From positions 1 to 44,388 of the forward strand of contig JAFQFD010000043.1 of NCBI GenBank assembly GCA_017415715.1: 44,388 nucleotides of DNA, in the 5' to 3' direction. The translations under genes and the position numbers were made by a program. Below the pieces are notes generated by a model. That model saw nothing but the letters and a program-made list of their open reading frames with translations. It did not search any database and was not told where the DNA came from. Source of the DNA: Bacteroidales bacterium. GTDB taxonomy: Bacteria > Bacteroidota > Bacteroidia > Bacteroidales > UBA932. Numbering within the stretch: the stretch's first letter is position 1; every line of letters starts with the position of its first letter. Positions 1 to 44,388 of the stretch are shown here, one piece after another.

Positions 1-684
1 CTGACGGTCGGCACGGAGGTCCTCGTCACGGAAGCAGCGCACGATCTGGAAGTAGCGGTCATAGCCGGCTACCATCAGGAGCTGCTTGAATGTCTGAGGA
101 GACTGTGGAAGTGCGTAGAACTGACCAGGGTTCATTCTTGACGGAACCACGAAGTCACGCGCTCCCTCCGGGGTGGACTTGATGAGGTATGGGGTCTCGA
201 TCTCGAGGAAGTTCTGCGCGTCAAGGTAGTTGCGCACCTCGTGAGCGATCTGATGACGGATCTTGAGAGCCTTCTGAAGAGGGTTTCTGCGGAGGTCAAG
301 GTAGCGATACTTTGCTCTGAGCTCCTCGCCGCCGTCGCTCTCGTCCTCGATTGTGAACGGAGGAGTATTCGCCTTGTTGAGGACCTTGATCTCAGCGAGG
401 CTGATCTCGATGTCTCCTGTCGGCATCTTAGGATTCTTGCTCTGACGCTCGATGACCTCTCCGGTCACCTGGAGCACCCATTCGCGTCCGAGTGAACTTG
501 CTGTCTCAACGAGTTCTGCTGCTGCATGAGCGTCAACTACGAGCTGAGTGATGCCGTAGCGGTCTCTGAGGTCGACGAAGGTCATGCCGCCGAGCTTTCT
601 TGACTTCTGTACCCATCCGGCCAGTGTAACTGTCTGGCCTACATTCTCAATGCGGAGTTCTCCGCAGGTGTGTGTTCTGTACAT
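1..684 (-). CDS. aspS: Aspartyl-tRNA synthetase, N-terminal part (cut by window start)
   Basis: Class II aminoacyl-tRNA synthetase that charges tRNA-Asp in the cytoplasm. The 228 visible codons begin at the ATG at 684 ([11 protein letters not shown]) and run off the left edge, so roughly 60% of a typical bacterial AspRS of about 590 residues is missing. The first ~110 residues are the OB-fold anticodon-binding domain ([20 protein letters not shown]). After them comes the start of the catalytic core: [20 protein letters not shown], then [11 protein letters not shown], then class II motif 2 with the ATP-binding arginine ([11 protein letters not shown]) at the very edge. It is divergent from the transporter gene at 825. 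No TAnnTTTG box is evident directly upstream. Identification is secure. Confidence 0.97.
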
Positions 685-714
685 ATATATTCAGTATTTA
701 TATTTATCAGAATT

Positions 715-751
715 GTCATCTCGACCAAGCGAAGCGCGTGGAGAGATCTCT
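715..751 (+). repeat. Dispersed hairpin repeat, ATCTC/GAGAT variant
   Basis: The segment starts GTCATCTCGACC and ends GTGGAGAGATCTC, with complementary arms ATCTC and GAGAT around a GC-rich centre (AAGCGAAGCGC). Its frame matches the elements at 1784-1810, 38158-38183 and 43033-43067, but the arm sequence differs. It lies between the divergent aspS and transporter genes. Extragenic REP-like repeats of this kind are common in Bacteroidetes; family membership is inferred from the four copies here. Confidence 0.6.
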
Positions 752-793
752 CATAAAAACTGACAAAAATACGAAATAAATAATAAATGTATA

Positions 794-801
794 TACATTT
801 G
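794..801 (+). promoter_or_regulatory. Bacteroidetes -7 box (TACATTTG) for the EamA transporter
   Basis: TACATTTG matches the TAnnTTTG consensus and lies 23 nt before the ATG at 825, which would give a 5' leader of about 20 nt. No TTTG is present at the -33 position. Confidence 0.5.
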
Positions 802-824
802 CACCCCTAAATTGGATTTTAACT

Positions 825-1733
825 ATGTGGCTGGCACTCGCATTCATCTCCGCAACCTTTCTCGGGTTCTATGACACATCCAAGAAAGCATCCCTGAAGG
901 ACAACGCCGTCCTCCCGGTCCTCTTCCTGAACACAGTCTTCTCGACACTGATATTCTCCCCCTTCCTGCTGGACTACATCGGCGGCTTCGGCTGGTTCAC
1001 AGACACCTTCCTCGACACAGCCTCCGGGGCAGAATCATCGCTTCAAGCACACCTGCTGGTGGTGCTGAAGGCGTTCATCGTGCTGTCTTCATGGATATGC
1101 GGCTATTTCGGGCTGAAGCACCTGCCGCTGACCATCGTCGGGCCGATCAATGCCACCAGACCGGTCATCGTGCTGGTCGGTGCGATGCTGATCTTCGGAG
1201 AGAGACTGAATGCATATCAATGGATCGGAGTGCTCATCTCCCTTTCGTCCATTTTCCTCATGAGCAGGGCAGGAAAGAAGGAGAACATCGACTTCAGAAG
1301 CAACAGGTGGATATGGTGCGTGGCGGCGGCGACCCTTATGGGAGCCGTAAGCGGGCTGTATGACAAGCATATAATGAAATCGCTCAGCCCGATGTTCGTG
1401 CAGAGCTGGTTCAATCTCTATCAGATGATCATAATGGCTGTCGTATGCGCACTGATGTGGTATCCGAGACGCCACCAGACCACTCCTTTCCACTGGAGCC
1501 GGGCCATACCGCTGATATCAATATTCATATGTCTGGCAGACTTCGCATATTTCACATCGCTGAATGATCCTGACTCCATGATATCGGTCGTGTCGCTGGT
1601 GCGACGCAGTTCGGTGATCATCTCATTCATCTGCGGAGTGATCATATTCAAGGAAAGGAACATCAAGGCCAAGGTGCTTGACCTTGCCCTCCTCCTCGCC
1701 GGAATGGCATTCATCTGGCTCGGCACCAGGTAG
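825..1733 (+). CDS. EamA/DMT-superfamily inner-membrane transporter
   Basis: A 302-residue, strongly hydrophobic protein with about ten predicted membrane segments in two repeated halves of ~145 residues, as in the EamA (drug/metabolite transporter) family. The family signature in the first half is visible as GPINATRPVIVLVGAMLIFGERLNAYQWIGV; the second-half counterpart is VSLVRRSSVIISFICGVIIFKERN. EamA proteins export or exchange small metabolites; the substrate cannot be read from sequence. The ATG at 825 is supported by a -7 box at 794-801 and begins directly with the first membrane helix. It is likely monocistronic: 117 nt with a repeat and a separate promoter precede the next gene. Family is confident, substrate unknown. 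Confidence 0.88.
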   Translation: MWLALAFISATFLGFYDTSKKASLKDNAVLPVLFLNTVFSTLIFSPFLLDYIGGFGWFTDTFLDTASGAESSLQAHLLVVLKAFIVLSSWICGYFGLKHLPLTIVGPINATRPVIVLVGAMLIFGERLNAYQWIGVLISLSSIFLMSRAGKKENIDFRSNRWIWCVAAATLMGAVSGLYDKHIMKSLSPMFVQSWFNLYQMIIMAVVCALMWYPRRHQTTPFHWSRAIPLISIFICLADFAYFTSLNDPDSMISVVSLVRRSSVIISFICGVIIFKERNIKAKVLDLALLLAGMAFIWLGTR

Positions 1734-1783
1734 CACACCACCCTGCGTGGCGCCTCGAACGCCATTGCGAGTCATTCCACTAC

Positions 1784-1810
1784 GTCATTGCGAGCGAAGC
1801 GTGGCAATCT
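1784..1810 (+). repeat. Dispersed hairpin repeat, ATTGC/GCAAT variant
   Basis: The segment reads GTCATTGCGAG, then CGAAGC, then GTGGCAATCT, with complementary arms ATTGC/GCAAT. Partial copies of the same left end (CATTGCGAG at 1763-1771, GTCATTCCAC at 1771-1780) precede it. The longer minus-strand element at 43033-43067 has the same outer arms. It sits between the EamA gene and the promoter of the esterase. Confidence 0.65.
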
Positions 1811-1834
1811 ATAGCATATTCAACCGAAAGAAGT

Positions 1835-1842
1835 TATATTTG
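1835..1842 (+). promoter_or_regulatory. Bacteroidetes -7 box (TATATTTG) for the esterase-rsmA pair
   Basis: TATATTTG is a full match to TAnnTTTG. With a start site a few nucleotides after the final G, the transcript would begin around 1846-1850. That favours the ATG at 1863 (short leader) over the one at 1851 (essentially leaderless). Confidence 0.55.
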
Positions 1843-1862
1843 CAAGACAAATGCAATCACAT

Positions 1863-2642
1863 ATGAAAAGGACACTCATCGTCATAGCCCTGCTGCTCGG
1901 AGGATACCTCGCAGCATTCGGGCAGGAGTTCGAGCGCATGGTCTTCACAGCTGAAGACGGCACGGAGCTCAACTACCGCCTGCTCAGGCCCGCCGAGACG
2001 GCCAAGGCAAAGAAATTCCCTCTCATCATCTTCCTTCATGGACTGGGAGAGAGAGGAACCGACAATGACAGGCAGCTTACATGGGGAGGAAACATGTTCC
2101 TCAACCCGGTGAACATGGAGAAATATCCTGCATATGTACTCTTCCCTCAATGCCCCGAGACAGCGTTCTGGGCATATAAGGACATACCTGCGTCATTCGA
2201 CGCGCTTGATGCGGAAGAGCAGATGCCTGCTCCTTTCAAGGCTGTGAAGGAGATGATCGACACCTACCTCACTTATCCTGACATAGACAGGTCAAGGGTA
2301 TACATCATGGGGCTCTCGATGGGAGGCATGGCGACGTATGACATGGTATCGAGATTTCCTGAAATCTTCGCCGCCGCTATTCCGATCTGCGGCGCGGTCG
2401 AGCCATCGCGCCTCGCCGGCATCGAGGGCGTCAGCTTCCGCATATTCCATGGAGACGCAGACACCGTTGTCCCTGTCAGATGTTCTCGCGAAGCATATAA
2501 AGCCCTCAAGGAAGCGGGCGTAAAGGTGGAATATATCGAATTCCCCGGCTGCACCCATGGAAGCTGGAATCCGGCATTCTGTCGCGATGACTTCATGGAG
2601 TGGCTTTTCAAGCAGAAGAAATCAAGAAAATACTTAAGATAA
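1863..2642 (+). CDS. Secreted alpha/beta-hydrolase (predicted esterase/peptidase)
   Basis: About 259 residues with an N-terminal signal peptide (MKRTLIVIALLLGGYLAAFG) and an alpha/beta-hydrolase fold of the predicted-esterase/peptidase group (COG4099-like). Visible are the oxyanion region LHGLGERG, the nucleophile elbow GLSMGG (Ser), the acid loop FHGDADTVVP (Asp) and the catalytic histidine in GCTHGSW. I chose the ATG at 1863 because it starts the signal peptide and leaves a short leader after the -7 box at 1835-1842; an in-frame ATG at 1851 adds only MQSH. It probably acts in the periplasm or outside, on ester-decorated glycans or short esters. A role in deacetylating mannan is possible given the PUL downstream, but nothing proves it. 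The next gene, rsmA, starts 3 nt after the stop, so the two are probably co-transcribed. Confidence 0.85.
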   Translation: MKRTLIVIALLLGGYLAAFGQEFERMVFTAEDGTELNYRLLRPAETAKAKKFPLIIFLHGLGERGTDNDRQLTWGGNMFLNPVNMEKYPAYVLFPQCPETAFWAYKDIPASFDALDAEEQMPAPFKAVKEMIDTYLTYPDIDRSRVYIMGLSMGGMATYDMVSRFPEIFAAAIPICGAVEPSRLAGIEGVSFRIFHGDADTVVPVRCSREAYKALKEAGVKVEYIEFPGCTHGSWNPAFCRDDFMEWLFKQKKSRKYLR

Positions 2643-2645
2643 GAT

Positions 2646-3554
2646 ATGGAAGTTAGAGCTAAGAAGGCCCTTGGCCAGCACTTTTTGACAGATCTGTCCA
2701 TAGCGCAGAGGATCGCCGATGCCCTCATCCTGCCTTACCCAAAGGCATCATCAGATGCCGCGACCGACAAGGTCGCCGGTCTGAGCAAATGCGAAGACCG
2801 CATGCCCCACCGGGGCTGTCACGAAGTGACTGGGGGTGAAAAACTTCCAACACCTGTGTTGGAAGTAGGCCCGGGCATGGGAGTTCTCACACAATACCTC
2901 CTGCAGAGACCGGAGGTTGACCTGCGAATGGTAGAGATTGATACTGAGTCAGTTGACTACCTTCTTGTGCATTTCCCTCAGGTCAACGGCAAGCTCATAG
3001 AGGCAGACTTCCTGAAGTTGAAGCTCGAGAGCTTCTTCGCCGACAGGTTCTGCGTCATAGGCAACTTCCCGTATAACATCTCGTCTCAGATATTCTTCAA
3101 GATCCTGGACTACAAGGAGCAGGTGCCGCAGGTGGTCTGCATGATCCAGAAAGAGGTCGCAGAGCGCATAGCCGAGAAGCCCGGCACCAAGACATACGGC
3201 ATACTTTCGGTGCTCCTCCAGGCATGGTATGACATCGAATACCTCTTCACTGTGGGCGAGGGCGCATTCAACCCTCCGCCAAAGGTCAAGTCGGCGGTCA
3301 TCAGGCTCGTCCGCAATTCACGCACTGAACTCGGCTGCGACGAAGCACTCTTCAAGACGGTCGTGAAGACCGGCTTCAACCAGCGCCGCAAGACTCTTCG
3401 CAATTCCTTGAAGCCGCTCATCCGCGCCAAGGCGGACCGCTGCGGCTGGACAGAAGAGCAGATCGCCGAGTTCATAGCCGACCCTGTCTTCGAACTCCGC
3501 CCGGAACGCCTCAGCGTCGAGGACTTCATAGCCCTGACACTGAAGCTGGCATAA
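2646..3554 (+). CDS. rsmA: 16S rRNA (adenine1518/1519-N6) dimethyltransferase with a hairpin-rich in-frame insert
   Basis: RsmA/KsgA dimethylates two adjacent adenines near the 3' end of 16S rRNA using S-adenosylmethionine. The family start ([22 protein letters not shown]), SAM motif I ([15 protein letters not shown], ~residues 71-85), acidic motif (VEIDTES), catalytic motif IV ([10 protein letters not shown], ~residues 138-147) and the C-terminal helical domain are all intact. At 302 residues it is about 35-40 longer than usual. The excess is confined to residues ~31-69, between the first helix and motif I, a loop that is normally only a few residues. The DNA there (2737-2856) is a string of perfect hairpins and looks like an extragenic repeat inserted in frame. 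Reading frame and catalytic residues are preserved, so the enzyme is probably active. Confidence 0.95.
2744..2866 (+). repeat. Cluster of six hairpins inside rsmA (probable inserted REP-like element)
   Basis: Six successive perfect inverted repeats: GGCATC/GATGCC (2744-2759), GCGACC/GGTCGC (2760-2776), ATGCG/CGCAT (2789-2803), GCCCC/GGGGC (2804-2816), GTCAC/GTGAC (2818-2830), and an 11-bp stem with a 2-nt loop, ACTTCCAACAC/GTGTTGGAAGT (2843-2866). The block coincides with the extra ~39 residues of RsmA and stays open in the coding frame. Confidence 0.75.
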
Positions 3555-3589
3555 TTCCTGTAACACATAACAACTTGTCATTCAACAAG

Positions 3590-3637
3590 ATAAGGGGTCT
3601 AGCCTGCATGGCGGGGAAGGCAGGCTAAGCCCCTTAT
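3590..3637 (+). repeat. 18-bp near-perfect stem-loop after rsmA
   Basis: The left arm 3590-3607 and right arm 3620-3637 pair over 18 positions with one two-base mismatch (TC against CT), around a 12-nt G-rich loop. It starts 36 nt after the rsmA stop. No T-tract follows, so it may be a Rho-independent-like terminator without a U-tail, an mRNA 3'-end stabiliser, or another extragenic palindrome. The remaining stretch to 3700 shows nothing recognisable. Confidence 0.55.
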
Positions 3638-3703
3638 TGCGCTAATTATCAAGTATTTGAGTGCAACACCAGTCGCCACCTCCAAAGTAACCGCTACACA
3701 AAA

Positions 3704-3735
3704 TTTGGAACATCCCGCATCTCTCACTACCTTTG
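3704..3735 (+). promoter_or_regulatory. Bacteroidetes promoter (TTTG-N20-TACCTTTG)
   Basis: TTTG at 3704-3707 and TACCTTTG at 3728-3735 are separated by 20 nt, matching both consensus elements and their spacing. The predicted start is about 3740, giving a ~20-nt leader for the reductase gene at 3761. This is the best promoter match in the window. Confidence 0.7.
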
Positions 3736-3760
3736 CTATTACAGATAAACCTACGAAAAT

Positions 3761-4405
3761 ATGAAAGTATTATTGGTAAACGGCAGTCCTCATAAGGAAG
3801 GATGCACATACACAGCCTTGAAGGAGGTCGAGAAGGAACTTCTGGCGGAAGGCATAGAGACCGAGATCATCTGGCTCGGAGTTAAACCTATTTCAGGATG
3901 TCTTGGATGCGGAGCATGCATCAAGCGCGGACCGAACGGCGAGAAGCCGAGCGGCAGATGCTTCATGAACGACATCGTGAACGAGTTCCTTGACAAGGCT
4001 GAGCTGGCTGACGGATTTGTATTCGGAAGTCCTGTGCACTATGCGGCCCTTTCGGGCGCCCTTACTTCGTTCATGGACAGAGCGTTCTACGGCAAGGGAA
4101 AGACATATCGCTACAAGCCGGCTGCGGGCATCGTCAGCGCCCGCCGCGGCGGCACCACAGCGGCATTCGACCAGATCAACAAGTATTTCACAATCTCGTC
4201 AATGCCGGTCGTGTCATCAAAATACTGGAACATGGTGCATGGAAGCACCCCTGAGCAGGTCCTTCAGGACGAGGAGGGAATGCAGGTCATGAGAGAGCTC
4301 GGCCGCAACATGGCATGGCTGCTCAAATGCATCGCAGCCGGCCGCGCCGCAGGCATCCCTGACCCTGTCAAGGAAAAGCCTGTCATGACCAACTTCATCA
4401 GATAA
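3761..4405 (+). CDS. Flavodoxin-like NAD(P)H-dependent FMN oxidoreductase
   Basis: A 214-residue cytoplasmic flavoprotein of the NADPH-dependent FMN reductase / iron-sulfur flavoprotein group. The N-terminal FMN phosphate-binding loop is VNGSPHKEGCTYTAL (~residues 6-20), and a second flavin-contact segment is FGSPVHYAALSGALTSFMDR (~residues 88-107). A cysteine cluster C-x2-C-x2-C-x13-C (GCLGCGACI...GRC, ~residues 46-68) resembles the compact cysteine motif of iron-sulfur flavoproteins but is spaced differently, so cluster binding is uncertain. It probably reduces flavins, quinones or small electrophiles. It is transcribed from its own promoter and overlaps the 3' end of the convergent epimerase gene by 8 nt. 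Confidence 0.85.
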   Translation: MKVLLVNGSPHKEGCTYTALKEVEKELLAEGIETEIIWLGVKPISGCLGCGACIKRGPNGEKPSGRCFMNDIVNEFLDKAELADGFVFGSPVHYAALSGALTSFMDRAFYGKGKTYRYKPAAGIVSARRGGTTAAFDQINKYFTISSMPVVSSKYWNMVHGSTPEQVLQDEEGMQVMRELGRNMAWLLKCIAAGRAAGIPDPVKEKPVMTNFIR

Positions 4406-5624
4406 ATCGGGATGTGCGTTCTATGATTTCCAGGCACATGCGGCCGTTGTGATATGGACATTTCCAGAAGCCGGCCTTGTCGTCGTCGCGGTTGACCGTA
4501 CCGTCTGCACGAACGCTCCAGAACCATTCGCCGTTCTCCTTGTCAATGATCTGAGCCTTGATATACTCCCAGCAATGCAGGGCATTTTCCAATCCCTCTT
4601 CGGCACCGAAATGCTCCCAGAGGTTGAAATATCCTACAACTGCCTCGGCCTGCACCCACCAGTGGCGGTCGACGTCGATCTCCTCGCCGATCTTCTCATA
4701 GATCATGCCTCCCTCAGGAGTGAATCCCTCAGAAGCTGCCGCCACGACATACGGCACCCTTGCCTCGATTCTCGCGAGCATATCCTTGTCGCCAAGCACA
4801 AGGGCGGCTTCGTGGAGAAGCCACGACGCCTCGATGTCATGACCGTATGAGAATATGTCATAGCTGCAGTTCCAGTCATCGTCGAAGAAGAGCTTGAGAT
4901 GTCCGTTGTCTGCAAGGATATATCTGTCGAATATGTTCAGCAGGCCGAGCAGGCGGGTCTCCAGAAGCGGATCCTTCCATACGCGATAGAGGCAGGCATA
5001 GGCCTCGATCACATGCAGATGTGTGTTCATGGTCTTGCTTTCGTTGGCATCCTTCTCGCTCAGGCGCATGTCCTCGATAGGGTCCCATGTGCGTGTGAAC
5101 GCCTCGAAATAGCCGTCCTTCTCCTGATCGAAACTATGCTCCTCGATGGCATGGAACAGCTTAATGGCATACTCCAACGCCTCCGCATCGCCTGTCGCTC
5201 TGTTGAGCTCGGCGAGGCCGTAGATGGTGAATGCTATCGCATATATCTGCTTCTTTGTGTCAAGCGGGGTGTAGTCTGCGTTCAATGACCAGTATGTGCC
5301 GCCGAACTCGGGATCATAGAAGTACTTGATCAGGATGTCCTTTGCCTTGAGAGCCATCTCAAGGTATTCCGGAGCGCCGAGCACCCTGTATGCGGATGCG
5401 AATGTCCACAGGATGCGCGCCGTCATGATGCCTCCGACAGGAGCCTCTGCATCAAGCGCCTCCATTCCGCTTATGCGGCCATGGAAGCGTCCTTCGCTGT
5501 CGCACATCTTGTTCATCCAGTATGGCAGGATGTTGTCCGTAAGTTCCCTTTTCATTCCGGCGGCGAGCCCTTTTGAGGCCAGGAGCCCTGCTGAAGTCTT
5601 CTTTTCTATCGCGGTCATATTCAT
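4398..5624 (-). CDS. Mannobiose/cellobiose 2-epimerase (AGE family)
   Basis: An N-acylglucosamine-2-epimerase-fold protein, (alpha/alpha)6 barrel, of the disaccharide 2-epimerase branch; about 408 residues. Branch-typical motifs are NTHLHVIEAYACLYRVWKD, HLKLFFDDDW, FSYGHDIEASWLLHEAA, HWWVQAEAVVGYFNLW and FWKCPYHNGRMCLEIIER, carrying the conserved catalytic histidines. In Bacteroides fragilis such an enzyme converts beta-1,4-mannobiose to mannosyl-glucose for GH130; the divergent GH26-GH130-GPH operon next door supports that substrate. A TTG at 5639 would extend the frame, but it lies inside the -7 box (5637-5644), so the ATG at 5624, or at 5618, is the likely start. Its 3' end overlaps the reductase by 8 nt. 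No signal peptide: cytoplasmic. Confidence 0.92.
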   Translation of the reverse strand: MNMTAIEKKTSAGLLASKGLAAGMKRELTDNILPYWMNKMCDSEGRFHGRISGMEALDAEAPVGGIMTARILWTFASAYRVLGAPEYLEMALKAKDILIKYFYDPEFGGTYWSLNADYTPLDTKKQIYAIAFTIYGLAELNRATGDAEALEYAIKLFHAIEEHSFDQEKDGYFEAFTRTWDPIEDMRLSEKDANESKTMNTHLHVIEAYACLYRVWKDPLLETRLLGLLNIFDRYILADNGHLKLFFDDDWNCSYDIFSYGHDIEASWLLHEAALVLGDKDMLARIEARVPYVVAAASEGFTPEGGMIYEKIGEEIDVDRHWWVQAEAVVGYFNLWEHFGAEEGLENALHCWEYIKAQIIDKENGEWFWSVRADGTVNRDDDKAGFWKCPYHNGRMCLEIIERTSRFI

Positions 5625-5636
5625 ATTGTGTTTATG

Positions 5637-5644
5637 CAAATATA
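5637..5644 (-). promoter_or_regulatory. Bacteroidetes -7 box (TATATTTG) for the epimerase
   Basis: Read on the minus strand, 5644 to 5637 is TATATTTG, a full TAnnTTTG match 12 nt before the ATG at 5624. The box overlaps an in-frame TTG (5639-5637), so that codon cannot be the start if this promoter is used. No -33 TTTG is visible. Confidence 0.55.
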
Positions 5645-5738
5645 TGGAAAAAAGACATGATTATGATAAGCGTCTGACCATAAATTCAGTTTAGTAAAAG
5701 CATATATCAAAAAAGTATCATTATAGGACAAATATGTA

Positions 5739-5770
5739 CTTGCAGAAGCAGAGGGCTAATGTTAAATTTG
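5739..5770 (+). promoter_or_regulatory. Bacteroidetes promoter (CTTG-N20-TAAATTTG) for the GH26-GH130-GPH operon
   Basis: TAAATTTG at 5763-5770 matches the -7 consensus and CTTG at 5739-5742 matches three of four -33 bases, with 20 nt between them. The transcript should start near 5774-5777, inside the longest possible reading frame, which decides the start of the GH26 gene. This promoter and the epimerase promoter are back to back in 115 nt. Confidence 0.6.
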
Positions 5771-5776
5771 CACTTT

Positions 5777-6793
5777 ATGAAAAGCGCGGAAGCTTTAATG
5801 ACACGTCTTGGCGGGAATATCGCCAAAGGAAAAATAATGTTCGGACATCAGGACACCTATCTCTATGGACATTCTTGGAAGATAGAGGCAGACGCCACTG
5901 TGTTCGACAGGTCCGACATACATGATGTTGCCGGAAGACATCCTGCACTCTATGGTCTGGACCTGGGCGGCATCGAGCTGGACTCGCCGCTCAACATAGA
6001 CAGGAACGACTTCCGCCAGATGAGGGATTCCGCCATAGCCCATCACAAGAGAGGCGGAATGATAACCTTCTCATGGCATCCTCGCAATCCGCTCACAGGA
6101 GGAGACACATGGGACAATCACTCTACAGAAGCAGTGGCATCCATACTTCCTGGCGGAGAGAAGCACGAGATGTTCATGGGCTGGCTTTCGAAGGCAGCAG
6201 ACTATCTCGGCTCATTCAAGACGGAAGACGGAGAGATGATCCCGATCATCTTCCGTCCTTGGCACGAGCACACGAGGGACTGGTTCTGGTGGGGACATGG
6301 GCTCTGCACCATAGAGCAGTATGTGGCCCTCTGGAAGATGACACATGACTACATGACTCAGGTGAGAGGACTCGACCACCTCGTGTGGTCATATTCTCCA
6401 GATGCGGGAGGCCTCACAGACGACAATTTCGGAGAAAAATATCCGGGAGATGAATACGTAGACATGGTGGGCATAGACTTCTACCAGTTCACATCGAACG
6501 AGGAATATGTAGAAAGGACAAGACACTGCCTGGCCCTGACCGAAGCATTCGCCCGCGAGCACGGCAAGATGATGGCCTTCACAGAAGCAGGAGGGGAAGG
6601 AGTCAAACATGAAAGATGGTGGACGGAAGTGCTCTGGCCCGCAATGAAGGGATTCCCCGTGTCGTATGTGCTCTTGTGGAGGAATGCATGCGACGAGAGC
6701 ATGCAGCACCATTTCTACGCCCCCTATCCGGGGCACGGGTCGGCAGAAGACTTCAAGGCTTTCGCCGCACTGGATCAGATGATGTTTATATAA
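5777..6793 (+). CDS. Cytoplasmic GH26 beta-mannanase / mannobiohydrolase
   Basis: GH26 glycoside hydrolase of about 338 residues without a signal peptide, so intracellular. The acid/base Glu (FRPWHEH, ~164), the substrate-binding GGDTWDN (~108-114) and the nucleophile Glu (FTEAGGEG, ~270) are present. GH26 enzymes cut beta-1,4-mannan with retention; the product-release role here is probably cutting imported manno-oligosaccharides to mannobiose for the epimerase. An upstream ATG at 5759 is in frame but precedes the predicted transcription start, so 5777 (nearly leaderless) or 5798 (MTRLGGNIAKG) is the true start. It opens an operon with GH130 (22 nt gap) and GPH. A second GH26, with lipoprotein signal, is at 28886-30343. 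Confidence 0.93.
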   Translation: MKSAEALMTRLGGNIAKGKIMFGHQDTYLYGHSWKIEADATVFDRSDIHDVAGRHPALYGLDLGGIELDSPLNIDRNDFRQMRDSAIAHHKRGGMITFSWHPRNPLTGGDTWDNHSTEAVASILPGGEKHEMFMGWLSKAADYLGSFKTEDGEMIPIIFRPWHEHTRDWFWWGHGLCTIEQYVALWKMTHDYMTQVRGLDHLVWSYSPDAGGLTDDNFGEKYPGDEYVDMVGIDFYQFTSNEEYVERTRHCLALTEAFAREHGKMMAFTEAGGEGVKHERWWTEVLWPAMKGFPVSYVLLWRNACDESMQHHFYAPYPGHGSAEDFKAFAALDQMMFI

Positions 6794-6815
6794 ATAATAT
6801 TAAAATTTTGGAATT

Positions 6816-7973
6816 ATGAATTTCGAACAGAGACTTGCCTGGCTCAAGGCCGAGCACGAGGCCCTCATCACAAAGAAGAATGAGCCGATCGAAGGCAACG
6901 GCGTATATGAGCGCTATGTAAACCCTATCCTCACAGGTGACCACTCACCTCTTTTCTGGAGGTATGACCTCAACCAGGAGACAAACCCATATCTCATGGA
7001 GCGTTACGGCATTCATGCCACACTCAATTCCGGAGCCATCAAATGGAATGGAAAATATATACTTGTAGTTCGCGTGGAAGGCGCTGACCGCAAGTCATTC
7101 TTCGCAGTGGCGGAGAGCCCTAACGGAGTGGACAACTTCCGTTTCTGGGACCGTCCGATCACCATGCCTGAGTATGGCGAGCCTGCGACAAACGTGTATG
7201 ACATGCGTCTCACCGCTCACGAGGACGGCTGGATCTACGGCATCTTCTGCGTAGAGCGCAAAGACCCTGCAGCTGCACCTGGAGACCTTTCTTCTGCAGT
7301 AGCCGCAGCTGGTATAGCACGTACCAAGGACCTCGTGAACTGGGAGCGCCTCCCAGACCTTGAGTCAAAGTCACAGCAGCGCAACGTGGTTCTCCATCCG
7401 GAGTTCGTTGACGGCAAATATGCCCTCTACACCCGTCCGCAGGACGGATTCATCGACGCCGGAAGCGGCGGAGGAATCGGCTGGGCGCTTGTAGACAGCA
7501 TGGAGAAGGCAGTCGTAACCGAGGAGAAGATCATCAACCAGAGATTCTACCATACAATCAAGGAAGTGAAGAACGGTGAAGGTCCGCACCCTATCAAGAC
7601 TGACAAGGGCTGGCTGCACCTTGCACACGGCGTACGCGGATGCGCATCAGGCCTCCGCTATGTGCTCTACATGTATATGACTTCACTCGAGGACCCGACA
7701 AAGATGATCGCAGATCCTGCAGGATTCTTCATGGTTCCTGAGGGCGAGGAGTATATCGGCGACGTGATGAACGTGCTCTTCACAAACGGATGGATCGTTG
7801 ACGAGGACGGAAAGGTATTCATCTACTATGCTTCAAGCGACACCCGCATGCATGTCGCCACATCGACAGTAGACCGTCTTGTGGACTATTGCATGAACAC
7901 AGAGCCTGACGCCCTCACCACAGGCGAGAGCGTGAAGCGCCTCAACAGACTCATAGACAAGAACCTGAAATAA
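6816..7973 (+). CDS. GH130 4-O-beta-D-mannosyl-D-glucose phosphorylase
   Basis: A 385-residue, five-bladed beta-propeller phosphorylase of GH130 subfamily 1, closely resembling the mannosylglucose phosphorylase of Bacteroides fragilis in length and motifs. The catalytic Asp is in NVYDMRLT (~residue 129). Phosphate- and sugar-binding segments include [35 protein letters not shown] and [14 protein letters not shown]. Reaction: mannosyl-beta-1,4-glucose plus phosphate gives mannose-1-phosphate plus glucose, saving one ATP per disaccharide. The cytoplasmic location (no signal peptide) fits its position between intracellular GH26 and the symporter gene 3 nt downstream. The epimerase that makes its substrate is divergently encoded at 4398-5624. 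Confidence 0.95.
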
Positions 7974-7976
7974 AGC

Positions 7977-9374
7977 ATGGCACCTTTAAGTCAAAAGATA
8001 GGATACGGATTCGGAGACATGTCATCTTCCATGTTCTGGAAGATCTTCACAGCATATCTGCCGTTCTTCTACTCTACCATCTTCGGACTGAGTCTTGTAG
8101 ACGCGACATTCCTGATGCTTGTCACACGCATCTGGGATGCCGTCTCTGATCCGATGATGGGCATCATCGCGGACAGGACACAGACTAAGTGGGGCAAATA
8201 CAGGCCATACCTGCTCTGGATCGCGCTTCCTTTCGCCATAGTAGGCGTCCTCCTGTTCACAACTCCGGAGATCGGATATGCCGGAAAACGCATATGGGCA
8301 TACGTGACATACATTCTCATGATGACCGTCTACACCGCCATCAATGTGCCTTACGGGGCGATGCTCGGCGTGATGACGGCCGATTCTGACGAGAAGACTG
8401 TGTTCTCTTCATTCCGCATGTTCTTCGCATATGCAGGAAGCTTCGTCGTACTTGCAGGCTGGGAGCCTCTCTGCAGGCTATTCAACAGGATGCAGGGCAT
8501 CGACAGCTCGGTGAACGACCCTTCTTCATGGCAGTATGCGATGATAGTTGTAGCAGCATGCTGCTTCCTGCTCTTCCTCCTTTGCTTCAAGATGACAAAG
8601 GAGACCGTCAAGAGCATGCCTAAGGAGACCTCTGTGGGTTCAGACCTCAAGACCCTTCTGAGGAATGCTCCTTGGTGGATCCTTCTCGGAGGCGTCCTGT
8701 TCTTCAACCTCTTCAGTGCAGTCCGTTACACTGCCGGTCCGTTCTTCTTCGCAAGCGTGATCGGAGACGGCGCACAGCTCAAGATATTCTCCGTAGAATT
8801 CCTCTTCTATGCGGGTATATTCTTCGCTGTCGGCGAGGTTTCGAACATGGCGGGTGTGGCAATGACTCCGTTCATCACGTCAAAGATCGGAAAGAAGAGC
8901 ACTTTCGTCTATTCGCTCATTCTCCTGATGGTGTTGAGCTGCCTGTTCTTCTTCATTCCACTGACTTCGGGAGGATACTGGATGATGATGCTTCTCCAGG
9001 TGCTGATGTGCATCCTGACAGGTATCGTATCCCCTCTCGTATGGAGCATGTATGCTGACATTGCGGACTATGCAGAGCTCAAGTTCAACACAGCTTCTAC
9101 CGGACTCATATTCTCATCATCATCAATGGCTCAGAAGTTCGGCGGCGCGATCGGAGGATCTGCAGTGACTGCCATCCTGGCCGCTGTGGGCTTCAGCACA
9201 GAGGCCACAGCAGTCCAGACAGAATCAGCGCTGATGTGGGTGAGAGCCCTCATGAGCTTCGTACCTGCAGTTGTCGCAGGCCTGTCCCTCTTCTTTGTAT
9301 CCATCTATCCTCTTACAACCAAGAGGATGAAGGAAATCCAGAGCGAGCTGGAAGTCAGACGCGCAGAGAAATAG
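7977..9374 (+). CDS. GPH-family (MFS) glycoside/cation symporter
   Basis: A 465-residue protein with about twelve membrane helices and the GPH signature after helix 2 (LVTRIWDAVSDPMMGIIADRTQTKWGKYRPYLLW), plus the family tail (SPLVWSMYADIADYAELKF). GPH transporters couple uptake of glycosides to protons or sodium. Its start is 3 nt after the GH130 stop, and equivalent transporters accompany epimerase-GH130 modules in other Bacteroidetes, so manno-oligosaccharides such as mannobiose are the likely cargo across the inner membrane. It is the last gene of its operon and is followed by a strong terminator hairpin. Confidence 0.93.
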   Translation: MAPLSQKIGYGFGDMSSSMFWKIFTAYLPFFYSTIFGLSLVDATFLMLVTRIWDAVSDPMMGIIADRTQTKWGKYRPYLLWIALPFAIVGVLLFTTPEIGYAGKRIWAYVTYILMMTVYTAINVPYGAMLGVMTADSDEKTVFSSFRMFFAYAGSFVVLAGWEPLCRLFNRMQGIDSSVNDPSSWQYAMIVVAACCFLLFLLCFKMTKETVKSMPKETSVGSDLKTLLRNAPWWILLGGVLFFNLFSAVRYTAGPFFFASVIGDGAQLKIFSVEFLFYAGIFFAVGEVSNMAGVAMTPFITSKIGKKSTFVYSLILLMVLSCLFFFIPLTSGGYWMMMLLQVLMCILTGIVSPLVWSMYADIADYAELKFNTASTGLIFSSSSMAQKFGGAIGGSAVTAILAAVGFSTEATAVQTESALMWVRALMSFVPAVVAGLSLFFVSIYPLTTKRMKEIQSELEVRRAEK

Positions 9375-9392
9375 TCAAGTAAAAATACAAGC

Positions 9393-9431
9393 AAAGAGGC
9401 TGATTTTTGAATTTCAAAAATCAGCCTCTTT
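9393..9431. terminator. Bidirectional Rho-independent terminator
   Basis: A perfect 18-bp inverted repeat (arms 9393-9410 and 9414-9431, beginning AAAGAGGCTGA) with a 3-nt loop lies between the convergent GPH gene and the PUL operon. It is followed by TATATTTATA on the plus strand and by TTGTATTTTTACTT on the minus strand, so it can stop transcription from both sides. Confidence 0.88.
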
Positions 9432-9454
9432 ATATTTATACAATTATCCGGAGG

Positions 9455-11974
9455 TTACTCCTTGTCAAACATGAAGACATGGTCACGTGCCCATACGTAG
9501 TGGCGTGAGAAGCCGTTTGATGTTGAAGAATATCCTGCAACACGCGCCTCTGTGTAACCCAGGTCAAGGTGGAATCCGAAGGCAGCTGCCGCAGGGACTG
9601 TAACATCAAGACCTGAATACTTGTATGTACCTGGTGTGAGGAAGTCTACAATGTACTCTCTTCCGTCAGTTGAAAGAGTCACCGTACCTGCTGTTGCATC
9701 GTACACATAAGTGGTTGTTCCTTCAATAGAGAAAATGCAATACATCTCTGTTCCGTCATACTCCTTATTGCCGTTCATATTGTCAAGAAGCTTATAGTCC
9801 CAAGTAAGACCATCAGCACCCTTGTCAAATGTAACGGTACCAGTCTCATTGCCATTGGCATCTGTGCCGGTAGCAGTGAATGTGAACTTGTCATCCTTCA
9901 TTGAGTTGATGGAAGCCTTTACAGGATCCCATCCGCCGTACTGCTCGATAAGACCCTTTGCTGTGATAGAACCATCCTTTCCACCGACAGTCTTGCCGTC
10001 TCTGAACTTGTAGGTACCTGCGAGAGTTGCCGGCTCCTCTGCATCAGGGAACTCAGGAACCCATTTTGCCTCAGTAGTCTTTGACTCCTCAGGAACTGCG
10101 TCAACCTTGTCTACATCGATGAAGAACTCACGTGGTCTGTAGAAGATCTTGTCGATCTCAGTATATGACTTGTTCCAGTTGTCTGTACCCTTGACAGATG
10201 CATGGAAAGTGAGGTCATCACCCTCTGTTCTTGGGAACACCCTTGTGTTTGCAGAAGCGTTCTTGTCGTTAGAACCTGGAACGAACTCATATCCCGGTTC
10301 GAGAATCTCCAGAACGGTCTTTCTTCCCTCTGCGTCTGTGAATGTCACTGTATTAGGAGTAACAGTGTAATCACGTACCCATGTGCTCTCACCGATAGGG
10401 ATCTGACGATAGAAGTTAGAAGCATCAAGCGGAGCGTCAGGATTGCGGTATTCACCGGTAGAAGGATTCAGGTTATTGTAGAACCAGCAGTCCCAGTTCT
10501 TTCCGTCGACACCTGCCCAGTTCACGCACTTTCCTGTGCTCTGAGTACCCTCAGCGTTGAACTCTGTGAGAGTGAACTCGATATAGTTGTCAAGTTCTGC
10601 CTTGATACCATGTCCTGTGGTCTCGTCGAACCACCAGGTCTTGTTGTGCATGTCAACCCAGCCGGCTCCGCCGTACTCAGGACCTGTACCACCATATACC
10701 CAGAACTTCTGGATCTTGTATGCACCCACGAGTGACTCCTCTGGAGCAGGAACATATCCACCAGCCTGAGCGACTGTGAAGCTGAGAACGATGTCGCCTG
10801 ACACGAGCTCTACGCCTGCCTCTCTTGCGTCACCCTCATTAGCCGCAACTTCGAAGCTGAGAACCTTCTCCTCTACAGCCTTGGTCTGGAGATAAGAGAT
10901 CCACTCAGCGTCTGTCTTCACCTCAAATGATGTGTTGGTAGCCACAGTGAACTGAACCTGTCCACCGGCAGCCTCAACCTCATAAATGTCCTTATTGCCT
11001 TCTACTGAGTAGAATACGCCTGAAGTAAGTCTTACGGCCTGAGAAACTGTTGTACCATCCTCTGCAGATGCGAAGATACCGACCTTGCCCTTGGCTTCCT
11101 CGGTGGCAGCAGCAAGCTGCTTTACAACAACCTTTCCTGCAAGAGCAGACTCCTCAACGAGCTCAGCCTCGAATGCAGAACCTTCCTTGAGAAGGAATAC
11201 AACAACGTCACCCTCAACACCTTCGATAGTATAAGGAATCTCGAGATCGGCACCATACTGGAGGGCTGTCGCGTCAAACTCGCCGAGAACCACCTTCATA
11301 GGGCTTCCAAGAGGAACTGCGATTGATGTTCCGTCTGCCATTGTGATGACAAGCTCGCCGTTCTCCTCCTTGATGTCCTTGATACCTACAGAAACTGCAG
11401 CACCAAGCTCTTCCCATGTCTTGCCGTCGTCATAAGATACGAACCATGTCTCGTCCTCGATCTTGAGCTGTGGAGTAGCACCTACGGTCACGAGAGGAAT
11501 CTTGTTGCCCTCGCCGTCAAGCACCCACTCACCGTCGATTGTCCAGTAGTAAGCACCGTCTGTATCCTGCTTTGTTCCAAGAACAGGAGTTTCGCCATCC
11601 TTACCGTCAGCACCGTTGACGCCGTCTTTTCCGTCAGCACCGTCCTGTCCGTTCTCACCGTCTTTTCCGTCAGCACCGTCCTGTCCGTGATAAAGGTCCA
11701 CAACGCCGCTTTCCTTGAAGATGATGCGATAGCCGACCTCTTCACCGTCCTCCATGAGAGGAGAAACGCTGACTACATAGTCTCCCTTCTGCAAGGCCTG
11801 AACCAGAGTGGAGAGAGCTGTCAGATTGGTGTTCAGCTCTGTACAAAGAGTCTCCAGCGTCTGGACTCTTCCATCGAGGTCATCGATAGCCTCACGAATT
11901 TCCGTATCGTCATAGCAGGATGTCGATACCAAGCCTAATATGATAAGGCTCAAAATGGATAAAAATCGTTTCAT
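9455..11974 (-). CDS. Modular surface lipoprotein: coiled coil, collagen-like repeats, BACON-like domain, duplicated C-terminal glycan-binding-like module
   Basis: 839 residues with a lipoprotein signal (LGLVSTSC, Cys20) followed by acidic residues (CYDDTE), a context that favours surface display. Order: short coiled coil (~24-65, DUF4988-like), 32-residue collagen-like Gly-x-y stretch (97-128), DUF4988-type body (YYWTIDGEWVL, WFVSYDDGKTW), a beta domain, a BACON-like domain (~325-410), then two related ~200-residue modules (A ~413-645, B ~648-839), each beginning with L-x-G-x-YK. Modules A and B closely match the C-terminal half of the neighbour at 12007-14214, while the N-terminal scaffolds are unrelated. 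It is the last gene of the PUL operon, 32 nt after that neighbour. A role as mannan-binding surface protein is inferred from context; no catalytic motif is seen. Confidence 0.82.
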   Translation of the reverse strand: MKRFLSILSLIILGLVSTSCYDDTEIREAIDDLDGRVQTLETLCTELNTNLTALSTLVQALQKGDYVVSVSPLMEDGEEVGYRIIFKESGVVDLYHGQDGADGKDGENGQDGADGKDGVNGADGKDGETPVLGTKQDTDGAYYWTIDGEWVLDGEGNKIPLVTVGATPQLKIEDETWFVSYDDGKTWEELGAAVSVGIKDIKEENGELVITMADGTSIAVPLGSPMKVVLGEFDATALQYGADLEIPYTIEGVEGDVVVFLLKEGSAFEAELVEESALAGKVVVKQLAAATEEAKGKVGIFASAEDGTTVSQAVRLTSGVFYSVEGNKDIYEVEAAGGQVQFTVATNTSFEVKTDAEWISYLQTKAVEEKVLSFEVAANEGDAREAGVELVSGDIVLSFTVAQAGGYVPAPEESLVGAYKIQKFWVYGGTGPEYGGAGWVDMHNKTWWFDETTGHGIKAELDNYIEFTLTEFNAEGTQSTGKCVNWAGVDGKNWDCWFYNNLNPSTGEYRNPDAPLDASNFYRQIPIGESTWVRDYTVTPNTVTFTDAEGRKTVLEILEPGYEFVPGSNDKNASANTRVFPRTEGDDLTFHASVKGTDNWNKSYTEIDKIFYRPREFFIDVDKVDAVPEESKTTEAKWVPEFPDAEEPATLAGTYKFRDGKTVGGKDGSITAKGLIEQYGGWDPVKASINSMKDDKFTFTATGTDANGNETGTVTFDKGADGLTWDYKLLDNMNGNKEYDGTEMYCIFSIEGTTTYVYDATAGTVTLSTDGREYIVDFLTPGTYKYSGLDVTVPAAAAFGFHLDLGYTEARVAGYSSTSNGFSRHYVWARDHVFMFDKE
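11591..11686 (-). repeat. 36-bp tandem repeat encoding a collagen-like stretch
   Basis: Two copies of a 36-bp unit (starting at 11622 and 11658 on the plus strand) share 31 identical bases, and shorter related triplet units flank them. They encode about ten Gly-x-y triplets dominated by GADGKDG and GQDG. The near identity at DNA level makes the length prone to slippage or recombination. Confidence 0.75.
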
Positions 11975-12006
11975 TTTTTAATGTGTTTTATGTTATAATT
12001 ATGATT

Positions 12007-14214
12007 TTACTGCTTCTCAAGACAGAGGACCCAGTCTCTTGCCCATACATAATGACGGGCAAATCCGTTAGAGGTCGTGCCGTAACCCTCGACGCGCGCC
12101 TCAGTGTATCCCATGTCATAATGCATTCCGAATCCATTGTCCGGCACAACGGCTGTCGCCTCTGCCGAGGTCAGGCCATGATACTTATGTGAGCCAGGGA
12201 TAAGATAATCCACGACATATTCCTTTCCGCGGGTAGTGAATGTTATGGTTCTGGCTGCCCTGTCATATACATATGTCGTAGTATTGTCATGAGCAATGAT
12301 ACCATACAGCTCGATACCGTTGTACTCCTTGTTACCGTTCATGTTGTCATACAGCTGATATTCCCATGTGCCGTCTCCGCCATCATCGAATGTCACGGTT
12401 CCGACCTCATTCTGGTAAGCATCCGTACCGGTTGGAGTGAATGTATACTTGTCGTTCTTCATCTTGTTGATGTGCTCGGCAGCAGGCTGCCATGTAGCAT
12501 ACTGGACAGTCAGACCCTTACCGGTGATTCCTCCGTCCTTTCCGCCATAAGTCACATCTGAATTGTACTTGTATGTACCGGCGATCGACTCCGGATATGG
12601 GCTGGCTGGCTCGTAAGGCTTCTCATAAGTCTTGGCTGTCTCAGGAATCTCGTCCACTCTGTCTACATCCACGAAGAAGTCACGCGGTCTGTCATAAACC
12701 TTGTCGATCTCGTTGTAGATAGTGCTCCAGTTGTCCTTTCCTGCCGTTACCTTTGCATGGAATGTAAGGTCATCACCGTCAGTTCTCGGGAATGTACGAG
12801 TGTTGGCAGCGGCATTGCTGTCATTGTATCCTGGCACGAAAGTGTACTGAGGCTCATAAACCTCCATCACTGTGACTTTGCCCCATGCGTCGGTGAATGT
12901 AACCGTATTAGGAGTTACGGTAAGGTCGCGTACCCATGTGCTCTCGCCGATAGGGATATGACGATAGAGTGCGTTTCCATCTGTAGGTTCTCCGCCGTTG
13001 ATCTGAGTGTTGTGGAAGTAGCAGCTCCAGTTCTTTCCGTCCTCACCTGCCCAGTTGATGCACTTTCCGGTAAGCTTGTTGCCGCCGTCGAGAAGGTCTG
13101 TGAGAGTGAACTCGAGGTAGTTGTCAAGCTCAGCTGTTATGCTGTGACCTGAATCCTGGTCGAACCACCATGGCTTGTTGTAGATATCCACCCAGCCTGC
13201 TCCGCCATACTCGGCACCAGTACCTCCATATACCCACATTGTCTTGATTCTGAACTTACCGAGGAGGCTGTCATGAATCTGGGTTACATCGTAGTAAGTA
13301 TAGTCAATCGATGTCATCTTTCCTGGAGCAAACACGAGATCCTCATTGAGGGAGATCTGTTTCTCACTGCCGTTTACAGAAATTGTAAGACCGTCAGCAG
13401 CTTTTGCTGTGAATGGCTTTACAATGAGGTAGAATTTGGCAGACTCGCCGTTCTGGAGAGTTGCAGGCTCCTTGACGGTAAGGGCAGCTGTATTGCTTGA
13501 AGTTCCCTCAACAGGAGTTACGGAACCTTTGATGAAGTCGAATACGAACTCACCTACGATAGCCTCGCCTGCTGTAACCTTGACCTCAGAGATCTGGACA
13601 TCAGCAGGCATGCAGCTCGCGATGTTGAGCTCGAGGATTGACGAAAGATGCTGAAGCTCAGCATTAGGAGTCTTGCCTTCCTCTACGCCGGTTGCTGTAC
13701 CGAACATAGGCATGTAGTCGCCTGACACATGAGTCTTGTCTCCATAAACTGCCTGGATCTGGGCCTTATCGGCCTTCGAACCGATGATTGCAGCACCAGT
13801 GTTGTTTACGATAGAGAGTTCCTCATTGTAAGGATAGAAGATATACCAGTCATAGGTATAGCCCTTCTTGAGCTCCTTTCCGAGCTTGCCGAGGAATTCA
13901 TTAGGTTTCTCCGAACGCGGATTAAAGAAAACCACCCCGTCAGAAACCAGCTCGGCCTCACCTGCCACTCCATGGAAGACGTTGATGAGGTCACCGGCCG
14001 TCCATGCGAGAGCGCCCTCCTCGGTAACTACCGACTTGGTCTGCGCAATCGAAGCATACACAGAAAAGTCTGTTACTGCAGGGATCACCAGACCGGAACC
14101 GTTTCCGTCGGATCCTCCTTTCGAAGGCTCCGGCTCCCAATCCTGGTAAGCGCAGCTGCTGAATGCGAACGCCGACATAGCCAGCGCCATGCAAAGAATT
14201 GTGATTCTTCTCAT
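12007..14214 (-). CDS. Modular surface lipoprotein: fimbrillin-like N-terminus, duplicated C-terminal module
   Basis: 735 residues with signal MRRITILCMALAMSAFAFSSC (lipid-anchored Cys21). Residues ~35-310 look like a fimbrillin-type beta-sandwich (FimB/Mfa2-like): QTKSVVTEEGALAWTAGDLINVF, YDWYIFYPYNE, PMFGTATG, LQHLSSILELNI. Residues ~313-540 and ~543-735 are the same A and B modules found in the 839-residue neighbour, with near-identical landmarks such as MWVYGGTGAEYGGAGWVD, INWAGEDGKNW, IPIGESTWVRDLTVTPNTVTFTDA, NMNGNKEY and ARHYVWARD. The aromatic-rich repeats suggest glycan binding. The start is 6 nt after the GH2 stop, so it is co-transcribed. It may have arisen by duplication plus swapping of the N-terminal scaffold. 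Confidence 0.82.
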   Translation of the reverse strand: MRRITILCMALAMSAFAFSSCAYQDWEPEPSKGGSDGNGSGLVIPAVTDFSVYASIAQTKSVVTEEGALAWTAGDLINVFHGVAGEAELVSDGVVFFNPRSEKPNEFLGKLGKELKKGYTYDWYIFYPYNEELSIVNNTGAAIIGSKADKAQIQAVYGDKTHVSGDYMPMFGTATGVEEGKTPNAELQHLSSILELNIASCMPADVQISEVKVTAGEAIVGEFVFDFIKGSVTPVEGTSSNTAALTVKEPATLQNGESAKFYLIVKPFTAKAADGLTISVNGSEKQISLNEDLVFAPGKMTSIDYTYYDVTQIHDSLLGKFRIKTMWVYGGTGAEYGGAGWVDIYNKPWWFDQDSGHSITAELDNYLEFTLTDLLDGGNKLTGKCINWAGEDGKNWSCYFHNTQINGGEPTDGNALYRHIPIGESTWVRDLTVTPNTVTFTDAWGKVTVMEVYEPQYTFVPGYNDSNAAANTRTFPRTDGDDLTFHAKVTAGKDNWSTIYNEIDKVYDRPRDFFVDVDRVDEIPETAKTYEKPYEPASPYPESIAGTYKYNSDVTYGGKDGGITGKGLTVQYATWQPAAEHINKMKNDKYTFTPTGTDAYQNEVGTVTFDDGGDGTWEYQLYDNMNGNKEYNGIELYGIIAHDNTTTYVYDRAARTITFTTRGKEYVVDYLIPGSHKYHGLTSAEATAVVPDNGFGMHYDMGYTEARVEGYGTTSNGFARHYVWARDWVLCLEKQ

Positions 14215-14220
14215 ATTAGT

Positions 14221-17019
14221 TTATAATTTTAATGTTGTATTATCTACATTATATCCTTCTACCGTGATCGCTCCGGTTGAAGCCGAGCGGACCTCCAGAG
14301 TCCTCTTTTCGCCCGGAAGGAGATGGAAATATCCGTCGCTGAAATATGCTGGAAGGATTATTTCTCCCGTCTCCGGATTGCGAAGGTTGAACTTGAGGTT
14401 CATCGCTATATTTCGTGATGTATTTGTAATCTCAAAACGCTGTACCGACTGATTCTTCGATGAAAGCCTGCGTGCCTTCACTTCAGCCTTGCCCACGGAG
14501 TTGAATGCCGTAAAGTCTTCCGTGCCCTCTCCGCGCATCATATAGTCATTGACTGTGATGACCTTGCCTTTCCTGTCGGAAAGCACAAGGCGCACCATGA
14601 AGTTGCCTTTGATGCCGTCAAGCTCCGCCCTGAAAAGGTCGACCCTTGAGTTGGCCGGGACATCCACATCCTTGACAGTCTTTGCGGAAATCTTCTTTCC
14701 GGCAAGGTCATGGCAGGTCATGGTCACCATGAGATCTGCCAGAGGAGATGTCGTGGTGTTGAGCACCGCCACATCGTGATCATCCAGATTCATCTGCACA
14801 TGCACAGGCTCGCAGGCCTTGCGTGAGCCGTAATATGAGCCGAATGTCTCATAATCCCATGAATATGTCTGCCATTCCACGCTTGGCCATGCCGGATGGC
14901 TCATCCACAGCAGCACTCCGGAAGCGTCGCCCCACAGACGGCTGTTCCATGACTCGAACATTGCCCTGTAGCTGTCATAATTGATGAACTGGACCTTCCT
15001 GCAGAAATCATCCAGGCTCTCCGCCTTGCCGTAAAGTCTGTCGACAGCACCTACATATTCTTCAAGACCGTTGAGCAGGTCATGGTAGTGCCATGTGTCT
15101 GAAATCGGCCACTGGTCTGCCTCCGGCATCATCTTTCTCATCGAAGCGGCTGTCGGTACTGAAGGAGAACCAAGTTCTGTATTGAATCCGTGAGCATCGT
15201 AGCTGTAATAAACTCCGGCATCCTTATAATAATGCCAAGGACCGCTCCAACGCAGGTTGAAGTTGCGCGAGTTAGGATGATATCTGCGTGTCACGTCTTC
15301 CTTCTGTATCATTGCAGAGAGTCTTCTCTCCAAGGTTTCAGTAGCGTAACCTTCGTTACGAGGACACCACATCACGATTGAAGGATGGTGACGGAACCTG
15401 CGCACCACGTCTGTGGCGTTGCGCATGAACAGGTCCTCGTCAAGAGGATTGAGGTTGAAGCCTTCTGTCGAAAGCCAGAAGTCATTCCATACCATCATGC
15501 CATACTCGTCGCACAGCTCGTACAGAGTTTCCGATGTGCTGGCTCCCGTCCAGTTGCGGATCATGTTGAATCCCGCTTCCTTGTGGAGGATGAGATACGG
15601 CTCCAGATGCTCTCTGGAAACGTCCTTCATCATGTCGTCCATTCCCCAGTTTCCTCCGCGGCAGAATATCCTGACACCGTTGACCTTGATCACAAGATAA
15701 GGGCTCATGCCGTTGTTCGGAATGACATTGAGGTCTTTGATGTCTATGCCGTCGGCGAGGGAAGGAATATGGAGACCTCCGAGGGTGTCGCGGAGCATCC
15801 TGTGGTCGAGGATCTCGCCGAGGCGGTTGTCCGCTACAGGATTATGCTCTATCCTTACACCCTTCGCAGATGGAGCGTCGACCGTAAGCTCATAAGAAAG
15901 TTCCCTGACTCCGAAACGGGTGTTCTGTATGTCGGAAACATTCTGGCCGTCGAGGCACCTGAGTTCCAGTTCATAAAGATTCGGATCTCCGTATCCGTTC
16001 GGCATCCAGAGCTTTGGATCCTGCATCCTCAACTCAGAGATGCTTACCGGTAACTCTGAATCTGCAGGGACACTGAATTCCTTTGTGAACACGATATCGC
16101 CGATCTTGCCCTCAAGGGTCACGGTCTTCTCAGACGACGTGCTGTTCCTGAGTGAAGTCAGGACTGTCAGGTCCGCATATGAAACATCCGGGAGAGGAAG
16201 GTCTGTGATGACCTGGGTGTCTCCGAGAGATATGCCACCTGTAGCGATCAGCTGCACATCCTGCCAGATACCTATGTTCCTGTCTCTCACACCCGGCATC
16301 CAGTCCCATCCTTCCGAACAGAAGAATGTAGGGCCGTCCAGACAGAGGGCGCCTCCGTTCTTTCCGCCGCCCGAACGAGGCGACTGCTCGTGAGGGATGC
16401 CCGGATTTGCAGGCGGGAATATATGCACTGCCAATGTGTTTTCAGCCTTCGCAAGCTCCGAGATATCGAATCTTCCACGGATGAAAGCTCCCGCGATATG
16501 ACCTATCTTGCTGCCGTTGAACCAGATGTCCGCCTTGTAGTTGATGCCGCCAAAAAGAAGCTCGAGAGTCTCCTTCGAAAGCATCTCGTCCGAAAGGTCG
16601 AAAGAGCATCTGTACCACCAGTCCTTCCTGCAGAGGTCATCCGGAATGGCCAGGTTGTTCAGACCGTAATACGGGTCCGGATAAACACCCTGGTCAACCA
16701 GAGTCCTGAGGACGGTGCCGGGAACGGTTGCGTTATACCAGTCGTCAGTCATTACCTTGTCTCCCTCGCAAAGCTCCCAGCCCGAAGTGATTTCCCAGGC
16801 ATTGTCAGCCACAGGGCGAAGCACTGTCTGAGCGGCCTTCCTGGCCACTCTTTCAGGCATCTGCACAGGAACGGTGCTCCTTGGCAGAGTTTCCTCCGGC
16901 TGCGGCGAAGGCAGGCCGAAGTTGGTCGACAGCATCTGCTGATGCGGCTGCTGCGCACTTAGGCTTGCTGCACAGAGCACTGTGAGCGTCAGAGAGACAA
17001 AGTGATTCCTGAATGTCAT
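14221..17019 (-). CDS. GH2 exo-beta-mannosidase-like glycoside hydrolase, exported
   Basis: 932 residues with a cleavable signal peptide (MTFRNHFVSLTLTVLCAASLSAQ), probably periplasmic. Domain order is that of GH2: sugar-binding jelly roll (~75-250, TVPGTVLRTLVDQG, DWWYRCSFDL), immunoglobulin-like sandwich, TIM barrel (~430-720) with the acid/base Glu in WCPRNEGYA (~552) and the nucleophile Glu in NTELGSPS (~616), then C-terminal beta domains. The WDWMPGVRDRNIGIW segment is typical of the beta-mannosidase/exo-glucosaminidase branch. Its place in a mannan PUL favours release of mannose from non-reducing ends. It begins 3 nt after the upstream hydrolase stop. Whether the substrate is mannosyl or glucosaminyl is not proven by sequence. 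Confidence 0.9.
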   Translation of the reverse strand: MTFRNHFVSLTLTVLCAASLSAQQPHQQMLSTNFGLPSPQPEETLPRSTVPVQMPERVARKAAQTVLRPVADNAWEITSGWELCEGDKVMTDDWYNATVPGTVLRTLVDQGVYPDPYYGLNNLAIPDDLCRKDWWYRCSFDLSDEMLSKETLELLFGGINYKADIWFNGSKIGHIAGAFIRGRFDISELAKAENTLAVHIFPPANPGIPHEQSPRSGGGKNGGALCLDGPTFFCSEGWDWMPGVRDRNIGIWQDVQLIATGGISLGDTQVITDLPLPDVSYADLTVLTSLRNSTSSEKTVTLEGKIGDIVFTKEFSVPADSELPVSISELRMQDPKLWMPNGYGDPNLYELELRCLDGQNVSDIQNTRFGVRELSYELTVDAPSAKGVRIEHNPVADNRLGEILDHRMLRDTLGGLHIPSLADGIDIKDLNVIPNNGMSPYLVIKVNGVRIFCRGGNWGMDDMMKDVSREHLEPYLILHKEAGFNMIRNWTGASTSETLYELCDEYGMMVWNDFWLSTEGFNLNPLDEDLFMRNATDVVRRFRHHPSIVMWCPRNEGYATETLERRLSAMIQKEDVTRRYHPNSRNFNLRWSGPWHYYKDAGVYYSYDAHGFNTELGSPSVPTAASMRKMMPEADQWPISDTWHYHDLLNGLEEYVGAVDRLYGKAESLDDFCRKVQFINYDSYRAMFESWNSRLWGDASGVLLWMSHPAWPSVEWQTYSWDYETFGSYYGSRKACEPVHVQMNLDDHDVAVLNTTTSPLADLMVTMTCHDLAGKKISAKTVKDVDVPANSRVDLFRAELDGIKGNFMVRLVLSDRKGKVITVNDYMMRGEGTEDFTAFNSVGKAEVKARRLSSKNQSVQRFEITNTSRNIAMNLKFNLRNPETGEIILPAYFSDGYFHLLPGEKRTLEVRSASTGAITVEGYNVDNTTLKL

Positions 17020-17022
17020 AGA

Positions 17023-18666
17023 CTACTTTATTACAAATACTTTTTCTTCCCATTTGTTCAGGCCGAGACCCTCGAATGCAAGGGTTCCGTCTGAAGTCAT
17101 GCGGACAGCCTTGCCAAAGGCCACCTTATCAGGATCGAGCGCAGAAACCTTTACCTTGCCGGCCTTGCCTATCTCGATGCTGATGTTGTCAAGTACCTCC
17201 TCGTTGCCGTTGTAGACATATACGAAAGTTCTCTTTCCGCAACGCACTGCATAGGCCTCAGCCTTGCCGTCCTTCACGGTCTGGAATCTCTGGAAGTCAC
17301 CCTTTCCGGCCTTGAGCATCATGTCGCTGACAAGGCGTGCGTTCTTCATGTAAGGGATCATCTGATGCTCGTCGAACCACTCCCACCACCATGTCATAGG
17401 TGTCAGTGCAGTCTGACTGAAGAGTCCGTACCAGAACGCCCTGCGGAAGTCCATGTTCATTCCGTCGGCAAAGTCGTCGAAGTTCTTTGACCAGTCCCAC
17501 TCATATCCTACCTCGCCTACGATGTAAGGCTTGCCATGCTTCTCAATGTACGCGTCGATGGTTTCAGGAACCACGTGGGTTGCGTTGTATATATGTTTCT
17601 GGTTAATGTCAAGGTTAGCGAGGTCGTTGAGGCCCGCGAGGTCGCGATGCGAGATGGATGTGGTCCTGATGTGCTGGAAAGGATCCAGACCAGCGAGATA
17701 TGTGCTCATCTCATCGTGCCAAGCGACAATCTCCTCTGCCGGAATGACTCCGTCCGGAGCATTGTGCTGCACGTTGTCGATCTCGTTGAAGAACTCCCAC
17801 ATGCCGACTGCAGGACTGTAGCCCCACCTTGCCACGATGTAGCGGAGATAGTTGCGATAGCGTGTCTTTGCCTCCGGGCAGTTGAAGAATGCGCGGTCTG
17901 CCACCACCTTGCCCTGGCCCATGCAGAGCATTACCTTGATGTCAAGATCCTCACAGAGGTTCAGTACATGGTCAAGACGCTCTGCAGCGCTCCTGTTCAT
18001 GTATTCTGTGGTCTCGGCATAACGGTGGTTGTTGAAGCCGTCCTGTCTGTCGATCGGGAAGTTCCAGTCGCATATCCACATACGGGTGAAGTTTCCGCCG
18101 TTCTCGGCGAAGTCAGGAAGCATCACGTCATAGTTGAACCTGTCATGCTGCTCGTGCAGAGCGCTGAAGAACTTCGAGTCGTCCTTTGTGCGTGACTCCC
18201 AGCAAAGATTGATGCCGACACCTCTGAAAGGCTTGCCGTTGTCGTATGCAAGAGTCCAGTTGTCACGCACGTGAAGTATGCCCTGAAGCCTGCTTCTGCG
18301 TGACTTGAATGCAGCTGGAGCTGTCTCAGAGACAACCTCGCCATCTTCACTGTAACGGAAGAAATACGTATATCTTCCTTTCTCCTGTGGAGTGAATCTC
18401 GCCTCCCATACGCTTTCTGCGCCGCTTTCACCTTCCTTGTAGAAGCAAGGAAGCACGAGTTCCTTTCCTGAAGGTGCGGTCAGCACCATGTCAAGTGCAG
18501 CCTCTTCCTGCAGATAAGGGTTTTCCCACTCTCCCGTGAGGGCTACTTCGAAGAATATCGCATCATACTGCTTTACCTTTGATGCGGAAGGGGTCACAGA
18601 AGTGATCTGCGCACCTGCTCCGACCGCAAGGAAGAGCGCCAATGCCGCTATAATGATTCTTTTCAT
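17023..18666 (-). CDS. DUF5060 plus GH5-like (clan GH-A) glycoside hydrolase, exported
   Basis: 547 residues with a signal peptide (MKRIIIAALALFLAVGAGAQ). Residues ~22-125 form a DUF5060-type beta domain (SGKELVLPCFYKEG, WEARFTPQEKGRYTYFFRY); residues ~135-470 form a (beta/alpha)8 barrel of clan GH-A with acid/base Glu295 in WEFFNEIDN and nucleophile Glu385 in IVGEVGYEW; a small C-terminal beta domain follows. DUF5060 accompanies GH5-type barrels in other Bacteroidetes hydrolases. Endo- or exo-mannanase activity is the natural guess in this operon, but I cannot assign a GH5 subfamily. Gaps are 3 nt to both neighbours, so translation is likely coupled. The lack of a lipobox suggests a periplasmic location. 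Confidence 0.85.
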   Translation of the reverse strand: MKRIIIAALALFLAVGAGAQITSVTPSASKVKQYDAIFFEVALTGEWENPYLQEEAALDMVLTAPSGKELVLPCFYKEGESGAESVWEARFTPQEKGRYTYFFRYSEDGEVVSETAPAAFKSRRSRLQGILHVRDNWTLAYDNGKPFRGVGINLCWESRTKDDSKFFSALHEQHDRFNYDVMLPDFAENGGNFTRMWICDWNFPIDRQDGFNNHRYAETTEYMNRSAAERLDHVLNLCEDLDIKVMLCMGQGKVVADRAFFNCPEAKTRYRNYLRYIVARWGYSPAVGMWEFFNEIDNVQHNAPDGVIPAEEIVAWHDEMSTYLAGLDPFQHIRTTSISHRDLAGLNDLANLDINQKHIYNATHVVPETIDAYIEKHGKPYIVGEVGYEWDWSKNFDDFADGMNMDFRRAFWYGLFSQTALTPMTWWWEWFDEHQMIPYMKNARLVSDMMLKAGKGDFQRFQTVKDGKAEAYAVRCGKRTFVYVYNGNEEVLDNISIEIGKAGKVKVSALDPDKVAFGKAVRMTSDGTLAFEGLGLNKWEEKVFVIK

Positions 18667-18669
18667 AGA

Positions 18670-19212
18670 TTATAGTTTTAATGCGTCTACGTCTACAAGT
18701 ACTGTCACCTCTGATGCCTTCTCTGAAAGCTCATATCTCGTCGGGCTTGCAAGAGCGATGCAGAGCACGAGCTTCTTGCCTGCATTTGCCTTGAGACCGG
18801 TCTTGCTGAGGCTCAGGTGGAAGGTCTTGCTGTTGGTGCCGGCAGCTACGCTTACACTTGAAGGAAGCGTATAGATGCCCGGATCCATGACCTCTGCGCC
18901 GAGCTCGGCAGCCTTCGCGGCCGTAGTCTCGTCATTCACGACCACATCCACGCTGAAGGCCTCGCCGGCCTGCTTGCCGGAGCGGATGACTCCGAGGAAC
19001 ACCTCCACTGTCTCTTCCTCAACGGAGAAGTTATATGTATACTCTCCGTCTCCCGAAGGTACATTGTAGATGTTGGTGATGCCGCCGTCGGCCATTGACT
19101 GAGGGATATATACCTTCTCTACACCATAATCCTTGTCGCCATCACCCTTCGCGCAGGAAGCCAGCGCGAAGAGGCTGATGACAGACACTATTGCAAATAA
19201 AATCTTTCTCAT
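18670..19212 (-). CDS. DUF1735-like surface lipoprotein
   Basis: 180 residues with a lipoprotein signal (LFALASC, Cys20) followed by a charged linker (AKGDGDKDYG). The rest is one beta-rich domain resembling DUF1735/BT_3987-type domains of Bacteroidetes PUL lipoproteins: VYIPQSM near the start, VDVVVNDETTAAKAAELG in the middle, and a C-terminal segment ending in a beta strand (VTVLVDVDAL). Such domains are usually N-terminal parts of surface glycan-binding proteins or of enzymes; here the domain stands alone. It follows SusD2 by 9 nt and precedes the GH5-like gene by 3 nt, so it is probably an accessory glycan-binding protein of the second SusCD pair. Confidence 0.75.
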   Translation of the reverse strand: MRKILFAIVSVISLFALASCAKGDGDKDYGVEKVYIPQSMADGGITNIYNVPSGDGEYTYNFSVEEETVEVFLGVIRSGKQAGEAFSVDVVVNDETTAAKAAELGAEVMDPGIYTLPSSVSVAAGTNSKTFHLSLSKTGLKANAGKKLVLCIALASPTRYELSEKASEVTVLVDVDALKL

Positions 19213-19221
19213 ATCGATCTG

Positions 19222-20880
19222 TTAGTATTGAGGGTTCTGCTCCAATGTGTTGCCTGAATTCTCGATCTCCGAACGGAGGAAAGGAAGGTAGTAGTTTCTC
19301 TCGTAGAATGTACGGGTAGCCACTTCCTGCACCTGATAGCTCCATCCTGTCTCGGTCTTTGTGACTGCAACTCCGAGAACCGGCTTGTTAAGTACGTCCA
19401 TAGCATCCTTCCAGCGGAGGAGGTCCCAGTAGCGGTGATCCTCGAATGCGAGCTCGACACGTCTTTCACGCTTCACAGCCTCGCGGAAGGACTCCTTGTC
19501 GCTTGCCACGACCTTCGCAAGCTTGGTGCTTGCACGGTCTCTCACCTGCTGGAGAGCCTGCCTTGCCGAGATGGTGAAGCCTGCAGGAACCGCATCAGGT
19601 CCATAGGCCTCGTTCATAGCCTCGGCATAGTTGAGGAGCACCTCTCCCCAACGGTAAGCCACCCAGTTGTGCTGAGCCGCCTGGCCCTGTACAAGGTTGA
19701 GGTTGTCTGTGAGGAACTTCTTGAGATAGTATCCTGTGCGGCTTGCGTTTGCATTCGCCATGTCGTCGGTCGCACCGGCAGACTGGTCGATCACGCGGCC
19801 GTTCCATGTGCTTCCGTTTGTAACGACTGACGCTGCGAGGCGAGGGTCGCGGTTTGCATATGGATTTTCAGGGTCAGGAGTTCCTACATACTCATACGCA
19901 GCAACAAGGTTGTGAGTAGGACATGCGCCGCTCTTTCCGCCCTGTGTCGCGATAGGATAGTTGTTCTTCTCCATGTTGTTCGACTGCGAACGACGCACCG
20001 CATAGATGGTCTCAGGGCTTGTCAGAGGGTTTCCTCCGACGAAGTATGAGCCATAGCTAGGGTCGAGGGAATAAGTGAGGTCCGGATGTGTCAGGAGCTC
20101 GTTTGCAGCAGCGGCCGCAGCCTCCCATTTTGTTACGTCATTGTCAGGATTGTGGAGCGGAGATGCCGCATAGAGGAGGGTGCGGGCCTTTATGGCGAGC
20201 GCCACGCCGAGAGTGAAGCGGCCTTCGCGGTCCTTGAATTCATCCCAGTTGAGAGCAAGCTCCGACTTGTAGTCATCGATCTCTCTTACCACATACTCCA
20301 CAACCTCTTCGTATGTAGAACGCTGGATCATGGTACCGTCGTCAATGAATGACTCGACGATAGGAACGCCTCCATACATCTTCGCGAGTTCTGAATAGTA
20401 GTATGCCTTGGCAACATGCGCTTCAGCCTTGAACCATGCAAGTGACTGAAGGTCACGCTCATAGTTCACCTTGTCGGTCACGAGGTTACGGTTCTGGGCG
20501 AGCATTTCCTCTCCCTTTCCGTCTCCAACGTAGTCGAGGAAGAAATTCGCGGCGCGGATTCCTTCATAGTAGTTCCTGTAGTATGTGAAGAGAGGGTTTA
20601 CGTTCTCGTTCAGCATACCCTTGTTGAAATAGATCACATTGGACTGGGCAGATGTCTGCTGAGCCTCATCTGACGCAGTAGCGAAAATGTTGCTGTCGAT
20701 CATTCCGAATCCGTATCCGATCGGAGTGTAGAATGCTCGGCCGAAGCCCCAGATCGCGCTGTAGTTTGTGGCTATCGTCTCCCCTGTCGAGTTGCGGTCA
20801 ATGCTTGTATTGAGGAAGTCGCTGCAGGAAGATGACGCCAATGCAATCGCAAGAATGGATAATATTGTTCTTATTTTCAT
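19222..20880 (-). CDS. SusD/RagB-family glycan-binding lipoprotein (SusD2)
   Basis: About 552 residues. Lipoprotein signal MKIRTILSILAIALASSSC, then SDFLNTS, the usual SusD opening. TPR-type helices surround a starch-binding-like groove; recognisable SusD segments are RAANFFLDYVG, AEAHVAKAYYYSELAKMYGGVPIV, ALAIKARTLLYAASPLHNP, YRWGEVLLNYAEAMNEAYG and VKRERRVELAFEDHRYWDLLRWKDAM. SusD proteins cap the SusC channel on the cell surface and deliver oligosaccharide. An in-frame ATG at 20889 would add MQS; I prefer 20880, which gives a standard signal peptide. It lies directly downstream of the short SusC (gap under 15 nt) and is therefore its partner. Confidence 0.93.
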   Translation of the reverse strand: MKIRTILSILAIALASSSCSDFLNTSIDRNSTGETIATNYSAIWGFGRAFYTPIGYGFGMIDSNIFATASDEAQQTSAQSNVIYFNKGMLNENVNPLFTYYRNYYEGIRAANFFLDYVGDGKGEEMLAQNRNLVTDKVNYERDLQSLAWFKAEAHVAKAYYYSELAKMYGGVPIVESFIDDGTMIQRSTYEEVVEYVVREIDDYKSELALNWDEFKDREGRFTLGVALAIKARTLLYAASPLHNPDNDVTKWEAAAAAANELLTHPDLTYSLDPSYGSYFVGGNPLTSPETIYAVRRSQSNNMEKNNYPIATQGGKSGACPTHNLVAAYEYVGTPDPENPYANRDPRLAASVVTNGSTWNGRVIDQSAGATDDMANANASRTGYYLKKFLTDNLNLVQGQAAQHNWVAYRWGEVLLNYAEAMNEAYGPDAVPAGFTISARQALQQVRDRASTKLAKVVASDKESFREAVKRERRVELAFEDHRYWDLLRWKDAMDVLNKPVLGVAVTKTETGWSYQVQEVATRTFYERNYYLPFLRSEIENSGNTLEQNPQY

Positions 20881-20892
20881 ACTCTGCATTCT

Positions 20893-23703
20893 TTAGAAGG
20901 TGATCGATACGCCTACATTGTAGGATCTGATTGTAGGATAGCCGCTGATCTTCTCCGGATCCATTTTGTAGTTCTTGAGAAGTCCGCTGAAAGTGAGGAG
21001 GTTCTGCGCGCTCAGATAGAGTCTGAGGTTGTCGATGCCTGCCTCCTGAAGCTTCAGGGCTGTGAAATTGTATCCGAGCTCGAGGTTGCGCAGCTTGAGG
21101 TAGTCTGCGTTCTTCACCCACATTGAGCTTGTCTGGTAGTTGTTCTCGTTGCTCTGGGTTGTAAGGCGAGGATATCTTGCAGTGGCGCGTGTGTCGATGC
21201 CCTGCTCTGGATAATATGCCCATGCGCCCTTTGCGATCTCGTATGCATTGCCGTTGTTGACGAATGCCATCACCTGGTTCTTGTTGTCAAGAATGTTCAC
21301 AGACATTCCGGCAGCTCCCTGGAAGAGGACTTCGAGGTCGAAGCCCTTCCATGCGATCTTTCCGCCGAAGCTGAAATACCACTCAGGATATGGAGACTTG
21401 CCGATCTGAGTCACGTCGTTCTGGTCTACGACACCGTTCTTGTCAAGGTCGCGATACTTTACATCACCCGGCTGCACTGAACCGAATGCAGGGGTAGGGA
21501 TACCAAGCTTGAGGTTGCCGTCGCTGTCGAAGTCGCTGATGTCATAGAATCTCTCAGCCTCAAGGCCGATATATGTTCCGTAAGGACGTCCTGTCTTGGC
21601 GCTGAATGCGTTTGCAGGAGTCACCTCGTTCATATAGTCAATGGTGTTCTTTGCATATGAAACCATTCCGTTGAGCCTGTATGAGAAGTCGCCGCTCTTG
21701 CCTGCATAGGCTGCCGAAACCTCGAATCCTCTTGTAGTCATTTCACCCACATTCGAGAACACATACTGCTTTCCGTAATATGCCATCTTCGAGTTGTCGA
21801 GCGTCAGGATGTTGCTTCTCTTGTCAAGGAAGGCGTCTGCCGTGAGGCTGAGGCCCTTGAAGAGGACAGCCTCGACGCCGACATTGTACTTCATGCTCTT
21901 CTCAGGCACCACATTGGCGTTGCTGATGAACATAGGCACGAGCGAGCCGTTGTCTGTTCCGCCGTTAGGACCGATGTAGAATGCTCCGATGTAGCTGCTT
22001 GTATAGTAGTGCTTGAAGAGGAAACGTCCGCCTGTATCGAAGTTTGAGAGCACCGATGTAGCATTGGACTGCGAAGTACCTGCCATACCGAATGATGCCC
22101 TTACCTTAAGGAAGTCCACCCATGAACTGTTCTTGAGGAAGTCCTCGTTCGATGCGATCCATCCGAAAGATGCTGACGGATAGAAATGCCATCTGTGACC
22201 CGGAGCGTATGCGTCGTTGCCGAAGTAAGAGAAGGCAAGCTGAGCGACATAGCGGCTGTCATAGTTGTAGTCGAAGATTCCGTTGAGGTTAAGGTAGTTC
22301 ACCTTGTAAGTATAGAAGTCATTGCCCTTGTATGCTGAAATGTTGTAGTTGACAGCAGCAGACACGGCATGCTTGCCGAATGTGCGGTCATATCCTACGG
22401 TCAGACGGCCCTGCTTCCAGTCCTGCATGCCTGCCGAGCCGTAGCCGCTGGCAGTGAGTGAGGTTGTCTGGTTGGTGGTCGTGGTGTTGCCGTTGAAGTA
22501 GCGGGCATAATCCTTGGTCTTGCTGTATGTACTCAAGGTGTAGCTGTAGAATGAGAACGCCTCCTCGAGGTAGAGACCAGGGGTCAGGATGTCGAGCTTC
22601 TCCCTGAGCATGAAGTTGCCCTGGAGCGCTCTCGCCTTCTGCGAATACCATCCGAGCTCGTTTGCCGAAGCGTACGGGTTGTTCGGATAGATGGAAGTAC
22701 CTGAAAGGTGTCCGAGCTCCTTGTCGTCATAGATGTTGTAAGCGTTGGAAGGAGTGCGGGCGAGGTCGCTGAAGAGGTCGGTCACACCGTAGTTAGGCCT
22801 TCTGCGCATCTCGATCTTTCCGCTGAAGTCCACCCTGAACTCGAATATCTTCATGATATTGAAGTCGAGGTTTGCCCTGATGTTATATCTTTCGTAGCCG
22901 AGATTCTTGGTGCTGTCGGTGTTTCTGGTGTTGAAGAGACCCTGTGTGTTGAGGTATCCGAGATTCACATTGTAGCGTGCATTCTCGTTTCCGCCGTTGA
23001 AGATGACGTCGCCGTCAACGAACGAGCCTGCGTCACGGAGGACTTCGTCATACCAGTCCACATCCACGCCTGCGCCCACCTGATAGGCCTTGAGCTGCTC
23101 AGCGTTGTAGGCAGGAGTCCATACCATTCCGTTGTCATTCGACACCGCCTGGTTGTAGAGGTTCGCGAATTCATATGAACCGAGAGGCTTGTTGAGCACT
23201 GTAGGAGTGGTTGCACCATAGCGTACCTTTGCGGTAACGGTAGAAGGCGCCACCTTTCCCCTCTTGGTCTCGATCTTGATCACGCCGTTTGCGCCACGGT
23301 CTCCGTAGATCGCAAGAGCGGCACCGTCCTTCAGGACTGAGACGCTCTCGATCTCCGACGGAGAAAGAGACACAAGATACTCTGAGTTGACTTCAAATCC
23401 GTCAACGAAGATCCTTGCTGAATTCCAAGTGCCGGATCCGTAGCTGCCCACACCGCGGACGAGCCACTGGGCATTGTCATATCCCACAGCACCGTTGCCC
23501 TGGAGCACTGTAAGTCCGGGAAGCATGCCCACCAAGGTGTTTGAGAGGTTGGATGCCTGGATATGGTACAGTTCATCTCCGGATACAGTCGACACGGCTG
23601 CAGTCGACAGCGAGTCGGATTTCTCCTGAGCCGCCACGCCTGTGGAAATCAGTATCGATGCACTCAGCAGAGTGAGACATCTGAATATATTCTGTTTTCT
23701 CAT
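20893..23703 (-). CDS. SusC/RagA-family TonB-dependent transporter, short form without N-terminal regulatory domain (SusC2)
   Basis: 936-residue outer-membrane receptor with a signal peptide (MRKQNIFRCLTLLSASILISTGVAAQ). The plug domain starts almost at once (DELYHIQASNLSNTLVGMLPGLTVLQG, WLVRGVGSYG, IESVSVLKDGAALAIYGDRGANGVIKIETKRG). A 22-strand beta barrel follows, ending SYNVGVSITF with the C-terminal aromatic needed for barrel assembly. Unlike SusC1 it lacks the ~80-residue carboxypeptidase-regulatory-like domain, and no clear TonB box is visible between the signal peptide and the plug. It is translated with SusD2 just downstream and follows SusD1 by 13 nt. Import of a manno-oligosaccharide is inferred. 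The missing N-terminal domain may reflect family variation rather than decay, since the barrel is intact. Confidence 0.92.
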   Translation of the reverse strand: MRKQNIFRCLTLLSASILISTGVAAQEKSDSLSTAAVSTVSGDELYHIQASNLSNTLVGMLPGLTVLQGNGAVGYDNAQWLVRGVGSYGSGTWNSARIFVDGFEVNSEYLVSLSPSEIESVSVLKDGAALAIYGDRGANGVIKIETKRGKVAPSTVTAKVRYGATTPTVLNKPLGSYEFANLYNQAVSNDNGMVWTPAYNAEQLKAYQVGAGVDVDWYDEVLRDAGSFVDGDVIFNGGNENARYNVNLGYLNTQGLFNTRNTDSTKNLGYERYNIRANLDFNIMKIFEFRVDFSGKIEMRRRPNYGVTDLFSDLARTPSNAYNIYDDKELGHLSGTSIYPNNPYASANELGWYSQKARALQGNFMLREKLDILTPGLYLEEAFSFYSYTLSTYSKTKDYARYFNGNTTTTNQTTSLTASGYGSAGMQDWKQGRLTVGYDRTFGKHAVSAAVNYNISAYKGNDFYTYKVNYLNLNGIFDYNYDSRYVAQLAFSYFGNDAYAPGHRWHFYPSASFGWIASNEDFLKNSSWVDFLKVRASFGMAGTSQSNATSVLSNFDTGGRFLFKHYYTSSYIGAFYIGPNGGTDNGSLVPMFISNANVVPEKSMKYNVGVEAVLFKGLSLTADAFLDKRSNILTLDNSKMAYYGKQYVFSNVGEMTTRGFEVSAAYAGKSGDFSYRLNGMVSYAKNTIDYMNEVTPANAFSAKTGRPYGTYIGLEAERFYDISDFDSDGNLKLGIPTPAFGSVQPGDVKYRDLDKNGVVDQNDVTQIGKSPYPEWYFSFGGKIAWKGFDLEVLFQGAAGMSVNILDNKNQVMAFVNNGNAYEIAKGAWAYYPEQGIDTRATARYPRLTTQSNENNYQTSSMWVKNADYLKLRNLELGYNFTALKLQEAGIDNLRLYLSAQNLLTFSGLLKNYKMDPEKISGYPTIRSYNVGVSITF

Positions 23704-23716
23704 TGTCTTCTGAATT

Positions 23717-25558
23717 TTAATAACCTGGATTCTGTGTAGTTGTTCCCTTGTTTATCTCAGTCTGAGGGAATGGCTCGAGGTACATTGCAGGAGACCAGAA
23801 AGACTGATAGTATTCTGTTTCCCAGTATGTATCGATCGTGCTCTTGTCGTATGGCCAGGTCGCGCCAGCCTTGATGTTGAACGTAAATCCACGCATCGAG
23901 CCTCCGCAGATACCGTTTCCGATGTCCTTGTGCTTCCAGTGCTTCACATCGAAATATCTGTGATTCTCCGAGAACAATTCGATAGCCCGTTCTCTCTGGA
24001 TAATCTCCCTGAGCTTGGTCTGGTCTGTCTCGGCGATTGCCGGAAGACCTGCACGCTCGTGTATCTTGTTAAGATTCTCAAGAGCTTTTGTAGAATTGCC
24101 ATACTCGTTGTACGCCTCTGCAAGGTTGAGGTATGTCTCTGCAAGACGGAAGAGAGGGAACTCGAACCATGTCCTTGAACCGGCCTTGTAATAGAACTTG
24201 ATCCTCTCGCCGGAAATCTGGCCCTTGTCGGAACCGCCCACGCTGTTAGGGAAGGCGTCGCCCATGCCGATCTTTCCATCGTAGCCGTTACGTCCCCATC
24301 CGAGACTTGTCCACTTGGTGTCGCCAGGGTTGTTCATTGCATCGTGTCCGGCGAACTTGATGTCAGCGAGAGCTCTTGGCTCTATATCCGCCACATTCTG
24401 GATCCAGTCTGCGCCGTTTCTTGGAGCAGCGTCGCCCATTGCAGGCCAGCTCATCTCCGAACCGTCGTTCTTATAATACTGCTTGATATGGTTGGAGAGG
24501 ACTCCCGACTCGCCTGAGTCAAAGCGGTTCCATGTCCAGTATGCCGAGCAGTTATTATATAGGAATATATATGTGCTGTAGTCCTGGGCTGTGCTGTTGT
24601 TCTTGAAGGCAAGTATGATCTCCTTGTTGGAAGGAGTCGAGGTTGCTGTCGCATAATCGACAAAAGGATTTCCTGTGTTGATGAGTGCAACGCCGTTTGC
24701 TGCAGCCCATGTCAGGACAGCCTCGTTTGCCTCGATGGCATCATTCCAGCGCTCCTTGTCCGCATTGCCGAAGCAGATGAGGTTGTTGAGGTCGCCGTTG
24801 TCCAGGTATGGAGTCGCACTGTTGAAGAGCGGACGCGCAGCGAACTGGAGCGCTCTCGCCTTGATTGCGAGAACGGCGCCCTGAGTCATGCGGCCGTTGT
24901 TTGCGGCATCCCACTTCGCAGGAAGCACTGCATATGCCTCGTCACAAAGGTCAATGACGTGCTGAAGAGTCTCCTCAAGAGTAGCACGGCCTGCTGTCAG
25001 GTCATCTGAAGCCTCGAAAGACCTTGTCACGATCGGAACTCCTCCGAAACGATAGAACATACCCATGTATCTGTATGCTATGAGAGCTGTGACTTCAGCC
25101 TTGATGACCGCCTTCTCCTGGTCGGTCATGTCAGCCACCTTGTCGATGTTCTCCTTCACGATATAGCACTGACGGATGACACTCCAGTTCTTTGCATAGT
25201 TCTCTGAACCTGCGCTTGAACCGTTTGAAGCATCTGTAGCGTCAGATCCTGCTCCGTTCACACTGAGTCCCTGCTGTGCTATGAAGTATGTTCCATGCCA
25301 GCTGGCACCTCTGTTGATCTCGCCTGAAATGGCGCCCAGAGTGCCGTGGGTGTAACCCAGGCCGCCTGGAAGGCCGTGTATCAGGGCGCTTGAGTAGCAG
25401 GACATCAATGCCGCTTCGGCGTTCTTCTTAGTGCCGAACACTGCGTCGCGGTCTACGGTACCTGTCGTATCCGGCTTCTGAAGGAAGAAGTCGCAGGATG
25501 TCAGGGCAAGGAGACCGAGAACTGCCAAAATCTTTGTTATGTTTTTCATCTTGTTCAT
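23717..25558 (-). CDS. SusD/RagB-family glycan-binding lipoprotein (SusD1)
   Basis: 613 residues with a lipoprotein signal (ILAVLGLLALTSC) followed by DFFLQKPDTTG. SusD landmarks are AVFGTKKNAEAALMSCYSS, IAYRYMGMFYRFGGVPIVTRS, AVLAIKARALQFAARPLFN, FPLFRLAETYLNLAEAYNEYG and IIQRERAIELFSENHRYFDVKHWKH. It is somewhat longer than SusD2 and only distantly similar, so the two pairs were probably acquired separately rather than by recent duplication. Start is 9 nt after the SusC1 stop. An alternative ATG at 25549 gives MKNITK and is equally plausible. It acts as the surface lid and binding partner of SusC1. Confidence 0.93.
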   Translation of the reverse strand: MNKMKNITKILAVLGLLALTSCDFFLQKPDTTGTVDRDAVFGTKKNAEAALMSCYSSALIHGLPGGLGYTHGTLGAISGEINRGASWHGTYFIAQQGLSVNGAGSDATDASNGSSAGSENYAKNWSVIRQCYIVKENIDKVADMTDQEKAVIKAEVTALIAYRYMGMFYRFGGVPIVTRSFEASDDLTAGRATLEETLQHVIDLCDEAYAVLPAKWDAANNGRMTQGAVLAIKARALQFAARPLFNSATPYLDNGDLNNLICFGNADKERWNDAIEANEAVLTWAAANGVALINTGNPFVDYATATSTPSNKEIILAFKNNSTAQDYSTYIFLYNNCSAYWTWNRFDSGESGVLSNHIKQYYKNDGSEMSWPAMGDAAPRNGADWIQNVADIEPRALADIKFAGHDAMNNPGDTKWTSLGWGRNGYDGKIGMGDAFPNSVGGSDKGQISGERIKFYYKAGSRTWFEFPLFRLAETYLNLAEAYNEYGNSTKALENLNKIHERAGLPAIAETDQTKLREIIQRERAIELFSENHRYFDVKHWKHKDIGNGICGGSMRGFTFNIKAGATWPYDKSTIDTYWETEYYQSFWSPAMYLEPFPQTEINKGTTTQNPGY

Positions 25559-25567
25559 TCTTTAGTT

Positions 25568-28500
25568 TTAGAAACGCAGATTCACACCGAATGTAACGAC
25601 TCTTGTAAGAGGGTATACATATGCACTTCCGTCAGTGGTCTCAGGATCGATTCCGTAAGGAGTCAGGGCGTTCTTGAATGTGTAAACATTGTTCGCATTC
25701 ATGAACAGTCTGAGAGACTGCACCTGGAGCTGGCTGAGGATACCCTTCTTCACGTTGAAAGTATAGCCGAATTCGACATTCTTGAGCTTGAAGTGGTTGG
25801 TCGACACCATCCAGTAGTCGCTGGTGAGGTAGTTGTTGTGCGCTGTAGTAGGGCTGTATGTCGCACGCGGATATGTGATGGTCTCGCCTGCCGCATACTT
25901 CTCCGGAGTCCAGCGGCCCTCATACTGCCACAGCCATGCGTTACCTGCGTTCTTGAAGAACGGCATGGTGTAGCCGCTGTTGAGGTAATATGAACCGTTT
26001 GCAGATCCTGTGAAGAGAAGCCTTATGTCAAATCCCTTGTATGCGAAGTGCATCTTCACGTTGAAGTGATACTGGGCATAGTTAGGGAAGCCGATAGGCG
26101 CCTTGTCATTCTGATTGATCAGACCGTCACCATCGAGGTCCTTGTAACGGATATCTCCGAGGGTGGCAAGATTTGATGTGAATGTGTTATATGGACGGTT
26201 TGCAAGCTCTTCCTGAGTGTTGAACAGACCGTCGCTCACAAGTCCGAAGCGCTGTCCGATGGCATGGCCTGTGGCGCTCATCCATGGATATGGATTGTTG
26301 GCCTCGGCCTTGTAGATGATCTTGTTGCGTGTCCAGCTGAGGTCGCCGCCGATCGAGTAGGTGAGGTCACCGACTGTGTCCGACCAGTTGAGGACGAGCT
26401 CATAACCCTGGTTCTGGGTGATACCCACGTTTGCAGGAGGCACCGCGCTGCCGGCCACACCATAGATGCTCGGAATGATTCCGAGGGTGGTGAGGATGTT
26501 GTCACGCTTCTCGTAGAAGTAGTCGAAATCTACAGAGAGGCGGTTGCTGAAGAACTTGGTCTCGACACCGACGTCATACTTGCGCGATCTCTCCCAAGTG
26601 ATGTCAGGATTACCGAGCACACCTTCTGTAGCACCATAGAAGTATGGGTTCTTGTTCGAACCGTTACTGCTACCTATATAATATCCTGCCTGATTGAGGT
26701 TGTAAGTATTAGGAAGATAATAGTATCTTCTCGATCCTCCGAGACGGTCGTTACCGACTTCACCGTACGATCCGCGGATCTTCATGAACGTGAAGATGTC
26801 GTTCTTAGGGAACCATTTCTCCTTGGTAGGGACCCAACCTGCAGAGATTGCAGGGAAGAGGCCGAAACGCTTGCCTTCGGCGAACTGCTCGGTTCCGTTG
26901 TAACCGGCATTCACCTCGAGCATGTAGCGGTCATCATAATTATATGTAATACGGCCTACAAATCCCATGATACCTGAAGGAACATGGTATGAGTCGCCTG
27001 GCATTGTGTAGCGTGAAGCCTTTCCGAGGAGAAGGGCCGAAACGTTATGCTTGCCATAAGACTCATGCCAGTCGATACCCGCATCCATGTAAAGCTTGTT
27101 CCAGTTACTGTATCCGTAAGACGAGAACGATCCTGCTCCCATCGAACCGCCGAAGAACTCGAGCACGTTCGGATTTGCAAGGCTGCGCTGGACTGTATAT
27201 GAAGGTATCGATGGAGTGAACTTCACATAACGGTTGTAGTTGTCCTGATATGATACAGTGGCATATACCCTGAGGTTAGGGTGTATGTAGTCCATTGTAT
27301 GGTCAAGCTTGATCGAATTGTCCAGGAGGCTGTTGAAGATCGTGCCCGAACCACTGTTCAGGAGGTTGTAGAGCGCATTCTGCATACCGATCTTGCTGTC
27401 CACCTTGGTAGCAAGAGGGTTCTGGATAAGGCTCGTGGTGCCGGCAAAGCCGCTGATGAGCTTGCCGTCGATGATTCCAGGAGAAATGAACGGATTGGAA
27501 TCATAGATGTACTGCATTATGATCTTGTAACGCTCCGAGATGTTGTATGGGTCTGCCACGTTACCAGGACCTGTAGTCTCACCGAACTGGCCTGCAGAGT
27601 TGATTGTGATCTTGAGGTTGTCGGTGATGCTGATGTCGAAGTTGCTTCGGAAGTTATAGCGGTTGAATGTCGAACCGGTCTGTGAACCATGATACTCGAC
27701 AACGTTTGTAATACCTTCCTGACGGAAATAACCGAATGATACGAAATACTTCACTCTTTCAGTACCGCCGCTGATGTTCACGTTCGCCTGATACTGAGGA
27801 GCCACCCTGTTGAACTGCTCCTTATAGAGGTTGCGTGAAGCATAATACAATGCAGGGGTGTTCTTGAGCTGCTCCTTCTGCTCAGGAGTGAGCTGAGTCA
27901 TGGCGTCAACCTCCTGAGGGGTGAAGTCACGGTTGTTCTTGAACTTCCACAGGTCATAGTCGTCAAATATGTTGTTTGACAGACCGTCATTTCCGGCGTA
28001 GCTCTTCTGCTCGTTGCGGATGGCCTCGTTTCTGAAGAGGGCATACTCATAAGCTGTCGTGCCTTCCTGGAGATGCGACGCTGCAGTAAGACCGAAGTTG
28101 GCTGACGCGCTGATGGTCGGCTTTCCAAGGTTACCGCGCTTTGTGGTCACGATGATGACACCGTTCGCACCACGCACACCGTATACCGCTGTAGAAGATG
28201 CGTCCTTCAGGACTGAAATGCTGGCGATTTCATTCGCGTCCATCGCGTTGAACGCGCTGAATGCCTGCTCTGAAGCCTGCTCGACACCGTCGATGATGAT
28301 CAGAGGTGTAGACTCTCCGTATGTGGAGACACCGCGCACGAAGATGTTCGACTCGTTGCGTCCAGGCTCTCCGGAAGTCTGGAGACCGCTGACACCAGGA
28401 GTATTACCTATGAGGGCGTTGGAAATGTTGGCCACCGGTGATGCAACCAGCTCCGTACCGTTTACAGCCGAGATGGCACCGGTCACGTTCACTTTCTTCT

Positions 28501-28849
28501 GTGTCGCGAAAGCCGTCACCACCACCTCTTCCATCACGTTGGCGTCAGTTTCCATCTGCACCAGGAAGTTATCCTGATTTGAAACCGGTATCTCAAGTGT
28601 CTTGAATCCGATGAACTGGAACTCGAGCACCGCACCGGAAGAGACCGTCAATGTGAACTTACCGTCAAAATCGGTAGATGTTCCGTTTGTCGTGCCCTTC
28701 TCAACTACAAATGCACCGAACAATGGCTCACCATTATCGTCCGACACTACACCACTGACAGTCCTGCTTTGTCCGTAAAGCGGGCTGGCAATGACTCCAC
28801 AAAGCAGCATGATGCCGCTTAGCAGAAATAATTTGAGTGATTTGGTCAT
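25568..28849 (-). CDS. SusC/RagA-family TonB-dependent transporter, full-length (SusC1)
   Basis: 1093 residues. After the signal peptide (ending around ASPLYGQ) comes a carboxypeptidase-regulatory-like domain (~28-105: RTVSGVVSDDNGEPLFGAFV, FIGFKTLEIPV), a TonB box (EEVVVTAF), the plug domain (LIGNTPGVSGLQTSG, NIFVRGVSTYG, IASISVLKDASSTAVYGVRG) and the beta barrel, ending TRVVTFGVNLRF. It forms the outer-membrane import channel with SusD1, energised by TonB-ExbBD. It is third in the PUL transcript, 36 nt after the surface GH26. Manno-oligosaccharides released by that enzyme are the expected cargo. Confidence 0.95.
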   Translation of the reverse strand: MTKSLKLFLLSGIMLLCGVIASPLYGQSRTVSGVVSDDNGEPLFGAFVVEKGTTNGTSTDFDGKFTLTVSSGAVLEFQFIGFKTLEIPVSNQDNFLVQMETDANVMEEVVVTAFATQKKVNVTGAISAVNGTELVASPVANISNALIGNTPGVSGLQTSGEPGRNESNIFVRGVSTYGESTPLIIIDGVEQASEQAFSAFNAMDANEIASISVLKDASSTAVYGVRGANGVIIVTTKRGNLGKPTISASANFGLTAASHLQEGTTAYEYALFRNEAIRNEQKSYAGNDGLSNNIFDDYDLWKFKNNRDFTPQEVDAMTQLTPEQKEQLKNTPALYYASRNLYKEQFNRVAPQYQANVNISGGTERVKYFVSFGYFRQEGITNVVEYHGSQTGSTFNRYNFRSNFDISITDNLKITINSAGQFGETTGPGNVADPYNISERYKIIMQYIYDSNPFISPGIIDGKLISGFAGTTSLIQNPLATKVDSKIGMQNALYNLLNSGSGTIFNSLLDNSIKLDHTMDYIHPNLRVYATVSYQDNYNRYVKFTPSIPSYTVQRSLANPNVLEFFGGSMGAGSFSSYGYSNWNKLYMDAGIDWHESYGKHNVSALLLGKASRYTMPGDSYHVPSGIMGFVGRITYNYDDRYMLEVNAGYNGTEQFAEGKRFGLFPAISAGWVPTKEKWFPKNDIFTFMKIRGSYGEVGNDRLGGSRRYYYLPNTYNLNQAGYYIGSSNGSNKNPYFYGATEGVLGNPDITWERSRKYDVGVETKFFSNRLSVDFDYFYEKRDNILTTLGIIPSIYGVAGSAVPPANVGITQNQGYELVLNWSDTVGDLTYSIGGDLSWTRNKIIYKAEANNPYPWMSATGHAIGQRFGLVSDGLFNTQEELANRPYNTFTSNLATLGDIRYKDLDGDGLINQNDKAPIGFPNYAQYHFNVKMHFAYKGFDIRLLFTGSANGSYYLNSGYTMPFFKNAGNAWLWQYEGRWTPEKYAAGETITYPRATYSPTTAHNNYLTSDYWMVSTNHFKLKNVEFGYTFNVKKGILSQLQVQSLRLFMNANNVYTFKNALTPYGIDPETTDGSAYVYPLTRVVTFGVNLRF

Positions 28850-28885
28850 TTTGGTTATGTTTTGTTGTTAATTATCTTGGTAGGA

Positions 28886-30343
28886 TCACTTTACTTCATA
28901 TCCCTCAGGCATGGTATACATGTCAGGAAGGTCTTTGCTGAAGAAAGTAGAAGGATGATCATACATCTCACGGAAATCATTTTCTGACGGATGACCCGGA
29001 TAGACAGAGTAGAAATGCCTGTCTGCCTCGTTGCTTCCGACGTACTTGTTCCTCCACATCACAATCATGCTGACTCTCTGATTGAGAGCACTCTCAAGGA
29101 TGTGGTTTGTCCAGTAGTCGGTCCAGTCGAATCCCTCCGGTCCTGTCTCGGTCACACCACACGGCTTGCCCTTCTCAAGAGAAAGCTTCGACATTGCGTC
29201 GAGATTGCTCTTGAATGCCTGCTTCCAGCTGTAGTGGTAGCAGTCCATGCCGATGAAATCCACATATTCGTCGCCAGGCCACCTGAAGGTCAGCCTGTCC
29301 TTTGCTCCACCTTTGTAGTCCTCGTCCATCTGAGGAGAAATCGCATAGATGAAGTTCCTGACTCCCTTGGTGTCTCTCAGGTACTCTACCGTGAAACGCC
29401 AGAAGCTGATGAACTCCTCCTCGGTGGTACACTTCGAGCTCCACCATGACCATGTCTGGGTATGCTCATGATATGGACGGAAGATAATCGGGATCAGGTT
29501 GCCGTCAGAACCCTTCAGATTGTTGGCGAAATCCGCACATCTGTCAAGCCACTCGAGGTACTTTGTCCTTGTCGCATGACCTTCGGTGAGGATGCTCCTT
29601 ACCACCTCGTTGCTTGAATTGTCCCATGAGTCTCCGCCTGTGTGAGGATTGTTGAGATGACAGCACATAGTGATGACCTCTCCCCTGTCATAGGCCTCGA
29701 TGATGACTCTGCGGCGGATGGCATTCTCCGCGTCATTGTGTCTGTTGTCCATGATAGGACCCATATCCACACTGAACACTGCCGGATAATCGCCACATAC
29801 CGCCTTGGTGTCAGACTTTCCTGCCTGATTGTACCAGTAGCGTCCGTACCAGAGGTCGTCGTGGTGACCGAACATGAAGCCTTTTGACGCAATGTCCCAA
29901 AGATTCGCATACAGGGCCTTGGTCTGAGCCGTTGCGTTCTTGTCTGCGAGGCTCAGGGAAGCGGTTACCTCAACAGGAGTCTTATCGCCCTTCTGCGAAA
30001 CCCTGGTCTCCTTATAGAAGTATTTGCTGGCCGGGTCTGTGAATTTCACCTTGCCCATACGGTCGGCTGTTCCTTCATTGGCCTGGGCCATGAACCATAC
30101 CTTTGTCCCCTCGATCTTGTCGAACTCTATCCATTCGGACAGAGACTCGACCTGAAAGTCGAAATTGGCCTCCACATTGATCGAGAACAATCCTCCGGCA
30201 TGGTCGATCTCCACCCTCTCCTGAACTGTGATGGACCTTTCGTCTTCATTTACTCCGGTCTGCTCCTTGCCGTCAGTACACGACAAGGCAGCCGTCATGA
30301 AAACAGCTGCAGCCAGAATCGAAATTCCCATATGCTTGTCCAT
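28886..30343 (-). CDS. BACON-GH26 endo-beta-mannanase lipoprotein
   Basis: 485 residues with a lipobox (MTAALSC, Cys22). Residues ~40-118 are a BACON domain (VEIDHAGGLFSINVEANFDFQV, WIEFD, RVSQKGD); residues ~130-480 are the GH26 barrel with acid/base Glu293 (FRPYHEH), substrate contact GGDSWDN (~236-242) and nucleophile Glu399 (VTETGPEG). GH26 enzymes hydrolyse beta-1,4-mannosyl bonds with retention. Anchored at the outer membrane and encoded just ahead of SusC1/SusD1, it is probably the enzyme that starts polymer breakdown outside the cell. It is paralogous to the signal-less GH26 at 5777-6793, which lacks the BACON domain. Confidence 0.95.
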   Translation of the reverse strand: MDKHMGISILAAAVFMTAALSCTDGKEQTGVNEDERSITVQERVEIDHAGGLFSINVEANFDFQVESLSEWIEFDKIEGTKVWFMAQANEGTADRMGKVKFTDPASKYFYKETRVSQKGDKTPVEVTASLSLADKNATAQTKALYANLWDIASKGFMFGHHDDLWYGRYWYNQAGKSDTKAVCGDYPAVFSVDMGPIMDNRHNDAENAIRRRVIIEAYDRGEVITMCCHLNNPHTGGDSWDNSSNEVVRSILTEGHATRTKYLEWLDRCADFANNLKGSDGNLIPIIFRPYHEHTQTWSWWSSKCTTEEEFISFWRFTVEYLRDTKGVRNFIYAISPQMDEDYKGGAKDRLTFRWPGDEYVDFIGMDCYHYSWKQAFKSNLDAMSKLSLEKGKPCGVTETGPEGFDWTDYWTNHILESALNQRVSMIVMWRNKYVGSNEADRHFYSVYPGHPSENDFREMYDHPSTFFSKDLPDMYTMPEGYEVK

Positions 30344-30347
30344 CTGT

Positions 30348-31427
30348 TTACTTTTCTAAGTATTCGTCGTGATCAGCTATAGGAGAATCGCTGTCCTTCT
30401 TGATAAGCCAGAAGACATTGCGGATGTTGTTTGCATACCAGCGCTCGTCTCCCCAGTTGCTTGTATCGTTGTTGAAAGGACCAGGACCGAACGAACGGTG
30501 AAGGGCCAGTTCCGGCACATTCACGGTCTTCTCGGCGCTGCCGCCTTCTGCCTGCACCGCCTCAGACCAGAACTTATGCTCACCCTTCTCGAGCAGCTCG
30601 AGCTTGTGGAGAGGATTCTTGTATTCTGAATCCTCGTACGCATAGATGGTGATGAAGCCGTCGCCATGCTTCGCCCAGCGGCTCTTGCCGGCAGGTATCA
30701 GACGATACTGCTCATTGATGTCATAAGTCTTGAAGATGTAGTTTGCATATTTGCCGTCCGGACCCGGAGTGTTGACGATTGTTCCGAATGTCTCACCGGT
30801 CTGGTCGTCAGCCCTCTCAAGGCGGAAGCTCAATGTATTGTCATCCTCATCCCTTGGATTGTAATCACCGGTCCAGATCCAATACTTGTCCATCACCTGG
30901 CAATATGTGATCCAGCCTTCGAATCCTCCGATCATCACAAGACTTGCAAGCGGAACCGCTCCGCTGGTATCCAGGAGACCTCCGACCTTAGTGAAGCTGT
31001 AGCTTCCCTCGAGCGTGTCGGTGAAGACGGTGTAAGTGAGCGTATAGGTACGCGTCTCTCCGTTCTTGGAAGTCACAACAAACTCTGCGGAGCCATCGCT
31101 AAGGTCCACTGTATCACCCGGTTTGATGCTGGCCGTAGGACAGAATTCGCTTTCTGGATACTTGAAGTCCAATGCAACAACCTTTACTGCAGACATGTCC
31201 AGTCCGTTTGTAATGAGGCTCACTGAGACAGATCCAGCCTCATCGTGGCGCCAGTCCTGAGTGATGAGTGCAGGACCGATCTGAGACTCGAGCCTGACAT
31301 TTACAGGTGTGCGTTCGCGAAGCCAAGGGTCAATGAGTTCTTCAGTGTTGCGCTCCTTGTTTTCGCATGAAACGAAGACAACGGCCGCAACTGCTGCCAG
31401 AAACAGATTTCTGAAAATCTTCTTCAT
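30348..31427 (-). CDS. PUL surface lipoprotein, distant relative of the C-terminal modules of the two large lipoproteins
   Basis: 359 residues with a lipobox (AVVFVSC, Cys20) and an acidic stretch after it (ENKERNTEEL), suggesting surface display. A small N-terminal domain (~30-130) contains a DUF5018-like pattern (VKVVALDFKYPESEF, SKNGETRTYTLTYTV). The C-terminal ~220 residues begin LEGSYSFTKVGG and carry YRLIPAGKSRWAKH, LELLEKGEHKF and WYANNIRNVFWLIKK. These align by eye with IPIGESTWVRD, LEILEPGYEFV and RHYVWARDHVFMF in the proteins at 9455-14214. It is the first gene of the operon, 4 nt before GH26, and the most probable surface glycan-binding protein for mannan. Function is inferred from position and the aromatic-rich module. 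Confidence 0.78.
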   Translation of the reverse strand: MKKIFRNLFLAAVAAVVFVSCENKERNTEELIDPWLRERTPVNVRLESQIGPALITQDWRHDEAGSVSVSLITNGLDMSAVKVVALDFKYPESEFCPTASIKPGDTVDLSDGSAEFVVTSKNGETRTYTLTYTVFTDTLEGSYSFTKVGGLLDTSGAVPLASLVMIGGFEGWITYCQVMDKYWIWTGDYNPRDEDDNTLSFRLERADDQTGETFGTIVNTPGPDGKYANYIFKTYDINEQYRLIPAGKSRWAKHGDGFITIYAYEDSEYKNPLHKLELLEKGEHKFWSEAVQAEGGSAEKTVNVPELALHRSFGPGPFNNDTSNWGDERWYANNIRNVFWLIKKDSDSPIADHDEYLEK

Positions 31428-31494
31428 AACTTGGTTATTTAGTTTATAATTAATTATTTGCGGTCTTTACCCGATAGGGGCATATTAAATCATA

Positions 31495-31502
31495 CAAAGG
31501 TA
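31495..31502 (-). promoter_or_regulatory. -7 box (TACCTTTG, minus strand) of the PUL operon
   Basis: On the minus strand 31502 to 31495 reads TACCTTTG, a TAnnTTTG match 67 nt upstream of the first PUL gene, giving a leader of about 60 nt. No TTTG is found about 20 nt further upstream, so the promoter may need an activator, fitting control by the adjacent AraC-type regulator. Confidence 0.55.
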
Positions 31503-31563
31503 ATTTGAGATAACGTGTGATAGGGATTGTATTCAGTCAAAACGTTATACAATTTTGAATTAT

Positions 31564-31587
31564 TGACATTTACATGCAAAAATGTCA
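31564..31587. promoter_or_regulatory. Candidate operator: TGACATTT-N8-AAATGTCA
   Basis: A perfect 8-bp inverted repeat with an 8-nt spacer lies in the 255-nt region between the divergent PUL operon and the AraC-type gene. It is about 62 nt upstream of the PUL -7 box and about 66 nt upstream of the regulator -7 box, so a bound protein could control both. No second copy was found by eye near the epimerase/GH26 promoters. Confidence 0.45.
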
Positions 31588-31652
31588 GTATATGACGGTC
31601 GAAAATATTATATTTTTTTGAACTTGCAGGTTTATTGAATTGAATTATTCAG

Positions 31653-31660
31653 TATGTTTG
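31653..31660 (+). promoter_or_regulatory. -7 box (TATGTTTG) of the AraC-type regulator gene
   Basis: TATGTTTG matches TAnnTTTG and lies 22 nt before the ATG at 31683. A TTTA at 31631-31634 is the only -33-like sequence and its spacing is 18 nt. Confidence 0.5.
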
Positions 31661-31682
31661 CACTTGTTAAAACACAGACTAC

Positions 31683-32546
31683 ATGACCGAAATCCAACAG
31701 GAGATCTGTCCTATATCAGGGGACGATCTGTTCATCATTCTGGACAGAAAGAACGAAAGATTCGAGTATGCCATACACTGTCACCCGGAATATGAAATCA
31801 ATGTGGTGATCAACACACACGGCACCAGGGTGATCGGAGATTCCGAAGAATCATTCACAGGGCTGGACTTTGTGATGATAGGACCGTATATTCCGCACGT
31901 ATGGAGGTCGACAAATTACGACAACCGTGCTATAACCATCCAGTTCTCACCGGACCTTCTTAACTTTCCCATCATGAACAAGCGCCTCTTCCTGCCGATC
32001 AAGCAGCTGCTGGCAGATTCCATGCAGGGACTACAGTTCTACGGTCCGGACGCAGAAAGGATCAAAGACGAAATCGTCGAGCTCACCAGGATACAGGGGT
32101 TCCAGACCGCAACCATGTTCCTGAATATACTCAACTCCCTGACTCATACGCCAAGACGCAAGCTGGTCAGCAACATGTATGAGACAGAAAACCTGATACA
32201 CCAGTCCAAGTCAAGGCGCATCAGCAAGGTATGCAGATACATAGAGGAAAACATATCTCAGAAGATCACCCTGTCGGATGTAGCCAAGCTTGTGAACATG
32301 TCTGATTCTGCATTCAGCCACTTCTTCAAGAAGCAGACAGGCATATCATTCATTACATATGTCAACAACCTCAGAGTGGCGAAAGCATGCGACCTGCTGG
32401 CAAACACCAATCTCAGCGCATCAGAGATCTGCTACGACTGCGGATTCAACAACAAATCCAACTTCATCAGACTCTTTACCAAAAGGAAGAGCATGACTCC
32501 GATAGAGTACAGAAATCACATAACCCAGCTCCTCATCAAATATTAA
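31683..32546 (+). CDS. AraC-family transcriptional regulator of the mannan PUL
   Basis: 287 residues. The N-terminal ~130 residues form a cupin-like sensor (AIHCHPEYEINVVINTHGTRVIGD, FVMIGPYIPHVW). The C-terminal ~100 residues carry the two helix-turn-helix motifs of AraC/XylS (ITLSDVAKLVNMSDSAFSHFFKKQTG and ASEICYDCGFNNKSNFIRLFTKRKSMTPIEYR). It is cytoplasmic and likely binds a mannose-containing sugar and activates the divergent PUL, whose promoter lacks a -33 box. Bacteroidetes PULs more often use hybrid two-component or SusR sensors; none is present here, so this gene is the obvious local regulator. Its stop lies only 7 nt from the end of the convergent RhuM gene, and no terminator is visible between them. 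Confidence 0.9.
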   Translation: MTEIQQEICPISGDDLFIILDRKNERFEYAIHCHPEYEINVVINTHGTRVIGDSEESFTGLDFVMIGPYIPHVWRSTNYDNRAITIQFSPDLLNFPIMNKRLFLPIKQLLADSMQGLQFYGPDAERIKDEIVELTRIQGFQTATMFLNILNSLTHTPRRKLVSNMYETENLIHQSKSRRISKVCRYIEENISQKITLSDVAKLVNMSDSAFSHFFKKQTGISFITYVNNLRVAKACDLLANTNLSASEICYDCGFNNKSNFIRLFTKRKSMTPIEYRNHITQLLIKY

Positions 32547-32553
32547 TACGTCA

Positions 32554-33408
32554 TTACAATAGCGCAGAGGGAGAAAATCCCATCCTGGAAAAGGCAAACA
32601 GCTTCTTGCCGAGGTCCTTCAGGGAGGCTCCGATGTGATAAACCACATCATCCACGATCAGGAAACGATCGTGGATGTTATGTGTCTGGACTATTGTGAC
32701 AGGAGGATACTGGCTATTGTGCTTCTGTATGTCCAGCCGCAGCTGCTCCGGCATGCGGCCGGTACGGATTTCGGCCGATACGCCCGGCGCCCGTTTCAAC
32801 AAAAGCAGCAGCACGCTCTCGTCCACATAATTATCAATCAGGATTATTCTCTGTTTCGCAGATTTCACCAGGTCTGACACAAAGACATAAGCATCGAAGA
32901 TCTGACCGTCATAAAATATCCCCTCGACAGGCGGCAAGGATGTACGCACGAAGAAGTCGATCTTTTCACCGTATTCGTCAAGTCTACGCTCGTGTTTACG
33001 AATAGATTCCTCAATAACATCTATTCTTCTATTTGTAACATATCCCCTTACAAGATGCTCTTTCAATATAGCATTTGCCCAAGATCGGAATAAAACACCT
33101 CTCTCGGATTTAACTCTATATCCTATTGATATGATCATATCGAGATTATAGTACTCTACATTTCTTTCGACCAATCTATCCCCTTCCTTTTGAACTGTCG
33201 CAAAATTTGCGACAGTTGAAAGACTTCGCAACTCCTCCCGCAACGCATTTTTGATATGCTTACCAATAGTCTTTACATCTCTACCAAATAAAGATGCCAA
33301 CTGGTGGCGGTTCAACCACACAGTCTCACCCTCAACCCGCACCTCCAACCTGGTAACTTCGTCTGGCTGATATATGACGATCTCACCTCTGTTCTGACTG
33401 TTCTCCAT
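32554..33408 (-). CDS. RhuM-type protein with PLD-like C-terminal half (copy 1)
   Basis: 284 residues, no signal peptide. Residues ~8-125 match the RhuM (virulence protein / phage-antirepressor-like) family: GEIVIYQPDE, WLNRHQLASLFG (HTH-like), VEYYNLDMIISIGYRVKSERGVLFRSWAN. A helical linker (~126-150) leads to a PLD-like domain (~150-275) with a degenerate HKD motif, H246-x-R-x4-D253 (IHDRFLIVDD), and the tail YHIGASLKDLGKK. RhuM genes are widespread in accessory regions and associated by others with toxin or defence contexts; function is not established. It is paired with a second copy 29 nt upstream. The two share N-termini and C-terminal halves but differ in between. A 25-bp perfect palindrome lies in its coding sequence (33193-33217). 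Confidence 0.85.
   Translation of the reverse strand: MENSQNRGEIVIYQPDEVTRLEVRVEGETVWLNRHQLASLFGRDVKTIGKHIKNALREELRSLSTVANFATVQKEGDRLVERNVEYYNLDMIISIGYRVKSERGVLFRSWANAILKEHLVRGYVTNRRIDVIEESIRKHERRLDEYGEKIDFFVRTSLPPVEGIFYDGQIFDAYVFVSDLVKSAKQRIILIDNYVDESVLLLLLKRAPGVSAEIRTGRMPEQLRLDIQKHNSQYPPVTIVQTHNIHDRFLIVDDVVYHIGASLKDLGKKLFAFSRMGFSPSALL
32602..32968 (+). repeat. Direct repeat copy A (shared C-terminal half of the RhuM pair)
   Basis: About 367 bp, roughly 95% identical to 33486-33852, with a constant offset of 884 bp. It covers the PLD-like domains of the two RhuM genes. Identity drops sharply on the linker side (the start of the divergent central part). Confidence 0.85.
33193..33217. repeat. 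25-bp perfect palindrome inside RhuM copy 1
   Basis: The 12-bp arm AACTGTCGCAAA pairs with TTTGCGACAGTT around a single central A. It encodes part of the LSTVANFATVQ segment, which is a recurring sequence in RhuM proteins. Copy 2 has no counterpart at this place. Confidence 0.7.
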
Positions 33409-33437
33409 TATTAATCAATTAATTATCACATTTATAA

Positions 33438-34286
33438 CTATTGCAACATATCCGGTGAAAGGCACATCTTCGAGAAGGCGAACAACTTCTTGCCGAGGTC
33501 CTTCAGGGAGGCTCCGATATGATAAACCACATCATCCACGATCAGGAAACGGTCGTGGATGTTCTGTGTCCGGATGATCGCAATAGGAGGATACTGGCTA
33601 TTGTGCTTCTGTATGTCCAGCCGCAGCTGCTCCGGCATGCGGCCGGTACGGATTTCAGCCGACACGCCCGGCGCCCGTTTCGACAGAAGCAGCAGCACAC
33701 TCTCGTCCACATAATTATCAATCAGGATTATTCTCTGTTTCGCAGATTTCACCAGGTCTGACACAAAGACATAGGCATCGAAGATCTGACCGTCATAAAA
33801 TATCCCCTCGACAGGCGGCAGCGATGTGCGGACAAAGAAGTCTATCTTCTCACTATGCTTGGCAAGTAACAATTTATGCTCATTCAATTGATTTTCTATA
33901 GAAAGAAAACGATTGTTTATGGAGAATCCTTTCAGTAGAACTTCTTTTAAAACACTATTTGCCCAACGTCGGAACATAACAGCATTCTTACTATTTACAC
34001 GATATCCTACTGACAGTATCATGTCCATATTATAAAACTGAGTCATATATGTCTTGCCGTCAGAAGCAGTTCGTTCCAAAATGGAACATACTGCCATCTC
34101 CTCTAATTCCTGAATAGCAAATATATTGCGGATATGCTTGGTAATAGCTGGGCGTTTCACCCCAAACAACAATGCAATCTGCTCCTGCGTCAACCACACA
34201 GTCTCCCCCTCAACCCGCACCTCCAACCTCGTGATTTCGTCAGGTTGATATATGACAATCTCACCCTTATTCTGACTGTTGTCCAT
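33438..34286 (-). CDS. RhuM-type protein with PLD-like C-terminal half (copy 2)
   Basis: 282 residues with the same architecture as copy 1. The first ~32 residues are almost identical (GEIVIYQPDE, LEVRVEGETVWL). Residues ~33-145 differ widely but keep the RhuM pattern (QIALLFGVKRPAITKHIRNIF, TASDGKTYMTQFYNMDMILSVGYRVNSKNAVMFRRWAN). Residues ~147-275 are again nearly identical, including H244-x-R-x4-D251 and GASLKDLGKKLFAFS. The central DNA is clearly more AT-rich than the shared ends. It is upstream of copy 1 by 29 nt on the same strand, so the two are probably co-transcribed. Function is unknown; candidate roles are DNA binding by the N-terminal half and a nuclease- or phosphodiesterase-like C-terminal half. 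Confidence 0.85.
   Translation of the reverse strand: MDNSQNKGEIVIYQPDEITRLEVRVEGETVWLTQEQIALLFGVKRPAITKHIRNIFAIQELEEMAVCSILERTASDGKTYMTQFYNMDMILSVGYRVNSKNAVMFRRWANSVLKEVLLKGFSINNRFLSIENQLNEHKLLLAKHSEKIDFFVRTSLPPVEGIFYDGQIFDAYVFVSDLVKSAKQRIILIDNYVDESVLLLLSKRAPGVSAEIRTGRMPEQLRLDIQKHNSQYPPIAIIRTQNIHDRFLIVDDVVYHIGASLKDLGKKLFAFSKMCLSPDMLQ
33486..33852 (+). repeat. Direct repeat copy B (shared C-terminal half of the RhuM pair)
   Basis: Partner of the repeat at 32602-32968; it encodes the PLD-like half of RhuM copy 2. Differences are scattered single bases, many of them silent. Confidence 0.85.
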
Positions 34287-34379
34287 GACTATTCTTCATA
34301 AATTACATAGTGCAAAATTTGCAGAAAGAACACCACCAGTCAACAGCAGAATGTCGATTTTAATTTATTTTATATCAAC

Positions 34380-34415
34380 TTTTTCTCTTTCTTATAATTT
34401 TTTCTTTTTCTTATA
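34380..34415. repeat. 36-bp T-rich element, copy 1
   Basis: Thirty-five of 36 bases match 37019-37054. On the minus strand it reads as two tandem ~18-bp units each starting TATAAGAAA and continuing with G and A only. It lies downstream of the EF-G2 gene, just beyond its terminator. Neither copy overlaps a gene. Confidence 0.7.
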
Positions 34416-34423
34416 CAAAACAA

Positions 34424-34453
34424 GCAGGGGCGACCCATCCGGATCGCCCCTGC
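34424..34453 (-). terminator. Rho-independent terminator of the EF-G2 gene
   Basis: Perfect 10-bp GC-rich stem GCAGGGGCGA/TCGCCCCTGC with a 10-nt loop. On the minus strand it is followed by TTGTTTTGTAT. It lies 61 nt after the stop codon of the EF-G-like gene at 34515. Confidence 0.82.
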
Positions 34454-34514
34454 CGCCTTTGCGTTTAACTTATATATCTGACGACGTTGTGTTTTCTTAG
34501 GACGTCGGCTGACA

Positions 34515-36668
34515 TTAGTCTTCCTTCTCCTCTTCGAGGTAAGCCTTCAGCAACTTCTCCTGAACATCACCCGGAACAGGCTGGTAGTCAGCGAAGTCCA
34601 TAGTGAATGTTGCACTACCTGATGAGAGCGAGCTGAGGGTTGTCGAGTAGCGGTAGAGCTCTGCGAGCGGAACGCGGGCCTTGATAGTGCTGAATCCCTT
34701 GTCCTCACCCATACCCTCGATGAGGGCGCGGCGGTTCTGAAGGTCTGACATACAAGCACCCATGTACTCAGAAGGAGTAAGCACCTCTACATTGTAGATA
34801 GGCTCCATGATCTTAGGACCTGCAATGCGGAATGCCTCCTTGAATGCGTTACGTGACGCGAGAACGAATGAGATTTCATTTGAATCTACCGGGTGCATCT
34901 TACCGTCGTATACATATACGCGGATGTCGCGTGCAAGCGAACCTGTAAGAGGACCTTCGCTCATCTTCTCATTGATACCCTTGAGGATAGCAGGCATGAA
35001 GCGCGCATCGATGGCACCACCCACAACGCAGTTGTAGTACTCGAGCTTACCACCCCATGGGAGATCGAACTCTTCCTTGCCCTTGATGTTGAGGACAATT
35101 TCCTTGCCGTCAACCTTGAAGCGGTTGCCCGGGTCTACACCCTCCTGGTAAGGAGCGATAAGGAGGTGAACCTCACCGAACTGGCCGGCGCCGCCTGACT
35201 GCTTCTTGTGACGATAGTCTGCGCAAGCCACCTTGGTGATGGTCTCACGGTAAGAGATCTTAGGAGCCGAGAACTCGATCTCGAGCTTGTTCTCGTTCTG
35301 GAGTCTCCACTTGAGAGTGTTGACATGCTGCTCGCCCTGTCCCTTGAGGATGGTCTGCTTCTGCTCCTTGTGATACTCGATGATGTATGTAGGATCCTCG
35401 GCTGCAATCTTTGCCATAGCCTCGCTCACCTTCTCCTCGTCCTTTGCATCCTTTGCCTTTACGGCGCAGCGATACTTGTAGTGAGGGAACTTGATGTCAA
35501 GATAAGCGATCTCCGAACCCGGAGTGCAGAGGGTCACGTTTGTCTTTGCTGCGCGGAGCTTCACGGTACATCCGATGTCACCTGCAACGAGCTCTGTAAC
35601 CTTCTCCTTCTTCTTACCTGCAACTGCATAGAGAGCTGTGATCCTCTCCTTGTCGCCTGTCTCAGGATTTTCAAGGTCTGAACCCTCGACGAGCTTACCG
35701 GACATCACCTTGAAGTATGCAACCTCACCGAGGTGCTGCTCCACAGCTGTCTTATATATAAAGAGTGATACAGGACCGTCCTGCTTGCACTCTACCTCTT
35801 TTCCATCCTTTGTCTTGCCGATGCGCTCTGCTGGAGAAGCCGCTGTGCGGATAGTGAACTCCATGAGACGCTTTACTCCGATGTCCTTCTTTGCTGAAAG
35901 ACAGAAGATAGGCATCACATCGCCCTGGCGGATACCGATACCGAGACCCTTTCTGATCTCATCCTCTGAGAGGACGCCCTGCTCGAAGAATGTCTCCATG
36001 AGAGTGTCGTCATACTCAGCTGCGCGCTCGATGAGCTCGTTTCTGAGCTCCTCGGCTACTTCCACCTGGTCTGCCGGGATCTCGAGATCCTCGCGCTTTC
36101 CTGTATCGCCTGCGAAACGATAATACTTCATCTTGAGAACGTCGATGAAACCGTCGAAGTCAGGACCTACGGTAACAGGATACTGAACTACTACCGGCTT
36201 GTTGCCGAACGCCTCTTTCATTGATTCGAGAGTGGTCTCCCAAGTCGCCTTCTCGCCGTCGAGCTGGTTTACAGCGACGATAAGAGGAATACCATACTCC
36301 TTTGCGTAACGTGAGAAAATCTGTGTTCCTACCTCAACGCCCTGCTGTGCGTTCACTACGAGAACACCTGTGTCGCACACCTTGAATGCAGAAACAGCTC
36401 CACCTACGAAGTCGTCAGCACCCGGAGTGTCGATGATATTGAACTTTGTGTCCATGAACTCGGCGTAGAGCGGAGTCGCATAGATGGACCTCTGGTTGAT
36501 CTGCTCTATCTCTGCGTTGTCAGAGACAGTGTTCTTTGCTTCTACTGTACCCCTTCTGTCAATGACCTTACCTTCGTAAAGCATCGCTTCAGATAAAGTG
36601 GTCTTACCTGACTTTGTGCTGCCGAGGAGGACCACATTACGGATGTTTTGAGTTGAATAAGTCTTCAT
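34515..36668 (-). CDS. EF-G paralog lacking the catalytic histidine (EF-G2-like)
   Basis: 717 residues with all five EF-G domains in order (GTPase, beta barrel, domains III-V; C-terminal RRALIEGMGEDKGFSTIKARVPLAELYRYSTTLSSLSSG). The P-loop GSTKSGKTT (~16-24) is kept. In the G3 motif the sequence is DTPGADDF (~80-87), so the hydrolysis-promoting His of DTPGHVDF is Ala84; G4 is NQLD rather than NKMD; the switch I RGITI motif is absent (NQRSIYATP). Bacteroides thetaiotaomicron has an EF-G paralog, EF-G2, described as supporting translation without GTP hydrolysis and important in starvation and gut colonisation; these substitutions fit that class. The main fusA is not in this window. It has its own promoter at 36733-36764 and terminator at 34424-34453. 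Confidence 0.9.
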   Translation of the reverse strand: MKTYSTQNIRNVVLLGSTKSGKTTLSEAMLYEGKVIDRRGTVEAKNTVSDNAEIEQINQRSIYATPLYAEFMDTKFNIIDTPGADDFVGGAVSAFKVCDTGVLVVNAQQGVEVGTQIFSRYAKEYGIPLIVAVNQLDGEKATWETTLESMKEAFGNKPVVVQYPVTVGPDFDGFIDVLKMKYYRFAGDTGKREDLEIPADQVEVAEELRNELIERAAEYDDTLMETFFEQGVLSEDEIRKGLGIGIRQGDVMPIFCLSAKKDIGVKRLMEFTIRTAASPAERIGKTKDGKEVECKQDGPVSLFIYKTAVEQHLGEVAYFKVMSGKLVEGSDLENPETGDKERITALYAVAGKKKEKVTELVAGDIGCTVKLRAAKTNVTLCTPGSEIAYLDIKFPHYKYRCAVKAKDAKDEEKVSEAMAKIAAEDPTYIIEYHKEQKQTILKGQGEQHVNTLKWRLQNENKLEIEFSAPKISYRETITKVACADYRHKKQSGGAGQFGEVHLLIAPYQEGVDPGNRFKVDGKEIVLNIKGKEEFDLPWGGKLEYYNCVVGGAIDARFMPAILKGINEKMSEGPLTGSLARDIRVYVYDGKMHPVDSNEISFVLASRNAFKEAFRIAGPKIMEPIYNVEVLTPSEYMGACMSDLQNRRALIEGMGEDKGFSTIKARVPLAELYRYSTTLSSLSSGSATFTMDFADYQPVPGDVQEKLLKAYLEEEKED

Positions 36669-36732
36669 CAGTTTTGTGTGTTATTGTGTTTGTTTTTGTG
36701 TTTCCTGCAGTGTCATTTCAGACACATCCTCG

Positions 36733-36764
36733 CAAATCTAATAAAACATTGTCACAATATCAAT
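36733..36764 (-). promoter_or_regulatory. Promoter of the EF-G2-like gene (ATTG-N20-TAGATTTG)
   Basis: On the minus strand TAGATTTG (36740-36733) is a full -7 match and ATTG (36764-36761) matches three of four -33 bases with 20-nt spacing. Between them lies the palindrome ATTGTcACAAT (36748-36758). The 5' leader would begin at about 36729-36726, close to a small hairpin, GTGTC/GACAC (36710-36725). Confidence 0.6.
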
Positions 36765-36780
36765 AAAACGGGCATAGTTT

Positions 36781-36936
36781 TTAACAGCCGAGACAGGAGA
36801 ATGTCTTCATTACATCCTCGCCCGACATGCCGAACCTTTCATAAAACATGTTGTCCAGCTCCACCGGGAAGCCTGCCTCTCCCCATCTGCCGTCGCAGAT
36901 CATGGCGCAGATGCGCTCGAAATTGATTTCATCCAT
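36781..36936 (-). CDS. Small hypothetical protein (51 residues) ending in CLGC
   Basis: I take the ATG at 36936 as the start (MDEINFERICAMICDGRW); the frame extends upstream to 37017 but that part is unlike a protein and overlaps untranslated-looking AT-rich DNA. The product is acidic, with FPVELDNMFYERFGMSGEDVMKTF and a terminal Cys-x2-Cys. I do not recognise a family. It is encoded just upstream of the EF-G2-like gene on the same strand, but a separate promoter lies in between. Coding status is moderately likely because of the sensible composition and clean start. Confidence 0.5.
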   Translation of the reverse strand: MDEINFERICAMICDGRWGEAGFPVELDNMFYERFGMSGEDVMKTFSCLGC

Positions 36937-37018
36937 AGCATTCGTTTTCCGCAAAGCTGGGACATTTGACAAGCAAAAGCAACTTTTTAAAGGCAAAATC
37001 ATCGCAATACCCGTCATA

Positions 37019-37054
37019 TTTTTCTCTTTTTTATAATTTTTTCTTTTTCTTATA
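37019..37054. repeat. 36-bp T-rich element, copy 2
   Basis: One mismatch from the copy at 34380-34415, in the same orientation. It lies between the small minus-strand ORF and the promoter of the XRE regulator, about 60 nt upstream of that promoter's -7 box. Confidence 0.7.
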
Positions 37055-37088
37055 ACAAGTTTATCTTTTCTTTCATCGGTTTTTCTTG

Positions 37089-37120
37089 TTTATATAACAA
37101 TTCATTAAGGAATAATTTTG
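37089..37120 (+). promoter_or_regulatory. Promoter of the XRE regulator (TTTA-N20-TAATTTTG)
   Basis: TAATTTTG at 37113-37120 matches TAnnTTTG; TTTA at 37089-37092 matches three of four -33 bases at 20-nt spacing. The ATG at 37147 would have a leader of about 22 nt. Confidence 0.55.
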
Positions 37121-37146
37121 TCCACATCAGAAAAACATCAAAAGAC

Positions 37147-37515
37147 ATGGACAACACTTCCATCAAGGACAACATCAGAAAGATCAGAAAAAGGCACAGC
37201 CTTACACAGGAAGAGATGGCCCATAGGCTCGGCATATCTCTCACTGCATACAGAGATCTCGAGACAGGCAGAACCTCAGTAGTCAGCGGACATCTGATAA
37301 GGATTGCCGAACTCCTGGACACATCCACTGAAGAAATTGTCCTGGGATACACACCCGTCAGGATGCCTGCAGAGCATCTGAACGAGATGAAAGAGGAATA
37401 CGCAACCCGCATCAGCGAACTGGAAAAAGAGATAGAATACCTCAAGAAACTCGTCAGGAATCTGGAAGACACCATCCAGACCAAGAACCAGATAATAGAA
37501 ATGCTCCAGAAATAG
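37147..37515 (+). CDS. XRE-family HTH regulator with C-terminal coiled coil
   Basis: 122 residues. Residues ~6-66 are a Cro/CI-type helix-turn-helix (IRKIRKRHSLTQEEMAHRLGISLTAYRDLETGRTS, then IRIAELLDTSTEEIVLG). Residues ~75-122 are a long charged amphipathic helix with heptad spacing (LNEMKEEYATRISELEKEIE, LVRNLEDTIQTKNQIIEML), likely a dimerising coiled coil. It is a cytoplasmic DNA-binding protein with no catalytic or sensor domain. The target is unknown; a self-controlling role or control of the neighbouring genes is possible. It ends 32 nt before rnhB, which has its own -7 box. Confidence 0.85.
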   Translation: MDNTSIKDNIRKIRKRHSLTQEEMAHRLGISLTAYRDLETGRTSVVSGHLIRIAELLDTSTEEIVLGYTPVRMPAEHLNEMKEEYATRISELEKEIEYLKKLVRNLEDTIQTKNQIIEMLQK

Positions 37516-37535
37516 CGATTGACGGATAAATTGTG

Positions 37536-37543
37536 TAATTTTG
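37536..37543 (+). promoter_or_regulatory. -7 box (TAATTTTG) immediately before rnhB
   Basis: TAATTTTG ends 4 nt before the rnhB ATG at 37548. If active, transcription would begin at or next to the start codon and give a leaderless mRNA. Confidence 0.45.
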
Positions 37544-37547
37544 CAGA

Positions 37548-38159
37548 ATGCGCAATGAACCACATCTGTCAAACTACCTGAACGCAGACCTCATCGAGGC
37601 GGGCTGCGACGAGGCGGGACGCGGCCCTCTGGCCGGCCCGGTCTTCGCTGCCGCCGTCATACTGCCGAAGGACTTCCACCACCCGCTTCTCAACGATTCC
37701 AAGCAGATGACCGAAAAGGCCAGGGAGACGCTCCGCCCGATCATCGAGCGGGAGGCGATAGCGTGGGCCGTGGAGGAGGTCAGCGCAGAGGAAATCGACA
37801 CGATCAACATCCTCAACGCATCGATAACAGGCATGCAGAGGGCTGTCAGAAAGCTGAAGGTCAAGCCGGAATTCCTGCTGATCGACGGCAACAAGTTCAA
37901 GCCGTTTGACGGATATGAATACCAGTGCGTGGTAAAAGGCGATGCAAAGTTCGCGTCGATCGCGGCGGCGTCCGTCCTGGCGAAGACCTACAGGGACGAG
38001 TATATGAGGAAGCTGGCGCAGGAATACCCGCAGTACGGATGGGAAAGGAACATGGGGTATCCGACCAAGGAGCACATACAGGCCATCATAGAACATGGCT
38101 ATACGCCTCACCATCGCAAGAGCTTTCATTTGAAACAATTGGAACCGACATTGTTTTAG
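37548..38159 (+). CDS. rnhB: Ribonuclease HII
   Basis: 203 residues. RNase HII cuts the RNA strand of RNA/DNA hybrids and single ribonucleotides in DNA. The catalytic DEDD set is visible: Asp and Glu in [15 protein letters not shown] (~residues 19-33), Asp in FLLIDGNKF (~112), and Asp in the [21 protein letters not shown] helix. The C-terminal [24 protein letters not shown] is the standard family end. The start ATG follows a -7 box by only 4 nt. The stop codon TAG (38157-38159) overlaps the first bases of a dispersed hairpin repeat (38158-38183). Confidence 0.96.
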
Positions 38160-38183
38160 ATTCCTCCACAAGGTCGGAATGAC
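38158..38183 (-). repeat. Dispersed hairpin repeat, ATTCC/GGAAT variant, overlapping the rnhB stop
   Basis: On the minus strand it reads GTCATTCCGACC, then TT, then GTGGAGGAATCT, with arms ATTCC/GGAAT. It has the same frame as the elements at 715-751, 1784-1810 and 43033-43067. It begins inside the TAG stop of rnhB and ends 22 nt before the ATG of the peptidase gene. Confidence 0.65.
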
Positions 38184-38205
38184 AGGAAAAACAAATATTT
38201 ATAAT

Positions 38206-40338
38206 ATGAAAAAGATTATCAGCGTCATCACAGCTATGACAATTTTTGCCGGCAGCGTGCTTGCCGACGAGGGAATGTGGCTGCTGCCTCTCATCCAGAA
38301 GATGAACGGCAAGGCCATGAAGGAGCTCGGATGCGAGCTTACCCCGAAGCAGATCTATGACATCAACAACACTTCGCTCAAGGATGCGATCGTGCAGTTC
38401 GGAGGCGGATGCACAGGAGAGATCGTCTCTGCAGAAGGTCTCCTGCTGACCAACCACCACTGCGGATACGGCAACATCCAGAAGCTCAGCACCGTAGAGC
38501 ATGACTACCTCAAGGACGGATACTGGGCGATGAACCGCAGCGAGGAACTCCCTTGCGAGGGTCTTTCTGTTACATTCCTTGAGTATATGAAGGATGTGAC
38601 ATCCATCGTCGAGAAGGCTCAGAAGAAGGCCGTGAAGCAGTACGGAGACGACGAGGCGGCCGTAGCCGCGGCTGTCGACAAGGCCGTTCAGGAGCTCATC
38701 GCCGAGGCCGGAGAGGACTTCCCGCACTGCGAAGTGGAAGTGGAGTCGTTCTATAACCAGAACGTATATTACCTTATAGTATATAAGAAGTATCGCGACG
38801 TACGCTTCGTCGGCGCACCGCCTTCATCGATCGGAAAGTTCGGCGCTGACACCGACAACTGGATGTGGCCGCGCCATACCGGCGACTTCTCCATGTTCCG
38901 CGTATACATGGCTCCTGACGGAACGCCTGCGGACTATTCTCCTGAGAATGTGCCGCTCCAGGCCAAGAATCACCTCAAGATATCCCTTGCAGGTGTGCAG
39001 GAAGGCGATTACACCATGATCATGGGATATCCTGGACGCACGACACGCTTCCAGACTTCGCCTGAGCTCAAGTTCCAGATCGAGCAGAACGACATCCGCA
39101 TCGCAGCACGCACCATCCGCCAGGAGGTGATGCTCGAGGACATGCTCGCAGACCCGAAGGTGAAGATCCAGTATGCAAGCAAGTATTCAAGCTCATCTAA
39201 CGGCTGGAAGAAGTGGCAGGGAATGAAGCTTGCCTTTGACAAGCTGGACATCATCGGCCGCGCAGAGCAGGAGGAAGCCGCTTTCAACGAGTGGGTGAAC
39301 GCCAACAAGAAGCGTCAGGAGAAATATGGCACTGCGGTGAAGGACCTCGCTACGGCTGTCGAGGCCGGCAGGGCTGCGAACAACGCCTTCACCAAGGCAT
39401 ATGAGACCATCTACAGGATCGAGCTCACCAACTTCGGATTCACCCTTGCCGCCCTCGCCGAGAGGGAGATCAAGGGAGGTCTGGACACTCTTTCTGCAAT
39501 CAGGAAGGCATATGAGAGGATTGCTCCGCAGTATGCTGACTACTCTGCAGGCACCGACAGGAAGGTTGCAAAGGCCATGATGAAGCACTATTGCCAGATC
39601 GCCCAGAGCGAATATGCAAAGGAACTTTCCAATGTGGACATAGACTCATTCGTAGACCAGATCTTCGACAACAGCGTCTTCGTTTCTGCCGAGACTCTCG
39701 AGACAGCCATAGAGGAGAAAGGCAAGGACATCTTTGCTGACCCGGCATGTGTGAACGGCATGGTCATCTACATGGAATGTGTTCAGAGCCAGATGCTTGC
39801 AATGGCTTCCGAGGAGGCACTTGCAAAGGCAAGGCAGCTCTACACCGAGGGCCTTCTCGAGTGGAAGAAGGGCGAGCCGTCATATCCGGACGCAAACTTC
39901 ACGATGCGACTGACTTACGGTACGGTCAAAGGATATTCTCCGAAGGATGCCGTTATATACAGACACTACACCACTCTTGACGGAGTGATGGAGAAGGAAG
40001 ATCCGGACAACTGGGAGTTCGTGGTGCCGGAGAAGCTCAAGGAGCTTTGGAAGAATGAGGATTTCGGACAGTATGCCATGGAGAACGGCAAGATGCCTGT
40101 GGCGTTCCTCAGCAACAATGACATCACTGGAGGTAACTCAGGAAGCCCGATCATGAATGCACGTGGCGAACTCATAGGCCTTGCATTCGACGGAAACTGG
40201 GAGTCTATGAGCAGCGACGTGATGTTCGAGCCTGATCTCCAGCGCTGCATCAACGTAGACATCCGCTATGTCCTCTTCATCATAGACAAGTTCGGAGGAG
40301 CAGGCCATCTGGTAGAAGAAATGGATATTGTCAGATAA
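38206..40338 (+). CDS. S46 dipeptidyl-peptidase 7 (DPP7-type)
   Basis: About 710 residues with a signal peptide (MKKIISVITAMTIFAGSVLA); the frame extends to 38179 but the ATG at 38206 starts the signal. S46 is a chymotrypsin-fold exopeptidase releasing N-terminal dipeptides in the periplasm. The triad is visible: His in LLTNHHCGYG (~85), Asp in the DTDNWMWPRHTGDFS region, and Ser in GGNSGSP. The residue that sets specificity (Gly673 in DPP7, Arg673 in DPP11, by known family numbering) is Gly here (GLAFDGNWE), pointing to hydrophobic P1 (DPP7) rather than Asp/Glu. It fits a peptide-using Bacteroidales; tryptophanase at the right edge fits too. No -7 box is obvious upstream. Confidence 0.93.
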   Translation: MKKIISVITAMTIFAGSVLADEGMWLLPLIQKMNGKAMKELGCELTPKQIYDINNTSLKDAIVQFGGGCTGEIVSAEGLLLTNHHCGYGNIQKLSTVEHDYLKDGYWAMNRSEELPCEGLSVTFLEYMKDVTSIVEKAQKKAVKQYGDDEAAVAAAVDKAVQELIAEAGEDFPHCEVEVESFYNQNVYYLIVYKKYRDVRFVGAPPSSIGKFGADTDNWMWPRHTGDFSMFRVYMAPDGTPADYSPENVPLQAKNHLKISLAGVQEGDYTMIMGYPGRTTRFQTSPELKFQIEQNDIRIAARTIRQEVMLEDMLADPKVKIQYASKYSSSSNGWKKWQGMKLAFDKLDIIGRAEQEEAAFNEWVNANKKRQEKYGTAVKDLATAVEAGRAANNAFTKAYETIYRIELTNFGFTLAALAEREIKGGLDTLSAIRKAYERIAPQYADYSAGTDRKVAKAMMKHYCQIAQSEYAKELSNVDIDSFVDQIFDNSVFVSAETLETAIEEKGKDIFADPACVNGMVIYMECVQSQMLAMASEEALAKARQLYTEGLLEWKKGEPSYPDANFTMRLTYGTVKGYSPKDAVIYRHYTTLDGVMEKEDPDNWEFVVPEKLKELWKNEDFGQYAMENGKMPVAFLSNNDITGGNSGSPIMNARGELIGLAFDGNWESMSSDVMFEPDLQRCINVDIRYVLFIIDKFGGAGHLVEEMDIVR

Positions 40339-40351
40339 AAGTATATCAGAC

Positions 40352-41410
40352 ATGATTGAAAGCATCAAACAGTGGCTCCAGGAGGTGGAGCACCCTGCGA
40401 AAGGAGACAAGAATATCGTTGAACTTGGAATGGTCGAGTCTGTGGAGGCCGGCGACGGCTCCATAACCGTGACCCTTGCATTCGCCAAGCACCGCGACCC
40501 ACTCGCAGAATACCTCATCGGCAGCGCCAAGGCGGCGATTATCAGAAACGCTCCTGCAGGCACCCAGGTCGAGATAAAGACCATAATCAAGGAAGAGGCT
40601 CCGAAGAAGAAGCCCGGCCTTGACCTCGGATTCGAAGAGATAGCAAACGTCAAGCACATCATAGGCATCGCTTCCGGCAAGGGAGGCGTCGGCAAGTCGA
40701 CCGTCTCGGTAAACCTCGCCGTCGCACTCGCCCGCCTCGGATACAAGGTCGGACTCGCCGACGCCGACGTATATGGCCCGTCTGTTCCAAAGATGACAGC
40801 CAGCGAAGGAATGATGCCCGACGCATTCCAGGACGGTGACAAGGAAGTCATCATGCCGCTTGAGAAATATGGTGTCAAATGGATGTCCATAGGATACTTC
40901 GCAAAGCCCGAGCAGGCGCTCATATGGCGTGGCCCCATGGCCTGCAATGCATTGAAACAGATGATCCTGCAGGTACGCTGGGGCGAGCTGGACTTTCTTC
41001 TCATAGACATGCCTCCGGGAACGGGCGACATCCACATCAGCCTCGTGCACGACATTCCGCTCGAAGGAGCGGTCATCGTCAGCACACCGCAGGACGTGGC
41101 TCTGGCCGACGTCGAGAAGGGCGTCAACATGTTCCGCAACGAGAGCGTGAACAAGCCTATCTTCGGACTCGTAGAGAACATGGCCTGGTTCACTCCTGCA
41201 GAGCATCCTGACGAGAAATACTACATCTTCGGACAGGGTGGCGGCCTGCGCATGGCAGAGAAATACGGCATTCCTCTCCTCGGTCAGATCCCTATCGTGC
41301 AGAGCATCCGCGAAGGAGGCGACGCCGGCGAACCTGCCGCCCTCAGCTCACGCCCGGACGGTCTCGCCTTCCTGGCCCTCGCCGAAAAGCTCGCATCAGC
41401 ACTGAAATAA
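40352..41410 (+). CDS. Mrp/NBP35-family P-loop ATPase, iron-sulfur carrier
   Basis: About 352 residues. An N-terminal MIP18/DUF59 domain (~1-90, VELGMVESVEAGDGSITVTLAF) is followed by the Mrp ATPase with P-loop GIASGKGGVGKSTVSVN, DADVYGPSVP, and LLIDMPPGTGDIHISL. Mrp proteins bind and transfer Fe-S clusters. The usual Cys-x2-Cys near the end (ENM-x-CPxC) is replaced by ENMAWFTPAEHPDEKYYIFG, as I recall for other Bacteroides Mrp proteins, so cluster binding by that motif is unlikely. A TTG at 40328 would extend the frame into the end of the peptidase gene; I take the ATG at 40352, which follows that stop by 13 nt. The lactonase-like gene starts 4 nt after its stop. Confidence 0.92.
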   Translation: MIESIKQWLQEVEHPAKGDKNIVELGMVESVEAGDGSITVTLAFAKHRDPLAEYLIGSAKAAIIRNAPAGTQVEIKTIIKEEAPKKKPGLDLGFEEIANVKHIIGIASGKGGVGKSTVSVNLAVALARLGYKVGLADADVYGPSVPKMTASEGMMPDAFQDGDKEVIMPLEKYGVKWMSIGYFAKPEQALIWRGPMACNALKQMILQVRWGELDFLLIDMPPGTGDIHISLVHDIPLEGAVIVSTPQDVALADVEKGVNMFRNESVNKPIFGLVENMAWFTPAEHPDEKYYIFGQGGGLRMAEKYGIPLLGQIPIVQSIREGGDAGEPAALSSRPDGLAFLALAEKLASALK

Positions 41411-41414
41411 TATT

Positions 41415-42491
41415 ATGAAAAGGATATTGCTCCCAGTCATCGTCATGCTCATGTGCAGCTGCAGCCCCCGTCACGAACTCGTAATCGGCACTTATGGTGA
41501 ACATCTGTACCGATGTTCGTTTGACGGTGACAACTTCACCATACTCGGCTCCGCCGAAGCTGCAAACCCGTCGTATGCTTTAGCCTGCGACGGGGGTATA
41601 TTAGCTGTCAGCGAAGCCGGTGACGGTTCCGGGGTGTATTCATTTGGCTATGATTCATTCAGCAAGACAGCAGAACTGCATCAGACAGGAGCCGATCCTT
41701 GTTTCATAATGATCTATGATGGAAAGTATATGATGACTGCCGACTACAGCGGCGGATCCTTGAGCGTATTCCCTATCATAGACGGAGATCTGTGCCCACG
41801 CGTGGAACAGCTTGCCTTCGAAGGATGCGGCCCGGTGAGCGGCAGGCAGGAGTCTTCTCATATCCATCAGCTTAAGGTACTTCCGAGTTGGCCGGAATAC
41901 ATCCTTGCAAGCGACCTGGGAGCAGATGTCATCAGACTTATAAAGGCTTCATGCGGTCATGCAGGCGACGATGGCATAGGACTATGCCACATCTGCGACA
42001 TCCCATGCCCGCCCGGCAGCGGTCCGAGGCATATGGAATTCAGCCCGGACGGAAAGGTCATGTACTGCATCGCCGAACTTTCTGGAGAGGTGCTTGTCTA
42101 TGAGATTTCCGAGCAGGACGGGGTGCCGACATTCTGCCTGGTCCAGCAGATCCTGGCCGATGAGGTCAACGCCGGCGGAAGCGCCGACATCCACATCCAT
42201 CCTTCCGGCAAATGGCTCTACACATCCCACAGACTTGACAACGACGGCATAGCCATATTCGAGATCCTGCAAGACGGCACACTGGAGAAGACAGGCTATG
42301 CACGCACAGCCCGCCATCCGCGAAACTTCATGATCACTGCTGACGGGCATCATCTGCTGGTCGCCTGCCGCGACGACAAAGTCATCCAGGTCTTCAGCAT
42401 CGGCCCGGACGGCAGCCTGGCCCTCCAGCCGGCCCGCCTACACTTCGACACCGACATGCCGTCCAGCATCGTCGCGGTATCTAAACAATAA
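41415..42491 (+). CDS. Lactonase-family (YbhE-like) beta-propeller lipoprotein
   Basis: 358 residues with a short lipoprotein signal (MLMCSC). The body is a seven-bladed propeller of the 6-phosphogluconolactonase (YbhE/Pgl) family: LVIGTYGEHLYRCSFD at the start, SSHIHQLKVLP, GSGPRHMEFSPDGKVMYCIAELSGEVLVYEI, ADIHIHPSGKWLYTSHR and ARHPRNFMITADGHHLLVACRD. Family members hydrolyse sugar lactones or are muconate-cyclase-like. Being lipid-anchored it cannot be the cytoplasmic pentose-phosphate enzyme, so the natural substrate is uncertain; an extracytoplasmic sugar lactone is plausible. It starts 4 nt after mrp and is probably co-transcribed with it. No clear terminator follows. Confidence 0.87.
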   Translation: MKRILLPVIVMLMCSCSPRHELVIGTYGEHLYRCSFDGDNFTILGSAEAANPSYALACDGGILAVSEAGDGSGVYSFGYDSFSKTAELHQTGADPCFIMIYDGKYMMTADYSGGSLSVFPIIDGDLCPRVEQLAFEGCGPVSGRQESSHIHQLKVLPSWPEYILASDLGADVIRLIKASCGHAGDDGIGLCHICDIPCPPGSGPRHMEFSPDGKVMYCIAELSGEVLVYEISEQDGVPTFCLVQQILADEVNAGGSADIHIHPSGKWLYTSHRLDNDGIAIFEILQDGTLEKTGYARTARHPRNFMITADGHHLLVACRDDKVIQVFSIGPDGSLALQPARLHFDTDMPSSIVAVSKQ

Positions 42492-42543
42492 GTGTACGTT
42501 CCAGGGACTAGCCGAAAGCAAGGCCCTTGGAACACCTTTGGGC

Positions 42544-42803
42544 GCGAAGCCCATCACAGCACCGCCACATCCGCTTCGCTGCACGAAAAGAGCCAGATTT
42601 GAAGAAGACACAGTCGCAAAGCCCATCACAGAGCCCTTACGTCCGCTTCGCAGAACAATATGCTTCAATAACCACCCATTTCAAACTGCGAAGCCAACCA
42701 CAGCATCGCCACGTCCGCTTCGCTGCACTAAAAGGGCAAGATGTGAAGGGAAAACAGTCGCGAAGCCCATCACAGAGCCCCTATGTCCGCTTCGCTGCAT
42801 GGA
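42544..42803. repeat. 72-bp tandem repeat array, three full units plus a partial fourth
   Basis: Units start at 42544, 42616, 42688 and 42760, each exactly 72 bp, beginning GCGAAGCC (GCAAAGCC in unit 2) and holding CATCACAGNNCC and CGTCCGCTTCGC. The first and last parts of each 36-nt head pair as GCGAAG/CTTCGC. Units 1 and 3 resemble each other, as do 2 and 4, so there is also a 144-bp higher-order period. Confidence 0.85.
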
Positions 42804-42913
42804 AGGTGTCAATTTGGGTGGTGTTCTGTGCTGCGATGCTTTTGTGAAGTCCATAGAGGAGAATGGGCTTCATGTGTTACGCAACATGCTATAAACCAAC
42901 CATTTACACAATC

Positions 42914-42939
42914 GAGGGGCGGAAAATTTTCCTCCCCTC
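42914..42939. repeat. Palindrome with 13-bp arms, one mismatch
   Basis: GAGGGGCGGAAAA is followed directly by TTTTCCTCCCCTC. The single mismatch would be a G-U pair in RNA read on the plus strand. It may be an imperfect terminator for the lactonase-like transcript, though no T-tract follows. Confidence 0.5.
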
Positions 42940-43001
42940 AAATATCTAACACAATAATATTCAACAGATTACACGAAACGTAAATTCTGTCAGTAAACAA
43001 G

Positions 43002-43032
43002 AAGCGCCTGCCACGGAAAGCAGCAGGCGCTT
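43002..43032 (-). terminator. Probable terminator of tryptophanase
   Basis: Perfect 10-bp stem AAGCGCCTGC/GCAGGCGCTT around an 11-nt loop. On the minus strand it is followed by CTTGTTTACT. It lies about 98 nt downstream of the tnaA stop, with the repeats in between. Confidence 0.6.
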
Positions 43033-43067
43033 AGATTGCCACGGCTTCTGCGAAGCCTCGCAATGAC
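43033..43067 (-). repeat. Dispersed hairpin repeat, ATTGC/GCAAT variant with inner hairpin
   Basis: On the minus strand: GTCATTGCGAG, an inner hairpin (GGCTTCGCAGAAGCC), then GTGGCAATCT. The outer arms are identical to those at 1784-1810, which has a shorter centre. Confidence 0.7.
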
Positions 43068-43130
43068 ATATCGTCGACATACGAAGTCTAACGACATATC
43101 GTCGACATGCGAAGCCTCGCAATGACGTGA
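43050..43130. repeat. Tandem repeat of 28-31 bp, three units
   Basis: Units 43050-43080, 43081-43108 and 43109-43130 (partial) each begin GCGAAGCCT or ACGAAGTCT; the first two end with the same 16-base run containing ATCGTCGACAT. The array overlaps the dispersed hairpin repeat and stops directly at the tnaA stop codon. Confidence 0.7.
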
Positions 43131-44388
43131 TTAGAGTCTCTCGAGCTTTACTGTGAAGTGACGCATGAGCTCTGTCTCCCATACGATCTTCACACCGCGC
43201 TTGATCTCGTTGCGGCGGTCGTATACGTTCTTGAGGGCTGCTGCGATCACGTCCATGTGGTTGTTGGTGTATACACGGCGGGCGATGCAGAGGCGGAGGA
43301 GGTCAAGACCTCCGAAGCGGTTCTCACGAGTCACAGGGTCACGGTCAGCGAGGATGTATCCGATCTCGCAACCACGTACACCGGCCTCGATGTAGAGCTC
43401 GATGGCGAGTGTCTGTGCAGGGAACTCTTCCTTAGGAACATTTGTGAGGACCCTGTCAGCATCTACGAAGATAGCGTGACCGCCTACAGGACGCTGGTAA
43501 GGGATGCCGTACTCGTCGAACTTTGCTGCGAGGTACTGCACCTGACGGATGCGTGTCTCGATGGTCTCGAGCTCAGTGTTCTCGTCAAGACCTACTGCGA
43601 GAGCAGCCATATCACGGCCGTTCATACCACCATAGGTAAGGAATCCCTCGAACGGAATACAGAACTTCTTTGCTCCCTCGTACCAGTCCTCATGACGTGT
43701 AGCGATGAAACCACCCATGTTCACGAGACCGTCCTTCTTCGATGACATTGTCATACCGTCTGCATATGAGAACATCTCCTTGCAGATCTCCTTGATGCTC
43801 TTGTCAGCATATCCTTCCTCACGGGTGCGGATGAAGTATGCATTCTCGACGAAACGTGCAGAGTCGAAGATCACGCGCTTGCCATACTTGTCTGCGATTG
43901 CGCGAACCTCGCGAAGGTTCTGCATTGATACAGGCTGTCCTCCGGCTGTGTTGTTGGTGATTGTAACGATGATGAATGGAACGAGCTCTGCCTGCTCAGC
44001 AAGCACCTTCTCGAGTTTCTTAGGGTCAACATTACCCTTGAAAGGAACCTCGAGCTGAGTGTCCTTCGCCTCATCGACAGTGCAGTCAACAGCGAACGCC
44101 TTGCGGCTCTCGATGTGACCCTTAGTAGTGTCGAAGTGCGAGTTGCCCGGAACGATGGCACCAGCCTTCACGAGGTGGCTGAAGAGCACGTTCTCTGCTG
44201 CACGGCCCTGGTGAGTAGGGATTACATACTCGAAGCCTGTGATCTTGGTGATAGTCTCCTTAAGCTGGAAGAATGATGCAGAGCCTGCGTAGCTCTCGTC
44301 ACCCATCATCATTGCTGCCCACTGGCGGTCGCTCATCGCGCCTGTACCTGAGTCAGTAAGACAGTCGATGTAAACCTGATCTGACTTA
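43131..44388 (-). CDS. tnaA: Tryptophanase (5' end beyond the window)
   Basis: PLP-dependent beta-eliminating lyase that splits L-tryptophan into indole, pyruvate and ammonia. The 419 visible codons continue to the right edge (KSDQVYIDCLTDSGTGAMSD), so about 40-50 N-terminal residues are missing; the internal ATG at 44336 is not the start. PLP and fold motifs: PTHQGRAAEN, TITNNTAGGQPVSM, FDSARFVENAYF, and the PLP lysine region MSSKKDGLVNMGG. Tyrosine phenol-lyase is the close alternative. At the two positions that separate the families this protein has Asp in HFDTTKGH (Thr in TPL) and Ile in RGCEIGYI (Arg in TPL), favouring tryptophanase. Indole production is common in Bacteroidales. Confidence 0.9.
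   Translation of the reverse strand, partial: KSDQVYIDCLTDSGTGAMSDRQWAAMMMGDESYAGSASFFQLKETITKITGFEYVIPTHQGRAAENVLFSHLVKAGAIVPGNSHFDTTKGHIESRKAFAVDCTVDEAKDTQLEVPFKGNVDPKKLEKVLAEQAELVPFIIVTITNNTAGGQPVSMQNLREVRAIADKYGKRVIFDSARFVENAYFIRTREEGYADKSIKEICKEMFSYADGMTMSSKKDGLVNMGGFIATRHEDWYEGAKKFCIPFEGFLTYGGMNGRDMAALAVGLDENTELETIETRIRQVQYLAAKFDEYGIPYQRPVGGHAIFVDADRVLTNVPKEEFPAQTLAIELYIEAGVRGCEIGYILADRDPVTRENRFGGLDLLRLCIARRVYTNNHMDVIAAALKNVYDRRNEIKRGVKIVWETELMRHFTVKLERL

Follow-up and report, generated by a model that had tools for sequence, protein, structure and literature searches.

A dispersed five-hairpin element in frame in the RsmA loop of a Bacteroidales genome

How did six perfect inverted repeats come to lie in a row within rsmA in a Bacteroidales genome that probably belongs to the genus Candidatus Cryptobacteroides? 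The window analysed here, a stretch of 44,388 nucleotides, contains this gene as a reading frame that is uninterrupted across the hairpin cluster, and its product scores 244.5 bits against the NCBIfam equivalog TIGR00755 (cut-off 171). The six repeats reported in the initial annotation are real. They do not overlap, extend from 2744 to 2866 between the N-terminal helix and SAM motif I, and give a hairpin load (arm base pairs summed) of 39 in the best 130-bp segment, the mean being 7. The second-highest load in the window is 26, at an unrelated place (28201), and when the whole window was shuffled 20 times with its dinucleotide composition kept, every maximum (20-28) fell short of 39. We consider it very probable that a mobile element of five hairpins sits in frame in the RsmA loop and that the sixth hairpin arose with the insertion, most likely by a fold-back step. 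The features on which this reading draws are collected in Table 1.

Table 1. Features of the rsmA locus (window positions) and related copies at other loci
Feature	Location	Strand	Detail or evidence
rsmA (ksgA), 302 aa, 16S rRNA adenine dimethyltransferase with insert	2646..3554	+	TIGR00755 above cut-off
Five-hairpin mobile element (our label, type B), in frame, approximately residues 34-65	2745..2838	+	Covariance model
Hairpin A	2744..2759	+	GGCATC ATCA GATGCC, 6 bp arms
Hairpin B	2760..2776	+	GCGACC GACAA GGTCGC, 6 bp arms
Hairpin C	2777..2800	+	CGGTCT..AGACCG, 6 bp arms
Hairpin D	2804..2816	+	GCCCC ACC GGGGC, 5 bp arms
Hairpin E	2818..2830	+	GTCAC GAA GTGAC, 5 bp arms, then TGGGGGT
Sixth hairpin	2843..2866	+	ACTTCCAACAC-CT-GTGTTGGAAGT, 11 bp arms, loop 2
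Sixth hairpin, new arm	2843..2853	+	Reverse complement of host codons directly downstream
Sixth hairpin, host half GTGTTGGAAGT	2856..2866	+	In VLEVG codons; alignment to relatives
Third-subtype tandem arrays (L039-L041)	G000:C45:15123-15268, C21:95129-95271, C34:38991-39221		Units 85, 84, 98 bp
M20 peptidase insert	L273 (window's genome); same in L272 (G090)		
aroE (shikimate dehydrogenase) inserts	L263, L416 (G361, G211)		
murB insert	L285 (G323)		
queH inserts	L334 (G026) = L454 (G090); L321, L438, L440 (G361, G323, G266)		
rsmE insert	L435 (G143)		
ispG insert	L446 (G082)	antisense	ORF open to contig end

The insert in RsmA and its element family

Among the PDB alignments listed, three match query residues 6 to 26/27 and resume from 69/70, which confirms the proposed position of the insert between helix 1 and SAM motif I. 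The insert is found in one of 30 RsmA loci, the best-scoring from 370 genomes with a match; this is the window itself, and the 29 other near loci are without it. The nearest RsmA (from G400, 99% identity over 208 residues) has the loop ..VPCPGVDTVYNAENPMPALEVGPG, and by comparison about 39 residues in the window replace about 14. The first account of the insert is corrected in that some 14 loop residues were apparently replaced. This loop is also not conserved in length, as had been supposed: from GQHFLxD to GPGxG it measures 24-83 aa in the 17 relatives that were parsed, 12 of the 30 loci having resisted parsing in this survey, and some relatives have loops that are long but unrelated in sequence. 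The RsmA loop between helix 1 and SAM motif I is, to judge from these comparisons, tolerant of length change, and the insert is probably neutral for the enzyme. It is in-frame coding sequence and is lineage-specific among the relatives examined.

A nucleotide search of the window's genome with positions 2735-2868 returned, besides the query itself, seven matches at E<1e-4, each covering 25-33 nt of the core; the wider kinship of this segment became visible with a covariance model. This model, built from 13 longer aligned copies of which none is from the window's genome, matches the window along the full length of the model with 72.8 bits (E 1.8e-13), and no second match up to E 10 is seen there. 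Compared with most full-length copies elsewhere, which score 88-126 bits, the copy in rsmA is diverged; it measures 94 nt, where other copies mostly measure 121-146 nt. The consensus of the 13 copies comprises six helices forming five hairpins. In most of them the loop of hairpin A is ATCA or TTCA; hairpin B, which is shorter in rsmA, has an inner stem in the aligned copies, and the stem of hairpin E is GTCGC/GCGAC in other copies. The model ends at 2838, so that five of the six hairpins initially taken as the element belong to it; the 11-bp hairpin at 2843-2866 lies outside the element as the model defines it and, on the alignment to relatives, is half host sequence.

The proposed pairing is supported by several measures. 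Paired cells amount to 96.5%; shuffles give 81.6%, and with slid partners the share is 32-46%. The covariation score reaches 0.436 versus 0.153, and 14 of 29 pairs show compensatory change on both sides (shuffled mean 10.6; reached by 5 of 500 shuffles). Further pair types were not above the shuffles (23 versus 21.9, a value reached by 177 of 500). The element may function as an RNA or in the form of single-stranded DNA, the covariation being compatible with either. A cmscan of 14 loci with Rfam 15 found no family matching the element at its gathering score; the rows that overlap it (ilvB-OMG, E 0.07; proV, E 1; BSR0709, E 0.083) are far under the gathering scores. No earlier description of the type-B family came up in searches of an open-access collection of papers or in Rfam.

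When up to three mismatches are allowed, the window's genome has eight occurrences of the core GGGGCTGTCACnnnGTGACTGGGG, spread over four loci. The three loci other than rsmA read as intergenic and consist of tandem arrays (third subtype), each with two or three units; a short variable hairpin precedes the core in these arrays. The covariance model gives 10 places in this genome at E<=1, the best matches being in contigs C8 (115 bits, within a peptidase gene) and C41 (102 bits). With the same core at three intergenic-reading loci, kin at C8 and C41 and no insert in the close relatives examined, the suggestion in the initial annotation that a mobile palindrome of extragenic type entered the gene in frame, in a tolerant loop, is borne out. 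Of the two observations that the annotation named as speaking against it, namely the same residues in all close relatives at low DNA similarity and the lack of a second copy in the genome, neither was made. In the genus the core, with up to two mismatches, is present in 27 of 200 genomes and a reversed control pattern in one, and the covariance model detects the element in at least 164 of 400 genomes at E<=1e-4, with no more than eight candidates scored per genome under strict filters. An order-wide draw of 295 genomes, including one other member of the genus, contained the window's own genome as its sole match. The five-hairpin element is widespread in Candidatus Cryptobacteroides, with much of it between genes, and the Bacteroidales carrier records listed are metagenome-assembled genomes. 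It is apparently non-autonomous and mobile. In a search for an autonomous element between the two copies of L444, only ORFs of 78-170 aa were encountered. Plasmid and phage collections searched with one copy gave no match.

Sequences related to the element were also observed in other settings. A cousin family, which we label type A, has hairpins D and E in common with type B and a different 5' half, GGAGCAGG..CCTGCGACAG..CGCCCC TTAACAA GGGGC (L078-L114); counted together, the cores of types A and B number 29 in G102, 20 in G163 and 9 in G099. The core in the form CCCC..GGGGCTGTCRCnnnGYGACTGGGG occurs in other repeat contexts (L118, L131, L136, L141, L130, L146, L166, L197 and L226), in records titled Faecalibacterium, Clostridiales, Oscillospiraceae, Synergistaceae, Rhodothermia, Salinibacteraceae and Rhodocyclaceae and in one viral contig. 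Copies in L115 (497-617), L116 and L279 (G083) are located just before a tmRNA-like 3' end (GGGGGTTCGACTCCCTCTGCTCCCACCA), and positions 611-673 of L115 give a cmscan tmRNA match below threshold. The copies in L063 and L066 adjoin tRNA 3' ends, and in L063 a terminator arm, GGTACAAAGAAAGGG, is seen by eye as a direct repeat on both sides of the copy.

In-frame copies and an inverted host sequence at the 3' junction

The ORF context was examined for 118 copies, 75 in a first set and 43 in a second, all of them high-scoring matches and thus a non-random sample. The first set represents 75 of 87 matches, after removal by hand of tandem partners, duplicates and fragments; 40 of these copies are in no ORF of at least 90 aa, 7 are partly within one and 28 are inside one, and a Pfam scan covered ten of the 28. 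Fourteen of the 118 copies lie within ORFs of recognised families (the window, L263, L272, L273, L285, L321, L334, L416, L435, L438, L440, L442, L446 and L454), where L272 and L454, unscanned, are near-identical to L273 and L334 respectively. When near-identical pairs are counted once and L442 is excluded, these merge into 11 in-frame cases in seven gene families, namely rsmA, rsmE, aroE, murB, queH, ispG and the M20 peptidase, each assigned by Pfam or NCBIfam. They represent 7 to 11 independent events, because common ancestry is possible among the four cases in queH and between the two in aroE. L442 (iron-sulphur protein) was left out because it may join two genes; it is a doubtful twelfth case, with an inverted repeat 51 nt from the element. 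Long ORFs over the element in L261, L265 and L310 had no Pfam match and were excluded from the count, as was L278 (acyl transferase), whose true start may lie downstream of the element. The element is in the sense orientation in 10 of the 11 coding cases, ispG being the antisense one, and L321, L438 and L440 have apparent remnants of a second unit upstream. For reference, the ordinary queH loop has 32-33 residues in 15 relatives, and the M20 loop, measured up to GRG(S/T/A)CDAKG, comprises about 21 residues in seven parsed relatives. The insert in rsmA belongs to a pattern seen across the genus in several housekeeping genes. Other in-frame repeat-like peptides (CHSERSEESPSI, VIPGLTGNLP and CHFERSGSGDEKSL) are observed in the M20 loops of L342 and L344 and in the MurB of L285, and perhaps represent other palindromic repeat families.

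In all 11 of the 11 in-gene cases the 3' end of the element is marked by an inverted repeat with the host side. The arms measure 8-22 nt, some with mismatches, and the loops 2-8 nt. The scores are 7.5-19, and in each case 0-6 of 300 shuffles score as high; for the 5' flanks the scores are 3.5-7.5. The weakest junctions are those of queH in G026, whose score of 7.5 equals both the best ordinary queH loop and the best 5' flank, and of the M20 peptidase, where 6 of 300 shuffles match the arm. That the right arm is of host origin was checked for rsmA, M20 and queH by aligning the sequences or comparing the loops, and is read from position only for aroE, murB, rsmE and ispG. Inverted repeats at the same site in 42 other RsmA loci score no higher than 8 (11 in the window), the best of them having unrelated letters, and 15 queH loops of ordinary length score at most 7.5, none of them repeating the host WW codons. 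Five longer queH loops (L358, L361, L363, L376 and L383) contain an inverted copy of the host WW codons (scores 8.5-15, arms 11-16 nt) and have no confident type-B match, L383 alone among them being listed, at E 0.075. It is possible that these loops are scars or harbour other elements. The longer queH loops L359, L360, L371, L379 and L382 are without an inverted host copy. Over all contexts, hairpins of at least 8 bp are present in 37 of 71 3' flanks versus 3 of 71 5' flanks (approximately 1% in shuffles), in a set restricted to copies that have 80 nt of flank on either side and differ from one another in the 3' flank. The corresponding figures for the second set are 18 of 43 and 3 of 43; ordinary terminators may contribute in part to the intergenic 3' counts.

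A possible mode of insertion and its alternatives

We propose that the element entered rsmA in sense and in frame, replacing about 14 loop residues and leaving the family signature intact. The stretch that joins its 3' end to the gene is the reverse complement of the host codons next to it. The form of the junctions suggests that a host strand 3' end at the insertion point would snap back with a short loop (2-8 nt), that the folded-back end would copy 8-22 nt of itself, and that synthesis would then switch template to the element, as DNA or RNA, before rejoining the left flank. Insertions would survive where the loop of a gene tolerates them in frame. Host replication or repair, or another enzyme, may provide the machinery, since neither Y1 transposases nor reverse transcriptases track the element. 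Whether these cases constitute a new insertion class, in which a structured hairpin element enters by fold-back and each time leaves an inverted copy of target codons at its 3' junction, is a more tentative matter, to which we give slightly less than an even chance. If this were the case, in-gene palindromes and scars that outlive the element (e.g. the queH loops L358 and L376) would be a footprint of fold-back, and fold-back insertions would supply housekeeping enzymes throughout the genus with new loops.

Several other origins can be weighed against this proposal. A retro-element, in which a five-hairpin RNA is copied by a reverse transcriptase into a nicked target after the target 3' end snaps back, would account for the RNA-like covariation, for the sense orientation of 10 of 11 coding cases and for the inverted host copy, which fits a self-primed 3' end. 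However, the reverse transcriptase family PF00078 is found in 8 of 21 element-bearing genomes versus 12 of 20 without a listed type-B match, these sets being hand-picked, and the sense bias may merely reflect open frames, as copies not counted as coding have open sense frames in 113 of 225 cases versus open antisense frames in 63 of 225. We regard this origin as unlikely. Still less likely is a REP-type element whose hairpins are recognised as single-stranded DNA and moved by a Y1/HUH transposase (TnpAREP/RAYT), despite the short hairpins, the many and largely extragenic copies, and a GCGAG..GAAGC pattern in hairpin B of most aligned copies. We take this pattern to resemble CGTC-type REPs. According to PMC3733652, Bacteroidetes have CGTC repeats, and two of the Rickettsia palindromic elements (RPEs), RPE-4/6, belong to this type. 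When a GTAG/GTGG or CGTC tag was sought in the type-B copies, the 3' tails varied (GGGGGTAGAC, GGGGGTTAAG, GGGGGTGGAC and others), and hairpin B was seen often to contain GCGTCAGCGAG.

The distribution of the Y1 family (PF01797) argues against such a transposase. It is unmatched in G199 (eight type-B matches, 93% complete) and G130 (five matches, 95% complete), which for type B alone are the cleanest carriers without Y1, as well as in G083, G099, G136 and G214 and in G163 (20 core copies, mostly of type A; 99% complete). PF01797 occurs in 40 of 60 genomes, both with and without the element, in a hand-picked set of draft genomes chosen by the core pattern, in which a gene may be missed and several supposed negatives carry type-B copies by the covariance model. 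Moreover, we know of no instance in which Y1 transposition produces inverted host copies. The term REP-like used at first does not extend, on these results, to a strict REP, for which a tracking Y1 partner would be expected. It is very unlikely that the element targets pre-existing hairpins such as terminators, the sixth hairpin having already been in the gene: many intergenic copies do adjoin terminator-like hairpins or tRNA 3' ends when inspected by eye, but the palindrome is absent from the 42 other rsmA loci and the 15 ordinary queH loops, and there is a strong difference between 3' and 5' flanks. An RsmA extension that is old or grew slowly, hairpin-rich by chance, could be accommodated by the variable loop length and the unrelated long loops of some relatives, but is extremely improbable, given that its residues are unique to the window's genome among the 30 RsmA loci and that, at the E-value given above, the full model of a structured element found across the genus fits the DNA.

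To our knowledge, no mechanism is known for the spread of protein-coding palindromes such as RPEs. The type-B family provides many insertions with close empty sites in named housekeeping genes and with a common junction signature, and the inverted host copy at this junction points to a concrete, testable mechanism. Such elements add segments to the loops of RsmA, RsmE, MurB, AroE, QueH and IspG in a gut Bacteroidales genus.

Comparison with known repeat systems

The structured mobile RNAs of Rfam 15 include covarying multi-hairpin units that spread, as type B does, although none matches it above threshold in the 14 loci scanned. MITEs are likewise non-autonomous, short and multicopy, and some in-frame fusions of MITEs are mentioned in PMC10969869; in contrast, no terminal inverted repeats or fixed target duplication were noticed by eye in the flanks of the 87 type-B matches. 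REP/BIME sequences with TnpAREP (RAYT), of the GTAG and CGTC super-families, are small many-copy hairpin repeats as well, and are largely extragenic, with some REPs located within ORFs, according to PMC3733652 and PMC6006769. The type-B element differs from these in being longer (94-146 nt, five hairpins), in having no tracking Y1 transposase and in its inverted host copy.

In behaviour the element resembles the RPEs, which are described in PMC3767692 and PMC10969869 as palindromic repeats, some of them in frame within genes and in solvent-exposed parts of proteins. RPEs and Wolbachia palindromic elements are short (about 100-150 bp) palindromic repeats like type B, which is itself a many-copy palindromic repeat, also intergenic, with in-frame gene insertions. 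The likeness is one of description, and type B belongs to a different phylum, has five separate covarying hairpins and shows at its 3' junction an inverted host copy that goes unmentioned for RPEs in the passages cited here. Because host and anatomy differ, we class the type-B element as one that works like the RPEs and not as a member of them. The presence of in-gene elements in a gut Bacteroidales genus indicates that protein-coding palindromes are not peculiar to intracellular Rickettsiales.
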